From NCBI RefSeq assembly GCF_947581785.1, contig NZ_CANPVO010000028.1:1-44409 (forward strand): a stretch of 44,409 nucleotides of DNA, read 5' to 3'. The notes below the pieces were generated by a model. That model worked only from the letters and a program-made list of their open reading frames with translations, was not told where the DNA came from and did no database searches. Positions 1 to 44,409 of this stretch are shown one piece after another. Position 1 is the first letter of the stretch; each line of letters begins with the position of its first letter. This DNA comes from Candidatus Palauibacter polyketidifaciens (GTDB lineage Bacteria > Gemmatimonadota > Gemmatimonadetes > Palauibacterales > Palauibacteraceae). Made by a program: the position numbers and the translations under genes.

Positions 1-236
1 TCGCGCAGCGCGTCACGGATCTTGTCCGCCAGCGGCGCGAACTGGTCGTCGACCATCACCACGCCATCGGGCCCCGACGACACGCCGATGTTGCCGCCGC
101 TCCCCACCAGCATCCAGACGCTGCCGGCGACATGCGTCGCCTCGATCTGGACGGCCGAGAAGTCACGCTGCGCGAGGACGGGGGCGGAAAAGAGAACAGC
201 GAAGAGGGCTGCAAGGAACAACGATCGGGTTTTCAT
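1..236 (-). CDS. Metallo-beta-lactamase-fold hydrolase, exported (N-terminal part only)
   Basis: The gene runs off the left edge, so only the first 78 codons are visible. The start is the ATG at 236, preceded by a strong AAGGAG with 8-base spacing. Residues 1-23 form a classical signal peptide (basic MKTR, hydrophobic core, cleavage near VLAQ). The mature start contains a segment like GSGGNIGVSSGPDGVVMVDDQFAP, matching the first beta-hairpin of MBL-fold proteins (the 'GGNIgvs.G.dGvvlVDdqf' pattern of exported MBL hydrolases). The HxHxDH zinc motif would lie beyond the edge, so activity cannot be judged. It is divergent from the acyltransferase at 397. Family assignment is moderately firm; the substrate is unknown. 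Confidence 0.7.
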   Translation of the reverse strand, partial: MKTRSLFLAALFAVLFSAPVLAQRDFSAVQIEATHVAGSVWMLVGSGGNIGVSSGPDGVVMVDDQFAPLADKIRDALR

Positions 237-387
237 GGAAAGTACTCCTTGACTACGGACGACGTGTAACGCCGGACGGGTACCGCCGGGCGCCCGAAGA
301 TGGGGCAGGGACAGGGCCAATGCCAACCTTGGCCTCCCCCGACCGAAGCGCCGGAACTCTTGACCTCCCCGCAATGCCTGAGGCACA

Positions 388-404
388 CTGCGCAAAATGC
401 GCAG
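388..404 (+). promoter_or_regulatory. Inverted repeat around the acyltransferase start codon
   Basis: CTGCGC (388-393) and GCGCAG (399-404) are perfect complements separated by AAAAT. The first two bases of the ATG at 397 fall in the loop. No Shine-Dalgarno sequence precedes it. The hairpin could expose or hide the start codon. It is short and may be coincidental. Confidence 0.25.
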
Positions 405-1086
405 CTATATCGTCTTTCTTCTTCTCTTCTCGATCAAGGTCGCGGCGAAGGCGCTCTGCCGGGTCCGGCTGGAGTGGCTCCGCGAGGACGACGATCCCTG
501 GGCGGACCTGCGCGTGCTCGCCCTGCTCAACCACACGAGTCTCTTCGAACCGGTCTTCCTCGCGGCGGTGCCCAGCCGCGTGCTCTGGCAACTCGCGACG
601 CACGGGGTCGTGCCACTCGCGGACAAGACTGCGGCTCGACCGATACTGGGACGGCTCTTCCTCCTCCTCGCCAAGCACGTGGTGCCGGTGACGCGCGAGA
701 AGGACGACACGTGGGAGGAGGTGCTCCGGCAGGTCCAGGATCCGGAGGCTGTGCTCCTCATCCTGCCGGAAGGACGGATGATGCGTCGCACGGGTCTGGA
801 TCTCCAGGGGAATCCCATGACGATCCGCGGTGGGATCGCGGACATTCTCAACGCGATGCCGGACGGCCGGCTGTTCATCGCCTACAGCGGCGGGCTTCAT
901 CACATTCAGGCCCCCGGGGAACGCTTCCCGCGGCCGTTTCGGAACGCCTGGCTGGGAGCCGAAGTCGTGGATATTCCGACGTACCGGGACCGACTCGGCC
1001 GAGGGCGTGACCCCGACGCCTTCAAGGCCGCGGTCATCGAGGACCTCACCCGACGCCGCGACGCGTACTGCTATCGCAACGGATGA
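397..1086 (+). CDS. PlsC-like 1-acylglycerol-3-phosphate acyltransferase family protein
   Basis: A 229-residue protein with an N-terminal hydrophobic segment (about residues 3-20) followed by an acyltransferase domain. The catalytic motif is visible as N45-H46-T-S-L-F-E51, an NHx4E variant of the NHx4D box of PlsC/LPLAT enzymes. The second block is LPEGRM at 123-128, the EGxR-type glycerophosphate-binding motif, followed by a basic and glycine segment near R144. Known family members transfer acyl chains to lysophosphatidate or related lysolipids at the inner membrane. The Glu in place of Asp and the short length suggest an atypical acceptor. There is no clear Shine-Dalgarno sequence, and the ATG sits inside a small inverted repeat (388-404). 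No lipid-synthesis neighbours are present. Confidence 0.72.
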   Translation: MRSYIVFLLLFSIKVAAKALCRVRLEWLREDDDPWADLRVLALLNHTSLFEPVFLAAVPSRVLWQLATHGVVPLADKTAARPILGRLFLLLAKHVVPVTREKDDTWEEVLRQVQDPEAVLLILPEGRMMRRTGLDLQGNPMTIRGGIADILNAMPDGRLFIAYSGGLHHIQAPGERFPRPFRNAWLGAEVVDIPTYRDRLGRGRDPDAFKAAVIEDLTRRRDAYCYRNG

Positions 1087-1104
1087 AGCCGGACGGGCGT
1101 CCCG

Positions 1105-2475
1105 TCAGTTGAAGCGGACGCGCCTCCAGCCACCATCGGGACCGAGGGCCCACGCCCGCCCGTCGATCGCGACGAGCGAGATGCGGCGCGCATTCCGAAT
1201 GTCGGCGAGGGGATTCGCCTCGAGGACGAGGAAGTCCGCGCGCTTCCCGATCTCGATCGTCCCCCGCTCGTGCAGTTGGCCGAGTTCTATGGCGCCGTTC
1301 CTCGTGGCCATGCCAAGAACATCGAGGGCGGGGATGCCCGCCTCCACGAGCAGCTGCATCTCACGGTGGAAACCCTCTCCCAGCGGCGTCGTCCGCGGAG
1401 CATCGGATCCCACGAGCAGGCGGACTCCGTGGCCGTGGAAGGTCTGGACCAGCGCTTCGGCCTTGGGCCACACCGCCTGAAGCGCGGTCCATTCGTCGTC
1501 GGACAGCGGCGTGCAGGGGGTGGCTTCCGCCGGACAGTCGAGCGGGGCGGACGCGCTGGCCAGCAGTGGCAGGAGGGCCGAGTCGTTTGAAAGGAGTGCG
1601 GTAACGGCGCGGTCGACGTCGGGTCCGTCCGGTTCCACCCGCTCCAGCCAGGCGATCCGGGCCGGGACCTGCCCGGCATCCGCGAGGGCCTCGAAGGATC
1701 CGCGTTCGCTCTCGGGAAGCAACTCGGGGTCGCCGGAGACGAGGGGACTCGCGACGGCGGACCCGGCGCGGAGCGCCAGCAGCCAGCCGCCAGCCCGGCG
1801 GTCGGCCCACAGGGGCACCTCCTCCTGGCGCGCGGCGCGGGCGATTGCTACCAGCCACGACGGGGGCACGCTCGAGGCGACGGAGACGAAGCCGGCCTCG
1901 TCCGAGGCCTGCCGCGCCACCTCGGCGACGGCGGCGGCTTCCGATTCCGGCACCACGCCGTGCGACGCGCTCCCGGCCTCGATGACGGGACCACCGACGT
2001 AGACGGTGGGAACCGGATCCTCGCCGAAGCTCCCGCGGCCCCGCTCCTCGAAGGCGGCCAGCGATGTGGCGCCGTCGCGCACCCCCGTAATCCCGGCGGC
2101 CAGGAGCGCCCGCAAGTCCTGCGTCGTCTCGGGTGAGGCGTGCGCGTCGATGAACCCGGGGATGAGGTAGGCGCCCGAGAGGTCCACGACGACGGTTCCA
2201 TCCGGGGCGGTCACGGAGCCCCGGGCACCGATATCCCGGATTCGACCGCCCCACACGAGGACCGAGGAAGCAGGCCGGGGTGGCCCTCCGCGGCCGTCGA
2301 TCACCGTCACATTGGTGAACAGCTCGGACTGCTGCGTGATGAACGTGTCCTGGCCGGCGCCGGCTAATCCGTCGGGGAGACCCGCCCCCGTCAGTATCGC
2401 CGGGATCGCGAGGAGAGGCCGCCGGACCCGCGTGCCGGTGCGTCGCAACTCAGACCCCGCCGGCCTGCGACCCAT
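1105..2475 (-). CDS. Exported amidohydrolase-superfamily protein with degraded metal site
   Basis: 456 residues if started at ATG 2475. A TTG at 2448, just after the upstream stop, would give a cleaner signal peptide beginning near RRTGTRVRRPLL. The fold is recognisable: N-terminal beta-sandwich (NVTVIDGRGGPP, VLVWGGRIRDIG), the strand-1 motif LIPGFIDAHAS, the strand-8 Asp in GSDAPRTTPLG, and the C-terminal signature (ATRNGAIELG, GTIEIGKRADFLVLEANPL). The usual metal ligands are mostly missing: HxH reads H112-A-S114, and the two histidines expected near residues 225-245 are replaced (LWADRR, AVASPL). It is therefore probably a non-hydrolytic relative, or an enzyme using one metal. It overlaps the end of the MscS gene upstream, so the two are probably co-transcribed. 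Confidence 0.75.
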   Translation of the reverse strand: MGRRPAGSELRRTGTRVRRPLLAIPAILTGAGLPDGLAGAGQDTFITQQSELFTNVTVIDGRGGPPRPASSVLVWGGRIRDIGARGSVTAPDGTVVVDLSGAYLIPGFIDAHASPETTQDLRALLAAGITGVRDGATSLAAFEERGRGSFGEDPVPTVYVGGPVIEAGSASHGVVPESEAAAVAEVARQASDEAGFVSVASSVPPSWLVAIARAARQEEVPLWADRRAGGWLLALRAGSAVASPLVSGDPELLPESERGSFEALADAGQVPARIAWLERVEPDGPDVDRAVTALLSNDSALLPLLASASAPLDCPAEATPCTPLSDDEWTALQAVWPKAEALVQTFHGHGVRLLVGSDAPRTTPLGEGFHREMQLLVEAGIPALDVLGMATRNGAIELGQLHERGTIEIGKRADFLVLEANPLADIRNARRISLVAIDGRAWALGPDGGWRRVRFN

Positions 2476-3538
2476 CCGCGGACCGGATGTAGAGTTCCCG
2501 CTTCGGGTAGGGGATCTCCACGCCGGCCTCCGCGAAGGCGCGGAGCGCCCTCTCGCTGATGTCGTCCGCGATGCGCCGTCGCGCCCTCGCCTCCACGACC
2601 CAGACGCGCAGTTGGAGGTTGACCTCGGACGGACCGAAGCTCCGGGCGATGACGATCGGCGCGGGATCGTCCTTGACGCCCTCGACGCCCAGGGCGATGT
2701 CCACCAGCAGCGACTTCGCCCGCTCGATGTCCGAGTCGTAGGCGACCGAGAAGGGGATTCGAAGCCGGATGTCCTGGCCGGACATCGTGTAGTTGACGAT
2801 GTCGCGCAGCATGAGCTGACTGTTCGGGACGACGATGACGAGATTGTCGGGATTGCGGATCTTCGTGGCCCGGAGCCCGATCTCGATCACGTCGCCCCAG
2901 GACCCTGTCTCATTGGGCGCGGTCCACAGTTCGATCCGGTCCCCGACCTGGAAGGGACGGTCGACGATGAGGAGCACGCCCGCGATCACGTTGGAGAGCG
3001 TGTCCTTGGCGGCGAGCGACAGGGCGAGACCCATGACGCCGGCGCCGGCGAGGAGAGGCGCGATGTTGATGCCCAGCTCCGCGAGCGCGAGGACGATGCC
3101 GAGGGCGATGACCGCAAAGCGAATCGCCTTGTTGATCATCGGGAGCGCCGTCTTGTCGAGCGGTGTCGAGGTGCGGGAGACGACCTCCGTCTCGATCGCG
3201 GTCAGGAGGTCTCCGACGAACCGGCTCAAGGGGAAGAAGAGAACGCCGATCCAGATCGCATAGACCCATTGGGCTGCGGTGGGCAGGGCCCAGATGTCCA
3301 GCAGGCGCCAGACGGCCAGGGCTCCGCTCGAGAGCAGCAGAACCTGGCGGAGCAACCGCACGGCCAGATCGTCGAGCTGCGTCTCGGTTCGCGTGACCCA
3401 ATGCCTTTGCGCGCGGCCCAGGACCATCAGGGCGATGAGGTAGACGAGTCCGGCGACCGCGATCACGATGAGGCTGGGCAGCCAGCGCGGAGCCATGAAG
3501 GCGACCGCTTCGCTCCAAAGTTGTGACAGTCTCTCCAT
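2450..3538 (-). CDS. MscS-family small-conductance mechanosensitive channel
   Basis: 362 residues. The ATG at 3538 is preferred over the adjacent GTG at 3541 because it is better spaced from the GAGGCGAGG-like Shine-Dalgarno. There are several N-terminal transmembrane helices, then the diagnostic pore helix and beta domain: LAGAGVMGLALSLAAKDTLSN (Ala/Gly-packed TM3), followed by VIAGVLLIVDRPFQVGDRIEL, a GDVIEIGLRATKIR segment and VVPNSQLM. The C-terminal alpha/beta domain follows and ends near IPYPKRELYI. Known members open on membrane tension and release osmolytes during hypo-osmotic shock. The gene overlaps the downstream amidohydrolase by 26 bases. Confidence 0.93.
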   Translation of the reverse strand: MERLSQLWSEAVAFMAPRWLPSLIVIAVAGLVYLIALMVLGRAQRHWVTRTETQLDDLAVRLLRQVLLLSSGALAVWRLLDIWALPTAAQWVYAIWIGVLFFPLSRFVGDLLTAIETEVVSRTSTPLDKTALPMINKAIRFAVIALGIVLALAELGINIAPLLAGAGVMGLALSLAAKDTLSNVIAGVLLIVDRPFQVGDRIELWTAPNETGSWGDVIEIGLRATKIRNPDNLVIVVPNSQLMLRDIVNYTMSGQDIRLRIPFSVAYDSDIERAKSLLVDIALGVEGVKDDPAPIVIARSFGPSEVNLQLRVWVVEARARRRIADDISERALRAFAEAGVEIPYPKRELYIRSADGSQAGGV

Positions 3539-3702
3539 CACGCCTCGCCTCTCTCAGGGTTCGCCCGCCACCGCGTGGCGCCCGCAGCCCCGCCGATGAT
3601 CGCCGCATGATCCCGCGCAGGATGGTATCGTAATGGTACCGTGGCAGCCTCCTCGCGGATAACTTGGGGGATCGAGCGGCAGGAATCGAACCGGGAGCGA
3701 TG

Positions 3703-4242
3703 ATGTTGAACGGAAAGTTCGGAAGGATCGGCATCGGAGCAGCCTCGATCGGCGTGGCGCTGCTCGCCGGCGGGTGCGCGCCGGATGCGTCGGCGGAAGA
3801 CGGACGGACGGCGGCCTCGACTCCCGCAAACGCCATGGTCGATGCGACGCTCGCCGCGACCATCGCCGAGACCCCGACGATCAAGGTCTACAAGTCTCCC
3901 ACCTGCGGGTGCTGCGCCCTTTGGGTGGACCACATGCGGGAGGCCGGGTTCGAACTCGACGTCGAGGACACCGACGACATGATCGATGTCAAAGTCGACG
4001 CGGGCCTGCCGCTCCAACTGCAGTCGTGCCACACGGCGCTTGTGGGCGGCTACGTGTTCGAGGGCCACATCCCCGCAGAGGTCATCGCCCGGTTCCTCGC
4101 CGAGAAGCCCTCCGCGAGCGGGCTCGCGGTGCCCGGGATGCCGATCGGGTCCCCCGGCATGGAGTTCGGCGACCGCGTCGATCCGTACGACGTGCTCCAG
4201 TTCGACGCCGCAGGCAACACGTCAATCTACGAGAGCCGTTGA
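3703..4242 (+). CDS. DUF411 metal-binding lipoprotein
   Basis: 179 residues from the ATG at 3703, which sits 5 bases after GGGAG; an ATG at 3700 is also possible. The N-terminus is a lipoprotein signal with lipobox LAGGC (Cys25), so the product is probably membrane-anchored in the periplasm. The DUF411 domain starts near residue 58: IKVYKSPTCGCC (Cys68, Cys70, Cys71), then W-x-x-H, a conserved QSCHTALVGGYVFEGHIP block (Cys109, His110, His122), and a closing GMPIGSPGMEFG. DUF411 proteins are usually linked to copper or other heavy-metal handling; the biochemical role is not settled. The next gene on the same strand, after an 86-base gap, is a ZIP-like membrane protein, which supports a metal-handling pair. 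Confidence 0.88.
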   Translation: MLNGKFGRIGIGAASIGVALLAGGCAPDASAEDGRTAASTPANAMVDATLAATIAETPTIKVYKSPTCGCCALWVDHMREAGFELDVEDTDDMIDVKVDAGLPLQLQSCHTALVGGYVFEGHIPAEVIARFLAEKPSASGLAVPGMPIGSPGMEFGDRVDPYDVLQFDAAGNTSIYESR

Positions 4243-4328
4243 CTTCGGTGGCCCGCCGAGCGGCCAGGCGGGGCACGGGAGATCGCTAACAACGAGTTCA
4301 ACCTGCAGCACGTAACGGTCCAGGTGGA

Positions 4329-4928
4329 ATGACCGCGCTCGTCGCTGCGCTCGTCGCGCCGGTGGCCGGAGTCCTCCTCTACGTCTGGCTACACAACCGG
4401 CCCCGGACCATGAAGCTGGTCGACACGATCGTCTTCGTGGCGCTGCCGTTGCTCGTCGCCTCGCAGGTCCTGCCGCATGTCTGGCGCGAGCGGCAGATCA
4501 CCCCTCTGCTCGCCGTCATCGCGGGCGTGGGCGTCCTCTACCTCATGGAGAAGATCTCCCACCGACTCGCCCGCCGAACGGACGATCTCGCGATCCTGCT
4601 CGGTGTTGCGTCGATGGTGCTGCACGCCCTCCTGGAGGGCGGCGCCCTGATGCCGGCCACCGTGAATGCCCCGTTCGCCTTCGCCGTCATCCTGCATCGG
4701 GTCGCCGTCGGGCTGCTGATCTGGTGGCTACTCGAGCCTCGGCACGGCGTCGTCGCGGCAGCCGGCGGCGTGGGGGCGATTCTGGCGGCGACGGCGATCG
4801 GCTTCGGGGCGGGGACGGAGATTCTGCCCGACGGGCACGCGGCCATCGAACTCTACCAGGCCTTCGTCGCGGGATCCCTGCTCCACGTCGTTTTTCACCA
4901 GGGGCGACGCGATCACAGTCACGACTGA
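4329..4928 (+). CDS. ZIP-like integral membrane protein (putative metal transporter relative)
   Basis: 199 residues, almost entirely hydrophobic, with about 7-8 predicted helices. The start is supported by AGGTGGA immediately upstream. Features like ZIP/ZupT transporters: VLPHVW (48-52), AGVGVLYLMEK (65-75), then H99-A-L-L-E103-G in the position of the TM4 HNxPEG motif and H123-R-V-A-V-G128 in the position of the TM5 HNxPEG motif, where the Glu is lost. A late helix has H186 and H190, and the tail ends HSHD. ZIP proteins move Zn, Fe or Mn into the cytoplasm. Partial loss of the binuclear site means transport is not assured. It lies downstream of the DUF411 lipoprotein on the same strand. Confidence 0.6.
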   Translation: MTALVAALVAPVAGVLLYVWLHNRPRTMKLVDTIVFVALPLLVASQVLPHVWRERQITPLLAVIAGVGVLYLMEKISHRLARRTDDLAILLGVASMVLHALLEGGALMPATVNAPFAFAVILHRVAVGLLIWWLLEPRHGVVAAAGGVGAILAATAIGFGAGTEILPDGHAAIELYQAFVAGSLLHVVFHQGRRDHSHD

Positions 4929-4957
4929 GGGCTCCCGGGCGCGATGCCGGGCAAGGC

Positions 4958-7237
4958 TCATCGCCTCGGTAACGTGCGCAACGGCCTCCCCCGGCCCCAC
5001 CTGCGGATCGGGTACCCGCACGAAGCCTCGGGCGCGGTGCCGGCGAGGAAGAGTTCGGGCTCCCCGCGGCAGCCCCAGCCCGCGCGCAGACCGGTCTCCG
5101 GCTGGATGTCTATCCACTCCACTCCCGCCGGCGCGCGGAATCCGCGGCCTCCGTGGGAGCCGAGAACGCGTATCATGAAATCGGCGAAGATCGGGAGCGC
5201 GGCCCTGGAGCCGGAAAGACCGATCGGCGTCCCGTCGTCGAACCCCACCCACACCCCCACCGCCAGTTCCGGCGTGTAGCCCACGAACCAGGCGTCACGA
5301 GAGCCGTTTGTCGTTCCGGACTTCGCCGCCACGGGACCGCGGTATCCCGCCTCGCGGACACCGCGTCCGGTCCCGCGCTCGACCACGCCGCGCAGCGCGG
5401 ACGTGATAAGGTACGCCTCCGCCGGGCTGATGACCGCGTCGCTGCGGCCCGCGGTCGTCTCCCGTATGGCACCGTCCCGGCCGAATACGGCGATCGCCGA
5501 ACGCGGCGGCGTGCGCCGACCCTCCGCGGCCAGCACCGCGTAGGCCGCCGTCAACTCGAGGAGCGTGACCTCGGAGGCGCCGAGCGCCAGACTCGGATAC
5601 GGCGCGAGCGGCCCCTCGATCCCGAGGCGGCGCGCGGTCTCGATGATTCTCCGGGGACCGACCGCCAGACCTAGGCGCGCAAACGGTACGTTGCGCGACC
5701 CTTCCAGCGCCTCGCGCAGTTTGATGGGTCCAAGGAACGCGCGGTCGGCGTTCGCCGGCTCCCACACGCCGGCTGGCGTATCGAGCGCGAGCGGTTCGTC
5801 CTTCAGCACGGAAGCCAGGGTGTAGGAAGGATCCGCTCCCGGTGTCAGGGCGGCCAGCGCCACGACCGGCTTGAAGGCGCTTCCCGGTTGACGTCGGGCG
5901 TCCGCGGCTCGATTGAACTGCGACTCGCCGTAGGAGCGACCGCCGACCATCGCCAGGATGTCGCCGGTCCGCGGGTCCAGGGCCACGAGCGCCCCCTGAA
6001 GCGGCGTGGCCTGTTCCGTCAGACGGGGACGGAGGCGCTCCATGCTGCGGATCCCATTTGACACGGCGGCCTCGGCCGCGCGTTGAAGCTCGGGGACGAG
6101 CGAAGAAATCACCGCTGGGCCGGCGCCTTCGGGGTTCAGCGAAGCATCGGCGGCAGCCAGCTCCCGCCGCATGAAATCCAGGTACCAGCGCGCATCGAAG
6201 TTCCGCTGCGGAGGACGTCGAATCTCCGGATCGGCTTCGAGTTCGGCGTCGTGGCGAGCGTCGTCCAGGTGTCCGACGGCGTGCATCTGCCGCAGCACCA
6301 CGTCGCGCCGGGCCCGGGCGCGCTCCGGGTGGCGGTGGGGCGAGTACACGTTCGGTCCCCTGACGATCCCGACCAGCATCGCCGACTGGCCCAACGTCAA
6401 CTCGGAGACGTCGCGACCGAAGTAGAACTGCGCGGCGCGCCCGAAGCCGTGGATGGCGGCCCCTCGATGCTGCCCGAGATAGATGTGGTTCACATAGGCC
6501 TCGAGCAGGCGCTGCTTGGAGAAACGTCGCTCCAGCGCCACCGCGATCGCCGCCTCGCGCACCTTCCGGAGCACGGTGCGATCCGTGGACAGGAAGAGCG
6601 TGCGGGCGAGTTGCTGCGTGATCGTGCTTCCCCCCTCCGCGACCCGCCGCTGCCGGAGGTTCGAGAGCGCGGCGCCGGCGATGCGGCGAAGGTCCAGCGC
6701 GCCGTGCTCATGGAAGCGGCGATCCTCCACCGTCAACAACGCGTCGACCAGGTGTCCCGGAACCTCGTCGAGCCGGACGGGCACCCGGTCCCGACTGCGC
6801 TCGCCGAGGGACGTCCCGATCACCTCGGGATCGAGCAGGAGGCGGGCGAGGTCGTTCCCCTCGACGTCCCGGATCGCGGAGATGCGCCCATTGCTCCGGA
6901 AGCGCACCCGCGCCTGAACGCCTGGCTCGAAGAGGCCGCCGAGACGAAGCGCGCGGCGCCCCACGAGAAGATCGCGGCCGCGCGCCCTGAACTCTCCGGT
7001 TTGCGGTGTTCCGCCGGAAACCGATCGGTAGCCGACCTTCTCCAGGTGGTCGATGATGCGTCGCGGATCCACCCGATCGCCGGCGCGGAGGGTCCACGGT
7101 CGCGCCAGGATGCGCGCCGGGGAGGAAGAGTCGAGGGCGTCGAACTCGCGTGCTACCCGGGCTTCGAAGACCAGATAGCCGAGGCCGGCGGCGAGAATCG
7201 CCGCGGCGAGGAGCATGAGCCGCCGGCCCCTGCGCAT
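4958..7237 (-). CDS. Class A penicillin-binding protein, PBP1B-like (glycosyltransferase plus transpeptidase)
   Basis: 759 residues from ATG 7237, with GAGAGGGAAG just upstream; the open frame extends further upstream but has no family signal there. One N-terminal membrane anchor (about 8-25) is followed by a UB2H-like domain (about 40-110; PARILARPWTLRAGD... HLEKVGYRSV). The GT51 domain (about 150-320) has E171-D-R-R-F-H-E-H, GGSTITQQLAR (202-212) and the KQRLLEAYVNHIYLG block. The transpeptidase domain has S453-A-F-K456, S514-R-N516 and K639-S-G-T. Known members polymerise glycan strands and cross-link peptidoglycan in the periplasm. UB2H is the docking site for LpoB in Proteobacteria. The gene is divergent from the TonB receptor. 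Confidence 0.95.
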   Translation of the reverse strand: MRRGRRLMLLAAAILAAGLGYLVFEARVAREFDALDSSSPARILARPWTLRAGDRVDPRRIIDHLEKVGYRSVSGGTPQTGEFRARGRDLLVGRRALRLGGLFEPGVQARVRFRSNGRISAIRDVEGNDLARLLLDPEVIGTSLGERSRDRVPVRLDEVPGHLVDALLTVEDRRFHEHGALDLRRIAGAALSNLRQRRVAEGGSTITQQLARTLFLSTDRTVLRKVREAAIAVALERRFSKQRLLEAYVNHIYLGQHRGAAIHGFGRAAQFYFGRDVSELTLGQSAMLVGIVRGPNVYSPHRHPERARARRDVVLRQMHAVGHLDDARHDAELEADPEIRRPPQRNFDARWYLDFMRRELAAADASLNPEGAGPAVISSLVPELQRAAEAAVSNGIRSMERLRPRLTEQATPLQGALVALDPRTGDILAMVGGRSYGESQFNRAADARRQPGSAFKPVVALAALTPGADPSYTLASVLKDEPLALDTPAGVWEPANADRAFLGPIKLREALEGSRNVPFARLGLAVGPRRIIETARRLGIEGPLAPYPSLALGASEVTLLELTAAYAVLAAEGRRTPPRSAIAVFGRDGAIRETTAGRSDAVISPAEAYLITSALRGVVERGTGRGVREAGYRGPVAAKSGTTNGSRDAWFVGYTPELAVGVWVGFDDGTPIGLSGSRAALPIFADFMIRVLGSHGGRGFRAPAGVEWIDIQPETGLRAGWGCRGEPELFLAGTAPEASCGYPIRRWGRGRPLRTLPRR

Positions 7238-7436
7238 CTTCCCTCTCGGCGAGCGCCGCCGCCGAGTCCTTCCTCCGTTTCTCACACCGTCTTTGACGCC
7301 TCGGGAGGACCAAGGGTTTCCACCGAGGCACCAGCTTGCTCGAAACCGTCGCGAACGCCTAACGTCCGCTGCCCGCGACGCGGCCTTTGCTGCTTTGGCC
7401 CTTGCCCCGCCCGGACCGGCGGGAGTCGGAGGAACC

Positions 7437-9725
7437 TTGCCTTCAGCGTACCCCGTCGAGCGTCGCCTCAGGCGGCTCCGCCTGCTGGCGCCGGCCCTTG
7501 CGGCGGTTGGGCTCGCGTGGCCCGCCCTTGCCGATATCGGCGACCTCGCCGCGCAGGAGCCGGGGCAGGCGTATGTGTTCGAGGGCAACGTGCGCGACGC
7601 GGGTACCGGCGAACCGCTTGCCGGGGCGCAGGTATCGGTGTTGGAGAGGGGCACCCGGGCGGTGACCCGTGGGGACGGAACCTTCCACCTGACCGGACTC
7701 GCCGCGGGCGTGTACACCCTTCGAGCCGATCGCCTGGGATACCGGGGCACCACCGTGGTCATCACCGTCGGGGGCGTGCGCGCGCGCCGAGCGGTGGCGG
7801 AGGCGGCGGAGGTCGTAATCCTGCTGGCACCATCTCCCATTGCGATGGCGGACCTGGTGGTAACGGCGACGATCAGCGAGCGCGCCGCATCCGAAGCCCT
7901 CCGGCCCGTCGGCATCATGACGGGCGATGACCTGCAGCGCCAGATGACGGCGACGGTGGCGGGGACGCTGGCGTCGATGCCGGGGCTGGCCGCCACGAGG
8001 ATGGGTCCAACGGTGGCGCAGCCCGTCATTCGGGGGCTGAGCGGGGACCGGGTACAGATGCTCGAGGACGGGACTCCGGTCGGGGATGCCTCCAACTCGG
8101 GCTCGGACCACACCACCGCACTCGATCCATCGTCGGCACGGCGGATCGAGGTCGTGCGGGGTCCGGGTGCGCTGCTCTACGGGGGCAACGCGCTGGGCGG
8201 GGTCATCAACGTCATCCGCGACGAGATTCCGACGGCCGTGCCGCACCGCTGGACGGGCGCAGCGACGTTCCAGACGGAAACGGCAACCGGCTCGCTGGCG
8301 GGCAGCGCGACGGCCGCGTTCGCCGTCGCGGAGCGCGTGCCGCTGCGCGTGGAGGTGGCCGCACGGACGGCGGGAGATTTGAAGACCCCCGCCGGCACGC
8401 TGCTCAATACCGACGGGGAGCTGTTTAGCGGGGGTGCCGGGACGGCCTACGTGGCCGATTGGGGTCGCCTGGGGGCGTCCGTCCGCGGCTACCGTAACTA
8501 CTACGGCATCCCGGGCGGTTTCGTGGGTGGGCACGCGGAGGGGGTGCGCATCGAAATGGAGCGGGCCGCATCGAAGTTCCGGACCGTGGTCGATGAGCCG
8601 GTCGGGCCCTTCCACAACCTCCGCTTCGAGGCCACGTACAACTGGTACACGCACCGCGAGCTCGAAGCACCGGACATTCTGGGCACCCTCTTCGACCAGG
8701 AGGGCGCGAGCGCGGACTTCCTCGGGCGGCATGGGAGGTTGGGCCCGTTTACGGCGGGTGCGATGGGCGGCCGTGCATCCCGGGTGGACTTCGCCTACGG
8801 GGGGTCCCTGCACACGCCTGACACGCGTCGGCTCAGGGCGGCCCTGTACCTGCTCGAGGAGGTCAGCCTCGGCTCCGTCAAGATCGAGTCGGGGCTGCGG
8901 TACGACTGGACCCTGGCCGATCCGGCGGAAGACCGGGTGTCGGACATCGGCGAGATCCGCGACCGCGAATTCCACTCCCTGTCGGGGTCGCTGGGTGTCC
9001 TTTACAGGTCCGCCTCGGGGATCGTGCTCGGTGCGAGCGCCGTCCGGGCGTTCCGCGCACCCGACATCACCGAACTCTATTCGGAAGGGCCGCACCTGGC
9101 GGCGTACGTCTTCGAAGTCGGCAACCCGTCCCTGGAGGGCGAGGTCGGGCGGGGACTCGATGTCTTCCTCCGCTTCGAGTCCGACCGGCTCAGAGCCGAA
9201 GTGACCGGTTTCCATAACGACATCAGGAACTACATCTACGGGGAGGATACGGGCCATCTGAGCCGCGTGCGCCTCCCCATCTATCAGTTCCGGGGCAACG
9301 ACGCCGTGTTCAGCGGCTTCGAGGGCAGCGTGGACATCGACGCCGGGCAGGGGTTGGTGCTCGAGGGGGTGGCCTCATCGGTGAGGGGCAGTCTCACGGG
9401 GACCGATCAGCCTCTGCCTCTCGTTCCTCCGCTGAAGGGACATGTGGCCCTGAAGTACGAGAGGCCGTCGTGGTATGTGCGGGCGGAAGCCGAGATGGCG
9501 GATCGGCAGGACCGGGTGGGCCAATTCGAGACGCCGACGAGGGGGTACACTGTCTTCAACGCCGCGGCAGGCGTGCGGTTCACGTTCGGCGGACGTCTGA
9601 ACGTCCTGACCGTGAGCCTCGCCAACGCCGCGAATACCGAATACCGCAACCACCTCTCCCGGGTGAAGGAGATCATGCCGGAGGCCGGGCGGAGTCTGAA
9701 CCTCAGCTATCGGGTGGTGTTCTGA
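7437..9725 (+). CDS. TonB-dependent outer-membrane receptor, ZnuD-like plug
   Basis: 762 residues from a TTG at 7437, preceded by GGAGGAA; an upstream extension would overlap the PBP gene and has no signal peptide. The signal peptide is RRLRRLRLL...AWPALA. A carboxypeptidase-regulatory-like beta domain follows (about 40-120; VFEGNVRDAGTGEPLAGAQV, DGTFHLTGLAAG). The plug domain has QPVIRGLSGDRVQMLEDG, a GDASNSGSDHTTALDP segment and RIEVVRGPGALLYGGNALGG. The rest is a 22-strand-type barrel ending in an aromatic residue (YRVVF). The ADH-like 'SDH..ALDP' and 'NALGGVINVIRDEIP' patterns are typical of zinc/metal-type receptors such as ZnuD. It imports a metal or metallophore across the outer membrane using TonB energy. 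The substrate is inferred only from plug similarity. Confidence 0.9.
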   Translation: MPSAYPVERRLRRLRLLAPALAAVGLAWPALADIGDLAAQEPGQAYVFEGNVRDAGTGEPLAGAQVSVLERGTRAVTRGDGTFHLTGLAAGVYTLRADRLGYRGTTVVITVGGVRARRAVAEAAEVVILLAPSPIAMADLVVTATISERAASEALRPVGIMTGDDLQRQMTATVAGTLASMPGLAATRMGPTVAQPVIRGLSGDRVQMLEDGTPVGDASNSGSDHTTALDPSSARRIEVVRGPGALLYGGNALGGVINVIRDEIPTAVPHRWTGAATFQTETATGSLAGSATAAFAVAERVPLRVEVAARTAGDLKTPAGTLLNTDGELFSGGAGTAYVADWGRLGASVRGYRNYYGIPGGFVGGHAEGVRIEMERAASKFRTVVDEPVGPFHNLRFEATYNWYTHRELEAPDILGTLFDQEGASADFLGRHGRLGPFTAGAMGGRASRVDFAYGGSLHTPDTRRLRAALYLLEEVSLGSVKIESGLRYDWTLADPAEDRVSDIGEIRDREFHSLSGSLGVLYRSASGIVLGASAVRAFRAPDITELYSEGPHLAAYVFEVGNPSLEGEVGRGLDVFLRFESDRLRAEVTGFHNDIRNYIYGEDTGHLSRVRLPIYQFRGNDAVFSGFEGSVDIDAGQGLVLEGVASSVRGSLTGTDQPLPLVPPLKGHVALKYERPSWYVRAEAEMADRQDRVGQFETPTRGYTVFNAAAGVRFTFGGRLNVLTVSLANAANTEYRNHLSRVKEIMPEAGRSLNLSYRVVF

Positions 9726-9752
9726 CGCGGCATGTTCCGGACCCTGGCGACG

Positions 9753-10826
9753 CTACCGTGTCAGCCAGGCGCTGAAGCGCTCGTTCAGTTCGTCCTGGTA
9801 GTCGACCCAGAACGCCCAGTCGTAACGAAGCGCGCGGTCCACGTTGCCTTCGCCGGCCGGCATGTGGGGCGCCATGTCGATCCCTGCGACCACATGCGTC
9901 GTCACCAGTGGCATGGCCGATCTGCGCGACGGGGAATAGGAGATGCGGCGGGCGATCCGTGCGAGAGTCGCGGCGCTGGTCTTGAATGCCACGTATCTCA
10001 GGGCCTCTTCCAGCCTCCGGGTACCCGCGACGATCCCGACCTGGCCCACGTCCAGCAACTGCCCGTCCCACACGATCGTGAACGGTTGGTTCTCCAGGAT
10101 CTGGGCGTTGAAGATGCGGCCGTTGTACGCCGTGCTCATGACGACTTCCCGGTCGGCCAACATCTGCGGCGGCTGAGCGCCCGCCTCCCACCAGACCACG
10201 TCATCCTTGATCGTTTCGAGCTTGGCAAAGGCCCGATCCAGGCCCGCCGGGGTCCTCAGCGTAGCGTACACTTCGTCGAGCGGCACGCCATCGGCGATCA
10301 GGGCGAACTCCAGGTTAACCTGCGGCACCCGCCGCATCCCGCGGCGGCCCGGAAACTTCTCGAGGTCGAAGAAGTCGGCCATGGTGGCTGGCCTCTCGCC
10401 CGGGAAGTTCTCGTCGTTGTACGCGTACACGGTCGACCAGTACAGATTGCTCACGCCGCACTCGGTCTGGCTCTCGGCCACGAAGTCGTCGGCCGCGGGA
10501 GTGCCGTCGGGTCCGGGCGGCAGGGCGTCGATGTCGATCGGCTCGAGCAGCCCCTCGTCGCAACCGCGCACGGCATCGGCGATCTCCAGGTCGACCACAT
10601 CCCAATAGACGCTGCCGATATCCACCTGGGCCCGGATCTGGGCCAGGCCGCCGTTGTAGGCTTCCAGGCGGACGGGGATGCCGGTCGCCTCGGTGAAGGG
10701 AACGTTGGCGGCCTCGTTGACCGCACGGGCGTAGGAGCCGCCCCATGACACGACGGTGATCGCCTGCCCGCCGAGGGGGAGGAGCGGGACGCCGGAAAGG
10801 AGCGCGGCAAGCGCCAGAGCTTTCAT
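9753..10826 (-). CDS. Periplasmic spermidine/putrescine-type (PotD-like) substrate-binding protein
   Basis: 357 residues from ATG 10826, with a near-perfect AAGGAG 7 bases upstream. The signal peptide is MKALALAALLSGVPLLPLGGQA. The mature protein begins ITVVSWGGSYARA, the typical first strand of SBP family 8/PotD proteins, with further family segments TEATGIPVRLEAYNGG, WDVVDLE, YWSTVYAYNDENFPG, FFDLEKFPGRRGM and MSTAYNGRIF. Such proteins deliver polyamines or related compounds to an ABC importer. No permease or ATPase gene lies nearby, so the binding protein is an orphan here. It is 44 bases downstream of the dehydratase on the same strand, so the two may be co-transcribed. Confidence 0.88.
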   Translation of the reverse strand: MKALALAALLSGVPLLPLGGQAITVVSWGGSYARAVNEAANVPFTEATGIPVRLEAYNGGLAQIRAQVDIGSVYWDVVDLEIADAVRGCDEGLLEPIDIDALPPGPDGTPAADDFVAESQTECGVSNLYWSTVYAYNDENFPGERPATMADFFDLEKFPGRRGMRRVPQVNLEFALIADGVPLDEVYATLRTPAGLDRAFAKLETIKDDVVWWEAGAQPPQMLADREVVMSTAYNGRIFNAQILENQPFTIVWDGQLLDVGQVGIVAGTRRLEEALRYVAFKTSAATLARIARRISYSPSRRSAMPLVTTHVVAGIDMAPHMPAGEGNVDRALRYDWAFWVDYQDELNERFSAWLTR

Positions 10827-10870
10827 CTTGTTTCTCCTTGCGTTCTTCGAGCGCCGACGTCGGAATGCCG

Positions 10871-11869
10871 TCACCCGGCCGCCCGAAAATGCACGGCGAA
10901 GGTGTCCAGGTCGATGTTCGATCCGGAGAGTACGACGCCGGTGTGACGGCCTTCCAGCCTCTCCCGGAGGGGACCGCAAGCGGCGGCGAGCGGAGCGGCG
11001 GACGCAGGTTCGGCGACGAGCTTCGCGTCGAGGAACAACGCCTTGAGGGCGGCGCGGATCGCGTCGTCATCGACGAGCACGACATCGTCCACGTAGCGCT
11101 GCACGAGTCCGAAGCTGTACGGCGCCGCGTGAGGGGCGCCGAGGCTGTCCGCGATCGTGTCAATGCGATCGAGCGCCACCGGCTCGCCCGCATCGAGGCT
11201 GCGTCGCATGGAGGCGGCGCCGACGGGCTCCACCCCGTAGACCCTGCACGCGGGCATGAGCTGTTTCACGATGCTCGCCGTGCCGGAGATGAGACCTCCG
11301 CCCCCGATCGGCACGACGATCGCATCGAGGTCCGGAAGTTGTTCGGCGACCTCGAGGCCCACGGTCGACGTGCCGAAGACGGTCGCCTCCCCCTCGAACG
11401 GATGGATCGCGAGCCGACCCTCCTGCCCGGCGATCTCTTCCATGCGCGCGAATCCGCTCGCCCCGTCGTCCGCGAACTCGATCTCCGCCCCGAAGTTCCG
11501 GCAGCGCGCGATGCGAGCCGGGTTCGCGGATGACAGCATCACCACCCTGGCGGTCGTGCCGGCGGCTCGAGCCGCGTACGCCACGGAGATGGCATGATTC
11601 CCGGCGCTCACGGCCGTGACCCCTCGCTGCAGCGTCGCCGCGTCCGCGCAGAGGACGTTGTTCAGAGCGCCCCGGACCTTGTAGGAACCCGTGCGCTGGA
11701 ACAGTTCCAGTTTGAGGAAGACCTCCGACCTTTCGGGGAGCGGAGCAATTTCGGGGTCGGGCACCCACCGCCGCACCGGCGTGCGTTCGATCCACCGCGA
11801 CACGCGCGCCCGGGTCTCTCGACTCTGTTCGGGCGTCGGCCCCTGCAACTCGCCCATCGGATCGGCCAT
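10871..11869 (-). CDS. PLP-dependent threonine/serine dehydratase family enzyme
   Basis: 332 residues from ATG 11869. Fold-type II PLP enzyme: the Schiff-base motif is GSYKVRGA with Lys64, the substrate loop is SAGNHA (88-93), and the phosphate-cradle PIGGGGLISG lies near 190-200. The C-terminal segment SGSNID carries the Ser that contacts the PLP nitrogen. There is no ACT regulatory domain, so it is the short catabolic or serine-racemase-like type rather than full-length biosynthetic IlvA. Known relatives deaminate L-threonine or L-serine to 2-oxo acids, act on hydroxyaspartate, or racemise serine; sequence alone does not separate these. It is divergent from the his operon, with about 90 bases to the his -35 box. 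Confidence 0.9.
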   Translation of the reverse strand: MADPMGELQGPTPEQSRETRARVSRWIERTPVRRWVPDPEIAPLPERSEVFLKLELFQRTGSYKVRGALNNVLCADAATLQRGVTAVSAGNHAISVAYAARAAGTTARVVMLSSANPARIARCRNFGAEIEFADDGASGFARMEEIAGQEGRLAIHPFEGEATVFGTSTVGLEVAEQLPDLDAIVVPIGGGGLISGTASIVKQLMPACRVYGVEPVGAASMRRSLDAGEPVALDRIDTIADSLGAPHAAPYSFGLVQRYVDDVVLVDDDAIRAALKALFLDAKLVAEPASAAPLAAACGPLRERLEGRHTGVVLSGSNIDLDTFAVHFRAAG

Positions 11870-11961
11870 TGTACGTCCCGCAGTCAACGTGGTCGGGAAT
11901 TCGGCGCGCGCCGGCGCGAAGCATCGGGCGTGAGCCGGCGTGAAGCCACTAGCATACGCAC

Positions 11962-11990
11962 TTGACAGGCACGCGGCAGAGTGCGATCCT
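11962..11990 (+). promoter_or_regulatory. Predicted sigma-70-type promoter of the his operon
   Basis: TTGACA (11962-11967) matches the consensus -35 exactly. After a 17-base spacer comes GATCCT (11985-11990), which matches the -10 consensus at three of six positions. The predicted transcription start (about 11996-11998) lies 1-3 bases before the leader-peptide ATG at 11999. No other good promoter is seen between the dehydratase and hisG. Confidence 0.6.
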
Positions 11991-11998
11991 CCGCGGCC

Positions 11999-12061
11999 AT
12001 GACGAACACCCATGCGTTTTTTGGCCATTATTACTACCACCGCCAGAGCGGAGGCCGGTGA
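11999..12061 (+). CDS. hisL: His leader peptide (20 codons, His/Tyr/Phe-rich)
   Basis: ATG at 11999, TGA at 12059-12061. The peptide begins MTNTHAFFGHYYYHRQ and ends SGGR. It has three His codons (12011, 12026, 12038), three consecutive Tyr codons (12029-12037) and two Phe codons. That is 8 His or aromatic residues in 10 positions, far from the Arg/Ala/Gly composition of random frames in this GC-rich DNA. The control codons sit about 13 bases upstream of one arm of a predicted antiterminator. There is no Shine-Dalgarno sequence, and the predicted transcript begins almost at the ATG, so translation may be leaderless. By analogy with enterobacterial hisL, stalling at these codons would allow transcription into hisG. 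Confidence 0.78.
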   Translation: MTNTHAFFGHYYYHRQSGGR

Positions 12062-12109
12062 TCGTCTAGCTTTATCCTGAACCAAGGTTGCGAACGATCG
12101 ACGCCGGCC
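12053..12109 (+). promoter_or_regulatory. Predicted antiterminator helix of the his attenuator
   Basis: Bases 12053-12065 can pair with 12094-12109: GGCCGG (12053-12058) with CCGGCC (12104-12109), a U-G pair at 12059/12103, a 3-base bulge, then GATCG (12060-12064) with CGATC (12095-12099) and one more A-U pair. The 3' arm reuses seven bases of the terminator's 5' arm, so the two helices exclude each other. The 5' arm lies in the last leader codons and stop, where a ribosome finishing translation would cover it. The pairing was done by hand, without energy calculation. Confidence 0.65.
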
Positions 12110-12131
12110 CCGAGGGGGTCGGCTTTTTTTT
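12103..12131 (+). terminator. Intrinsic terminator (attenuator) upstream of hisG
   Basis: GCCGGCCCC (12103-12111) pairs with GGGGTCGGC (12115-12123) across a GAG loop. The stem is 9 bp with one G-U pair and is followed directly by T8 (12124-12131). It stands 40 bases before the hisG ATG and after the leader peptide. It is the clearest intrinsic terminator in the window. Confidence 0.88.
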
Positions 12132-12149
12132 CGCTGCCTCCCCGCCGGT

Positions 12150-12166
12150 GTCGGCCAAGAGCCGAC
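12150..12166 (+). promoter_or_regulatory. Hairpin just upstream of the hisG start
   Basis: GTCGGC (12150-12155) pairs with GCCGAC (12161-12166) around CAAGA, ending 4 bases before the hisG ATG. No Shine-Dalgarno sequence is seen for hisG. The same GTCGGC occurs in the terminator's 3' arm (12118-12123), so the GCCGAC copy could pair with either. A role in hisG initiation is only a possibility. Confidence 0.35.
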
Positions 12167-12170
12167 GACA

Positions 12171-13034
12171 ATGACCCACGAAACGACAAGACTCGCCCTT
12201 CCCAAGGGACGCATGCAGACCGGCGTACTCGACCTGTTGACCGCCGCCGGCGTGCGCGTGGACCTCGGGGAGCGCCGTTACCGTCCGTCCATCTCCGTGG
12301 CCGGATTCAGCGCCAAGCTGCTCAAGCCGCAGAACGTGGTGGAGATGCTCCACGCCGGCTCGCGCGACGTGGGGTTCGCGGGAGCGGACTGGGTCGCGGA
12401 ACTGGACGGAACGCTCGTTGAGCTGCTCGATACCGGGCTCGACCCGGTGCGGGTCGTGGCGGCGGCGCCCGTCTCCGTGGCAGAGCGAGGGCTGGTGGCG
12501 GGTGTCCCCCTAACCATCGCTTCCGAGTACCGGCGGCTCACATCGCGCTGGATCGAGGCGCGCGGCCTCGACGCCACCTTCGTTCGATCCTACGGCGCCA
12601 CCGAGGTGTTCCCGCCCGAAGACGCCGATGTGATCGTCGACAACACCGCCACCGGCGCCACGCTGGAGGCCAACGGCCTCGAGATCGTGGACGAAGTCAT
12701 GCGTTCCTCGACCCGCTTTTATGCGAACCCGCGCGCCCTCGACGACGCGCGGCACCGGGAGCGAATCGAAGACCTCGTTCTGGTGATCGAATCCGTGATC
12801 GAGGCCCGGCGGCGGGTGATGCTTGAGCTCAACGTGGACGCCGGAGGGCTGGACGATCTCGTGGCGGTCCTTCCCTGCATGCGCAGGCCGACGGTATCCC
12901 GGCTGCACGGGGATGGGGGATACGCGATTCGCGTTGCGGTGCCCCGGGACGCCCTGCCGACGTTGATCCCGCTGGTGAAGGCGCGCGGGGGCACGGATCT
13001 CGTCGTGACCGCACCGGGGCAGATCGTCGCATGA
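12171..13034 (+). CDS. hisG: ATP phosphoribosyltransferase, long form
   Basis: 287 residues. First step of histidine synthesis: ATP and PRPP to phosphoribosyl-ATP. The N-terminus has RLALPKGRM (7-15), followed by the bilobal catalytic core with VGFAGADWV, and the PRPP-binding block DVIVDNTATGATLEANGLEIVDEV (about 153-176). The C-terminal ~75 residues form the ACT-like domain of the long HisG (ending GGTDLVVTAPGQIVA), so the enzyme should be hexameric, feedback-inhibited by histidine, and independent of HisZ. The gene follows the attenuator and overlaps hisC by the 4 bases ATGA, which implies translational coupling. Confidence 0.96.
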   Translation: MTHETTRLALPKGRMQTGVLDLLTAAGVRVDLGERRYRPSISVAGFSAKLLKPQNVVEMLHAGSRDVGFAGADWVAELDGTLVELLDTGLDPVRVVAAAPVSVAERGLVAGVPLTIASEYRRLTSRWIEARGLDATFVRSYGATEVFPPEDADVIVDNTATGATLEANGLEIVDEVMRSSTRFYANPRALDDARHRERIEDLVLVIESVIEARRRVMLELNVDAGGLDDLVAVLPCMRRPTVSRLHGDGGYAIRVAVPRDALPTLIPLVKARGGTDLVVTAPGQIVA

Positions 13035-14074
13035 GCCCCGCGGTGGTGAAGGTTCGGGCCGACGAGTTGCTGAGACTCGACCACAACGAGCGCCTCTTTC
13101 CGGCGCCCGAACTGGTCCCTCTCCTCGCCCGCGTGCCGGCGACGGCGCTGACGCGATACCCGGACCCGACAGGGCTGGAGCGACTTCTGGCTCGCCAATG
13201 GGGAGTCGGAGCCGACCGCACCCTCGTCACCGGCGGGGCGGACGACGCGATCGACCGCATCTGCAGGCGGTGGCTCGCCGACGGCAGGGAGATGGTCACC
13301 GTGGTGCCGACGTTCCAGATGATGCCGACCTTCGCCCGGCTCGCGGGCGGACGCGTGCGCGAGATCCCCGCGCTGGACGATCCCGCCCCGCTTGAACCGA
13401 CGCTGGACCGGCTCGGCGAGCGAACCGGACTCGTGACGGTGATCTCTCCCCACAACCCCACGGGCCGGGTCGCTTCCGCGGCGCGGATGCTGGAAATCGC
13501 GGAGCGGCTGCCGAACGGCGCGATGCTGCTCGCCGACCTCGCGTACGTGGAGTTCGCCGACCGCGATCCGACGGCGGCGTTCCTGGAGCGCGACAACATC
13601 CTCGTGGTGCGGACGCTCTCGAAGGCGTGGGGGCTCGCGGGGCTTCGCGTGGGCTATGTGCTGGGGTCGCGGACCGCGATCGCGGAGTTGCGGGCCTCGG
13701 GATCTCCGTTTCCGCTCTCGAGCCCGTCGGTCTGGCTCGCGGAAAGGGCGCTGGAACTCGGAGACCGGGTCACGGCGGACTATGTGGCGGCGGTCCGGTC
13801 CGAACGGGACCGGCTCTACGCGGCGCTCGGCGAAGCGGGGGCGGCGCCGTTCGCCTCGGAGGCGAACTTCATCCTCGCCTCAACGGAACGTGCGGCGGCG
13901 CTGGAGCGCCGATTCCGACGGTCCGGGATCGCGGTACGCCTCTTCGCGGACCGGCGGGACCTGATCCGCATCACCGTTCCCGGGGACGAGGAGGTGTTCC
14001 AGCGCCTTCTTTCGGTACTCGCCGCGGACTCCCCGGCCGCGGCTTCGACCATCAACGGAAGAGGAGTTCGATGA
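13031..14074 (+). CDS. hisC: Histidinol-phosphate aminotransferase
   Basis: 347 residues, fold-type I PLP aminotransferase. Converts imidazole-acetol phosphate and glutamate to histidinol phosphate. Visible landmarks: LDHNE (16-20), SPHNPTG (139-145), D169 and Y172 in ADLAYVEF, the PLP lysine K198 in TLSKAWGLAG, and R206 in GLRVGYV. The family overlaps with aromatic aminotransferases, so side activity on Phe or Tyr is possible, which is relevant to the Tyr codons in the leader. The gene overlaps both hisG and hisB through ATGA. Confidence 0.94.
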   Translation: MSPAVVKVRADELLRLDHNERLFPAPELVPLLARVPATALTRYPDPTGLERLLARQWGVGADRTLVTGGADDAIDRICRRWLADGREMVTVVPTFQMMPTFARLAGGRVREIPALDDPAPLEPTLDRLGERTGLVTVISPHNPTGRVASAARMLEIAERLPNGAMLLADLAYVEFADRDPTAAFLERDNILVVRTLSKAWGLAGLRVGYVLGSRTAIAELRASGSPFPLSSPSVWLAERALELGDRVTADYVAAVRSERDRLYAALGEAGAAPFASEANFILASTERAAALERRFRRSGIAVRLFADRRDLIRITVPGDEEVFQRLLSVLAADSPAAASTINGRGVR

Positions 14075-14745
14075 GCGCCGACGATGGTGCCCCCAGAACG
14101 GGGGAACGAACGCGGGAGACGCTCGAAACCCGCGTCGAGGCACGAGTGAACGTGGACATCCGCGGATCCGGCCGCGTGCAGACGGGTCTGCCCTTCCTCG
14201 ATCACATGATCGGAGCCGCCGCCTTCCACGGCGGGATGACGCTGGATCTCCGCGCCCGCGGCGATCTGGACGTCGACGATCACCACACGGTGGAGGACTG
14301 CGGACTCGTCTTCGGCGCCGCGCTAAGGGACGCGCTGGGGCAAAGGCAGGGGATCCGGCGTTTCGGCTACGCCTACGCGCCTCTCGACGAGGCGCTCGCG
14401 CGGGCGGTCGTGGACCTTTCCGGCCGGCCGTTCGCCGCGGTGGATCTGGGACTTCGGCGAGAGATGCTGGGCACCGTGGCGACGGAGAATCTGAGCCACT
14501 TCTTCGGCTCGATCGCAACGGCGGCACGCCTCACGCTTCACCTCGACGTGATCCGGGGAGAGAACGACCACCACCGCGCCGAGGCCGCGTTCAAGGCCTT
14601 CGGGCTGGCCCTCGCCGAGGCGGTCGGTCGACGCGCCACGGCCGGAGTCCCGAGTACGAAGGGGATGCTGGATTCGGGTGAGGACCCCGCTGCGCAGACC
14701 GCGAAGGACTCGAGGGTGGAGATCCTCGAGACGGTGTCGCCATGA
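14071..14745 (+). CDS. hisB: Imidazoleglycerol-phosphate dehydratase (monofunctional)
   Basis: 224 residues, starting at ATG 14071 behind GAGGAG and overlapping the hisC stop. Dehydrates imidazole-glycerol phosphate to imidazole-acetol phosphate. The two Mn-binding repeats are clear: D70-HHTVEDCG (70-78) and ENDHHRAEAAFKAFG (164-178), plus GLPFLDHM (39-46) and GVPSTKG (192-198). There is no N-terminal HAD phosphatase domain, unlike the bifunctional enterobacterial HisB, so histidinol-phosphate phosphatase must be encoded elsewhere. The next gene overlaps by ATGA. Confidence 0.96.
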   Translation: MSADDGAPRTGERTRETLETRVEARVNVDIRGSGRVQTGLPFLDHMIGAAAFHGGMTLDLRARGDLDVDDHHTVEDCGLVFGAALRDALGQRQGIRRFGYAYAPLDEALARAVVDLSGRPFAAVDLGLRREMLGTVATENLSHFFGSIATAARLTLHLDVIRGENDHHRAEAAFKAFGLALAEAVGRRATAGVPSTKGMLDSGEDPAAQTAKDSRVEILETVSP

Positions 14746-15422
14746 ACGCCGCCCGCATCGGAACGGGAGGGGAAGTCGGCATCGTCCCTACGGGCGTGGC
14801 AAATCTCGAAGCCGTCCGGTCGGCCTTCCGGCGGCTCGGACGGACGCCGCGGGTCCTGGATTCGGCGGCGGACATCGAGCGTGCGGAGTACGTCGTCCTG
14901 CCCGGCGTCGGGTCGTTTGCCGACGGGATGGCCGAGTTGCGGCGCCGGGGCTGGGAGGAGGCGCTCCGCCGCCGTGTCGAGTCGCTCCGGCCGACGCTGG
15001 GGATCTGTCTCGGGTTGCAGTTGTTGTGCGACGCGAGCGACGAGGCTCCCGGCATTCCCGGGCTTGGCTGCGTTTCGGGGCGGTCGGTGCGGCTGGACGG
15101 CGCCGGCCGCGTGCCGCAGCTGGGCTGGAACCGGATTGCGGCCCCGGGTGCGGCCGTCTTCCTGCGTCCGGGCATCGTCTACTTCGCCAACTCCTATCGG
15201 CTTGAAGAGGTTCCGGCGGGATGGACGGGGGCGACGGGCCGCCACGGGACCCGCTTCGTCGCCGGGTTCGAGCGGGGCGGAGTCCTTGCGTGCCAGTTCC
15301 ATCCGGAGTTGTCGGGGCGGATTGGCGCCGCCCTGCTGAACCGCTGGCTTGAAGAGGCTCCGGCGGCGGCGGAGGCCTCGGAGGGGATGACGGACCGGAC
15401 CCGCATGGCGGCCGCGTGCTGA
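14742..15422 (+). CDS. hisH: Imidazole glycerol phosphate synthase, glutaminase subunit
   Basis: 226 residues, class I glutamine amidotransferase. The catalytic triad is visible: Cys89 in GICLGLQLL, His187 and Glu189 in QFHPELSG; the PGVGSF oxyanion-side motif is at 54-59. It hydrolyses glutamine and channels ammonia to HisF. Two usual family positions differ: the first strand reads GIVPTGVANL rather than a DYGxGN pattern, and the common HSY reads NSY (150-152). The last ~20 residues are an Ala/Glu/Arg-rich tail overlapping the start of hisF by 7 bases. Confidence 0.95.
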   Translation: MNAARIGTGGEVGIVPTGVANLEAVRSAFRRLGRTPRVLDSAADIERAEYVVLPGVGSFADGMAELRRRGWEEALRRRVESLRPTLGICLGLQLLCDASDEAPGIPGLGCVSGRSVRLDGAGRVPQLGWNRIAAPGAAVFLRPGIVYFANSYRLEEVPAGWTGATGRHGTRFVAGFERGGVLACQFHPELSGRIGAALLNRWLEEAPAAAEASEGMTDRTRMAAAC

Positions 15423-16183
15423 ACGTCCGCGTCATCCCGTGCCTGGACGTGAAGGACGGCCGGGTCGTGAAGGGGGTCCGCTTCGCGAATCTCGCGGACC
15501 AGGGCGATCCGGCGGCTCTGGCTCGCCGCTACGAGCGGCAGGGCGCGGATGAGATCGTCATCCTCGATGTGTCGGCGACGGCGGACGGACGGCTGGCACG
15601 GTTCGAGACGATCGGCCGCGTGCGGGATGAGATCTCGATCCCGCTCACGGTCGGGGGCGGCGTGCGGACGGTGGAGGACGGGGGCTCCCTGCTGCAGGCG
15701 GGCGCGGACCGGGTGTCGGTGAACACCGCGGCCGTGGAGCAGCCCGAGCTTCTCGCCGGACTGTCGTCGCGCTTCGGTGCCCAGTGCGCGGTTCTCGCGC
15801 TGGATGCCGCGCGGGCGCCATCCGATGGCTGTCCGAGCGGCTTCGAGGTCCTGACCCACTCGGGGAGCAACCGTACCGGGCTCGACGCCGCGGAATGGGC
15901 TCGGCGCGGGACGGAGATGGGGGCCGGAGAGATCCTGCTCACGAGCTTCGACCGCGACGGGACGCGCAGCGGATACGACCTGGCGCTGATCGGAGCGATC
16001 CGCGAGGCCGTGACGGTGCCGATTGTGGCCTCCGGCGGCGGTGCGCACCCCGGCCACATGCGCGCCGCCGTGGACGCGGGCGCCGACGCGGTGCTCGCGG
16101 CGTCGATCTTCCACCAGGGCGACTGGTCGATCGGCAGACTCAAGGATCGACTGCAGCAGCTCGGCGTCGTGGTGCGTCGATGA
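15416..16183 (+). CDS. hisF: Imidazole glycerol phosphate synthase, cyclase subunit
   Basis: 255 residues from a GTG start inside the end of hisH. A (beta/alpha)8 barrel that, with ammonia from HisH, forms imidazole-glycerol phosphate and AICAR from PRFAR. Catalytic D11 (PCLDV) and D130 (LALDAA) fall at the canonical positions. The phosphate-binding blocks TVGGGVR (78-84) and ASGGG (205-209) are intact, as is LLTSFDRDGT (174-183). It overlaps the next gene by ATGA. Confidence 0.96.
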   Translation: MLNVRVIPCLDVKDGRVVKGVRFANLADQGDPAALARRYERQGADEIVILDVSATADGRLARFETIGRVRDEISIPLTVGGGVRTVEDGGSLLQAGADRVSVNTAAVEQPELLAGLSSRFGAQCAVLALDAARAPSDGCPSGFEVLTHSGSNRTGLDAAEWARRGTEMGAGEILLTSFDRDGTRSGYDLALIGAIREAVTVPIVASGGGAHPGHMRAAVDAGADAVLAASIFHQGDWSIGRLKDRLQQLGVVVRR

Positions 16184-18774
16184 TCATCCCATCCATCGAC
16201 CTCATGGGCGGCCGGGCCGTGCAGCTTCGCCAAGGCGCCACGCTTGAAATCGACGCGGGCGATCCGCGGCCTCTCGCGGAGAGGTTCGCGGTCGCGGGGG
16301 AAGTCGCGGTCATCGATCTCGATGCGGCTCTCGGCCGCGGAGACAACGCCGCCCTCATCAGGGAACTGCTGCCACTCGCACCGTGCCGGGTAGGCGGCGG
16401 CATTCGGTCCCGTGAGGCGGCGCTCGACTGGCTCGACGCGGGCGCGCGGCAAGTGATCCTGGGCACGGCGGCGAATCCCGATGTCCTGGGCGAACTCCCG
16501 GCGGAGCGCGTGATCGCCGCGCTCGACGCGCGCGATGGCGAGGTCGTCGTCGAGGGCTGGCAGCGCGGGACGGGTCGCGGCGTCATCGGGCGGATGGAGG
16601 AGCTCGATGGTCTCGCGAGCGGCTACCTGGTCACCTTCGTGGAGGTCGAAGGCACGCTGGGCGGGATCCCGCTGGATCGCGTCGCCGCCCTCGTCGCGGC
16701 TGCGGGATCCGCCCGCGTCACGGTGGCGGGGGGCGTCCGCGAGGTTTCGGAGATCGCGGCACTCGACCGAATGGGCGCGGACGCGCAGGTGGGGATGGCG
16801 ATCTACAGCGGACGCATGGAGCTGGGCGACGCGATCGCGGCTCCTCTGAAGTCCGACCGGGCCGACGGACTTTGGGCGACAGTGGTCGAGGACACGGGCG
16901 GGCGCGCGCTCGGGCTCGCATGGTCGAGCGCGGAGAGTCTGCGCACCGCCGTCAGGGAACGGCGCGGCGTCTACCAGAGCCGCTCACGGGGGCTCTGGAG
17001 GAAGGGTGAGACGTCCGGCGCCACGCAGGAACTCGTCCGGGTGGCGGCGGACTGCGACCGCGACACTCTGCGCTTCACGGTACGACAGCACGGGACCGGC
17101 TTCTGTCACACGGGCACCCGGACGTGTTTCGACGATCCGGTCGACCTCGAGACCCGCCTTCGCGAGCGGCTCGCCGACCCGGAGCCGGGCTCGCTCACCG
17201 CGCGGCTCGCCGGGGATCCGGAACTGCTGCGGGGGAAACTCGTCGAGGAGGCGCAGGAACTGGCCGAAGCCGGATCGAAGGCGGACGCGGTCGCGGAGTT
17301 CGCGGACCTCTACTACTTCGCCCTCACGCGGCTCCTGAAGGCCGGCGGCTCCCTCGAGGATGTACGTCTCGAACTCGAGCGGCGCGCCCTCAAGGTGCGT
17401 CGCCGAGCCCCGAGGGCGCCGGGGGAGGCGACCGGTCGGACGGCTTCGGCACCCGCCGCCGCGGCGGGCGGGATCCTGCCGCCGATCGGCCTCGATGAGG
17501 CCGTGCGGGCGGTGCGCTCGCCGGCGCTCGACCCGGCAGCCCTCGAGGTCGCGCGAACGATCCTGGACGATGTCGAGCGGCGCGGGGAGCCGGCGCTCCG
17601 CGAGCACGCCGAGCGGCTCGGCGACCTCGAGCCGGGCGACGATCTGCTCCTCGACCGGTCGGCTCTCGAGCGCGCGGCGGAAGCACTGCATGCCGACGAC
17701 CGCGAATTGCTGAACCGCGTGGCGGACCGGATCCGCGCGTTCGCTGAGGCCCAGCGGGCATCCGCGAACGACCTCGAGACGCCGGTCGCGGGCGGTCGCG
17801 GCGGCCATCGGCTCGCCCCCGTCGGAGCGGCCGGCTGTTACGCGCCCGGGGGGCGCTTCCCTCTCCCGTCCTCGGTGCTCATGACCGTCATCCCCGCGAG
17901 GGTGGCGGGCGTGGACGACGTGTGGGCCGCATCGCCGCGCCCGACCGCGGCGGCCCGGGCCGCGGCCTTCATCGCCGGCGCGGACGGCCTGCTGGCCATC
18001 GGCGGCGCGCAGGCGATCGGCGCGCTCGCCTTCGGCGTCGGAGGCGTCTCCCGCTGCGAGAAGATCGTGGGGCCGGGCAACCGGTTCGTCACCGCGGCCA
18101 AGCGCCTCCTCTACGGCCGGGTCGGCCTCGACACCATCGCCGGTCCATCCGAGCTGCTCGTCGTCGCCTCGCCGGATGCGGAGCCGGCGCGCGTCGCGGC
18201 CGACCTGCTCGCCCAGGCCGAGCACGACCCGGACGCCGTCCCGCTCCTGTGCGCCTTCGACGAAGCGACCGTCGAGGCCGTACGCGAAGAGACCGAGCGG
18301 CAGCTGGCCACGCTCCCGACCGCACCGATCGCGCGTCAGGCCCTGGCGGCCGGCGGCGCCCTCCTCGTGGCAAGCCTCGACGAGGCCGCCGCCATCTGCG
18401 ACGCCGTGGCGCCGGAGCACCTGCAACTGCACGGCGAGCGGGCCGAGCCGCTGGCTCCGCGCGTCCACCGGTACGGATCGCTCTTCATGGGGGCGGCCAC
18501 ACCCGAGGCGGCCGGCGACTACGGAGCCGGACCGAACCACACGCTTCCCACGTCGGGCGCCGCGGCGTTCGACTCGGGACTCTCGGTGTTCTCGTTCCTG
18601 CGTCGACCGACGTGGCTGACGCTCTCGCCCGAAGATGACGCCTACGAGGATCTGCTGCGGGACACCGCCGCGCTCGCCCGACTGGAGGGGCTGGAAGCGC
18701 ACGCGCTTTCGGCGGAACTCCGGCTCACGGCGGCGGCCCGGGGAGATCGCCGTCGGAGGGTCCGCGCCTCGTAA
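16180..18774 (+). CDS. hisA-hisI-hisE-hisD: Tetrafunctional HisA-HisI-HisE-HisD fusion protein
   Basis: One uninterrupted 864-residue frame from ATG 16180 (ATGA overlap with hisF). HisA, about 1-223: D7 in PSIDLMGG, D116 in ALDARDG, T152, phosphate loops VGGGIR and VAGGVR. HisI, about 225-318: YQSRSRGLWRKGETSG, D291-C292-D-x-D, Cys309 and Cys316 of the zinc site. HisE, about 322-405: KLVEEAQELAEA and EFADLYYF. An Ala/Pro/Arg-rich linker (408-434) leads to HisD, 435-855: GCYAPGGRFPLPSSV, GPGNRFVTAAKRL, IAGPSELLVVAS, zinc ligands in QAEHD (679-683), APEHLQL with E746-H747, and NHTLPTSG. It covers steps 2, 3, 4 and the final oxidation. All four active sites look intact. HisI-HisE-HisD is the fungal HIS4 order. 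Confidence 0.95.
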   Translation: MIIPSIDLMGGRAVQLRQGATLEIDAGDPRPLAERFAVAGEVAVIDLDAALGRGDNAALIRELLPLAPCRVGGGIRSREAALDWLDAGARQVILGTAANPDVLGELPAERVIAALDARDGEVVVEGWQRGTGRGVIGRMEELDGLASGYLVTFVEVEGTLGGIPLDRVAALVAAAGSARVTVAGGVREVSEIAALDRMGADAQVGMAIYSGRMELGDAIAAPLKSDRADGLWATVVEDTGGRALGLAWSSAESLRTAVRERRGVYQSRSRGLWRKGETSGATQELVRVAADCDRDTLRFTVRQHGTGFCHTGTRTCFDDPVDLETRLRERLADPEPGSLTARLAGDPELLRGKLVEEAQELAEAGSKADAVAEFADLYYFALTRLLKAGGSLEDVRLELERRALKVRRRAPRAPGEATGRTASAPAAAAGGILPPIGLDEAVRAVRSPALDPAALEVARTILDDVERRGEPALREHAERLGDLEPGDDLLLDRSALERAAEALHADDRELLNRVADRIRAFAEAQRASANDLETPVAGGRGGHRLAPVGAAGCYAPGGRFPLPSSVLMTVIPARVAGVDDVWAASPRPTAAARAAAFIAGADGLLAIGGAQAIGALAFGVGGVSRCEKIVGPGNRFVTAAKRLLYGRVGLDTIAGPSELLVVASPDAEPARVAADLLAQAEHDPDAVPLLCAFDEATVEAVREETERQLATLPTAPIARQALAAGGALLVASLDEAAAICDAVAPEHLQLHGERAEPLAPRVHRYGSLFMGAATPEAAGDYGAGPNHTLPTSGAAAFDSGLSVFSFLRRPTWLTLSPEDDAYEDLLRDTAALARLEGLEAHALSAELRLTAAARGDRRRRVRAS

Positions 18775-19174
18775 GGTGGTCGAGGGCACGGTCCACGGCG
18801 TCCTTCGTCGAGGCCGTGATCCCTCCCCTCTCGTACTCCTGTACCGCCAGCCGCTCCAAGCGGTCGACGAGCGCGTCGACTCCGGGCCGGGGGGCCGACG
18901 TCAAGGGCCGAACATGATCCGTGGCGCCGAACAGGTTGATCCAGTACTCCGTCCGGCGCCCCCACTCCAGCAGATCGTAGAACTGCCGACCCGCCCGGGG
19001 CCCGAGTCCGAGTACGTCGAGGAGGGCGACGAAGAGCGAGATCGGCAGCAGCAACGCATCCCTCAGGCCATCGAGGAGCAGCTTCAGCTGAAAGACGGCC
19101 ACGTCGCGGAGGAGCGTCCAGCGCGAGGGAACGATTTCGGGTTGCAGGGTTGCTCCGACCGGGAACTCGCTCAT
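18725..19174 (-). CDS. Hypothetical protein with one or two membrane helices
   Basis: 149 residues from ATG 19174, preceded by GAGAGACAGG. I do not recognise a family. The middle (about residues 22-60) is hydrophobic with interspersed charges (VFQLKLLLDGLRDALLLPISLFVALLDVLGLG), consistent with a membrane-associated helical hairpin. It is followed by a GRQFYDLLEWGRRTEYWINLFG block and a helical, charged C-terminus. The last 50 bases overlap the 3' end of the his fusion gene on the other strand. It is divergent from the ECF sigma gene 112 bases away. Composition and the plausible ribosome site favour a real gene, but function is unknown. Confidence 0.6.
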   Translation of the reverse strand: MSEFPVGATLQPEIVPSRWTLLRDVAVFQLKLLLDGLRDALLLPISLFVALLDVLGLGPRAGRQFYDLLEWGRRTEYWINLFGATDHVRPLTSAPRPGVDALVDRLERLAVQEYERGGITASTKDAVDRALDHLTRRGPSDGDLPGPPP

Positions 19175-19197
19175 CCTGTCTCTCGATTCCTTGATCC

Positions 19198-19227
19198 GTG
19201 AAATAAACTTCGCGGCTTCGTGTACCC
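19198..19227 (+). promoter_or_regulatory. Candidate ECF-type promoter upstream of the sigma gene
   Basis: GTGAAATAAACTT (19198-19210) followed about 10 bases later by CGTGTACC has the general form of an ECF promoter (AT-rich -35 with AAC core, CGT-type -10). ECF operons are often autoregulated. No consensus for this sigma is known, so this is only a candidate. Confidence 0.25.
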
Positions 19228-19286
19228 TCGCGTAGCGAACAGTCACCACAGATCCACAGCGGTGCCCGCGACCATGGGAGCCACAA

Positions 19287-19889
19287 TTGAACAGCTCGGA
19301 GGCAACCGACCGGATGCTCGTTCTTCGCGCGCAGCGTGGCGAGCGTGCGGCCTTCGGCGAACTCGTCACACGATACATGCAGCGTGCCTACTATACCGCG
19401 CTCGGCCTCGTCGGGAACCACGACGACGCCCTGGACCTCTCTCAGGAGGCCTTCGCCAGGGCGTTCCGCGCGCGCGCCAGGATCGACCCCGAACGTCCCT
19501 TCTTCCCCTGGCTGTACCAGATCATCCGCCGACTCTGTTTCAACCATACGCGGGACCAGCGGTCACGCCGACTGAAACTCGAACAGGCCGGCAGCTGGCT
19601 TACGGACACGACGATGGGACGGCGCCCTCTCAGCCCCGATCAGGCGGTCGTGCGTGCCGAACTGCGCGAACAGGTCGGGGCGGCCATCGAACGCCTCCCG
19701 GAACGGGAACGGGAGACGCTCGTCCTGCGCGAGTTCGAGGAGCTGCGGTACCGGGAGATCGCCGAGTTGCTGGGGATCCCGATCGGCACGGTGATGTCGC
19801 GCCTCTATCGGGCGCGGCGGTCCCTCGCACGCGAGATCGAAACGGCGGGAACCCGTCCCGGCCAGGAGGGAGGTTCGGGCGATGAGTGA
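19287..19889 (+). CDS. ECF-family RNA polymerase sigma factor (RpoE-like)
   Basis: 200 residues from a TTG at 19287, spaced 6 bases from GGGAG; an ATG at 19314 is the alternative. Sigma-2 domain about 22-90: FGELVTRYMQRAYYTA, then DALDLSQEAFARAFRA (47-62) and FFPWLYQIIRRLCFN. Sigma-4 about 128-185: LPERERETLVLREFEELRYREIAELLGIPIGTVMSRLYRARR, a standard helix-turn-helix. The last bases overlap the next gene by 8, as expected for a sigma/anti-sigma pair. Confidence 0.95.
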   Translation: MNSSEATDRMLVLRAQRGERAAFGELVTRYMQRAYYTALGLVGNHDDALDLSQEAFARAFRARARIDPERPFFPWLYQIIRRLCFNHTRDQRSRRLKLEQAGSWLTDTTMGRRPLSPDQAVVRAELREQVGAAIERLPERERETLVLREFEELRYREIAELLGIPIGTVMSRLYRARRSLAREIETAGTRPGQEGGSGDE

Positions 19890-20352
19890 GAGAAACGTGA
19901 GTCCGCCCGGCGACGAGCGGGTGCGCCATCTGATGATGGCCGAACTGGACGAGGAGATTTCGGGAGAGGGACGTCTCGAACTCGAGTCCGCGCTCGGGGA
20001 GGACCCGGGCCTTCGCGACGAACTGGCAACATACCAGCGCCTGAAGGAGGTCACCGACACCATGACTCCGCTGAAGCCGCCGGAGGAAACCTGGGACAGC
20101 TACTGGGAGCACGTCTATCGCCGGCTTGAACGCGGCATCGGCTGGGTTCTGGTCTCGCTGGGGACGATCGTCGTTGGGACGTGGGCGCTGTGGACGGCCG
20201 TAGGCGAGCTGATTCGGGACACGACGATGCCCGCGTACATTCGCTGGGGCATGCTCGCGCTGATCGCGGGCTTCGTGATCCTCTTCGTCTCCGTCGTCCG
20301 CGAGCGCCTGTTCATGCAGAAGAAAGACCCCTACAAGGACGTGATCCGATGA
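19882..20352 (+). CDS. Putative membrane anti-sigma factor lacking the zinc motif
   Basis: 156 residues. A cytoplasmic N-terminal helical region of about 75 residues (RHLMMAELDEEISGEGRLELESAL) resembles the layout of anti-sigma domains but has no HxxxCxxC, and no cysteines at all are visible in it. Two hydrophobic helices follow (about 87-108 and 119-140), then a short charged tail. The position directly after an ECF sigma gene, with an 8-base overlap, is the main reason for the call. It could bind the sigma factor at the membrane; an unrelated two-helix protein is the alternative. Confidence 0.6.
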   Translation: MSERNVSPPGDERVRHLMMAELDEEISGEGRLELESALGEDPGLRDELATYQRLKEVTDTMTPLKPPEETWDSYWEHVYRRLERGIGWVLVSLGTIVVGTWALWTAVGELIRDTTMPAYIRWGMLALIAGFVILFVSVVRERLFMQKKDPYKDVIR

Positions 20353-20669
20353 TCATCACCTCCCGAAACGACCTCGCCGGATACCGGATCCTGGAGGAGT
20401 TCGGCCTCGTCCGCGGCAGCACGATCCGGGCGCGCCACCTGGGCCGCGACATACTCGCGGGTCTCAAGACCATCGTGGGAGGCGAGATCCAGGAGTACAC
20501 GAAGATGATGGCCGAAGCGCGGGAGCAGGCGGTCGATCGGATGGAGGCCGAGGCGGCGGCCGCCGGCGCGAACGCGATCCTCTGTGTCCGCTTTTCGACC
20601 TCCTATATCCTGGGAGGGACCGCCGAGATCGTGGTCTACGGCTCCGCCGTGAAGGTCGAGGAGAGCTGA
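20349..20669 (+). CDS. YbjQ/UPF0145 family protein
   Basis: 106 residues from ATG 20349, overlapping the previous stop by ATGA. The sequence covers the family end to end: IITSRNDLAGYRILEEFGLVRGSTIRARH, the central DILAGLKTIVGGEIQEYTKMMAEAREQAVDRM segment and AAAAGANAILCVRFSTSYI, closing with TAEIVVYGSAVKVE. YbjQ proteins form pentameric shells in solved structures and are often labelled heavy-metal-binding; their cellular role is unclear. Its place inside the ECF operon suggests it belongs to the same stress regulon. Confidence 0.9.
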   Translation: MIITSRNDLAGYRILEEFGLVRGSTIRARHLGRDILAGLKTIVGGEIQEYTKMMAEAREQAVDRMEAEAAAAGANAILCVRFSTSYILGGTAEIVVYGSAVKVEES

Positions 20670-20671
20670 CC

Positions 20672-22099
20672 GTGGCGCTGAGAATGCTTGTCGCGGCCGG
20701 GTGTGTGCTCTCCTCTCCAGCGCTGGCGCAGGAGCCGGATCCCGACCCGGCGGAAGGCGCCGGCGTCGAGGGCCGGTGGGCGGGATCCGTCGTTCTTCCC
20801 ACGGCCGAGTTGCCCTTCGCGGTCACCTTCGAGCGCGCCGATGGAGCGCTCTCCGCGAGCATGGACATCCAGGGTCAGGTCGGTCTGCCTCTCACAGCCG
20901 TGTCCCACGCCGACGGCCGCGTGCATTTCGAACTCGAAACCCCGATCGGTCTCGCCGCGTGGGACGGAGCCCTCACGGGTGACACCATCGAGGGTGACAC
21001 CATCGAGGGCGAATTCACCCAGGGCGTCGTGACCGCCACGTTCTCCGTGTCGCGGGCCGATCTTCCGGAAGCGGGGGCGGAAGAGCCGCCCCCGTACCGG
21101 GAGGAAGAGGTCTCGTTCGAGAACGGCGACGTACACCTCGAGGGCACGCTGACGCTTCCGGAAGGGACGGGACCGTTCCCGGGCGTCGTCCTGATCACGG
21201 GTTCGGGACCCCAGGACAGGGATGAGATCGTGGCCGGGTTCGCCGTCTTCCGCCTCCTCTCGGATCACCTCACGCGGCAGGGGATCGCGGTCCTCCGGTA
21301 TGACGATCGTGGCGTCGGCGGCTCGTCGGGGAGCGTCGCCACCTCCACCTCGGCCGACTTCGCGGGCGACGCGCTCGCCGGCCTCGCGCGGCTGGCGGAG
21401 CATCCGGCTGTCGACCCGGCCCGGGTCGGCCTCGTGGGGCACAGCGAAGGGGGCATCATCGCCCCCATCGCGGCCTCACGCTCGGACGCCGTCCGCTTCA
21501 CCGTGCTGCTGGCCGGTTCGACCGTGCCCGGCACCGAGATCCTGTACGAGCAGTCCGCGGCCATTCAGCGCGCGAGCGGCGTGCCCGAGGACCGCATCGC
21601 GTGGAATACCGACTTCCAGCGCCGTTTGTTCGCGGCCCTTGAGGCGGGTGAGGGCCTCGAGGCATATCGGGAGGAGCTGGGGGCCACCATCCGCGAGGGC
21701 ATCGAGACCCTGCCCGAGGCGCAGCGCGCCGCGATCTCCGACGTGGACGCCTACGTGCAGGGCCAGATCGACGCGCAGATCGACCGCGTCGAGACGCCCT
21801 GGTTCCGCTATTTTCTCACGTACGATCCGACCGAAGGTCTGCGGGGCACGCGGGTGCCGGTGCTCGCACTCTTCGGCGGGCTCGACCTGCAGGTGCTCCC
21901 CGACCAGAACCGCCCGCCGCTGGAGGAGGCGCTGGCCGGGAACCCGGACGTGACGGTCGAGGTGCTCCCGCGTGCCAATCACCTCTTCCAGGCCGCGACG
22001 ACCGGATCCCCGGCCGAGTACGCGCTGCTCGAGAAGCGTTTCGTCGACGGCTTCCTCGACACGATCTCCGACTGGATCCTCGCCCGCTTCAGCAGCTGA
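20672..22099 (+). CDS. Exported alpha/beta hydrolase (dienelactone hydrolase/S9-like)
   Basis: 475 residues from GTG 20672, 2 bases after the ybjQ stop; an ATG four codons later is possible. The signal peptide ends near SSPALAQ (20). Residues 30-130 form an N-terminal beta domain common in these exported hydrolases (GRWAGSVVLP, LPFAVTFERADG). The hydrolase domain starts near 145: GVVLITGSGPQDRDE, YDDRGVGGSSG, nucleophile S258 in GHSEGG, acid D405 in FGGLDLQV and H437 in RANHLFQ. Known relatives cleave esters or short peptides. A perfect 15-base tandem duplication (20978-21007) repeats GDTIE. It is last in the ECF operon and convergent with the next gene. Confidence 0.88.
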   Translation: MALRMLVAAGCVLSSPALAQEPDPDPAEGAGVEGRWAGSVVLPTAELPFAVTFERADGALSASMDIQGQVGLPLTAVSHADGRVHFELETPIGLAAWDGALTGDTIEGDTIEGEFTQGVVTATFSVSRADLPEAGAEEPPPYREEEVSFENGDVHLEGTLTLPEGTGPFPGVVLITGSGPQDRDEIVAGFAVFRLLSDHLTRQGIAVLRYDDRGVGGSSGSVATSTSADFAGDALAGLARLAEHPAVDPARVGLVGHSEGGIIAPIAASRSDAVRFTVLLAGSTVPGTEILYEQSAAIQRASGVPEDRIAWNTDFQRRLFAALEAGEGLEAYREELGATIREGIETLPEAQRAAISDVDAYVQGQIDAQIDRVETPWFRYFLTYDPTEGLRGTRVPVLALFGGLDLQVLPDQNRPPLEEALAGNPDVTVEVLPRANHLFQAATTGSPAEYALLEKRFVDGFLDTISDWILARFSS

Positions 22100-22109
22100 C
22101 GGTTCGGAG

Positions 22110-23186
22110 CTACTGCTGTCGCAACCCGTTCACCCGCCGGGCCCAGAGGGCGGCCCGCTGCCGGAAGACGGACGGGTTGGCGAGCCAATCCGCGAAGCCC
22201 GTGCGGCGTTCGTCGGTCAGCCAGTCGATTCGGGCATCGATGCAGGCCAGCAGATCGCGGTCCTCCGCGTCCAGCGTGAACCCCCCGAATTCGGCGAGGG
22301 AATCCCGGGCGGCCACAGTGAACTCTCCGCCCGACCTGTGCGCGGCCTCGCCGCTTCCGATTTCCCCCTGGGCCACGGCGTCGATGCGTCCATCGCGCAG
22401 GGCGTCGAACAATTCCTGATCGCCGGACTCCCGGCCGAGGTACACCACCTGCGGCATGTCGCTGGATGGGGGGTGAAAGCGGGTCCGGCCCTCAAGGACG
22501 GGCGATGCCATGGCGGCCGTGATCGTAAACGCCCCCGTCCCATCCGCCACGACCGTGCCGGCCGGCGTCTCCACGCGCGTCCCCGCTCGGAGCACACCGG
22601 AACCGTCCACGATTCCCGTGATCTGGAGCAGCCGCGCTTCACCCGTTGTCCCCGCAAGGACGCCCACGCGCACCGCACTCGTGAGCGCGTGGTAGGATGA
22701 GAGCCGCGCGGCATCCTCGCTGCGCACCAGGAGCGACTGGCGGAACGTGATGTGGCCGGACGTGAACGCAACCGCCCGGGCACCGGTATCGTCGAGCGTC
22801 CGTGACTCGAGAATCGTGATGCCGCCGCCGGCCATGTCGAAGTCCGGCGTCGCGGGCAGAAGCCAGATTCCGGGCCAATCGACGATCGGGCGGCGCACGA
22901 AGGAGAGTCCGGTCCCGGGCATGGCCTCGAGCGCGCTGAGGAGGTCGGCCTCGTAGCCCATGTGCCGACTGAACCCGGGCGAGTTCGGGTTCTCATCCGC
23001 GCTGTAGCTTACGGGCGCGAAGAGTGCGTAGAACGCCACCGTGAGCGGAGCGTCGCCGCATGTGGCCGACAGCGGCGGCTCCACGGCGCCTCCGCAGCCC
23101 ACACCGACGATCGCAAACCCGGCCACCAGCCGCCGCACGATCGGCTCTATCGCCTTTGACTTCAGCTCGACACCTCGCTCAGCCAT
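22110..23186 (-). CDS. Extracellular solute-binding lipoprotein (family 3, amino-acid type)
   Basis: 358 residues from ATG 23186. Lipobox VGVGC with Cys31. The fold is that of SBP family 3: APLTVAFYALFAPVSYS, MGYEADLLSALEAMPG, FDMAGGGITILESR, ITFRQSLLVR, VGVLAGTTGE, ELFDALRDGRIDAVAQGE. A roughly 65-residue segment between VLAGTTGE and VVYLGRESG contains a beta-rich insert (VETPAGTVVADGTGAFTITA) not usual in short family members. It probably binds an amino acid or a cyclic relative, as in arogenate-dehydratase-like proteins. It is divergent from the M20 peptidase; no ABC permease is adjacent. Confidence 0.75.
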   Translation of the reverse strand: MAERGVELKSKAIEPIVRRLVAGFAIVGVGCGGAVEPPLSATCGDAPLTVAFYALFAPVSYSADENPNSPGFSRHMGYEADLLSALEAMPGTGLSFVRRPIVDWPGIWLLPATPDFDMAGGGITILESRTLDDTGARAVAFTSGHITFRQSLLVRSEDAARLSSYHALTSAVRVGVLAGTTGEARLLQITGIVDGSGVLRAGTRVETPAGTVVADGTGAFTITAAMASPVLEGRTRFHPPSSDMPQVVYLGRESGDQELFDALRDGRIDAVAQGEIGSGEAAHRSGGEFTVAARDSLAEFGGFTLDAEDRDLLACIDARIDWLTDERRTGFADWLANPSVFRQRAALWARRVNGLRQQ

Positions 23187-23333
23187 CGGCCCACAGTGAG
23201 ACCGCGTTTTCGACATGTGTTCGGAGACGGTATTCTTGACGAGCAGACTTCCGCCAGAGACCGGCATCCTGTGCCCCTGGCAGCCAACGACGACGACCGC
23301 CAAAAAGACCCGATTCGAGGAGACGCACCCGCG

Positions 23334-24674
23334 ATGTACGCACGATATGCCTGGCCCTTCAAGGGACTCATCGTCTCGATCCCCCTTGGCATGGCCATCG
23401 TCGGGGGCATCCCGGCTGGGGCGGCGGCCCAGGCGCCGGGTGACGAGGTGCGGCGCCTCGCCGAACATCCCGCGGTGCAGAGAGCCTTCGGGATCATCGA
23501 GGAACTCGAACCGAGGACGATCCGCGAACTCATCGAACTCACGCAGGTACGGGCACCCCCCTTCATGGAGGAGGAGCGTGCCCGGGTCTACGCGGAGTGG
23601 CTCCGCGAGGCCGGCGCCGACTCCGTGTCCATCGACGAAGAGGGCAACGCGATCGGGATCCGATACGGCCGGGGCGGCGCGCGGGGATCGACGCCGGAGG
23701 GGGAGCGGCGGATCGTCGCGTTGTCGGGGCACCTGGACACGGTGTTCCCCGAGTTCGTCGACGTGACGGTTGAGCAGCGCGGAGACACGCTGTTCGCCCC
23801 CGGCATAGGCGACGACACGCGCGGCCTCATCGCGGTCCTCACGGTGCTGCGGGCGCTCGAGGCCGCCGGCATCGAGACGGAGGCGGACGTTCAGTTCATC
23901 GGGACGGTCGGGGAGGAAGGGCTCGGCGACCTGCGCGGGATGAAATACCTGTTTCGCGAGGGCGCCGACCCCATCCACACCTGGATCGACGTCGACGGCA
24001 CGGGACTGGGGAGAATCGTGAACAAGGGGCTCGGCTCCCATCGCTTCCGCGTCATCTTCCGGGGCCCGGGCGGCCATTCGTGGGGGGCGTTCGGGCTCGC
24101 GAACCCGGCCCACGCGCTGGGACGCGGGGTCCGGCACTTTCAGGACGTGGCGGACACGCTCACGCGCTCCGGGCCTCGCACGAGTTACAACGTGGGCCGG
24201 ATCGGAGGCGGGACCTCGGTGAACGCGATCCCCTTCGAGGCGTGGATGGAGGTGGACATGCGGTCGGAGAGCGCGGAGAGCCTCGGGCGCATCGACACCG
24301 CCTTCCGGGGGGCGATGCGCCGGGCGCTGGCGGAGGAAAACGCCCTGCGCCGCGCGGGACCCGAGATCGAACTCGAACTGGACCAGATCGGAGACCGTCC
24401 CTCGGGAGAGGTCGCGGACGACCATCCCCTTGTCGAGCGGGCGATCGAGGTCATGCGGATCTTCGGGACCCAGCCCGAACTCACGCGCTCTTCCACCGAT
24501 TCGAACATCCCGATCGCACTCGGCATCCCCGCGGTGACGATCGGAAGCGGCGGCGTGGGAGGCGGCGCCCACTCACCCGCCGAATGGTGGATCAACCGCG
24601 ACGGCCACCTCGGGATCCAGGCGAACCTCCTCCTGCTGGTGAGCGAGGCGGGCCTGGCCGAGACCATCCCCTGA
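23334..24674 (+). CDS. Exported M20-family metallopeptidase (PepT/ArgE-like)
   Basis: 446 residues from ATG 23334, with GAGGAGA about 10 bases upstream. Signal peptide residues 11-33, ending PAGAAAQ. Metal and catalytic residues of the di-zinc M20 site: H133 and D135 in SGHLDTVFP, D160 in GIGDDTRG, E194-E195 in GTVGEEGLGD, a later Asp in WIDVDGTG and the final His in GGGAHSPAEW. The lid domain has the FRGPGGHSWG motif. It removes amino acids from peptides or cleaves dipeptides in the periplasm. The stop codon overlaps a CTG start of the amino-acid permease, so peptide breakdown and uptake look coupled. Confidence 0.92.
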   Translation: MYARYAWPFKGLIVSIPLGMAIVGGIPAGAAAQAPGDEVRRLAEHPAVQRAFGIIEELEPRTIRELIELTQVRAPPFMEEERARVYAEWLREAGADSVSIDEEGNAIGIRYGRGGARGSTPEGERRIVALSGHLDTVFPEFVDVTVEQRGDTLFAPGIGDDTRGLIAVLTVLRALEAAGIETEADVQFIGTVGEEGLGDLRGMKYLFREGADPIHTWIDVDGTGLGRIVNKGLGSHRFRVIFRGPGGHSWGAFGLANPAHALGRGVRHFQDVADTLTRSGPRTSYNVGRIGGGTSVNAIPFEAWMEVDMRSESAESLGRIDTAFRGAMRRALAEENALRRAGPEIELELDQIGDRPSGEVADDHPLVERAIEVMRIFGTQPELTRSSTDSNIPIALGIPAVTIGSGGVGGGAHSPAEWWINRDGHLGIQANLLLLVSEAGLAETIP

Positions 24675-26026
24675 ACACCTCCCGGCGGGCCGCCAGCGCC
24701 GGGTTCGGCCTTCACACGGCGGCGGCGGTCGTCGTCGCCAACATGATCGGAACCGGCGTCTTCACGAGCCTCGGATTCCAGCTTGAGTCCCTGAGATCCG
24801 GGTTCGCCCTCCTCATGCTGTGGGTCGTGGGCGGGGTCGCGGCCGTGTGCGGCGCCCTCACCTACGCCGAACTGGGATCGACGATCCGGCGCTCGGGGGG
24901 CGAATACACCTTCCTCTCGCACATCTACCACCCGGCGGCCGGCTTCGTCTCGGGCTGGATCTCGGCCACGATCGGGTTCGCGGCCCCCACGGCGCTGGCC
25001 GCGATCACGTTCGGGACGTACCTCTCGTCCGTCTTTCCGGTGCTGCCCTCCCGGTGGCTCGCCGTCGGGCTCGTCGTGCTGCTCTCCGTCGTCCATGGAC
25101 GCACGCACCGCACCTCGGGCGGCTTTCAGCGCTGGTCGACGACGGCCAAGGTCGCGCTGATCCTCGCCTTCGTCGCAGCCGGGCTGTCTCTCGTCGCGGC
25201 ACCACGGGAGGTCGGCGTGCTCCCCTCGGCGGACGGCGTGTCGAACGTGTTCTCCGCCGGGTTCGCCGTGTCTCTCATCTTCGTGTCGTATTCGTATTCC
25301 GGGTGGAACGCCGCGACGTACGTGACGAGCGAACTCCGCGATCCGCGGCGCACGCTCCCCCGCGCGCTGGCGACCGGGACGCTGCTCGTGATGCTGCTCT
25401 ACGTCGGACTCAATTACGTCTTCCTGCGGGCCGCCCCCGCCGAGGAAATGGCGGGACGGCTCGAGGTGGGATACATCGCGGCGGGGTACATATTCGGGCC
25501 GGTGGGGGCCGACCTGATGGGGATCACCCTCGCGCTCCTCCTCGTTTCCACGGTGAGCGCCATGGTGCTCGCGGGTCCGCGCGTCCTCCACGCGATCGGC
25601 GAGGACTACCCGACCTTCCGGTTCCTGAGTTCGATCAACGCGCGCGGAACGCCCGGAGCGGCCATCTTCACGCAGGCCGCGATCAGCCTCCTCTTCATCC
25701 TCACGGAGTCCTTCGAGACGATCCTTGTCTTCTCCGGTTTCACGATGGGCCTGAACACGTTCCTGGCGGCGGGCGGGGTGTTCCTCCTTCGCCGACGGCA
25801 GGCCTCGGGCGGACAGTCCGCGACGGGCGATGGACCCGCCGGCGAACCGTACCGGACCTGGGGCTATCCCGTCACGCCGCTCATCTTCCTGGCGGTGACG
25901 GGTTGGACGCTCGCCTACATCCTCCGCGACCGCCCCCTCGAAGCGGGGCTGGGACTGGGGCTCATCGCTGTCGGACTCGGCATCTACGCGGTCACGCGGG
26001 CCCGCGACCGAAGGACTCGCGCTTGA
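24671..26026 (+). CDS. APC-superfamily amino acid permease
   Basis: 451 residues if read from CTG 24671. No ATG, GTG or TTG lies in frame before the first helix; the first in-frame ATG (Met24 region) is inside helix 1 (VVVANMIGTGVFTSLG), so CTG in a CTGA overlap with the M20 stop is the most likely start. About 12 helices. The family signature IGTGVF of the unwound helix 1 is intact, and SYSYSGWNAATYVTSELRDPRRTLPRAL matches the helix 6 to loop region. It imports amino acids by cation symport or exchange. It overlaps the next gene by TTGA. Confidence 0.88.
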   Translation: MNTSRRAASAGFGLHTAAAVVVANMIGTGVFTSLGFQLESLRSGFALLMLWVVGGVAAVCGALTYAELGSTIRRSGGEYTFLSHIYHPAAGFVSGWISATIGFAAPTALAAITFGTYLSSVFPVLPSRWLAVGLVVLLSVVHGRTHRTSGGFQRWSTTAKVALILAFVAAGLSLVAAPREVGVLPSADGVSNVFSAGFAVSLIFVSYSYSGWNAATYVTSELRDPRRTLPRALATGTLLVMLLYVGLNYVFLRAAPAEEMAGRLEVGYIAAGYIFGPVGADLMGITLALLLVSTVSAMVLAGPRVLHAIGEDYPTFRFLSSINARGTPGAAIFTQAAISLLFILTESFETILVFSGFTMGLNTFLAAGGVFLLRRRQASGGQSATGDGPAGEPYRTWGYPVTPLIFLAVTGWTLAYILRDRPLEAGLGLGLIAVGLGIYAVTRARDRRTRA

Positions 26027-26991
26027 ACCCGAGCCCGCACACGGCTTCCCCGAAGGCCCTGCTGCTCGCGTTTGCGGCGGTGTACCTGGTCTGGGGATCG
26101 ACCTACCTGGCCATCCGTTTCGGCGTGGAAACGATCCCGCCCTTCCTCCTCGGCGGCACGCGCTTCCTGGCGGCGGGTGTGATCCTCGCCGTCGTGTCCC
26201 GCCGTCGGGGCGCGCCGGTCCCGAAACCTTCGGAATGGAGGGCTGCCACCATCTCGGGCGTGTTCATGGTCGTGGGCGGTAACGGACTCGTATGCTGGGC
26301 GGCGCAGTACGTGCCCTCGGGACTCACGGCTCTGCTCGTGGCAACGGTACCGCTGTGGCTCGTCGCGATCGCGCGCGTGGGGCCGGACCGGGAGACGGCG
26401 AGCCCCATGGAAGTCGCGGGACTCGTGCTGGGCCTCGGGGGCGTGGCGCTCCTCGTGGGGACCTCCGGGGCGGAAGTCGGCATTCGCGGGGCGAGCGCGA
26501 ACCAGGTCGCGGCCGGAGCGCTCGTCGTCGTGGGGGCGTCGCTATGCTGGGCGATCGGCTCCATGTACAACCGGCGGGCCGCGCTGCCGCAGCCGCCGCT
26601 CTACGGGACGGCGCTGACGATGGCCGCCGGGGGCTTGATCCTCGTACTGATCGGACTGGCGGCGGGAGAGTTCGGCCGCCTGTCGCTCGGCGACGTGTCC
26701 CTTCGGTCGTGGCTGTCGCTCGCCTATCTGACGGCGATGGGGTCGATCGTGGCCTTCTCGGCCTACATGTGGCTCCTGCGCACGGTGCGGCCGGCCGCCG
26801 CGGGCACGTACGCGTACGTGAACCCGGTCGTGGCGCTCCTTCTGGGCTGGTGGCTCGCGGACGAGGCGTTCACGCTGCCGATGCTGGCGGGCACCGTGAT
26901 CATCGTGGCGGGAGTCGTGCTGGTACAGCGGGGGCGGGCGCCGAAGGGCGGCCCGAGGCCGGCGACCGTGCGGGCGCCAGCCTCAAGGTAG
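26023..26991 (+). CDS. EamA/DMT-family transporter
   Basis: 322 residues from TTG 26023, within a TTGA overlap with the permease stop. Ten helices in two EamA repeats: the first begins LLAFAAVYLVWGSTYLAIRFGVETIPP, and the second begins near VAAGALVVVGASLCWAIGSMYNRRA. The end of repeat 2 has TYAYVNPVVALLLGWWLADEAFT, a typical DMT pattern. Members mostly export amino acids or metabolites. Position after a peptidase and permease suggests release of excess amino acids, but the substrate is not readable from sequence. Confidence 0.9.
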   Translation: MNPSPHTASPKALLLAFAAVYLVWGSTYLAIRFGVETIPPFLLGGTRFLAAGVILAVVSRRRGAPVPKPSEWRAATISGVFMVVGGNGLVCWAAQYVPSGLTALLVATVPLWLVAIARVGPDRETASPMEVAGLVLGLGGVALLVGTSGAEVGIRGASANQVAAGALVVVGASLCWAIGSMYNRRAALPQPPLYGTALTMAAGGLILVLIGLAAGEFGRLSLGDVSLRSWLSLAYLTAMGSIVAFSAYMWLLRTVRPAAAGTYAYVNPVVALLLGWWLADEAFTLPMLAGTVIIVAGVVLVQRGRAPKGGPRPATVRAPASR

Positions 26992-27003
26992 CCCCCCGCG
27001 CGG

Positions 27004-27390
27004 TCAGAGGGAGAGCGGAGGCCGGCGCCGCTGCTGCTGCTCGGCCAGGTATTCGCGGTACTTCTCAATCTGCTCTTCGCTCAGCACCTCGGCGAGCTTC
27101 GTTTCCGTCTCCTGCTGGAACTCCTGCATCATCTGCATCATGGCGTTGCGGTCCATCGAACCCCGCGCGGCCTGGAAGCGCTCGCGGCGGCTCTCCGCCC
27201 GGGTCTCGAGGATTTCCCGGACCTTCACGACCTGCTCCTCATCCAGCGCGAGCCGCTCCGTGAGTGCCGTCATCTGGTCGTCGAGACTCATGCCGAAGCC
27301 ACGGGCGGCCCGCTGAGCCTGCGCCTCGAGCGGCGCCGCGGCGGCGAGTGCGACCAGTACGAGAGCGAACGCTCCGATCGTCTTTCTCAT
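27004..27390 (-). CDS. Spy/CpxP-like periplasmic protein
   Basis: 128 residues from ATG 27390, with GGGAGGATATCG directly upstream. The signal peptide ends near PLEAQAQ (residues 1-26). The mature part is all helical and charged, with two LTxxQ-like elements: LTERLALDEEQVVKVREIL and LAEVLSEEQIEKYREYL. In between is a Met/Gln-rich segment (NAMMQMMQEFQQE). Spy and CpxP are chaperone or stress-sensing proteins induced by envelope stress; homology here is at the level of pattern and size. No two-component genes are next to it. Confidence 0.75.
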   Translation of the reverse strand: MRKTIGAFALVLVALAAAAPLEAQAQRAARGFGMSLDDQMTALTERLALDEEQVVKVREILETRAESRRERFQAARGSMDRNAMMQMMQEFQQETETKLAEVLSEEQIEKYREYLAEQQQRRRPPLSL

Positions 27391-27404
27391 CGATATCCTC
27401 CCTT

Positions 27405-27455
27405 TCCTGCCTTCTTACTTGCCTGTTCCCTGCCTGCTTCCCCTGCCTGCTTCCC
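27405..27455 (+). repeat. Short degenerate tandem repeat (CCCTGCCTGCTTC)
   Basis: Two exact 13-base copies abut at 27428-27440 and 27441-27453, with decayed copies just before them. They lie in the 234-base divergent region between the Spy-like gene and the serine hydrolase. Replication slippage is a sufficient explanation. Confidence 0.6.
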
Positions 27456-27624
27456 TTTGCGTCAGGTGCGGCCCCTTCACTCGAAACGACACGGACCCCG
27501 CCGGAAACGTTATGGACCCTTGCGCCAAGCGCTTCGGATGCGCTCAGCTAGGAAGCACGGGACGAAGGCCGAGAGCGCGAAAGTGGGGGCGGCCTGGCCG
27601 CCGCACGCCGCAGGAGAAAACGTC

Positions 27625-29109
27625 ATGGGGGTTCGCATGAGGGTTCACCAGGAGATCTGTCATCGGTTCCGAACCTGCACCGCGGTGGGCGGCATGCTCC
27701 TGGTCACCGGTTGTGCGGGAGAACGCACCGTTCCCGGGGAAGACGAGGCGGCCCACGAGCGCTCGCACGTCGCGGGCATGGCGGCGCACCACATCTGCTC
27801 GGGCGTCTTCGTCGTGGGACGCGACTACGAGCGTTCCGTGGACGAGGTCGTGGCGCAGGACATCCGGCGTTTCCCGTTGTTCAACTGGCAGGATGACTTC
27901 GAGTACGGGGTGAACTTCGAGACGCGCACCGCCTCCGTGTCGGCAGCCGATTTCGGCACGCGCTCCGCTGAGTACAACGGGGACCAGGGGTGCACGATCC
28001 TGCCGGCCGAGCTCGACGACGTGACGTACGAACCGCAGGTCGTCGAGCGGCTCATTCCGGACCCCGACGCCACCGCGTGGCCGACGGGCGATGTCGGCGC
28101 CTACCACGACCCGCCGCCGCCGGAGGTCGACATGGAGGCGCTCGATGCCGCCCTCGACTGGACGATGGCCCAGAGCGAGCACAACACGCGGGCGCTCGTC
28201 GTCATCTACGCGGGAAGGATCCTCGGCGAGCGCTACGCGCCCGGCTTCACGCGTAATACGCCGCAGATCTCGTGGTCCCAGGGGAAGAGCATCGCGAGCG
28301 CCCTCGTCGGCGCGGCGATCCAGGCCGGTCACCTCGACGCCGGACTCGACGACCCCGTGCCCGTGCCCGAATGGCAGGGGGAGGACGACCCGCGCAGGGA
28401 GATCCGCATCCGGGACATCCTGAACATGAGTTCGGGGCTCGATTTCCTGAACCTGGGCCTGACGGACTCGCTGTCCTGGACGCACACGAACGAACACTTC
28501 CAGATCTACTTTGAGGGGATCGATGTGTTCGAGCATGCGATCGACCAGCCGATGGACACCCTGCCGGGCGCGATCTTCCGCTACCGGAACTCCGACCCGC
28601 TCACGGCGAACCGGATCGTGCGACAGGCGGCCGAGGCGCGGGGAGAGGACTGGCTCACGTATCCCCAGCGCATCCTGTTCGACCGGATCGGAGCGCGGGA
28701 CTACGTCCTCGAGACAGACGCGTGGGGCAACTTCATCATCACCGGCTACGATTACGGGAGCGCGTGGGACTGGGCCCGGTTCGGCCTCCTCCACCTGTGG
28801 GACGGCGTGTGGCCGACACCCGATGGCGGAAGCGACCGCATTCTCCCGGAGGGTTGGGTGGACTTCGTCAGCACGCCCGCACCGGGCGCCGATGCCCTGC
28901 AGTACGGCGGGCTGTTCTGGCTCAACCGGGGCGGCTCGCTGCCCCGCGCCCCGGAGGACGCCTACTGGGCGGCGGGATTCATGGGACAGTACACGGTCGT
29001 CATCCCGTCGTACGATCTCGTGATCGTCCGGCTCGGGCCGAGCCCCGGCGACACCGGGGCGTATCTGTCGGACATCATCGGAGAGGTGACCGATGCGATC
29101 GACCGCTAG
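27625..29109 (+). CDS. Serine hydrolase lipoprotein, beta-lactamase class C family (copy 1)
   Basis: 494 residues from ATG 27625, 8 bases after AGGAG. Lipobox LLVTGC near residue 31. A roughly 170-residue N-terminal region with the block HHICSGVFVVGRDYERS and a closing AYHDPPPPEVD precedes the S12 hydrolase domain. Catalytic SxxK is S218-Q-G-K221 in ISWSQGKSIAS, followed by LNMSSGLDFLNLG and YRNS as the YxN motif. The third motif (KTG/HxG) is not obvious. Relatives include esterases, D-amino-peptide hydrolases and carboxypeptidases. The gene overlaps a close paralogue by 17 bases. Confidence 0.88.
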   Translation: MGVRMRVHQEICHRFRTCTAVGGMLLVTGCAGERTVPGEDEAAHERSHVAGMAAHHICSGVFVVGRDYERSVDEVVAQDIRRFPLFNWQDDFEYGVNFETRTASVSAADFGTRSAEYNGDQGCTILPAELDDVTYEPQVVERLIPDPDATAWPTGDVGAYHDPPPPEVDMEALDAALDWTMAQSEHNTRALVVIYAGRILGERYAPGFTRNTPQISWSQGKSIASALVGAAIQAGHLDAGLDDPVPVPEWQGEDDPRREIRIRDILNMSSGLDFLNLGLTDSLSWTHTNEHFQIYFEGIDVFEHAIDQPMDTLPGAIFRYRNSDPLTANRIVRQAAEARGEDWLTYPQRILFDRIGARDYVLETDAWGNFIITGYDYGSAWDWARFGLLHLWDGVWPTPDGGSDRILPEGWVDFVSTPAPGADALQYGGLFWLNRGGSLPRAPEDAYWAAGFMGQYTVVIPSYDLVIVRLGPSPGDTGAYLSDIIGEVTDAIDR

Positions 29110-30583
29110 CCTGTCAGCCCTTCCGCGCGGCGGCGCCGGCACCCTGGTCGCGGCGGTCGCCTTCTTTGTGCCCGGCTGTGCGCCGGAATCGGACGCACGG
29201 GGCGAAACGGGGGTGGAAGACGAGGCCCATATCCGCGGACACGTCGCCGGGATGTCCGCGCATCACCTCTGCGCCGGCGTCTTCGTCGTGGGCCGGGACT
29301 ACGAGCGCTCCGTGGAGGAAGTGGTAGCGCAGGACATCCGTCCCTTCGACCGGTTCGACTGGCAGGACGACTTCGAGTACGCGGTGGATTTCGAGACGCG
29401 CACGGCCTCGGTCTCGGGAGATGGAGTCCCAACGCAGTACGCGGAGTACAACGGCGACCAGGGCTGCACGCTCCTGCCCGCCGGGTTCGAGGATGTGACC
29501 TTCGAGCCTGTGGTCGTCGAGCGCCTGAGCCCGGATCCCGAGGCAACGGCATGGCCGACGGGAAACGTGGGCGCGTACCACGACCCCCCGCCCGACGAGG
29601 TCGACGTGGCCGCGCTCGGAGCGGCGCTCGACTGGGCGATGGCCCAGACGGAGCACAACACGCGGGCGGTCGTCGTCATCTACGCGGGGAAGATCCTCGG
29701 CGAGCGCTACGCCCCCGGCTTCACGCGCAACACGCCGCAGATCTCGTGGTCACAGGGGAAGAGCATCGCGAGCGCCCTCGTCGGGGCCGCGATCCAGTCC
29801 GGCCACCTCGACGTCGGACTCGACGACCCGGCACCGGTGCCCGAATGGCAAGGGGACGACGACCCCCGCCGGGAGATCCGCATCCGCGACCTCCTGAACA
29901 TGAGTTCGGGGCTGGATTTCCTGAACCTGGGCTCGGATCCGGTGCTCCGCTGGACGCATGCGCACGAACACTCCCGGATCTACTTCGAGGGGATCGACGT
30001 GTTCGAGCACGCGATCGACCAGCCCATGGACCGCGCGCCGGGGGAGATCTTCCGCTACCGGAACTCGGACCCTCTCACGGCGACGCGCATCGTGCGGCAG
30101 GCCGTCGAGGCGCGCGGAGAGGACTGGCTCACCTACCCGCAGCGCATCCTGTTCGACCGCATCGGGGCGCGGAACTACGTCCTCGAGACGGATGCCTGGG
30201 GCAACTTCATCATCACCGGCTACGACTACGGGAGCGCGTGGGACTGGGCGAGGTTCGGCCTCCTCCACCTGTGGGACGGCGTGTGGCCGACCCCGGACGG
30301 CGGGTCCGACCGCATCCTCCCCGAGGGGTGGGTGGACTTCGTCAGCACGCCCGCTCCCGGTGCGGAGCTCCTCAACTACGGCGGATTGTTCTGGGTGAAT
30401 CGCGGCGGAGCGTTTCCGAGGGCCCCGGAAGATGCCTACTGGGCGGCGGGAGCCATGGGGCAGTACACGGCCATCATCCCGTCCCGGGACCTCGTGGTCG
30501 TCCGGCTGGGACCGAGCCCTGGCGACCACGGAGCGTACATGTCCGACATTATCGGAGAGGTGACCGCGGCAATCGACCGGTAG
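29093..30583 (+). CDS. Serine hydrolase lipoprotein, beta-lactamase class C family (copy 2)
   Basis: 496 residues from ATG 29093. Lipobox FVPGC near residue 29. It aligns with the preceding gene along its whole length, with long identical blocks (for example the segment around SWSQGKSIASALVG and LETDAWGNFIITGYDYG), and differs mainly in the signal peptide, residues 35-110 and scattered positions. Catalytic S220 and K223, and YRNS, are retained. Copy 2 has GAMGQYTAIIPS where copy 1 has GFMGQYTVVIPS. The two genes form a tandem duplication that is old enough to have diverged, and both look functional. Confidence 0.88.
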   Translation: MRSTASLSALPRGGAGTLVAAVAFFVPGCAPESDARGETGVEDEAHIRGHVAGMSAHHLCAGVFVVGRDYERSVEEVVAQDIRPFDRFDWQDDFEYAVDFETRTASVSGDGVPTQYAEYNGDQGCTLLPAGFEDVTFEPVVVERLSPDPEATAWPTGNVGAYHDPPPDEVDVAALGAALDWAMAQTEHNTRAVVVIYAGKILGERYAPGFTRNTPQISWSQGKSIASALVGAAIQSGHLDVGLDDPAPVPEWQGDDDPRREIRIRDLLNMSSGLDFLNLGSDPVLRWTHAHEHSRIYFEGIDVFEHAIDQPMDRAPGEIFRYRNSDPLTATRIVRQAVEARGEDWLTYPQRILFDRIGARNYVLETDAWGNFIITGYDYGSAWDWARFGLLHLWDGVWPTPDGGSDRILPEGWVDFVSTPAPGAELLNYGGLFWVNRGGAFPRAPEDAYWAAGAMGQYTAIIPSRDLVVVRLGPSPGDHGAYMSDIIGEVTAAIDR

Positions 30584-30663
30584 CTGTCCGTCATCGTAAT
30601 GTGTAGGCCCGTTCCCCCTCAGCCCCGGGGGCGTCGTCCACTTCCCGTCTCCAGGAGGATCTC

Positions 30664-33240
30664 GTGTACTCCGTGACCCGTTTCCGGAAGCTGCTCCCCG
30701 TTCTCCTCTTCCTCCTCAGCCCCGTTTCGATCCTGGCGCAGGACTCCGGGGGAGGACTCCCCTCAATCGAGGACAAGACGGCCTCGATGCGGGCCATCGA
30801 CGGCTTCATCCCCATGTATTGGGATGCCTCGAGCGGAAAACTGTGGCTTGAGATCGCGCGCTGGGACACGGACATCCTCCACGCGACGGGGCTCGCCTCG
30901 GGGCTGGGGTCGAACGACATCGGCCTCGACCGGGGGGCGCTCTCCGGCTCGCGCCTCGTGCGTTTCCACCGGGTCGGGCCGAAGGTGCTGCTGATCCAGC
31001 CGAACCTCGACTTCCGGGCGAGCAGCACGAACCCGCGCGAGGTGCAGGCGGTGACGGACGCATTCGCCCCGTCGACGCTGTGGGGCTTCACGGCGGCGGC
31101 CGAGACGGATGGCCGTGTGCTCGTGGACGCGACGGACTTCTTCGTGCGCGACATGATTAACTGGGCGCAGCGGCTGCGCCCCGGGACGTACCGGTTCGAC
31201 GCGGGCCGAAGCGCCGTACACCTGCCGATGACGATGGGGTTCCCGGAGAACACGGAGATCGAGGCGTCGCTCACCTTCGTCCGCCAGCCGGGGGGCGGGG
31301 GCGGCTTCGGCGGTTTCGGGGGCGGGGGCAGCGCGTTCGAGGGAGTCGGGAACGTGGCGGCGACCGGCGAGGCCGCCACGATCCGTCTCCATCACTCCTT
31401 CGTGCAACTGCCGGAGTTGGGGGAGTACACGCCCAGGGCCTTCGATCCCCGGTCCGGCTACGGAGCCATGAGCTTCGCGGACTACTCGGCCCCGCTGGGA
31501 GAGGATATGCAGCAGCGGTTCATCCGGCGCCACCGGCTCGAGAAGCGGGACCCGTCGGCGGCCATGAGCGAGCCGGTCGAGCCCATCGTCTACTACCTGG
31601 ACCCGGGGGCGCCGGAGCCGATCCGGACGGCGCTGCTCGAGGGGGCGCGGTGGTGGAACCAGGCGTTCGAGGCGGCCGGCTTCCGGGATGCGTATCGCGT
31701 GGAGATGCTCCCGGACGGCGTGAGTTCGCACGACGTGCGCTACAACGTGATCAACTGGGTGCACCGCTCGACGCGCGGCTGGAGCACGGGCGGTTCCGTC
31801 ATCGACCCGCGCACGGGCGAGATCCTCAAGGGGGTGGTGACGCTGGGTTCGCTCCGGTGGCGGCAGGACTACCTGATCGCCGAGGGTCTCCTCTCGCCCT
31901 ATGCCGACGGGGACGAAGCGCCGGCGGACCTGGCGGAGTGGGCGCTGGCGAGGATCCGGCAGCTCTCGGCGCACGAAGTGGGACACACGCTCGGCCTCAT
32001 CCACAACTACTATGACAGCCGGCTCGGCCGGATCTCGGTCATGGACTATCCTCACCCGCTCGTGACACTGGGTGACGCCGGAGAGCTCGACTATTCCGAG
32101 GTCTATGACGTGGACATCGGAGAGTGGGACAAGGTCGCGATCGTGTACGGGTACTCCGAATTCCCGGAGGGAGCGGACGAAGCCGCCGAGTTGCAGCGGA
32201 TCCTGGACGAGGCCTGGGACGAGGACGTCATCCTCTTCACGAACCAGGACATCAACATCCACGCGCGCGCCGACCAGTGGTCGAACGGGGTGGACGCGGC
32301 GGCGGAACTCGAGCGGATGATGGACGTGCGGCGGCACTCCCTGGACCGCTTCGGCGAGGGCGCGATCCGCGCCGGGCGGCCGATCGTTACGGTCGAGGAG
32401 GCGCTGGTCCCGCTGTACATGCACCACCGCTACCAGGTGGACGCGGCCGCCTCGCTGCTCGGAGGGCTGGAGTACGTCTACGCCTTCCGAGGGGACGGGC
32501 GGACGCCCGTGAAGCGCGTCGCCGGCGGGGCGCAGCGGGCGGCGCTCGGTGCGCTGGCCCGGACGATGCGGCCGGCGGAGTTGGAGATCCCCGCCGGTGT
32601 GCTTGACTTGCTGCCGCCCCGGCCACCGGGGTTCGGGCGCCACCGGGAGATGTTTCCCCGCTACACGGGGCCGGCCTTCGATGCAGTCACGCCAGCAGTC
32701 GTGGCGGCGGACCACACCGTGTCACGCGTCCTCGAACCGTCGCGGGCGGCGCGCCTCGTGCAGCAGCACGCGCTCGACCCGAGCCTGCCGGGCCTGAAGG
32801 AAGTGCTGACGACGCTGGTCGACGCCGTGCGCCCGGAGCCGAACGAGACGCCGTACCGCACGCAACTCCGCCTGGCCGCGTTCCGCGTGGTCGTGGATCG
32901 GATCATGGCCCTCGCGGACCAGGCGTCCATGCCGCACGTGCGCGCCATCGCGACGCGGAGCCTGACCGACATGCGGGCCGAGATGGCCGCGAACCCGCCG
33001 CCGGAGCGGGACGCCGCCTTCGCCGCGCTGGTCGACCGCGACATCGAGCGCTTCCTCGAGAAGCCCTCGGCGCCCTACGAGATGCCGGGGACGCCGAGCG
33101 CGCCGCCGGGCGCGCCGATCGGGGAACCCGCGATGGACTGGCTGGCGCGCGAGGCCTGGACCGCCGCCGGCCCCACCGGCTGGGCAGCACAGTGGCTCGG
33201 GACTGCGCCCGCCTGTTCGGCCGACCGGCAGAACTTCTGA
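30664..33240 (+). CDS. Large exported zinc metalloprotease (DUF5117/DUF4953 type)
   Basis: 858 residues from GTG 30664, 7 bases after AGGAGG. The signal peptide ends SPVSILAQ (26). A DUF5117-like N-terminal part (DGFIPMYWDASSGKLWLEIARWD, RLVRFHRVGPKVLLIQPNLDFRA) is followed by a Gly-rich loop (210-223). The catalytic domain has H437-E-V-G-H441 in SAHEVGHTLGLIHNYYDS, with the downstream Met-turn-like SVMDYPHP. The C-terminal ~350 residues are helical and match DUF4953. The family is frequent in Bacteroidota and Gemmatimonadota and is presumed to digest proteins outside the cytoplasm. Its neighbours are other exported hydrolases. Confidence 0.9.
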   Translation: MYSVTRFRKLLPVLLFLLSPVSILAQDSGGGLPSIEDKTASMRAIDGFIPMYWDASSGKLWLEIARWDTDILHATGLASGLGSNDIGLDRGALSGSRLVRFHRVGPKVLLIQPNLDFRASSTNPREVQAVTDAFAPSTLWGFTAAAETDGRVLVDATDFFVRDMINWAQRLRPGTYRFDAGRSAVHLPMTMGFPENTEIEASLTFVRQPGGGGGFGGFGGGGSAFEGVGNVAATGEAATIRLHHSFVQLPELGEYTPRAFDPRSGYGAMSFADYSAPLGEDMQQRFIRRHRLEKRDPSAAMSEPVEPIVYYLDPGAPEPIRTALLEGARWWNQAFEAAGFRDAYRVEMLPDGVSSHDVRYNVINWVHRSTRGWSTGGSVIDPRTGEILKGVVTLGSLRWRQDYLIAEGLLSPYADGDEAPADLAEWALARIRQLSAHEVGHTLGLIHNYYDSRLGRISVMDYPHPLVTLGDAGELDYSEVYDVDIGEWDKVAIVYGYSEFPEGADEAAELQRILDEAWDEDVILFTNQDINIHARADQWSNGVDAAAELERMMDVRRHSLDRFGEGAIRAGRPIVTVEEALVPLYMHHRYQVDAAASLLGGLEYVYAFRGDGRTPVKRVAGGAQRAALGALARTMRPAELEIPAGVLDLLPPRPPGFGRHREMFPRYTGPAFDAVTPAVVAADHTVSRVLEPSRAARLVQQHALDPSLPGLKEVLTTLVDAVRPEPNETPYRTQLRLAAFRVVVDRIMALADQASMPHVRAIATRSLTDMRAEMAANPPPERDAAFAALVDRDIERFLEKPSAPYEMPGTPSAPPGAPIGEPAMDWLAREAWTAAGPTGWAAQWLGTAPACSADRQNF

Positions 33241-33259
33241 AGGGAGTTCGCGGCGGGAG

Positions 33260-33277
33260 ACGTTCCCGCGGGAACGT
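33260..33277. terminator. Palindrome between convergent genes (possible bidirectional terminator)
   Basis: ACGTTCCCGCGGGAACGT is a perfect 18-base palindrome lying between the convergent metalloprotease and YfcC genes. There is no T tract on either side, so intrinsic termination would be weak. It could also be a protein-binding site. Confidence 0.35.
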
Positions 33278-33285
33278 GGTGAGCC

Positions 33286-34683
33286 TCAGCTGTAGCCGAT
33301 GGCGAGGGCGATGACGAGAGCGACCGCTCCGAGCGCCATCAGCATGAGGTAGCGCGGGATCACGAACCGCAGCCACGACTCGTAGCGGACGCCGCTCGCG
33401 GCCAGGATCGCCATCAGGGCGCCGTTGGTGGGCGTGATCAGTTCGCACAGCCCGGCCCCGTACTGGTAGGCCAGGATCGTGATCTGCCGCGAGAGCCCGA
33501 GCAGGTCGGAGAGCGGTACGAGGACGGGCAGCGTCAGCACGGCCTGTCCGCTCACGCTGGGCACGGCGAAGTGCAGTACGCCCTGCGCGGCCGACATTCC
33601 GATGGCCGAGAGCGCGAGCGGCAGGTCCGCGAGCGGGACGAACAGTCCGCGCACGATGGTGTCGATGATCCGCCCGTCATCCATGACCACGTAGATCGCG
33701 TTGGCGAAGCCGATAAGCAGCGCGGCGTATCCCATCGACCGGAACCCCTCGGCGTAGGCATGGGCCGTCCCGGTCACGCCGAGCCGGCCTATGATCCCCA
33801 CCACGACGCCCATGATGAAGAAGAGGGCCGACATGTGGTCGAACTCCCACTCCCACCGGAGCAGTCCCCACACGAGGACGACGAAGGTCGAGGCGACGAT
33901 CGCGAAGATGGTTACGTCCCTCCAGCCGAGTGCCCCATCCGGCTCCGAGACGTCCGTCGTCTCCTCTGCCTCGGGCCCCGCACGGGTACGCGCGGCATAC
34001 CGCATCGTCCACCAGATCCAGAGGCCGAGGGCGATGGCCAGGAACGCGAGACGGAACGCCCAGCCCGAAAGCAGCGCCACGTCGGACACCTTCTGGGCGA
34101 TTTGGACCTGGAACGGGTTGATGGGGCTGAAGGCCGACCCCACGAAGGCGGAGCCCGCGCTGACGGCCACCCCCACCATCGGAGAGTAGCCGAGCCGCTT
34201 GGTGAGCAGCATGAGCGCGGGAACGAGGGGGATGATCTCCTCCTGCATGTTCTCCGTCACGCCGCCCGCCGCAAAGGCGAGACAGACGACCGGGATCGCG
34301 AGGATCTCGCGGCCCTCGAGCCCCCGGACGAGCCAGGTCACGCCGCGCCGGAGCGCCCCCGTCGCATCGAACACGGCGAACGCCCCGCCGATGAGAAAGA
34401 TGAGGAACACGACATCGGCGCGGTCCGCCATCCCCCGCGGGATCGCAACGATCGCCTCGAAGGCGCCGATCCGGTTGGCTTCCACCTCGTGGAAGGTCCC
34501 CGGCACCACGACGCTGCGCCCCGTCACCGGATCGTCCCGCCGCTCGTACTCCCCCGCCGGCAGCACGTACGACAGCGCCGCAGCCGCCAGGATCGCGACC
34601 GTGAGCAGCGTCAGCGGATGCGGAAACCGCAGCCTTCGCACCCGTTGCCTCAGGCGCTCGCGAAACGTCCGTGATGTGGCCAT
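33286..34683 (-). CDS. YfcC/DcuC-superfamily membrane transporter
   Basis: 465 residues from ATG 34683; no strong Shine-Dalgarno. About 12 helices. YfcC-type features: FPHPLTLLTVAILAAAALSYVLPAGEY at the N-terminus, GGVTENMQEEIIPLVPALMLL, SAGSAFVGSAFSPINPFQVQIAQK, and late HFAVPSVSGQAVLTLPVLVPLSDL and QYGAGLCELITPTNGALMAIL. Members are proposed to carry C4-dicarboxylates, short-chain acids, arginine or peptides; specificity is not readable. It lies 199 bases downstream of the propeller gene on the same strand; that gap has no recognisable gene or strong terminator, so read-through is possible. Confidence 0.88.
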   Translation of the reverse strand: MATSRTFRERLRQRVRRLRFPHPLTLLTVAILAAAALSYVLPAGEYERRDDPVTGRSVVVPGTFHEVEANRIGAFEAIVAIPRGMADRADVVFLIFLIGGAFAVFDATGALRRGVTWLVRGLEGREILAIPVVCLAFAAGGVTENMQEEIIPLVPALMLLTKRLGYSPMVGVAVSAGSAFVGSAFSPINPFQVQIAQKVSDVALLSGWAFRLAFLAIALGLWIWWTMRYAARTRAGPEAEETTDVSEPDGALGWRDVTIFAIVASTFVVLVWGLLRWEWEFDHMSALFFIMGVVVGIIGRLGVTGTAHAYAEGFRSMGYAALLIGFANAIYVVMDDGRIIDTIVRGLFVPLADLPLALSAIGMSAAQGVLHFAVPSVSGQAVLTLPVLVPLSDLLGLSRQITILAYQYGAGLCELITPTNGALMAILAASGVRYESWLRFVIPRYLMLMALGAVALVIALAIGYS

Positions 34684-34882
34684 GAATGCTGAAGGTGCCT
34701 GCTACCCTCCCGATCTGACAATCCGAGGTACTGGTCGGCGTCCGGTTTCGCACGCGGTGCTGTTCCGGCTCGCAGCGGGGACGATCCGGCACGCCCTGGT
34801 TTTGGGGGAGCGAGGTTTGCCGGTCCCCTGCGTCCCTGCCCTCAGTGCGAACGCGTACAGCTCGGGACGCGCAAGCCGTCGG

Positions 34883-36172
34883 TCAGAAGGGACAGACCTC
34901 CCTGGTCGGCCGCATACCGGCCGCGCTCTCAAGGCGGAGGCGGAGCACGTAGCTCAAGCCCAGCGCGTCGCGGGCGATTCCGTGGATCACGCCTCCCGCG
35001 CCGAAATCGATGGGATCCACCATCTGGCCCCCAAACCGGACGGTTGCGATTCCCACTGACGAGGAAACATCGCCGCGGTACCGGCCGCAATTGTCGAACA
35101 GATCCCATACCCGATGGTCGCCCGGGTTATCGGGGTCGTCCGGAAAACGCAGCACCCAGAGCCAGCCCTCCGGCGACACGCTCAGACCCGCAATCAGGGG
35201 CTCGAACTCGGACTCGTCCGAGTCGTCGGGCGGAGGCTGGGGCGCGTCGCCCAGTTCGATCGTACGAACGGTGTCGCCGACGAATGTAATCTCGTGAAAG
35301 CGGTGTGCCGCTCTGTTCGCCGCCCACACCGTTTCACCGCCCGCGAACGCCCACGCGCGCCGCGGAATCGAGACCCTCACGATGCCGCCACGCGTGATGC
35401 GGCCCCCGCTCTCGCTTCTGCTCTGCATCGTGTTGGTGCTGATGCGGCTGTCGAGCAGAACGGAATCCCGGGGCACGAAGGGGCTCGGATGCTCCGGGTA
35501 CACCGGGAGGCGCACGCCGTAGGTTCGGCTGTGGGAGGTGGTCTCGTCCCCCGACCGCGTCCGGTCGCTGACGCGTACCTCCTGGTAGACGAAGCCCTGG
35601 TCGTCCGCGGCGACGATCTTGCTCCGGGGCGGGAGTTGGCCGCCTACGAGGAAACCTCCGGCGCGGCTGAGTTCGTTCCCGAGGGAATCGAAACTCAGCT
35701 GTTGCCGGCCATCGCCGATCCAGAGCCGGTTCGGCGGCTGGAACACAAGCGCCTGGCCGGAGGCCCAGTCCCGGTAGCGCACCTCGCCGGGCCCCTCGCC
35801 TCCGCGGGCCATGTTTCGCAGATGCCGGCCGTCGCGGTCGAAGACGCGAACCTCTTTCGAGCCCACATCCAGGACGTAGATGTTGCCTCGCTCGTCCACG
35901 GCGACATCGTGCACATCGCCGAAGACCTCGGGTCCGGTGCCATCGGCCTGGCCGAGCCGGAGTTCCTCGACCAGGCGCCATTCCTCGGGCCCCCCTCCCC
36001 GCGGCGGGGCGGAGTTGCGCACGAGGATGCGACCCCCATCGAGGGTCTCGACCGTCACCTCCTGCGGGGCGTGTGGCGCCTCCATGCCGAGAGCGGGCGC
36101 GGGGCCCGCTGCCGTCAGCAGGATCGCCGCCGTGGCTCGCGCCACCCGGCGGACTCCCGGCCGGCTCCTCAC
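34883..36172 (-). CDS. Exported six-bladed beta-propeller (NHL-like) protein
   Basis: 429 residues from GTG 36172, which overlaps the TGA of the upstream peptidase (GTGA). The start gives a good signal peptide (RSRPGVRRVARATAAILLTAAGPAPALG). Propeller repeats are visible: VHDVAVDERGNIYVLDVGSKEVRVFDRDGRHLRNMARGGEGPGE, then weaker blades such as ANRLWIGDGRQQLSFDSLG, and a C-terminal blade (IHGIARDALGLSYVLRLRL). This is the 6-bladed propeller family often found as many paralogues in Bacteroidota and Gemmatimonadota; ligand unknown. The coupling to an S9 peptidase suggests a shared substrate or complex. Confidence 0.8.
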   Translation of the reverse strand: MRSRPGVRRVARATAAILLTAAGPAPALGMEAPHAPQEVTVETLDGGRILVRNSAPPRGGGPEEWRLVEELRLGQADGTGPEVFGDVHDVAVDERGNIYVLDVGSKEVRVFDRDGRHLRNMARGGEGPGEVRYRDWASGQALVFQPPNRLWIGDGRQQLSFDSLGNELSRAGGFLVGGQLPPRSKIVAADDQGFVYQEVRVSDRTRSGDETTSHSRTYGVRLPVYPEHPSPFVPRDSVLLDSRISTNTMQSRSESGGRITRGGIVRVSIPRRAWAFAGGETVWAANRAAHRFHEITFVGDTVRTIELGDAPQPPPDDSDESEFEPLIAGLSVSPEGWLWVLRFPDDPDNPGDHRVWDLFDNCGRYRGDVSSSVGIATVRFGGQMVDPIDFGAGGVIHGIARDALGLSYVLRLRLESAAGMRPTREVCPF

Positions 36173-39100
36173 CCTCTCGAGCCGCGCTCGCTGGAGACGC
36201 CGCCCTGTTCGGAGACCGGCTTTCCGATGAGTTCGAGGCCGAGGTCGCGGCCCTTCACGACGGCCGGAACGCCTTCCTCCATCCAGCGCGGGGCCGGGGC
36301 GTCGATCAGGTAGTAGTCGAAGAACTGCTGCATGCGGATCGCCCAGTCCTCCTGGTTCGCCTGTCGCCCGAGACCGTGTCCCTCGCCGTTGTAGTTCAGC
36401 ATGAACACGGGCAGCCCCAGCCGGCGCATGGCGACGAACATCTCGATCCCCTGGTACCACGGCACCGCGCCGTCCTCGTCGTTGTGCAGCATGAGGAGCG
36501 GAGTCCGGATCTTGTCCGCGAAGAAGACGGGCGAGTTGTGGACGTAGCGGTCGCGTTCGTCCCAGAGCGTCCCGCCGATCCGGCTCTGCGTGCGCTCGTA
36601 CTGGAACATGCGGCTCATCCCGCTCTGCCAGCGGATGCCTCCGTAGGCGCTCGTCATGTTCGACACGGGCGCGCCGGCTTCAGCGGCGGCGAAGACGTTC
36701 GTCTTCGTGATCATGTAGGCGATCTGGTAGCCGCCCCAGGAGTGGCCCTGCACGCCGACCCGGTCCGGATCGATGAACCCCTGCGCGATGAGCGCCTGCA
36801 CGCCGGGCACGACGGCGTCGAGCGCGCTCTCGCCCGGATAGCCGATCTCGTACGGGATGTCGGGGACGAACACGACGTAGCCGCGGCTCGCGTAGAAGGA
36901 GAAGCGCACCGAAGCGCGGTTCGGCAGGGGCGGCTGATAACTATGCAGCCCGTCGGACATGCGCTCGTAGAAGTAGACCATGAGCGGATACTGCTGCGAG
37001 GGATCGAAGCCGTCCGGCTTGATCAGGATGCCGTCGAGCGGCGTGCGGTCGTTCGACATCCAGTGGACGAGTTCGGCGCTCCCCCAGCGGTACTCGTCCT
37101 GCTGCGGGTTCGCGTCGCTCAGTTTGCGCGCGTTCCCGAAATCCGCGTCACCGACCCACAGATCCGGAAACTCGACGAACGTCTGGCGCGTCCACACATG
37201 GCGCTCGGCGTCCTCGGCCTTCGCCGGCGACGCGTAACGCACGTCGCCCATGATCAGTTCCTCGATCCGGCCGGCCTCGTCGGTCCGACCGCGCGCGAAC
37301 CCGGACGCCTTCGTTCCCATGTCGAAGACCGAGAAGAGGACCTCGCCCTCCTCGATGCCCTCGCCGGCCCCGCCTCCGCCGAAGCCGCCGAACCCGAAGA
37401 AGTTGCCGCCGCCGCCCTCGGCCACGCGCTGCACGCGATAGCGTAGATCGGCCTCCCGCCCCTCGGTGAGACGCACGGCGGGGTCTTCGCCGCTCGGGTC
37501 GACGCGCCACACGTCGTTCCGGTCGTACACGAGCATGGCGGCATCGCCCTCGACCCACGTCGCGCCGCCATAGGGGGGCGGTCCCTGCGGGTGGTCGTCG
37601 AGTTCGTTGTAGAAGGCGACGGGAAGACTCCCGGTCAGGCTGCGCGCGGGTTCGGAGCCGTCCATCGGCGCGGCCTTCCAGTCCCGGTCCGTTTCGTCCC
37701 ACCAGTACGCGTACGTCCCCTCCGGCGAGAGGCTGGCGCCGCCGAAGCCGCGCACGCCTTCCACGATCATGCGGCGTTCGCCGGTCAGGACATCCACCGC
37801 GTAGGCGTCCTCGTATCGTCCATCCCACGAGATCTTCTGGCGGTGAGGCACATCGCTCGTGGCGAGAACGTAGTCGCTCGTGCCGGTCTCCGTGCGTGAC
37901 ACATCGGGGATGCTCGCCGTGCCCAACTGGACGACGGCGTCCCGGCCCTCGTGCTTCACGGCCAGGTAGGACCGGTTGCGCTCGCGGTTCGCCTGCACGA
38001 GTTGCATCGGCTGCAGGTACGGGTCGCGCCAGTTCCAGATGTCGAGCGTCACGCGATCCGCGTCGAGGATCTCCTCGTCGGGCTCGGGCTCGGGACGCGG
38101 CGCGGTGCCGAAGAAGAGACGGTCCCCGTCCTCGCTGAAGGAGACGGACCCGTTCTCGCTGATCCACCAGCCGGCGGGCACGCCGGCCGTCTCGTGGTCG
38201 GCCACCTTCTCCGCCGCCCCGCCGTCGGACCGGTAGAGCGCGAAGGACGGCTGGTCCATCTCCCACTCGTCCACATTGCTGAGGAAGGCGAAGCGTTCGC
38301 CCGATTCGTCGAAGGCCACCTGCTCATAGTGCCCCTCCCCGGCGAGCACCTCCACGCTCTCGCCGCTGGCGGGATCCACGAGATGGATCCCGTCCCCGCC
38401 CTCTTCCTCGGTCGAGGTCACGTAGGCGAGCCCGTTCCCGGCGTCGGCCACCGTGTAGGAAACGACATCGGCGTAGGCGTGCTCCGCCCCTGAATCGAGG
38501 TTCAGGAGCACGAGCGGCGTCCCGTCTTCCTTCTCATGCCGCTTCTCGTACTCCGCGGAGCGCTCCTCTTCCTCCTCCTCCGCTTCCTCCTCCTCTTCCT
38601 CGGCCTCTTCGGCCTCCTCCTCGGCCTCCTCCTCCTCGGCTTCCTCTTCTTCCTCCTCGGGAGTTTCGGAGAGGAGGTAGGCGACGAAGGCGCCCCCATC
38701 CGGCGGGACCCGGAAGGAATCGATCGGGCCGGCGCGCCGGACTCCGCCGTCATCTCCGGCGCCGTCCGCGAAGGCCTCGGCCAGGTTCACGACGGCGAGC
38801 GAGTCGCCGGGGAGATCGTCCCCGCGCTTCCCTTCGAGGCGCAGCGAGTCGACCACGGCCTTCACCGGCGGCACGCGGAAGGCGAGGTGCCGAGAGTCCC
38901 TCATGAAAGCGGGCGAGCGACCGCGGAAGCGGCGTTCCGCCGAGCCATCGCTGCGCGCGATCACGAGCGTGGGGTCGCCGTCCCAGGGCGTCAGGACGTA
39001 GGCGAGCCAGTCGCCATCCGCCGAGATCGTGCGGCCGCCGATGGAGTTCCAGCGGTAGGTGTCCTCGTGCTCGAGGCCCGGCTTGACCTGTTGGGCGGCC

Positions 39101-39210
39101 AGCACCTGGGGTGCGAGCAGGACACCGGGCGCGAGAAGGACGCCGGCAGCCAGCGAGAGCAGACGATGACGGTGAATCCGGGCAGGGGACGAACCAGAGA
39201 CGGGAGACAT
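36169..39210 (-). CDS. Exported S9-family prolyl oligopeptidase-like peptidase with poly-Glu insert
   Basis: 1013 residues from ATG 39210, 7 bases after AGGAG. Signal peptide about 16-39, ending QVLAAQ. A beta-propeller region (40-750) contains WNSIGGRTISADGDWLAYVL and many acidic blade strands. Within it lies a run of only Glu and Ala (185-216), and later a Gly/Phe-rich loop near GNFFGFGGFGGGG. The catalytic alpha/beta domain has S824 in GHSWGGYQ, D913 in NDEDGAVPWYQG and H945 in NGEGHGLGR. Expected to cut peptides in the periplasm or outside the cell. It lies 50 bases downstream of the amidohydrolase and overlaps the propeller gene. Confidence 0.93.
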   Translation of the reverse strand: MSPVSGSSPARIHRHRLLSLAAGVLLAPGVLLAPQVLAAQQVKPGLEHEDTYRWNSIGGRTISADGDWLAYVLTPWDGDPTLVIARSDGSAERRFRGRSPAFMRDSRHLAFRVPPVKAVVDSLRLEGKRGDDLPGDSLAVVNLAEAFADGAGDDGGVRRAGPIDSFRVPPDGGAFVAYLLSETPEEEEEEAEEEEAEEEAEEAEEEEEEAEEEEEERSAEYEKRHEKEDGTPLVLLNLDSGAEHAYADVVSYTVADAGNGLAYVTSTEEEGGDGIHLVDPASGESVEVLAGEGHYEQVAFDESGERFAFLSNVDEWEMDQPSFALYRSDGGAAEKVADHETAGVPAGWWISENGSVSFSEDGDRLFFGTAPRPEPEPDEEILDADRVTLDIWNWRDPYLQPMQLVQANRERNRSYLAVKHEGRDAVVQLGTASIPDVSRTETGTSDYVLATSDVPHRQKISWDGRYEDAYAVDVLTGERRMIVEGVRGFGGASLSPEGTYAYWWDETDRDWKAAPMDGSEPARSLTGSLPVAFYNELDDHPQGPPPYGGATWVEGDAAMLVYDRNDVWRVDPSGEDPAVRLTEGREADLRYRVQRVAEGGGGNFFGFGGFGGGGAGEGIEEGEVLFSVFDMGTKASGFARGRTDEAGRIEELIMGDVRYASPAKAEDAERHVWTRQTFVEFPDLWVGDADFGNARKLSDANPQQDEYRWGSAELVHWMSNDRTPLDGILIKPDGFDPSQQYPLMVYFYERMSDGLHSYQPPLPNRASVRFSFYASRGYVVFVPDIPYEIGYPGESALDAVVPGVQALIAQGFIDPDRVGVQGHSWGGYQIAYMITKTNVFAAAEAGAPVSNMTSAYGGIRWQSGMSRMFQYERTQSRIGGTLWDERDRYVHNSPVFFADKIRTPLLMLHNDEDGAVPWYQGIEMFVAMRRLGLPVFMLNYNGEGHGLGRQANQEDWAIRMQQFFDYYLIDAPAPRWMEEGVPAVVKGRDLGLELIGKPVSEQGGVSSERGSRG
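38563..38658 (-). repeat. Poly-glutamate/alanine coding tract in the S9 peptidase
   Basis: These 96 bases encode residues 185-216, 27 Glu and 5 Ala. The DNA is a near-pure run of CTC/TTC/GGC triplets on the plus strand. Triplet slippage probably built it; length may vary between strains. Confidence 0.9.
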
Positions 39211-39260
39211 CCGACTCTCCTGTTTCGAGGGATTTACGGGGTTCAACGCTTGAATAAACA

Positions 39261-40793
39261 TCAACGCTTGAAGTAGACGGGATCGGACGGCAGCGCGTCC
39301 ACGTCCACGATCCTGCCGGCGGCCATGACGACCGACTGTTTGCGGATGTTCGCGATATCGGCCAGGGGATCGGCGTCGAGCACGAGGAGGTCGGCGAGCT
39401 TGCCGGCTTCGATCGTGCCGAACTCGTCGAGCGCGCCCGCCGCGATGGCGCCGTTGCGGGTGGCGGCGACGATCGCCTCGCCCGGCGTCATCCCAAGTTC
39501 GACGAGACCCTCGATGGCGAGGATCGTCCCGATGCCGGGCTCCTGCCAGATGGGCTTGGGCGCGCGTCCGAATTCCGGCGCGACGCCCGCATAGTTGTCC
39601 GTGCCGAGGGTGGTGATGCACCCGCCGGCGATCAGCTTCTTCGCGTTCAGCCGGCGCATCTCGGTCCCGTATCCCAGCGCCCGCTGCTCGCGGCGAATCT
39701 GGTAGCTCGTCTTCTCGCGCTCCACGGGACGCCGCAGCCGCCCCCACTCGCGCGCCCGGGTCCCCTCCGCCTCGCGGGCCAAACGTTCCTCGGCCGCCGC
39801 GCGGTTCGCCAAGTGGCTCTCCCAGGCGGGACCGGTGATCGTGTTCACGATCATCGAGCACACGATGCCGCGGTCCACGATCTGCTGGACCAGGGCGTCC
39901 GATATCTCGCGGCTCGCGAGCACTTCGGGGTGCTGGATGAGATCGATCCCCGCTTCGACGGAGAGCCGCAATCCCTCCGGGTTCGTGGAATGGGTCTCCG
40001 CGATGAGGCCCCGCGCGTGCGTCTCCTCGACGATCACCCGCTGGGCCTCCGGCGAGAACCCGATCAGGGTGGGGAACGCCCAGTGACTCGTCCCCCCGTA
40101 CTTGAGGAAGTCCACCCCCTTGTCGAGGTACTCGCGGATGCTCGCCCGCAGCTCCTCCGGATACAGGTCCATCAAGTCCTCGCCCGCGCCCTGGGCGATG
40201 TGGTCGGAGAACTGTTCCTCGTAGAGCGAGAGGTCGTCCTCCGGAATGAGGGCGAAGGTGATCGAATAGGGTCCGCCCCAGCCGACGATGTTGCCGGCGA
40301 CCTGGAGCCGCGGCCCGATGGCCTTGCCCGAGGCGATCGCGTCCTGCACCTGCTGGAGTTCCGGGAGCGCGCCGTAGCTGTCGCGGAGGTGGGTGACGCC
40401 GAACTTGAGGTGCATCTGCGCAGCCTCGAGCGTGAGTTGGGGCCCCATCAACCGGTAGAAGACGGAACTCTCCTTCCGGTCCTTGTTGCCCCCGCCGTAA
40501 AGGGAGATGTGTACGTTCGTGTCCACGAAGCCGGGCGTGACGAACTTGCCGGCGCCGTCGATGACGCGCGCGTCACCCGGTACTTCGACCTCCGCGCGCG
40601 GACCCACGGCGGCGATGCGGTCCCCTTCCACGACGACGGTCGCATCGGAGAGCGGGGGGCCGCCGTTCCCGTCGATCAGGGTCGCGCCGACGATCGCGGT
40701 CGCCTGGCCCAGCAGCGGTCCGCTCGGGACGAGGACAACGAGGGAGGCCAGCGTGGCGGCGACGGAGAGGACGCGGCGGGGGGCGCGGAACAT
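39261..40793 (-). CDS. Exported amidohydrolase-family protein (imidazolonepropionase-like)
   Basis: 510 residues from ATG 40793, 7 bases after GAGGAGG. The signal peptide ends GPLLGQA (31). The amidohydrolase barrel is well preserved: TPGFVDTNVHISLYGG, DFLKYGGTS (metal-bridging lysine), IAETHSTNPEG, IDLIQHPEV and LGTDNYAG, followed by ATRNGAIAAG and GKLADLLVLDADPL. The first His of the usual HxH is Asn (N93-V-H95), so one metal ligand is altered, unlike the far more degraded homologue at 1105-2475. Probably a metal-dependent dipeptidase or cyclic amide hydrolase. First gene of a minus-strand group with the S9 peptidase. Confidence 0.88.
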   Translation of the reverse strand: MFRAPRRVLSVAATLASLVVLVPSGPLLGQATAIVGATLIDGNGGPPLSDATVVVEGDRIAAVGPRAEVEVPGDARVIDGAGKFVTPGFVDTNVHISLYGGGNKDRKESSVFYRLMGPQLTLEAAQMHLKFGVTHLRDSYGALPELQQVQDAIASGKAIGPRLQVAGNIVGWGGPYSITFALIPEDDLSLYEEQFSDHIAQGAGEDLMDLYPEELRASIREYLDKGVDFLKYGGTSHWAFPTLIGFSPEAQRVIVEETHARGLIAETHSTNPEGLRLSVEAGIDLIQHPEVLASREISDALVQQIVDRGIVCSMIVNTITGPAWESHLANRAAAEERLAREAEGTRAREWGRLRRPVEREKTSYQIRREQRALGYGTEMRRLNAKKLIAGGCITTLGTDNYAGVAPEFGRAPKPIWQEPGIGTILAIEGLVELGMTPGEAIVAATRNGAIAAGALDEFGTIEAGKLADLLVLDADPLADIANIRKQSVVMAAGRIVDVDALPSDPVYFKR

Positions 40794-40829
40794 GCGGGAA
40801 CCTCCTCGTTTCAGCGGAGCTTGCGTAAA

Positions 40830-40860
40830 TTGACACTAACAGCTTGCTCGACTCGCGAGT
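40830..40860 (+). promoter_or_regulatory. TTGACA box and 10-base palindrome in a divergent intergenic region
   Basis: In the 229 bases between the divergent amidohydrolase and ilvE genes there is a TTGACA (40830-40835) and a perfect palindrome ACTCGCGAGT (40851-40860) at -10 distance. No convincing -10 is seen on the plus strand. The palindrome could be an operator. Nothing else is recognisable in the gap. Confidence 0.25.
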
Positions 40861-41022
40861 AGCGGCCCGCTGCAACGGCGACGCCAGCGGTTGGCAGGGC
40901 GGGACGGTGCGCGTTAGGCTGTCGCATCCTGCCCATCCCGGACTCCGCCGAGGGAATGACGCGGCTTCGATGGGCGGGCCGACCACCACCGATGATAGAC
41001 GACTGACTACAGGCGAGAGATA

Positions 41023-42093
41023 ATGGCGACGATCACCACGAGATTCCCCCTCAGACACGTCGAGCGTTCACGGCTCGAATCCGTCGACTTCGACAACCTT
41101 CCGTTCGGCTCGATCTGGTCGGACCACATGTTCGTGGCCGACAACATCGACGGCGAATGGACCGACGCGGAGATCCGGCCCTACGGCCCGATGCCGATCT
41201 ACCCGAGTTCGAAGGGGCTCCAGTACGCCGTCTCGATGTTCGAAGGGTTCAAGGCGCACATGACCCCCGAGGGCGACCTCGCCGTCTTCCGGCCGGACAT
41301 GAACCAGAAGCGGTTCAACCGCACGGCGGCCCGGTTCGTGATGCCCGAACTCCCGAAGGATCTGTTCTTCGACGCGATGCGGGAACTGCTCGACGTCGAC
41401 CGCGGCTGGCTGCCCCGGGCGGACCAGGGCGCGCTCTACATCCGCCCCAGCTACTTCAGCACGGATCCGACGCTCAGCGTGGTGTCTGGCCGCTCGTTCC
41501 GCTACGTCCTGATGACGGCGCCCGTCGGGCTGTACTTCACCGGGTCGGAAACCGTCAGCCTCGTGACGACGCGCAAGTTCGTGCGGGCCTTCCCCGGCGG
41601 CACCGGCGGCCACAAGCCCGCGGCCAACTACGGGCCGACGATGCTGGCCTCCCAGCAGGCGCAGGCACAGGGGTACGACAACGTGATCTGGCTCGACGGC
41701 CACGAGGGCCGGTACGTCGAGGAGTGCGGGGTCATGAACATGTGGTTCGTCATCGACGGGACCGCGATCACGCCCCCGCTCGAGGGGACGATCCTCCCGG
41801 GCGTCACGCGCGACTCCCTGATCCGGCTATGCGGGGACTTCGGGATCCCGTGCGAGGTGCGCCGGATCGCCGTGGATGAACTCCTGGAGGCGCACGCCGC
41901 CGGCACGCTGAACGAAGCGTTCGGCTCGGGCACGGCCGCCACGGTGCAGCCCATCGACCGCCTCGGGCTTGACGGAACGGATGTCCTGCTTCCGCAACGT
42001 CCGGATTCCCTCGCGTCGCGGCTCAAGGCGGAACTCCACGGAATTCAGACCGGACGGGTCGAAGATCGCCACGGGTGGCTGTGGCGACCCTAG
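41023..42093 (+). CDS. ilvE: Branched-chain amino acid aminotransferase
   Basis: 356 residues, from ATG 41023 with GAGAGATA upstream. Fold-type IV PLP enzyme of the longer (BCAT type II) form. Landmarks: GLQYAVSMFEGFKAH (65-79), RFNRTAARFVMP, LYIRPSYFSTDP, the Schiff-base K198 in GGHKPAANYGPTM, EECGVMNMWFVIDG and LEGTILPGVTRDSL. It transfers amino groups between glutamate and Leu, Ile or Val. It stands alone, without ilv or leu neighbours, and is followed 43 bases later by the UPF0047-like gene on the same strand. Confidence 0.94.
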   Translation: MATITTRFPLRHVERSRLESVDFDNLPFGSIWSDHMFVADNIDGEWTDAEIRPYGPMPIYPSSKGLQYAVSMFEGFKAHMTPEGDLAVFRPDMNQKRFNRTAARFVMPELPKDLFFDAMRELLDVDRGWLPRADQGALYIRPSYFSTDPTLSVVSGRSFRYVLMTAPVGLYFTGSETVSLVTTRKFVRAFPGGTGGHKPAANYGPTMLASQQAQAQGYDNVIWLDGHEGRYVEECGVMNMWFVIDGTAITPPLEGTILPGVTRDSLIRLCGDFGIPCEVRRIAVDELLEAHAAGTLNEAFGSGTAATVQPIDRLGLDGTDVLLPQRPDSLASRLKAELHGIQTGRVEDRHGWLWRP

Positions 42094-42136
42094 GCATCGA
42101 CAGGACGGCGCGACCGTTCGAGGAGGTTTCATAGAC

Positions 42137-43306
42137 GTGTCATCGGATCCCCCGTTCAAGGCCACGCTCGGGATCAGACCCGCGTCCCGCACCGATTTCA
42201 TCGACGTGCGCGCGAGGCTGGTCGAGGAGTTCGGATCCGATTTCGCCCGGTATCCGAAGGCGCTCTACATCTCCCACCACACCACGGCGGGATACCTGGA
42301 CCAGCGGCTGGCGCAGCGGCTCGACAACGACCGGACGAGGCTGCAGGACTACATCAAGGTCTTCAACGAGATCTTTCCGCCCAACGCGGGATACGAACAC
42401 GATGAACTCCAGCTGCGGACCGAACTGACGGACGAACAGAAGGCGACGGAGCCGGAGAACGCGGACTCGCACCTGACCTTCATCGGCGCCGGGCTCCAGA
42501 GCGCCGCCTCGTACGATAACGAAGGAGGTCGGCCGGTCTGGTTCGTCGATCTCGATGGCGTCCACAGGGGCGGGACCCGCGATCGGCGGACGACGGTCGT
42601 GGGATACGGTTCGGAGGAAGTCGTGGCCCAAACCCAGTTGAGCGTTGAAGCCTCGCCTCGGGCCATCGATGCCATCGACCTCAGGGAACCGGAGTCCGGT
42701 TTCGTGGATCGGCTTCAGGATCTCGTCGAGGAAAACGGGATCTCCTTCGGACGACTCGATGTATCGCTCGCGGCGCAGGAAACCAACGCCAGCCTCACGG
42801 TCAACGAATACGAGCCGCTGCTGATGAAGAACGACCTTCGCGGGGTTCTCCTCAGCCCCCTGCGGTTCATGGCCGATCAGGGCAGAGAGGCCCTGAGGAC
42901 GCCGCTGTCGCTGCCCGGGAAGGCGCTGCGGTTACCGGGGAAGGCCCTGCGGCTGTCCGGCAAGGCGCTCAACGTCGCCAGGATGGGCACGACCGTACTG
43001 CGAACTTCTCCCGGTCCGGTTCTCGACACCGCCACGGTGGAAGCCGTCCACATCCTCAATTGGGCCCTCGAACGGATCGGCGTGGACGAGTCCGTCATCG
43101 CGCGGGTGTTGAACCGGGCCCTGGCCTTTCCGGTGTCGCGCTTCCAGGGCCTCAGGCGGGAAATCAGCCTGCCCGTGATCGACCGTGACGGGGATGGAAA
43201 CGGCGAGATCCCGTGGGGAACCTACCAGAGCCCCATTCTCATCCAGTGGAGGGCCCCGACCGAAACGACCCGCGAACTGGACGTGAAACTGGTCCGCTTC
43301 GCGTAG
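42137..43306 (+). CDS. UPF0047/YjbQ-like domain fused to an uncharacterised C-terminal region
   Basis: 389 residues from GTG 42137, with AGGAGG at 42121-42126. Residues 10-160 match the YjbQ/UPF0047 layout: RPASRTDFIDVRARLVEEFG, YISHHTTAGYLDQR (46-57), SHLTFIGAGL and PVWFVDLDGVHRGGTRDRRTTVVGY. YjbQ proteins are about 130-140 residues and have weak thiamin-phosphate-synthase activity in vitro. The other ~230 residues are unfamiliar: a helical stretch with three 7-residue repeats (LPGKALR, LPGKALR, LSGKALN; 259-279) and a closing beta region with a DRDGDGNGE calcium-loop-like motif (349-357). No signal peptide is seen. The substantial C-terminal extension is the odd feature. Confidence 0.62.
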   Translation: MSSDPPFKATLGIRPASRTDFIDVRARLVEEFGSDFARYPKALYISHHTTAGYLDQRLAQRLDNDRTRLQDYIKVFNEIFPPNAGYEHDELQLRTELTDEQKATEPENADSHLTFIGAGLQSAASYDNEGGRPVWFVDLDGVHRGGTRDRRTTVVGYGSEEVVAQTQLSVEASPRAIDAIDLREPESGFVDRLQDLVEENGISFGRLDVSLAAQETNASLTVNEYEPLLMKNDLRGVLLSPLRFMADQGREALRTPLSLPGKALRLPGKALRLSGKALNVARMGTTVLRTSPGPVLDTATVEAVHILNWALERIGVDESVIARVLNRALAFPVSRFQGLRREISLPVIDRDGDGNGEIPWGTYQSPILIQWRAPTETTRELDVKLVRFA

Positions 43307-43351
43307 CAGCGCCCCTCGGCGAAGTCCCGAGCCGTAACCCCGGCGGCCGTG

Positions 43352-43930
43352 TTACGCCGGGCCGGCGGCCGGGTCCTGAAGTGGGACTCCGAACACCTTG
43401 TCCTCGAGGCGGGCCACGCGACCGGTCTGCCGACCCTCGACCCCGCGCAGTTCGGTTCGCACTTCCGCGATTTCGGCCCGGAGATCGTCGCGGACGCCCC
43501 GTACCTCGCTCCGAAGCTCGGCGCGTACGGCCTGTATTTCGCCTCGGAGTTCTTCGCGCACCCCGTGTATCTCACCCCGCAGCTCATCTCGCACGCCGCG
43601 GATCTCACCCCGGAGCCGTTCTTCGAGACCCTTCATCTCGCCGCGAAGCCCCTTCCCGAGGTCGTTCATCTCGCCGCGCAGCTCTTCCGCAAGCTCCTTC
43701 ATCTCGCCGCGCAGCCCTTCCCCGAGCTCCTTCGTCTCGCCGCGCAGCCCTTCCCCGAGGCCCTTCATCTCGCCGCGCAGCCCTTCCTCGAGGCCCTTCA
43801 TCTCGCCGCGCATTTCCTTCATCTCGCCGCTGAGCTTGCGGATGGCGGCGTGGGCGAAAGCGCCGACCGCGGCGCCCACGCTGATGATGGTCAGCATCAG
43901 GGTGATGATTCCGGCCACGTCCAATCCCAT
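43352..43930 (-). CDS. Membrane-anchored protein with 11-residue coiled-coil repeats
   Basis: 192 residues from ATG 43930, 9 bases after GGGAG. Residues 4-30 form a single N-terminal membrane helix (VAGIITLMLTIISVGAAVGAFAHAAI). Residues 42-162 are eleven exact-length 11-residue repeats of the form GEMKGLEEGLR, drifting to GEIRGVRDELR and AEIAEVRTELR. Such hendecads predict a long right-handed or straight coiled coil of about 18 nm. A 30-residue tail with RVARLEDKVFGVPL closes the protein. No catalytic domain. Comparable anchored coiled coils act as spacers or scaffolds; the function here is unknown. It lies downstream of the SDR gene on the same strand. Confidence 0.75.
   Translation of the reverse strand: MGLDVAGIITLMLTIISVGAAVGAFAHAAIRKLSGEMKEMRGEMKGLEEGLRGEMKGLGEGLRGETKELGEGLRGEMKELAEELRGEMNDLGKGLRGEMKGLEERLRGEIRGVRDELRGEIHGVREELRGEIQAVRAELRSEVRGVRDDLRAEIAEVRTELRGVEGRQTGRVARLEDKVFGVPLQDPAAGPA
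43445..43807 (-). repeat. Eleven tandem 33-base units encoding hendecad repeats
   Basis: Each unit encodes one 11-residue repeat; units nearest the gene start (around 43600-43807) are most alike at DNA level, and those toward the 3' end have diverged. On the plus strand they read as variants of TTCATCTCGCCGCGCAGCCC. There are no spacers and the units stay in frame. Confidence 0.88.
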
Positions 43931-44029
43931 CTTCAGGGCTCCCGTCGAGGTTCCCGTGCGACGGCGACGCGACGGTCGCGCGCCGTTTCCGCACCAACCT
44001 CCGGGCAAGGATCAACTTGGGATCAAGTG

Positions 44030-44061
44030 GGCGTCGCTTCAACCGGAAAGTGCGCGACGCC
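44030..44061 (-). terminator. Possible hairpin between the SDR and coiled-coil genes
   Basis: GGCGTCGC (44030-44037) and GCGACGCC (44054-44061) are perfect complements with a 16-base loop, 20 bases beyond the SDR stop on the minus strand. No T tract follows, so it is a weak terminator candidate. Confidence 0.25.
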
Positions 44062-44080
44062 GGGCTTTAGGCGGCGGCCG

Positions 44081-44409
44081 TCAGACGAGCGAGCGGCCCT
44101 GTGAGCCGTCCACGGCGATGCAGGCGCCGGTGATCAGGCTGGCGCGCTCGGAGGCCAGGAACGTCACGACGTCCGCAACTTCGTCGGCTCGCCCGAACCG
44201 TCCCAGGGGCAGGTTCGCGTCGACGAACTTCCGCATCCCCTCCGGGTCCGATTTCACGCGCTTGTCCCAACTGCCGCCGGGGAACTGGATGGAGCCCGGC
44301 GCGACGCAGTTCACGCGGATGCTGTCCTTGGCGAGTTCCAACGCCATGATGCCCGCGGCCGAGATCAGCGCCGTCTTCGTCGTGTTGTAGATCGACAGCC
44401 CCGGGCCGC
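44081..44409 (-). CDS. Short-chain dehydrogenase/reductase (C-terminal part only)
   Basis: The gene enters from the right edge; about 108 C-terminal residues are present. The catalytic motif is YNTTK (Tyr and Lys of YxxxK), followed by the conserved ALELAKDSIRVNCVAPGSI segment after strand 5 and the closing GRADEVADVVTFLASERASLITGACIAVDGSQG. The N-terminal NAD(P)-binding Rossmann motif and catalytic Ser lie outside the window. The substrate is unknown. Only the 3' half is in view, so no operon statement can be made upstream. Confidence 0.92.
   Translation of the reverse strand, partial: GPGLSIYNTTKTALISAAGIMALELAKDSIRVNCVAPGSIQFPGGSWDKRVKSDPEGMRKFVDANLPLGRFGRADEVADVVTFLASERASLITGACIAVDGSQGRSLV

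Follow-up and report, generated by a model that had tools for sequence, protein, structure and literature searches.

Sequences upstream of hisG in Candidatus Palauibacter, a member of the Gemmatimonadota, very probably act as a ribosome-mediated attenuator that controls transcription of the hisGCBHF(AIED) operon. We base this reading on the elements present, on the energy-based mutual exclusivity of two RNA helices, on conservation and on the pattern of substitutions. Judging by the leaders that we surveyed, Palauibacter alone has swapped a run of His codons for a conserved mixture of His, Phe and Tyr codons.

The leader region and the histidine operon

The window analyzed here is the whole stretch of 44,409 nucleotides, in which the leader region (11962–12131, + strand) separates hisG from a divergent threonine/serine dehydratase-like gene. 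This hisG has an identical counterpart in MAG SB0661_bin_41, and its next relatives also belong to Candidatus Palauibacter, a group of Gemmatimonadota from sponges, corals, sediments and saline soils (PMC10469786). The leader unit is present once in the genome, and the following genes lie downstream of it.

12171–13034, + strand: hisG, ATP phosphoribosyltransferase, the putative first regulated gene (TIGR00070 and TIGR03455, both above cut-off)
13031–14074, + strand: hisC, histidinol-phosphate aminotransferase (TIGR01141 is the top match, under its cut-off)
14167–14745, + strand: hisB, imidazoleglycerol-phosphate dehydratase
14742–15422, + strand: hisH
15416–16183, + strand: hisF
16180–18774, + strand: hisA-hisI-hisE-hisD, one fused ORF of 864 aa

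Fusion of HisA to HisIE is general across phyla for this type of operon. The additional fusion to HisD is unbroken in 8 of 8 Palauibacter loci of judgeable length, and in loci L086 and L094.

Elements of the putative attenuator

Reading from the promoter to the end of the terminator, the leader region contains the following features.

11962–11967, + strand: −35 box TTGACA, kept in 14 of 14 Palauibacter genomes
11985–11990, + strand: −10-like box GATCCT, after a 17-nt spacer and 8 nt upstream of the ATG
11999–12061, + strand: leader ORF MTNTHAFFGHYYYHRQSGGR, 20 codons, ATG at 11999 and stop TGA at 12059–12061, without a Shine-Dalgarno sequence
12001–12010, + strand: arm 1 (protector), which pairs with 12057–12066
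12011–12040, + strand: regulatory codon block, with 3 His, 3 Tyr and 2 Phe in ten codons (HAFFGHYYYH)
12053–12066, + strand: arm 2 (5′ arm of the antiterminator), which overlaps the leader stop codon; 12053–12065 is invariant in 14 of 14
12094–12109, + strand: arm 3 (3′ arm of the antiterminator), of which 12103–12109 doubles as the 5′ arm of the terminator
12103–12131, + strand: intrinsic terminator with 9 pairs, a loop of 3 and T8, conserved in 14 of 14

Across the six frames of the window, at least seven His, Phe or Tyr per ten residues occur in this leader only. GATCCT matches TATAAT weakly, which is why a generic promoter scan misses the −10 box; it is kept in 12 of 13 Palauibacter species and reads GAGGTT, at unchanged spacing, in G003, the most divergent member of the genus. 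The same promoter layout recurs in most of the 124 His-rich leaders of the wider survey described below. TTGAC lies 33–40 nt upstream of the start codon in 90 of these (0.47 expected from shuffling), and the best −10 hexamer, which ends 5–10 nt upstream of the start codon, has A at position 2 and T at the last position in most. Just 12 of the 124 have GGAG, GAGG or AGGA 3–20 nt upstream of the start codon. Usual promoter spacing puts the transcript start at, or a few bases from, the leader start codon. Given this spacing and the usual lack of a Shine-Dalgarno sequence, the Palauibacter leader is probably leaderless, with its ATG at, or at most about 3 nt from, the predicted +1.

Folded alone, the antiterminator forms 13 pairs (12053–12065 with 12094–12109) at −26.0 kcal/mol, a value equalled by 5 of 200 shuffles, and the terminator reaches −19.0 kcal/mol, equalled by 4 of 200. 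The two helices have bases 12103–12109 in common and are thus mutually exclusive. The terminator, also called by a terminator scan, consists of a hairpin at 12103–12123 followed by T8 at 12124–12131. In the fold of the full leader RNA, arm 1 is paired to arm 2 alongside the terminator, suggesting that termination is the default without translation. An earlier note on this DNA had claimed the TTGACA box, a 20-codon frame with eight His, Tyr or Phe in ten positions, a 13-pair antiterminator and a T8 terminator that shares seven bases with it, and our analysis recovers all four at the positions given above. Separately, in the folds of two leaders, L006 and L014, GGCCAY in the leader ORF (12023–12027) can pair with the 3′ arm of the terminator; such pairing would enclose the antiterminator and is a possible extra stabilizer.

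The arrangement of these elements suggests how the attenuator would work. Transcription would start at, or a few bases from, the leader ATG, and a ribosome would bind the 5′ end of the leaderless RNA and translate the 20-codon peptide. If charged tRNA-His, and probably also that for Tyr or Phe, were scarce, the ribosome would stall within 12011–12040 with its front edge just short of arm 2 (12053); arm 2 would then pair with arm 3, the terminator would be blocked, and hisG would be transcribed. If amino acids were plentiful, the ribosome would proceed to the stop codon at 12059 and cover arm 2, the terminator would form, and transcription would end in T8. With no translation, arm 1 would pair with arm 2 and termination would follow by default. 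A response to each single amino acid is likewise a prediction of this scheme. The geometry of stall and stop, which the earlier note had also proposed, fits the end of the last His codon (12040), the start of arm 2 (12053) and the stop codon (12059). It depends on the usual length of the ribosome footprint, which would leave arm 2 free in the one case and cover it in the other.

Conservation within Palauibacter

Our search of the genus covered 17 genomes and found hisG in 14, representing 13 species and a second genome of the source species. All 14 keep TTGACA, the leader frame, both antiterminator arms and the terminator, and 12053–12065 and 12094–12109 are almost letter-identical among them; conservation of this extent excludes a chance origin of the unit. 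A conserved leader frame in relatives had been named in advance as a test of the attenuator reading, and the frame is present in every hisG-bearing member. The terminator sequence ranges from GCCGGCCCCGAGGGGGTCGGC to GCCGGCCCGGGGTGGCCGGC with its pairing retained. The leader ORF of G003 opens with another sequence (ATGCAACACGAT), and its arm 2 ends in GATCGTG in place of GATCGTC; arm 1 differs as well, reading CACGAT, and retains complementarity to ATCGTG. As read from these letters, the protector helix of G003 is re-formed with changed bases.

Some members of the genus differ in gene content. The three genomes in which hisG is missing are G005, G012 and G013, two of which are 2.2–2.5 Mb in size, and G013 is also without detectable prephenate dehydratase and prephenate dehydrogenase. 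The members that lack hisG are possibly His and aromatic auxotrophs. In G003, whose genome is 90% complete, prephenate dehydratase was not found; its hisG leader (L014), MQHDTWYAGHLYHHRWSGGR, contains two Trp codons.

Related leaders in other phyla

A survey of the class with the HisG family gave a match in 212 of 295 genomes, and we read 156 distinct regions upstream of hisG, taken from class members and from named genomes belonging to other phyla; Gemmatimonadota, Planctomycetota, Spirochaetota and others are represented. In 124 of the 156 (13 from Palauibacter and 111 from outside it), hisG is preceded by a comparable leader ORF rich in His; examples are MKRAQLVRQHHHHDSPTGSVVIEVCA, MTFSARHHQHHHHHPLPGWSIVV from a MAG labelled Planctomycetota, and MITLGTGNINRLHHHGHHGSRSRHGGR from a MAG labelled Spirochaetes. 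Nearly all of the named-genome set is positive, and such an ORF occurs in about 3% of control segments.

Among the 99 leaders scored for a terminator, complementarity between arm 2 and arm 3 reaches p≤0.05 in 58 (12 of 13 in Palauibacter and 46 of 86 elsewhere), against about 5 expected with shuffled arm 2, a count drawn from related and hence non-independent sequences. In relatives, arm 2 mostly starts 4–11 nt 3′ of the last His codon, a position that would stay uncovered if the ribosome stalled. In most class members arm 2 is inside the ORF, directly after the His codons, which explains why a screen for antiterminators centered on the stop codon missed most of them. Across 61 aligned class members, a GACGGG block directly 3′ of the His codons duplicates the 3′ arm of the terminator, GACGGGCCGCG, and both are complementary to the CGGCCCGTC arm.

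These 61 members also allowed the covariance of the leader to be assessed, a check that the earlier note had suggested. It came out clearly for the terminator helix, with 97% of cells paired and 12 double changes (0 of 500 shuffles equal). For the antiterminator helix of arms 2 and 3 the figures do not carry a strong claim of covariation: 89% of cells are paired, 318 compared with 314.8 in shuffles (11 of 500 equal), and 4 cells are changed on both sides. The arms are nearly invariant, which accounts for the scarcity of compensatory change. The conserved frame, arms and terminator, and the recurrence of the same layout in other phyla, support the assignment to the his attenuator class made in that note, which had missed the probable leaderless start and a His/Phe/Tyr mix that is exceptional even among these relatives.

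HisG of the Palauibacter type occurs at 54–68% identity in MAGs labelled Planctomycetota, Spirochaetes and others (L075–L112), whereas HisG from other genera of the same family is just 26–28% identical to that of Palauibacter. This pattern suggests transfer of the whole his operon together with its leader.

A mixed His/Phe/Tyr code

Outside Palauibacter, all 111 comparable leaders are rich in His, and Phe, Tyr or Trp is absent from the His core in 106 and occurs once in 5; the pure-His state extends to sister genera of the same family (L167–L170). Within Palauibacter, the core holds four or five such residues in 12 leaders; that of the thirteenth, from G003, holds one, and more Tyr and Trp lie beyond it. 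Three His positions are unchanged across the 12 close species. One could take all of this to mean that the leader senses His only and that its Tyr and Phe codons sense nothing, having been left behind by drift; a single transition turns CAC (His) into TAC (Tyr). We consider this reading unlikely, although it deserves serious weight, in view of how the remaining codons have evolved. In the same 12 species, the five Phe/Tyr positions have undergone about 6–7 changes, every one of them within His, Phe and Tyr, whereas leader codons 6, 9, 16 and 17 vary freely. The probability that a single change stays within this set is 0.07–0.13 for Phe codons and 0.33–0.42 for Tyr codons, and a product estimate that treats the events as independent puts the chance of all changes doing so at about 1e-4. 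The leader moreover prefers TTT, TAT and CAT, despite the 4–8 times greater use of TTC, TAC and CAC in the nine genes counted nearby. Given the confined changes and the preference for low-GC codons, we think it likely that the leader responds to Tyr and Phe besides His, a conclusion less certain than attenuation itself.

Because exchanges between Phe and Tyr keep chemistry as well as aromatic identity, they would also suit a nascent-chain arrest peptide, in which aromatic residues in the exit tunnel sense a ligand in place of tRNA charging. This explanation is highly improbable: the plain His runs of relatives vary in position and length and some occur in very short peptides, unlike known tunnel arrest, and the aromatic residues are placed differently in G003. 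The divergent orientation of the adjoining gene could be taken to favor a hairpin that constitutively ends transcription coming from upstream, with the leader ORF incidental, but we find this scarcely credible, as promoter, ORF and terminator are on the same strand as hisG at fixed spacing in 14 of 14 genomes and the frame is kept while its codons vary. A histidine T-box riboswitch, a form of control that some Firmicutes and Actinobacteria apply to his genes (PMC9413887), has a negligible chance of being correct, since the leader matches neither the T-box covariance model nor any other Rfam family at gathering score or E≤10 and contains a leader ORF instead.

HisC and aromatic metabolism

A response of the attenuator to Tyr and Phe might be explained if HisC of Palauibacter doubles as an aromatic aminotransferase, which is possible by analogy: HspAT of M. 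tuberculosis has moderate activity on aromatic substrates, and cross-over functions have been reported elsewhere (PMC4703992). The Palauibacter genome encodes prephenate dehydratase and a weak match to prephenate dehydrogenase, apparently in a fused chorismate mutase protein, so that the organism may need an aromatic transamination step. Apart from possibly HisC, the his operon contains no Phe/Tyr enzyme. The genome carries about 20 class I/II aminotransferases, and the idea that HisC is the sole candidate for an aromatic aminotransferase is therefore not supported.

We compared the HisC pocket with those of 49 relatives, following the comparison of M. tuberculosis HspAT and ArAT (PMC4703992). 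At the position equivalent to Tyr127/Phe110, Palauibacter has Phe, as do 49 of 49 relatives, most of which have pure-His leaders; at that equivalent to Tyr261/Phe246, Phe occurs in 13 of 13 Palauibacter and 10 of 49 others. By these residues, the pocket does not cleanly set Palauibacter apart. At pheA, tyrA, trpE and the DAHP synthase gene of Palauibacter, we found no convincing Phe, Tyr or Trp leader. Tyr, Phe and His are among the common predicted auxotrophies of Palauibacterales (PMC10469786), which makes scarcity of these amino acids plausible.

Collectively, we propose a model in which a leaderless attenuator senses the charging of His, Tyr and Phe tRNAs together, tying histidine synthesis to aromatic supply, and evolved in Palauibacter from a His-only sensor, possibly because HisC there also catalyzes the final reaction leading to Tyr and Phe. 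We advance it tentatively, as plausible but short of probable.

Comparison with known attenuators

The leader resembles enterobacterial hisL (RF00514) in its short ORF with His codons, in the his operon downstream and in its mutually exclusive antiterminator and terminator. It differs in that it does not match the His_leader covariance model at gathering score or E≤10, has no Shine-Dalgarno sequence and a probable leaderless start, mixes His, Tyr and Phe codons, and has arm 2 immediately 3′ of the regulatory codons. The earlier note had considered such an attenuator notable outside Proteobacteria. This holds in part, as his leader peptides have been reported in Firmicutes, both for hisZ/hisS* (PMC2965389) and for the his operons of several lineages (PMC9413887). 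Those leaders also combine His codons with a terminator, but they have three to five consecutive His codons, whereas the Palauibacter leader has mixed codons and a different sequence, in another phylum. The ilvBNC operon of Corynebacterium glutamicum has a leaderless IlvL, MTIIRLVVVTARRLP, whose start codon and transcription start are one nucleotide apart (PMC11857589). Like the Palauibacter leader, it carries codons for three amino acids and a transcription start adjacent to its start codon, the latter predicted in Palauibacter. All three amino acids are made by the branched-chain pathway that ilvBNC serves, however, whereas the his pathway yields neither Tyr nor Phe.

In the open-access literature searched we found no prior report for Gemmatimonadota, Planctomycetota or Spirochaetota, a scope that leaves priority unproven. 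By the leaders compared here, leader-peptide control of histidine synthesis would extend to these three phyla, with a recurring leaderless architecture. Palauibacter would further offer a natural case of sensor retuning, in which a His-only ancestor gave rise to a His/Tyr/Phe code in one genus, where it was then kept.
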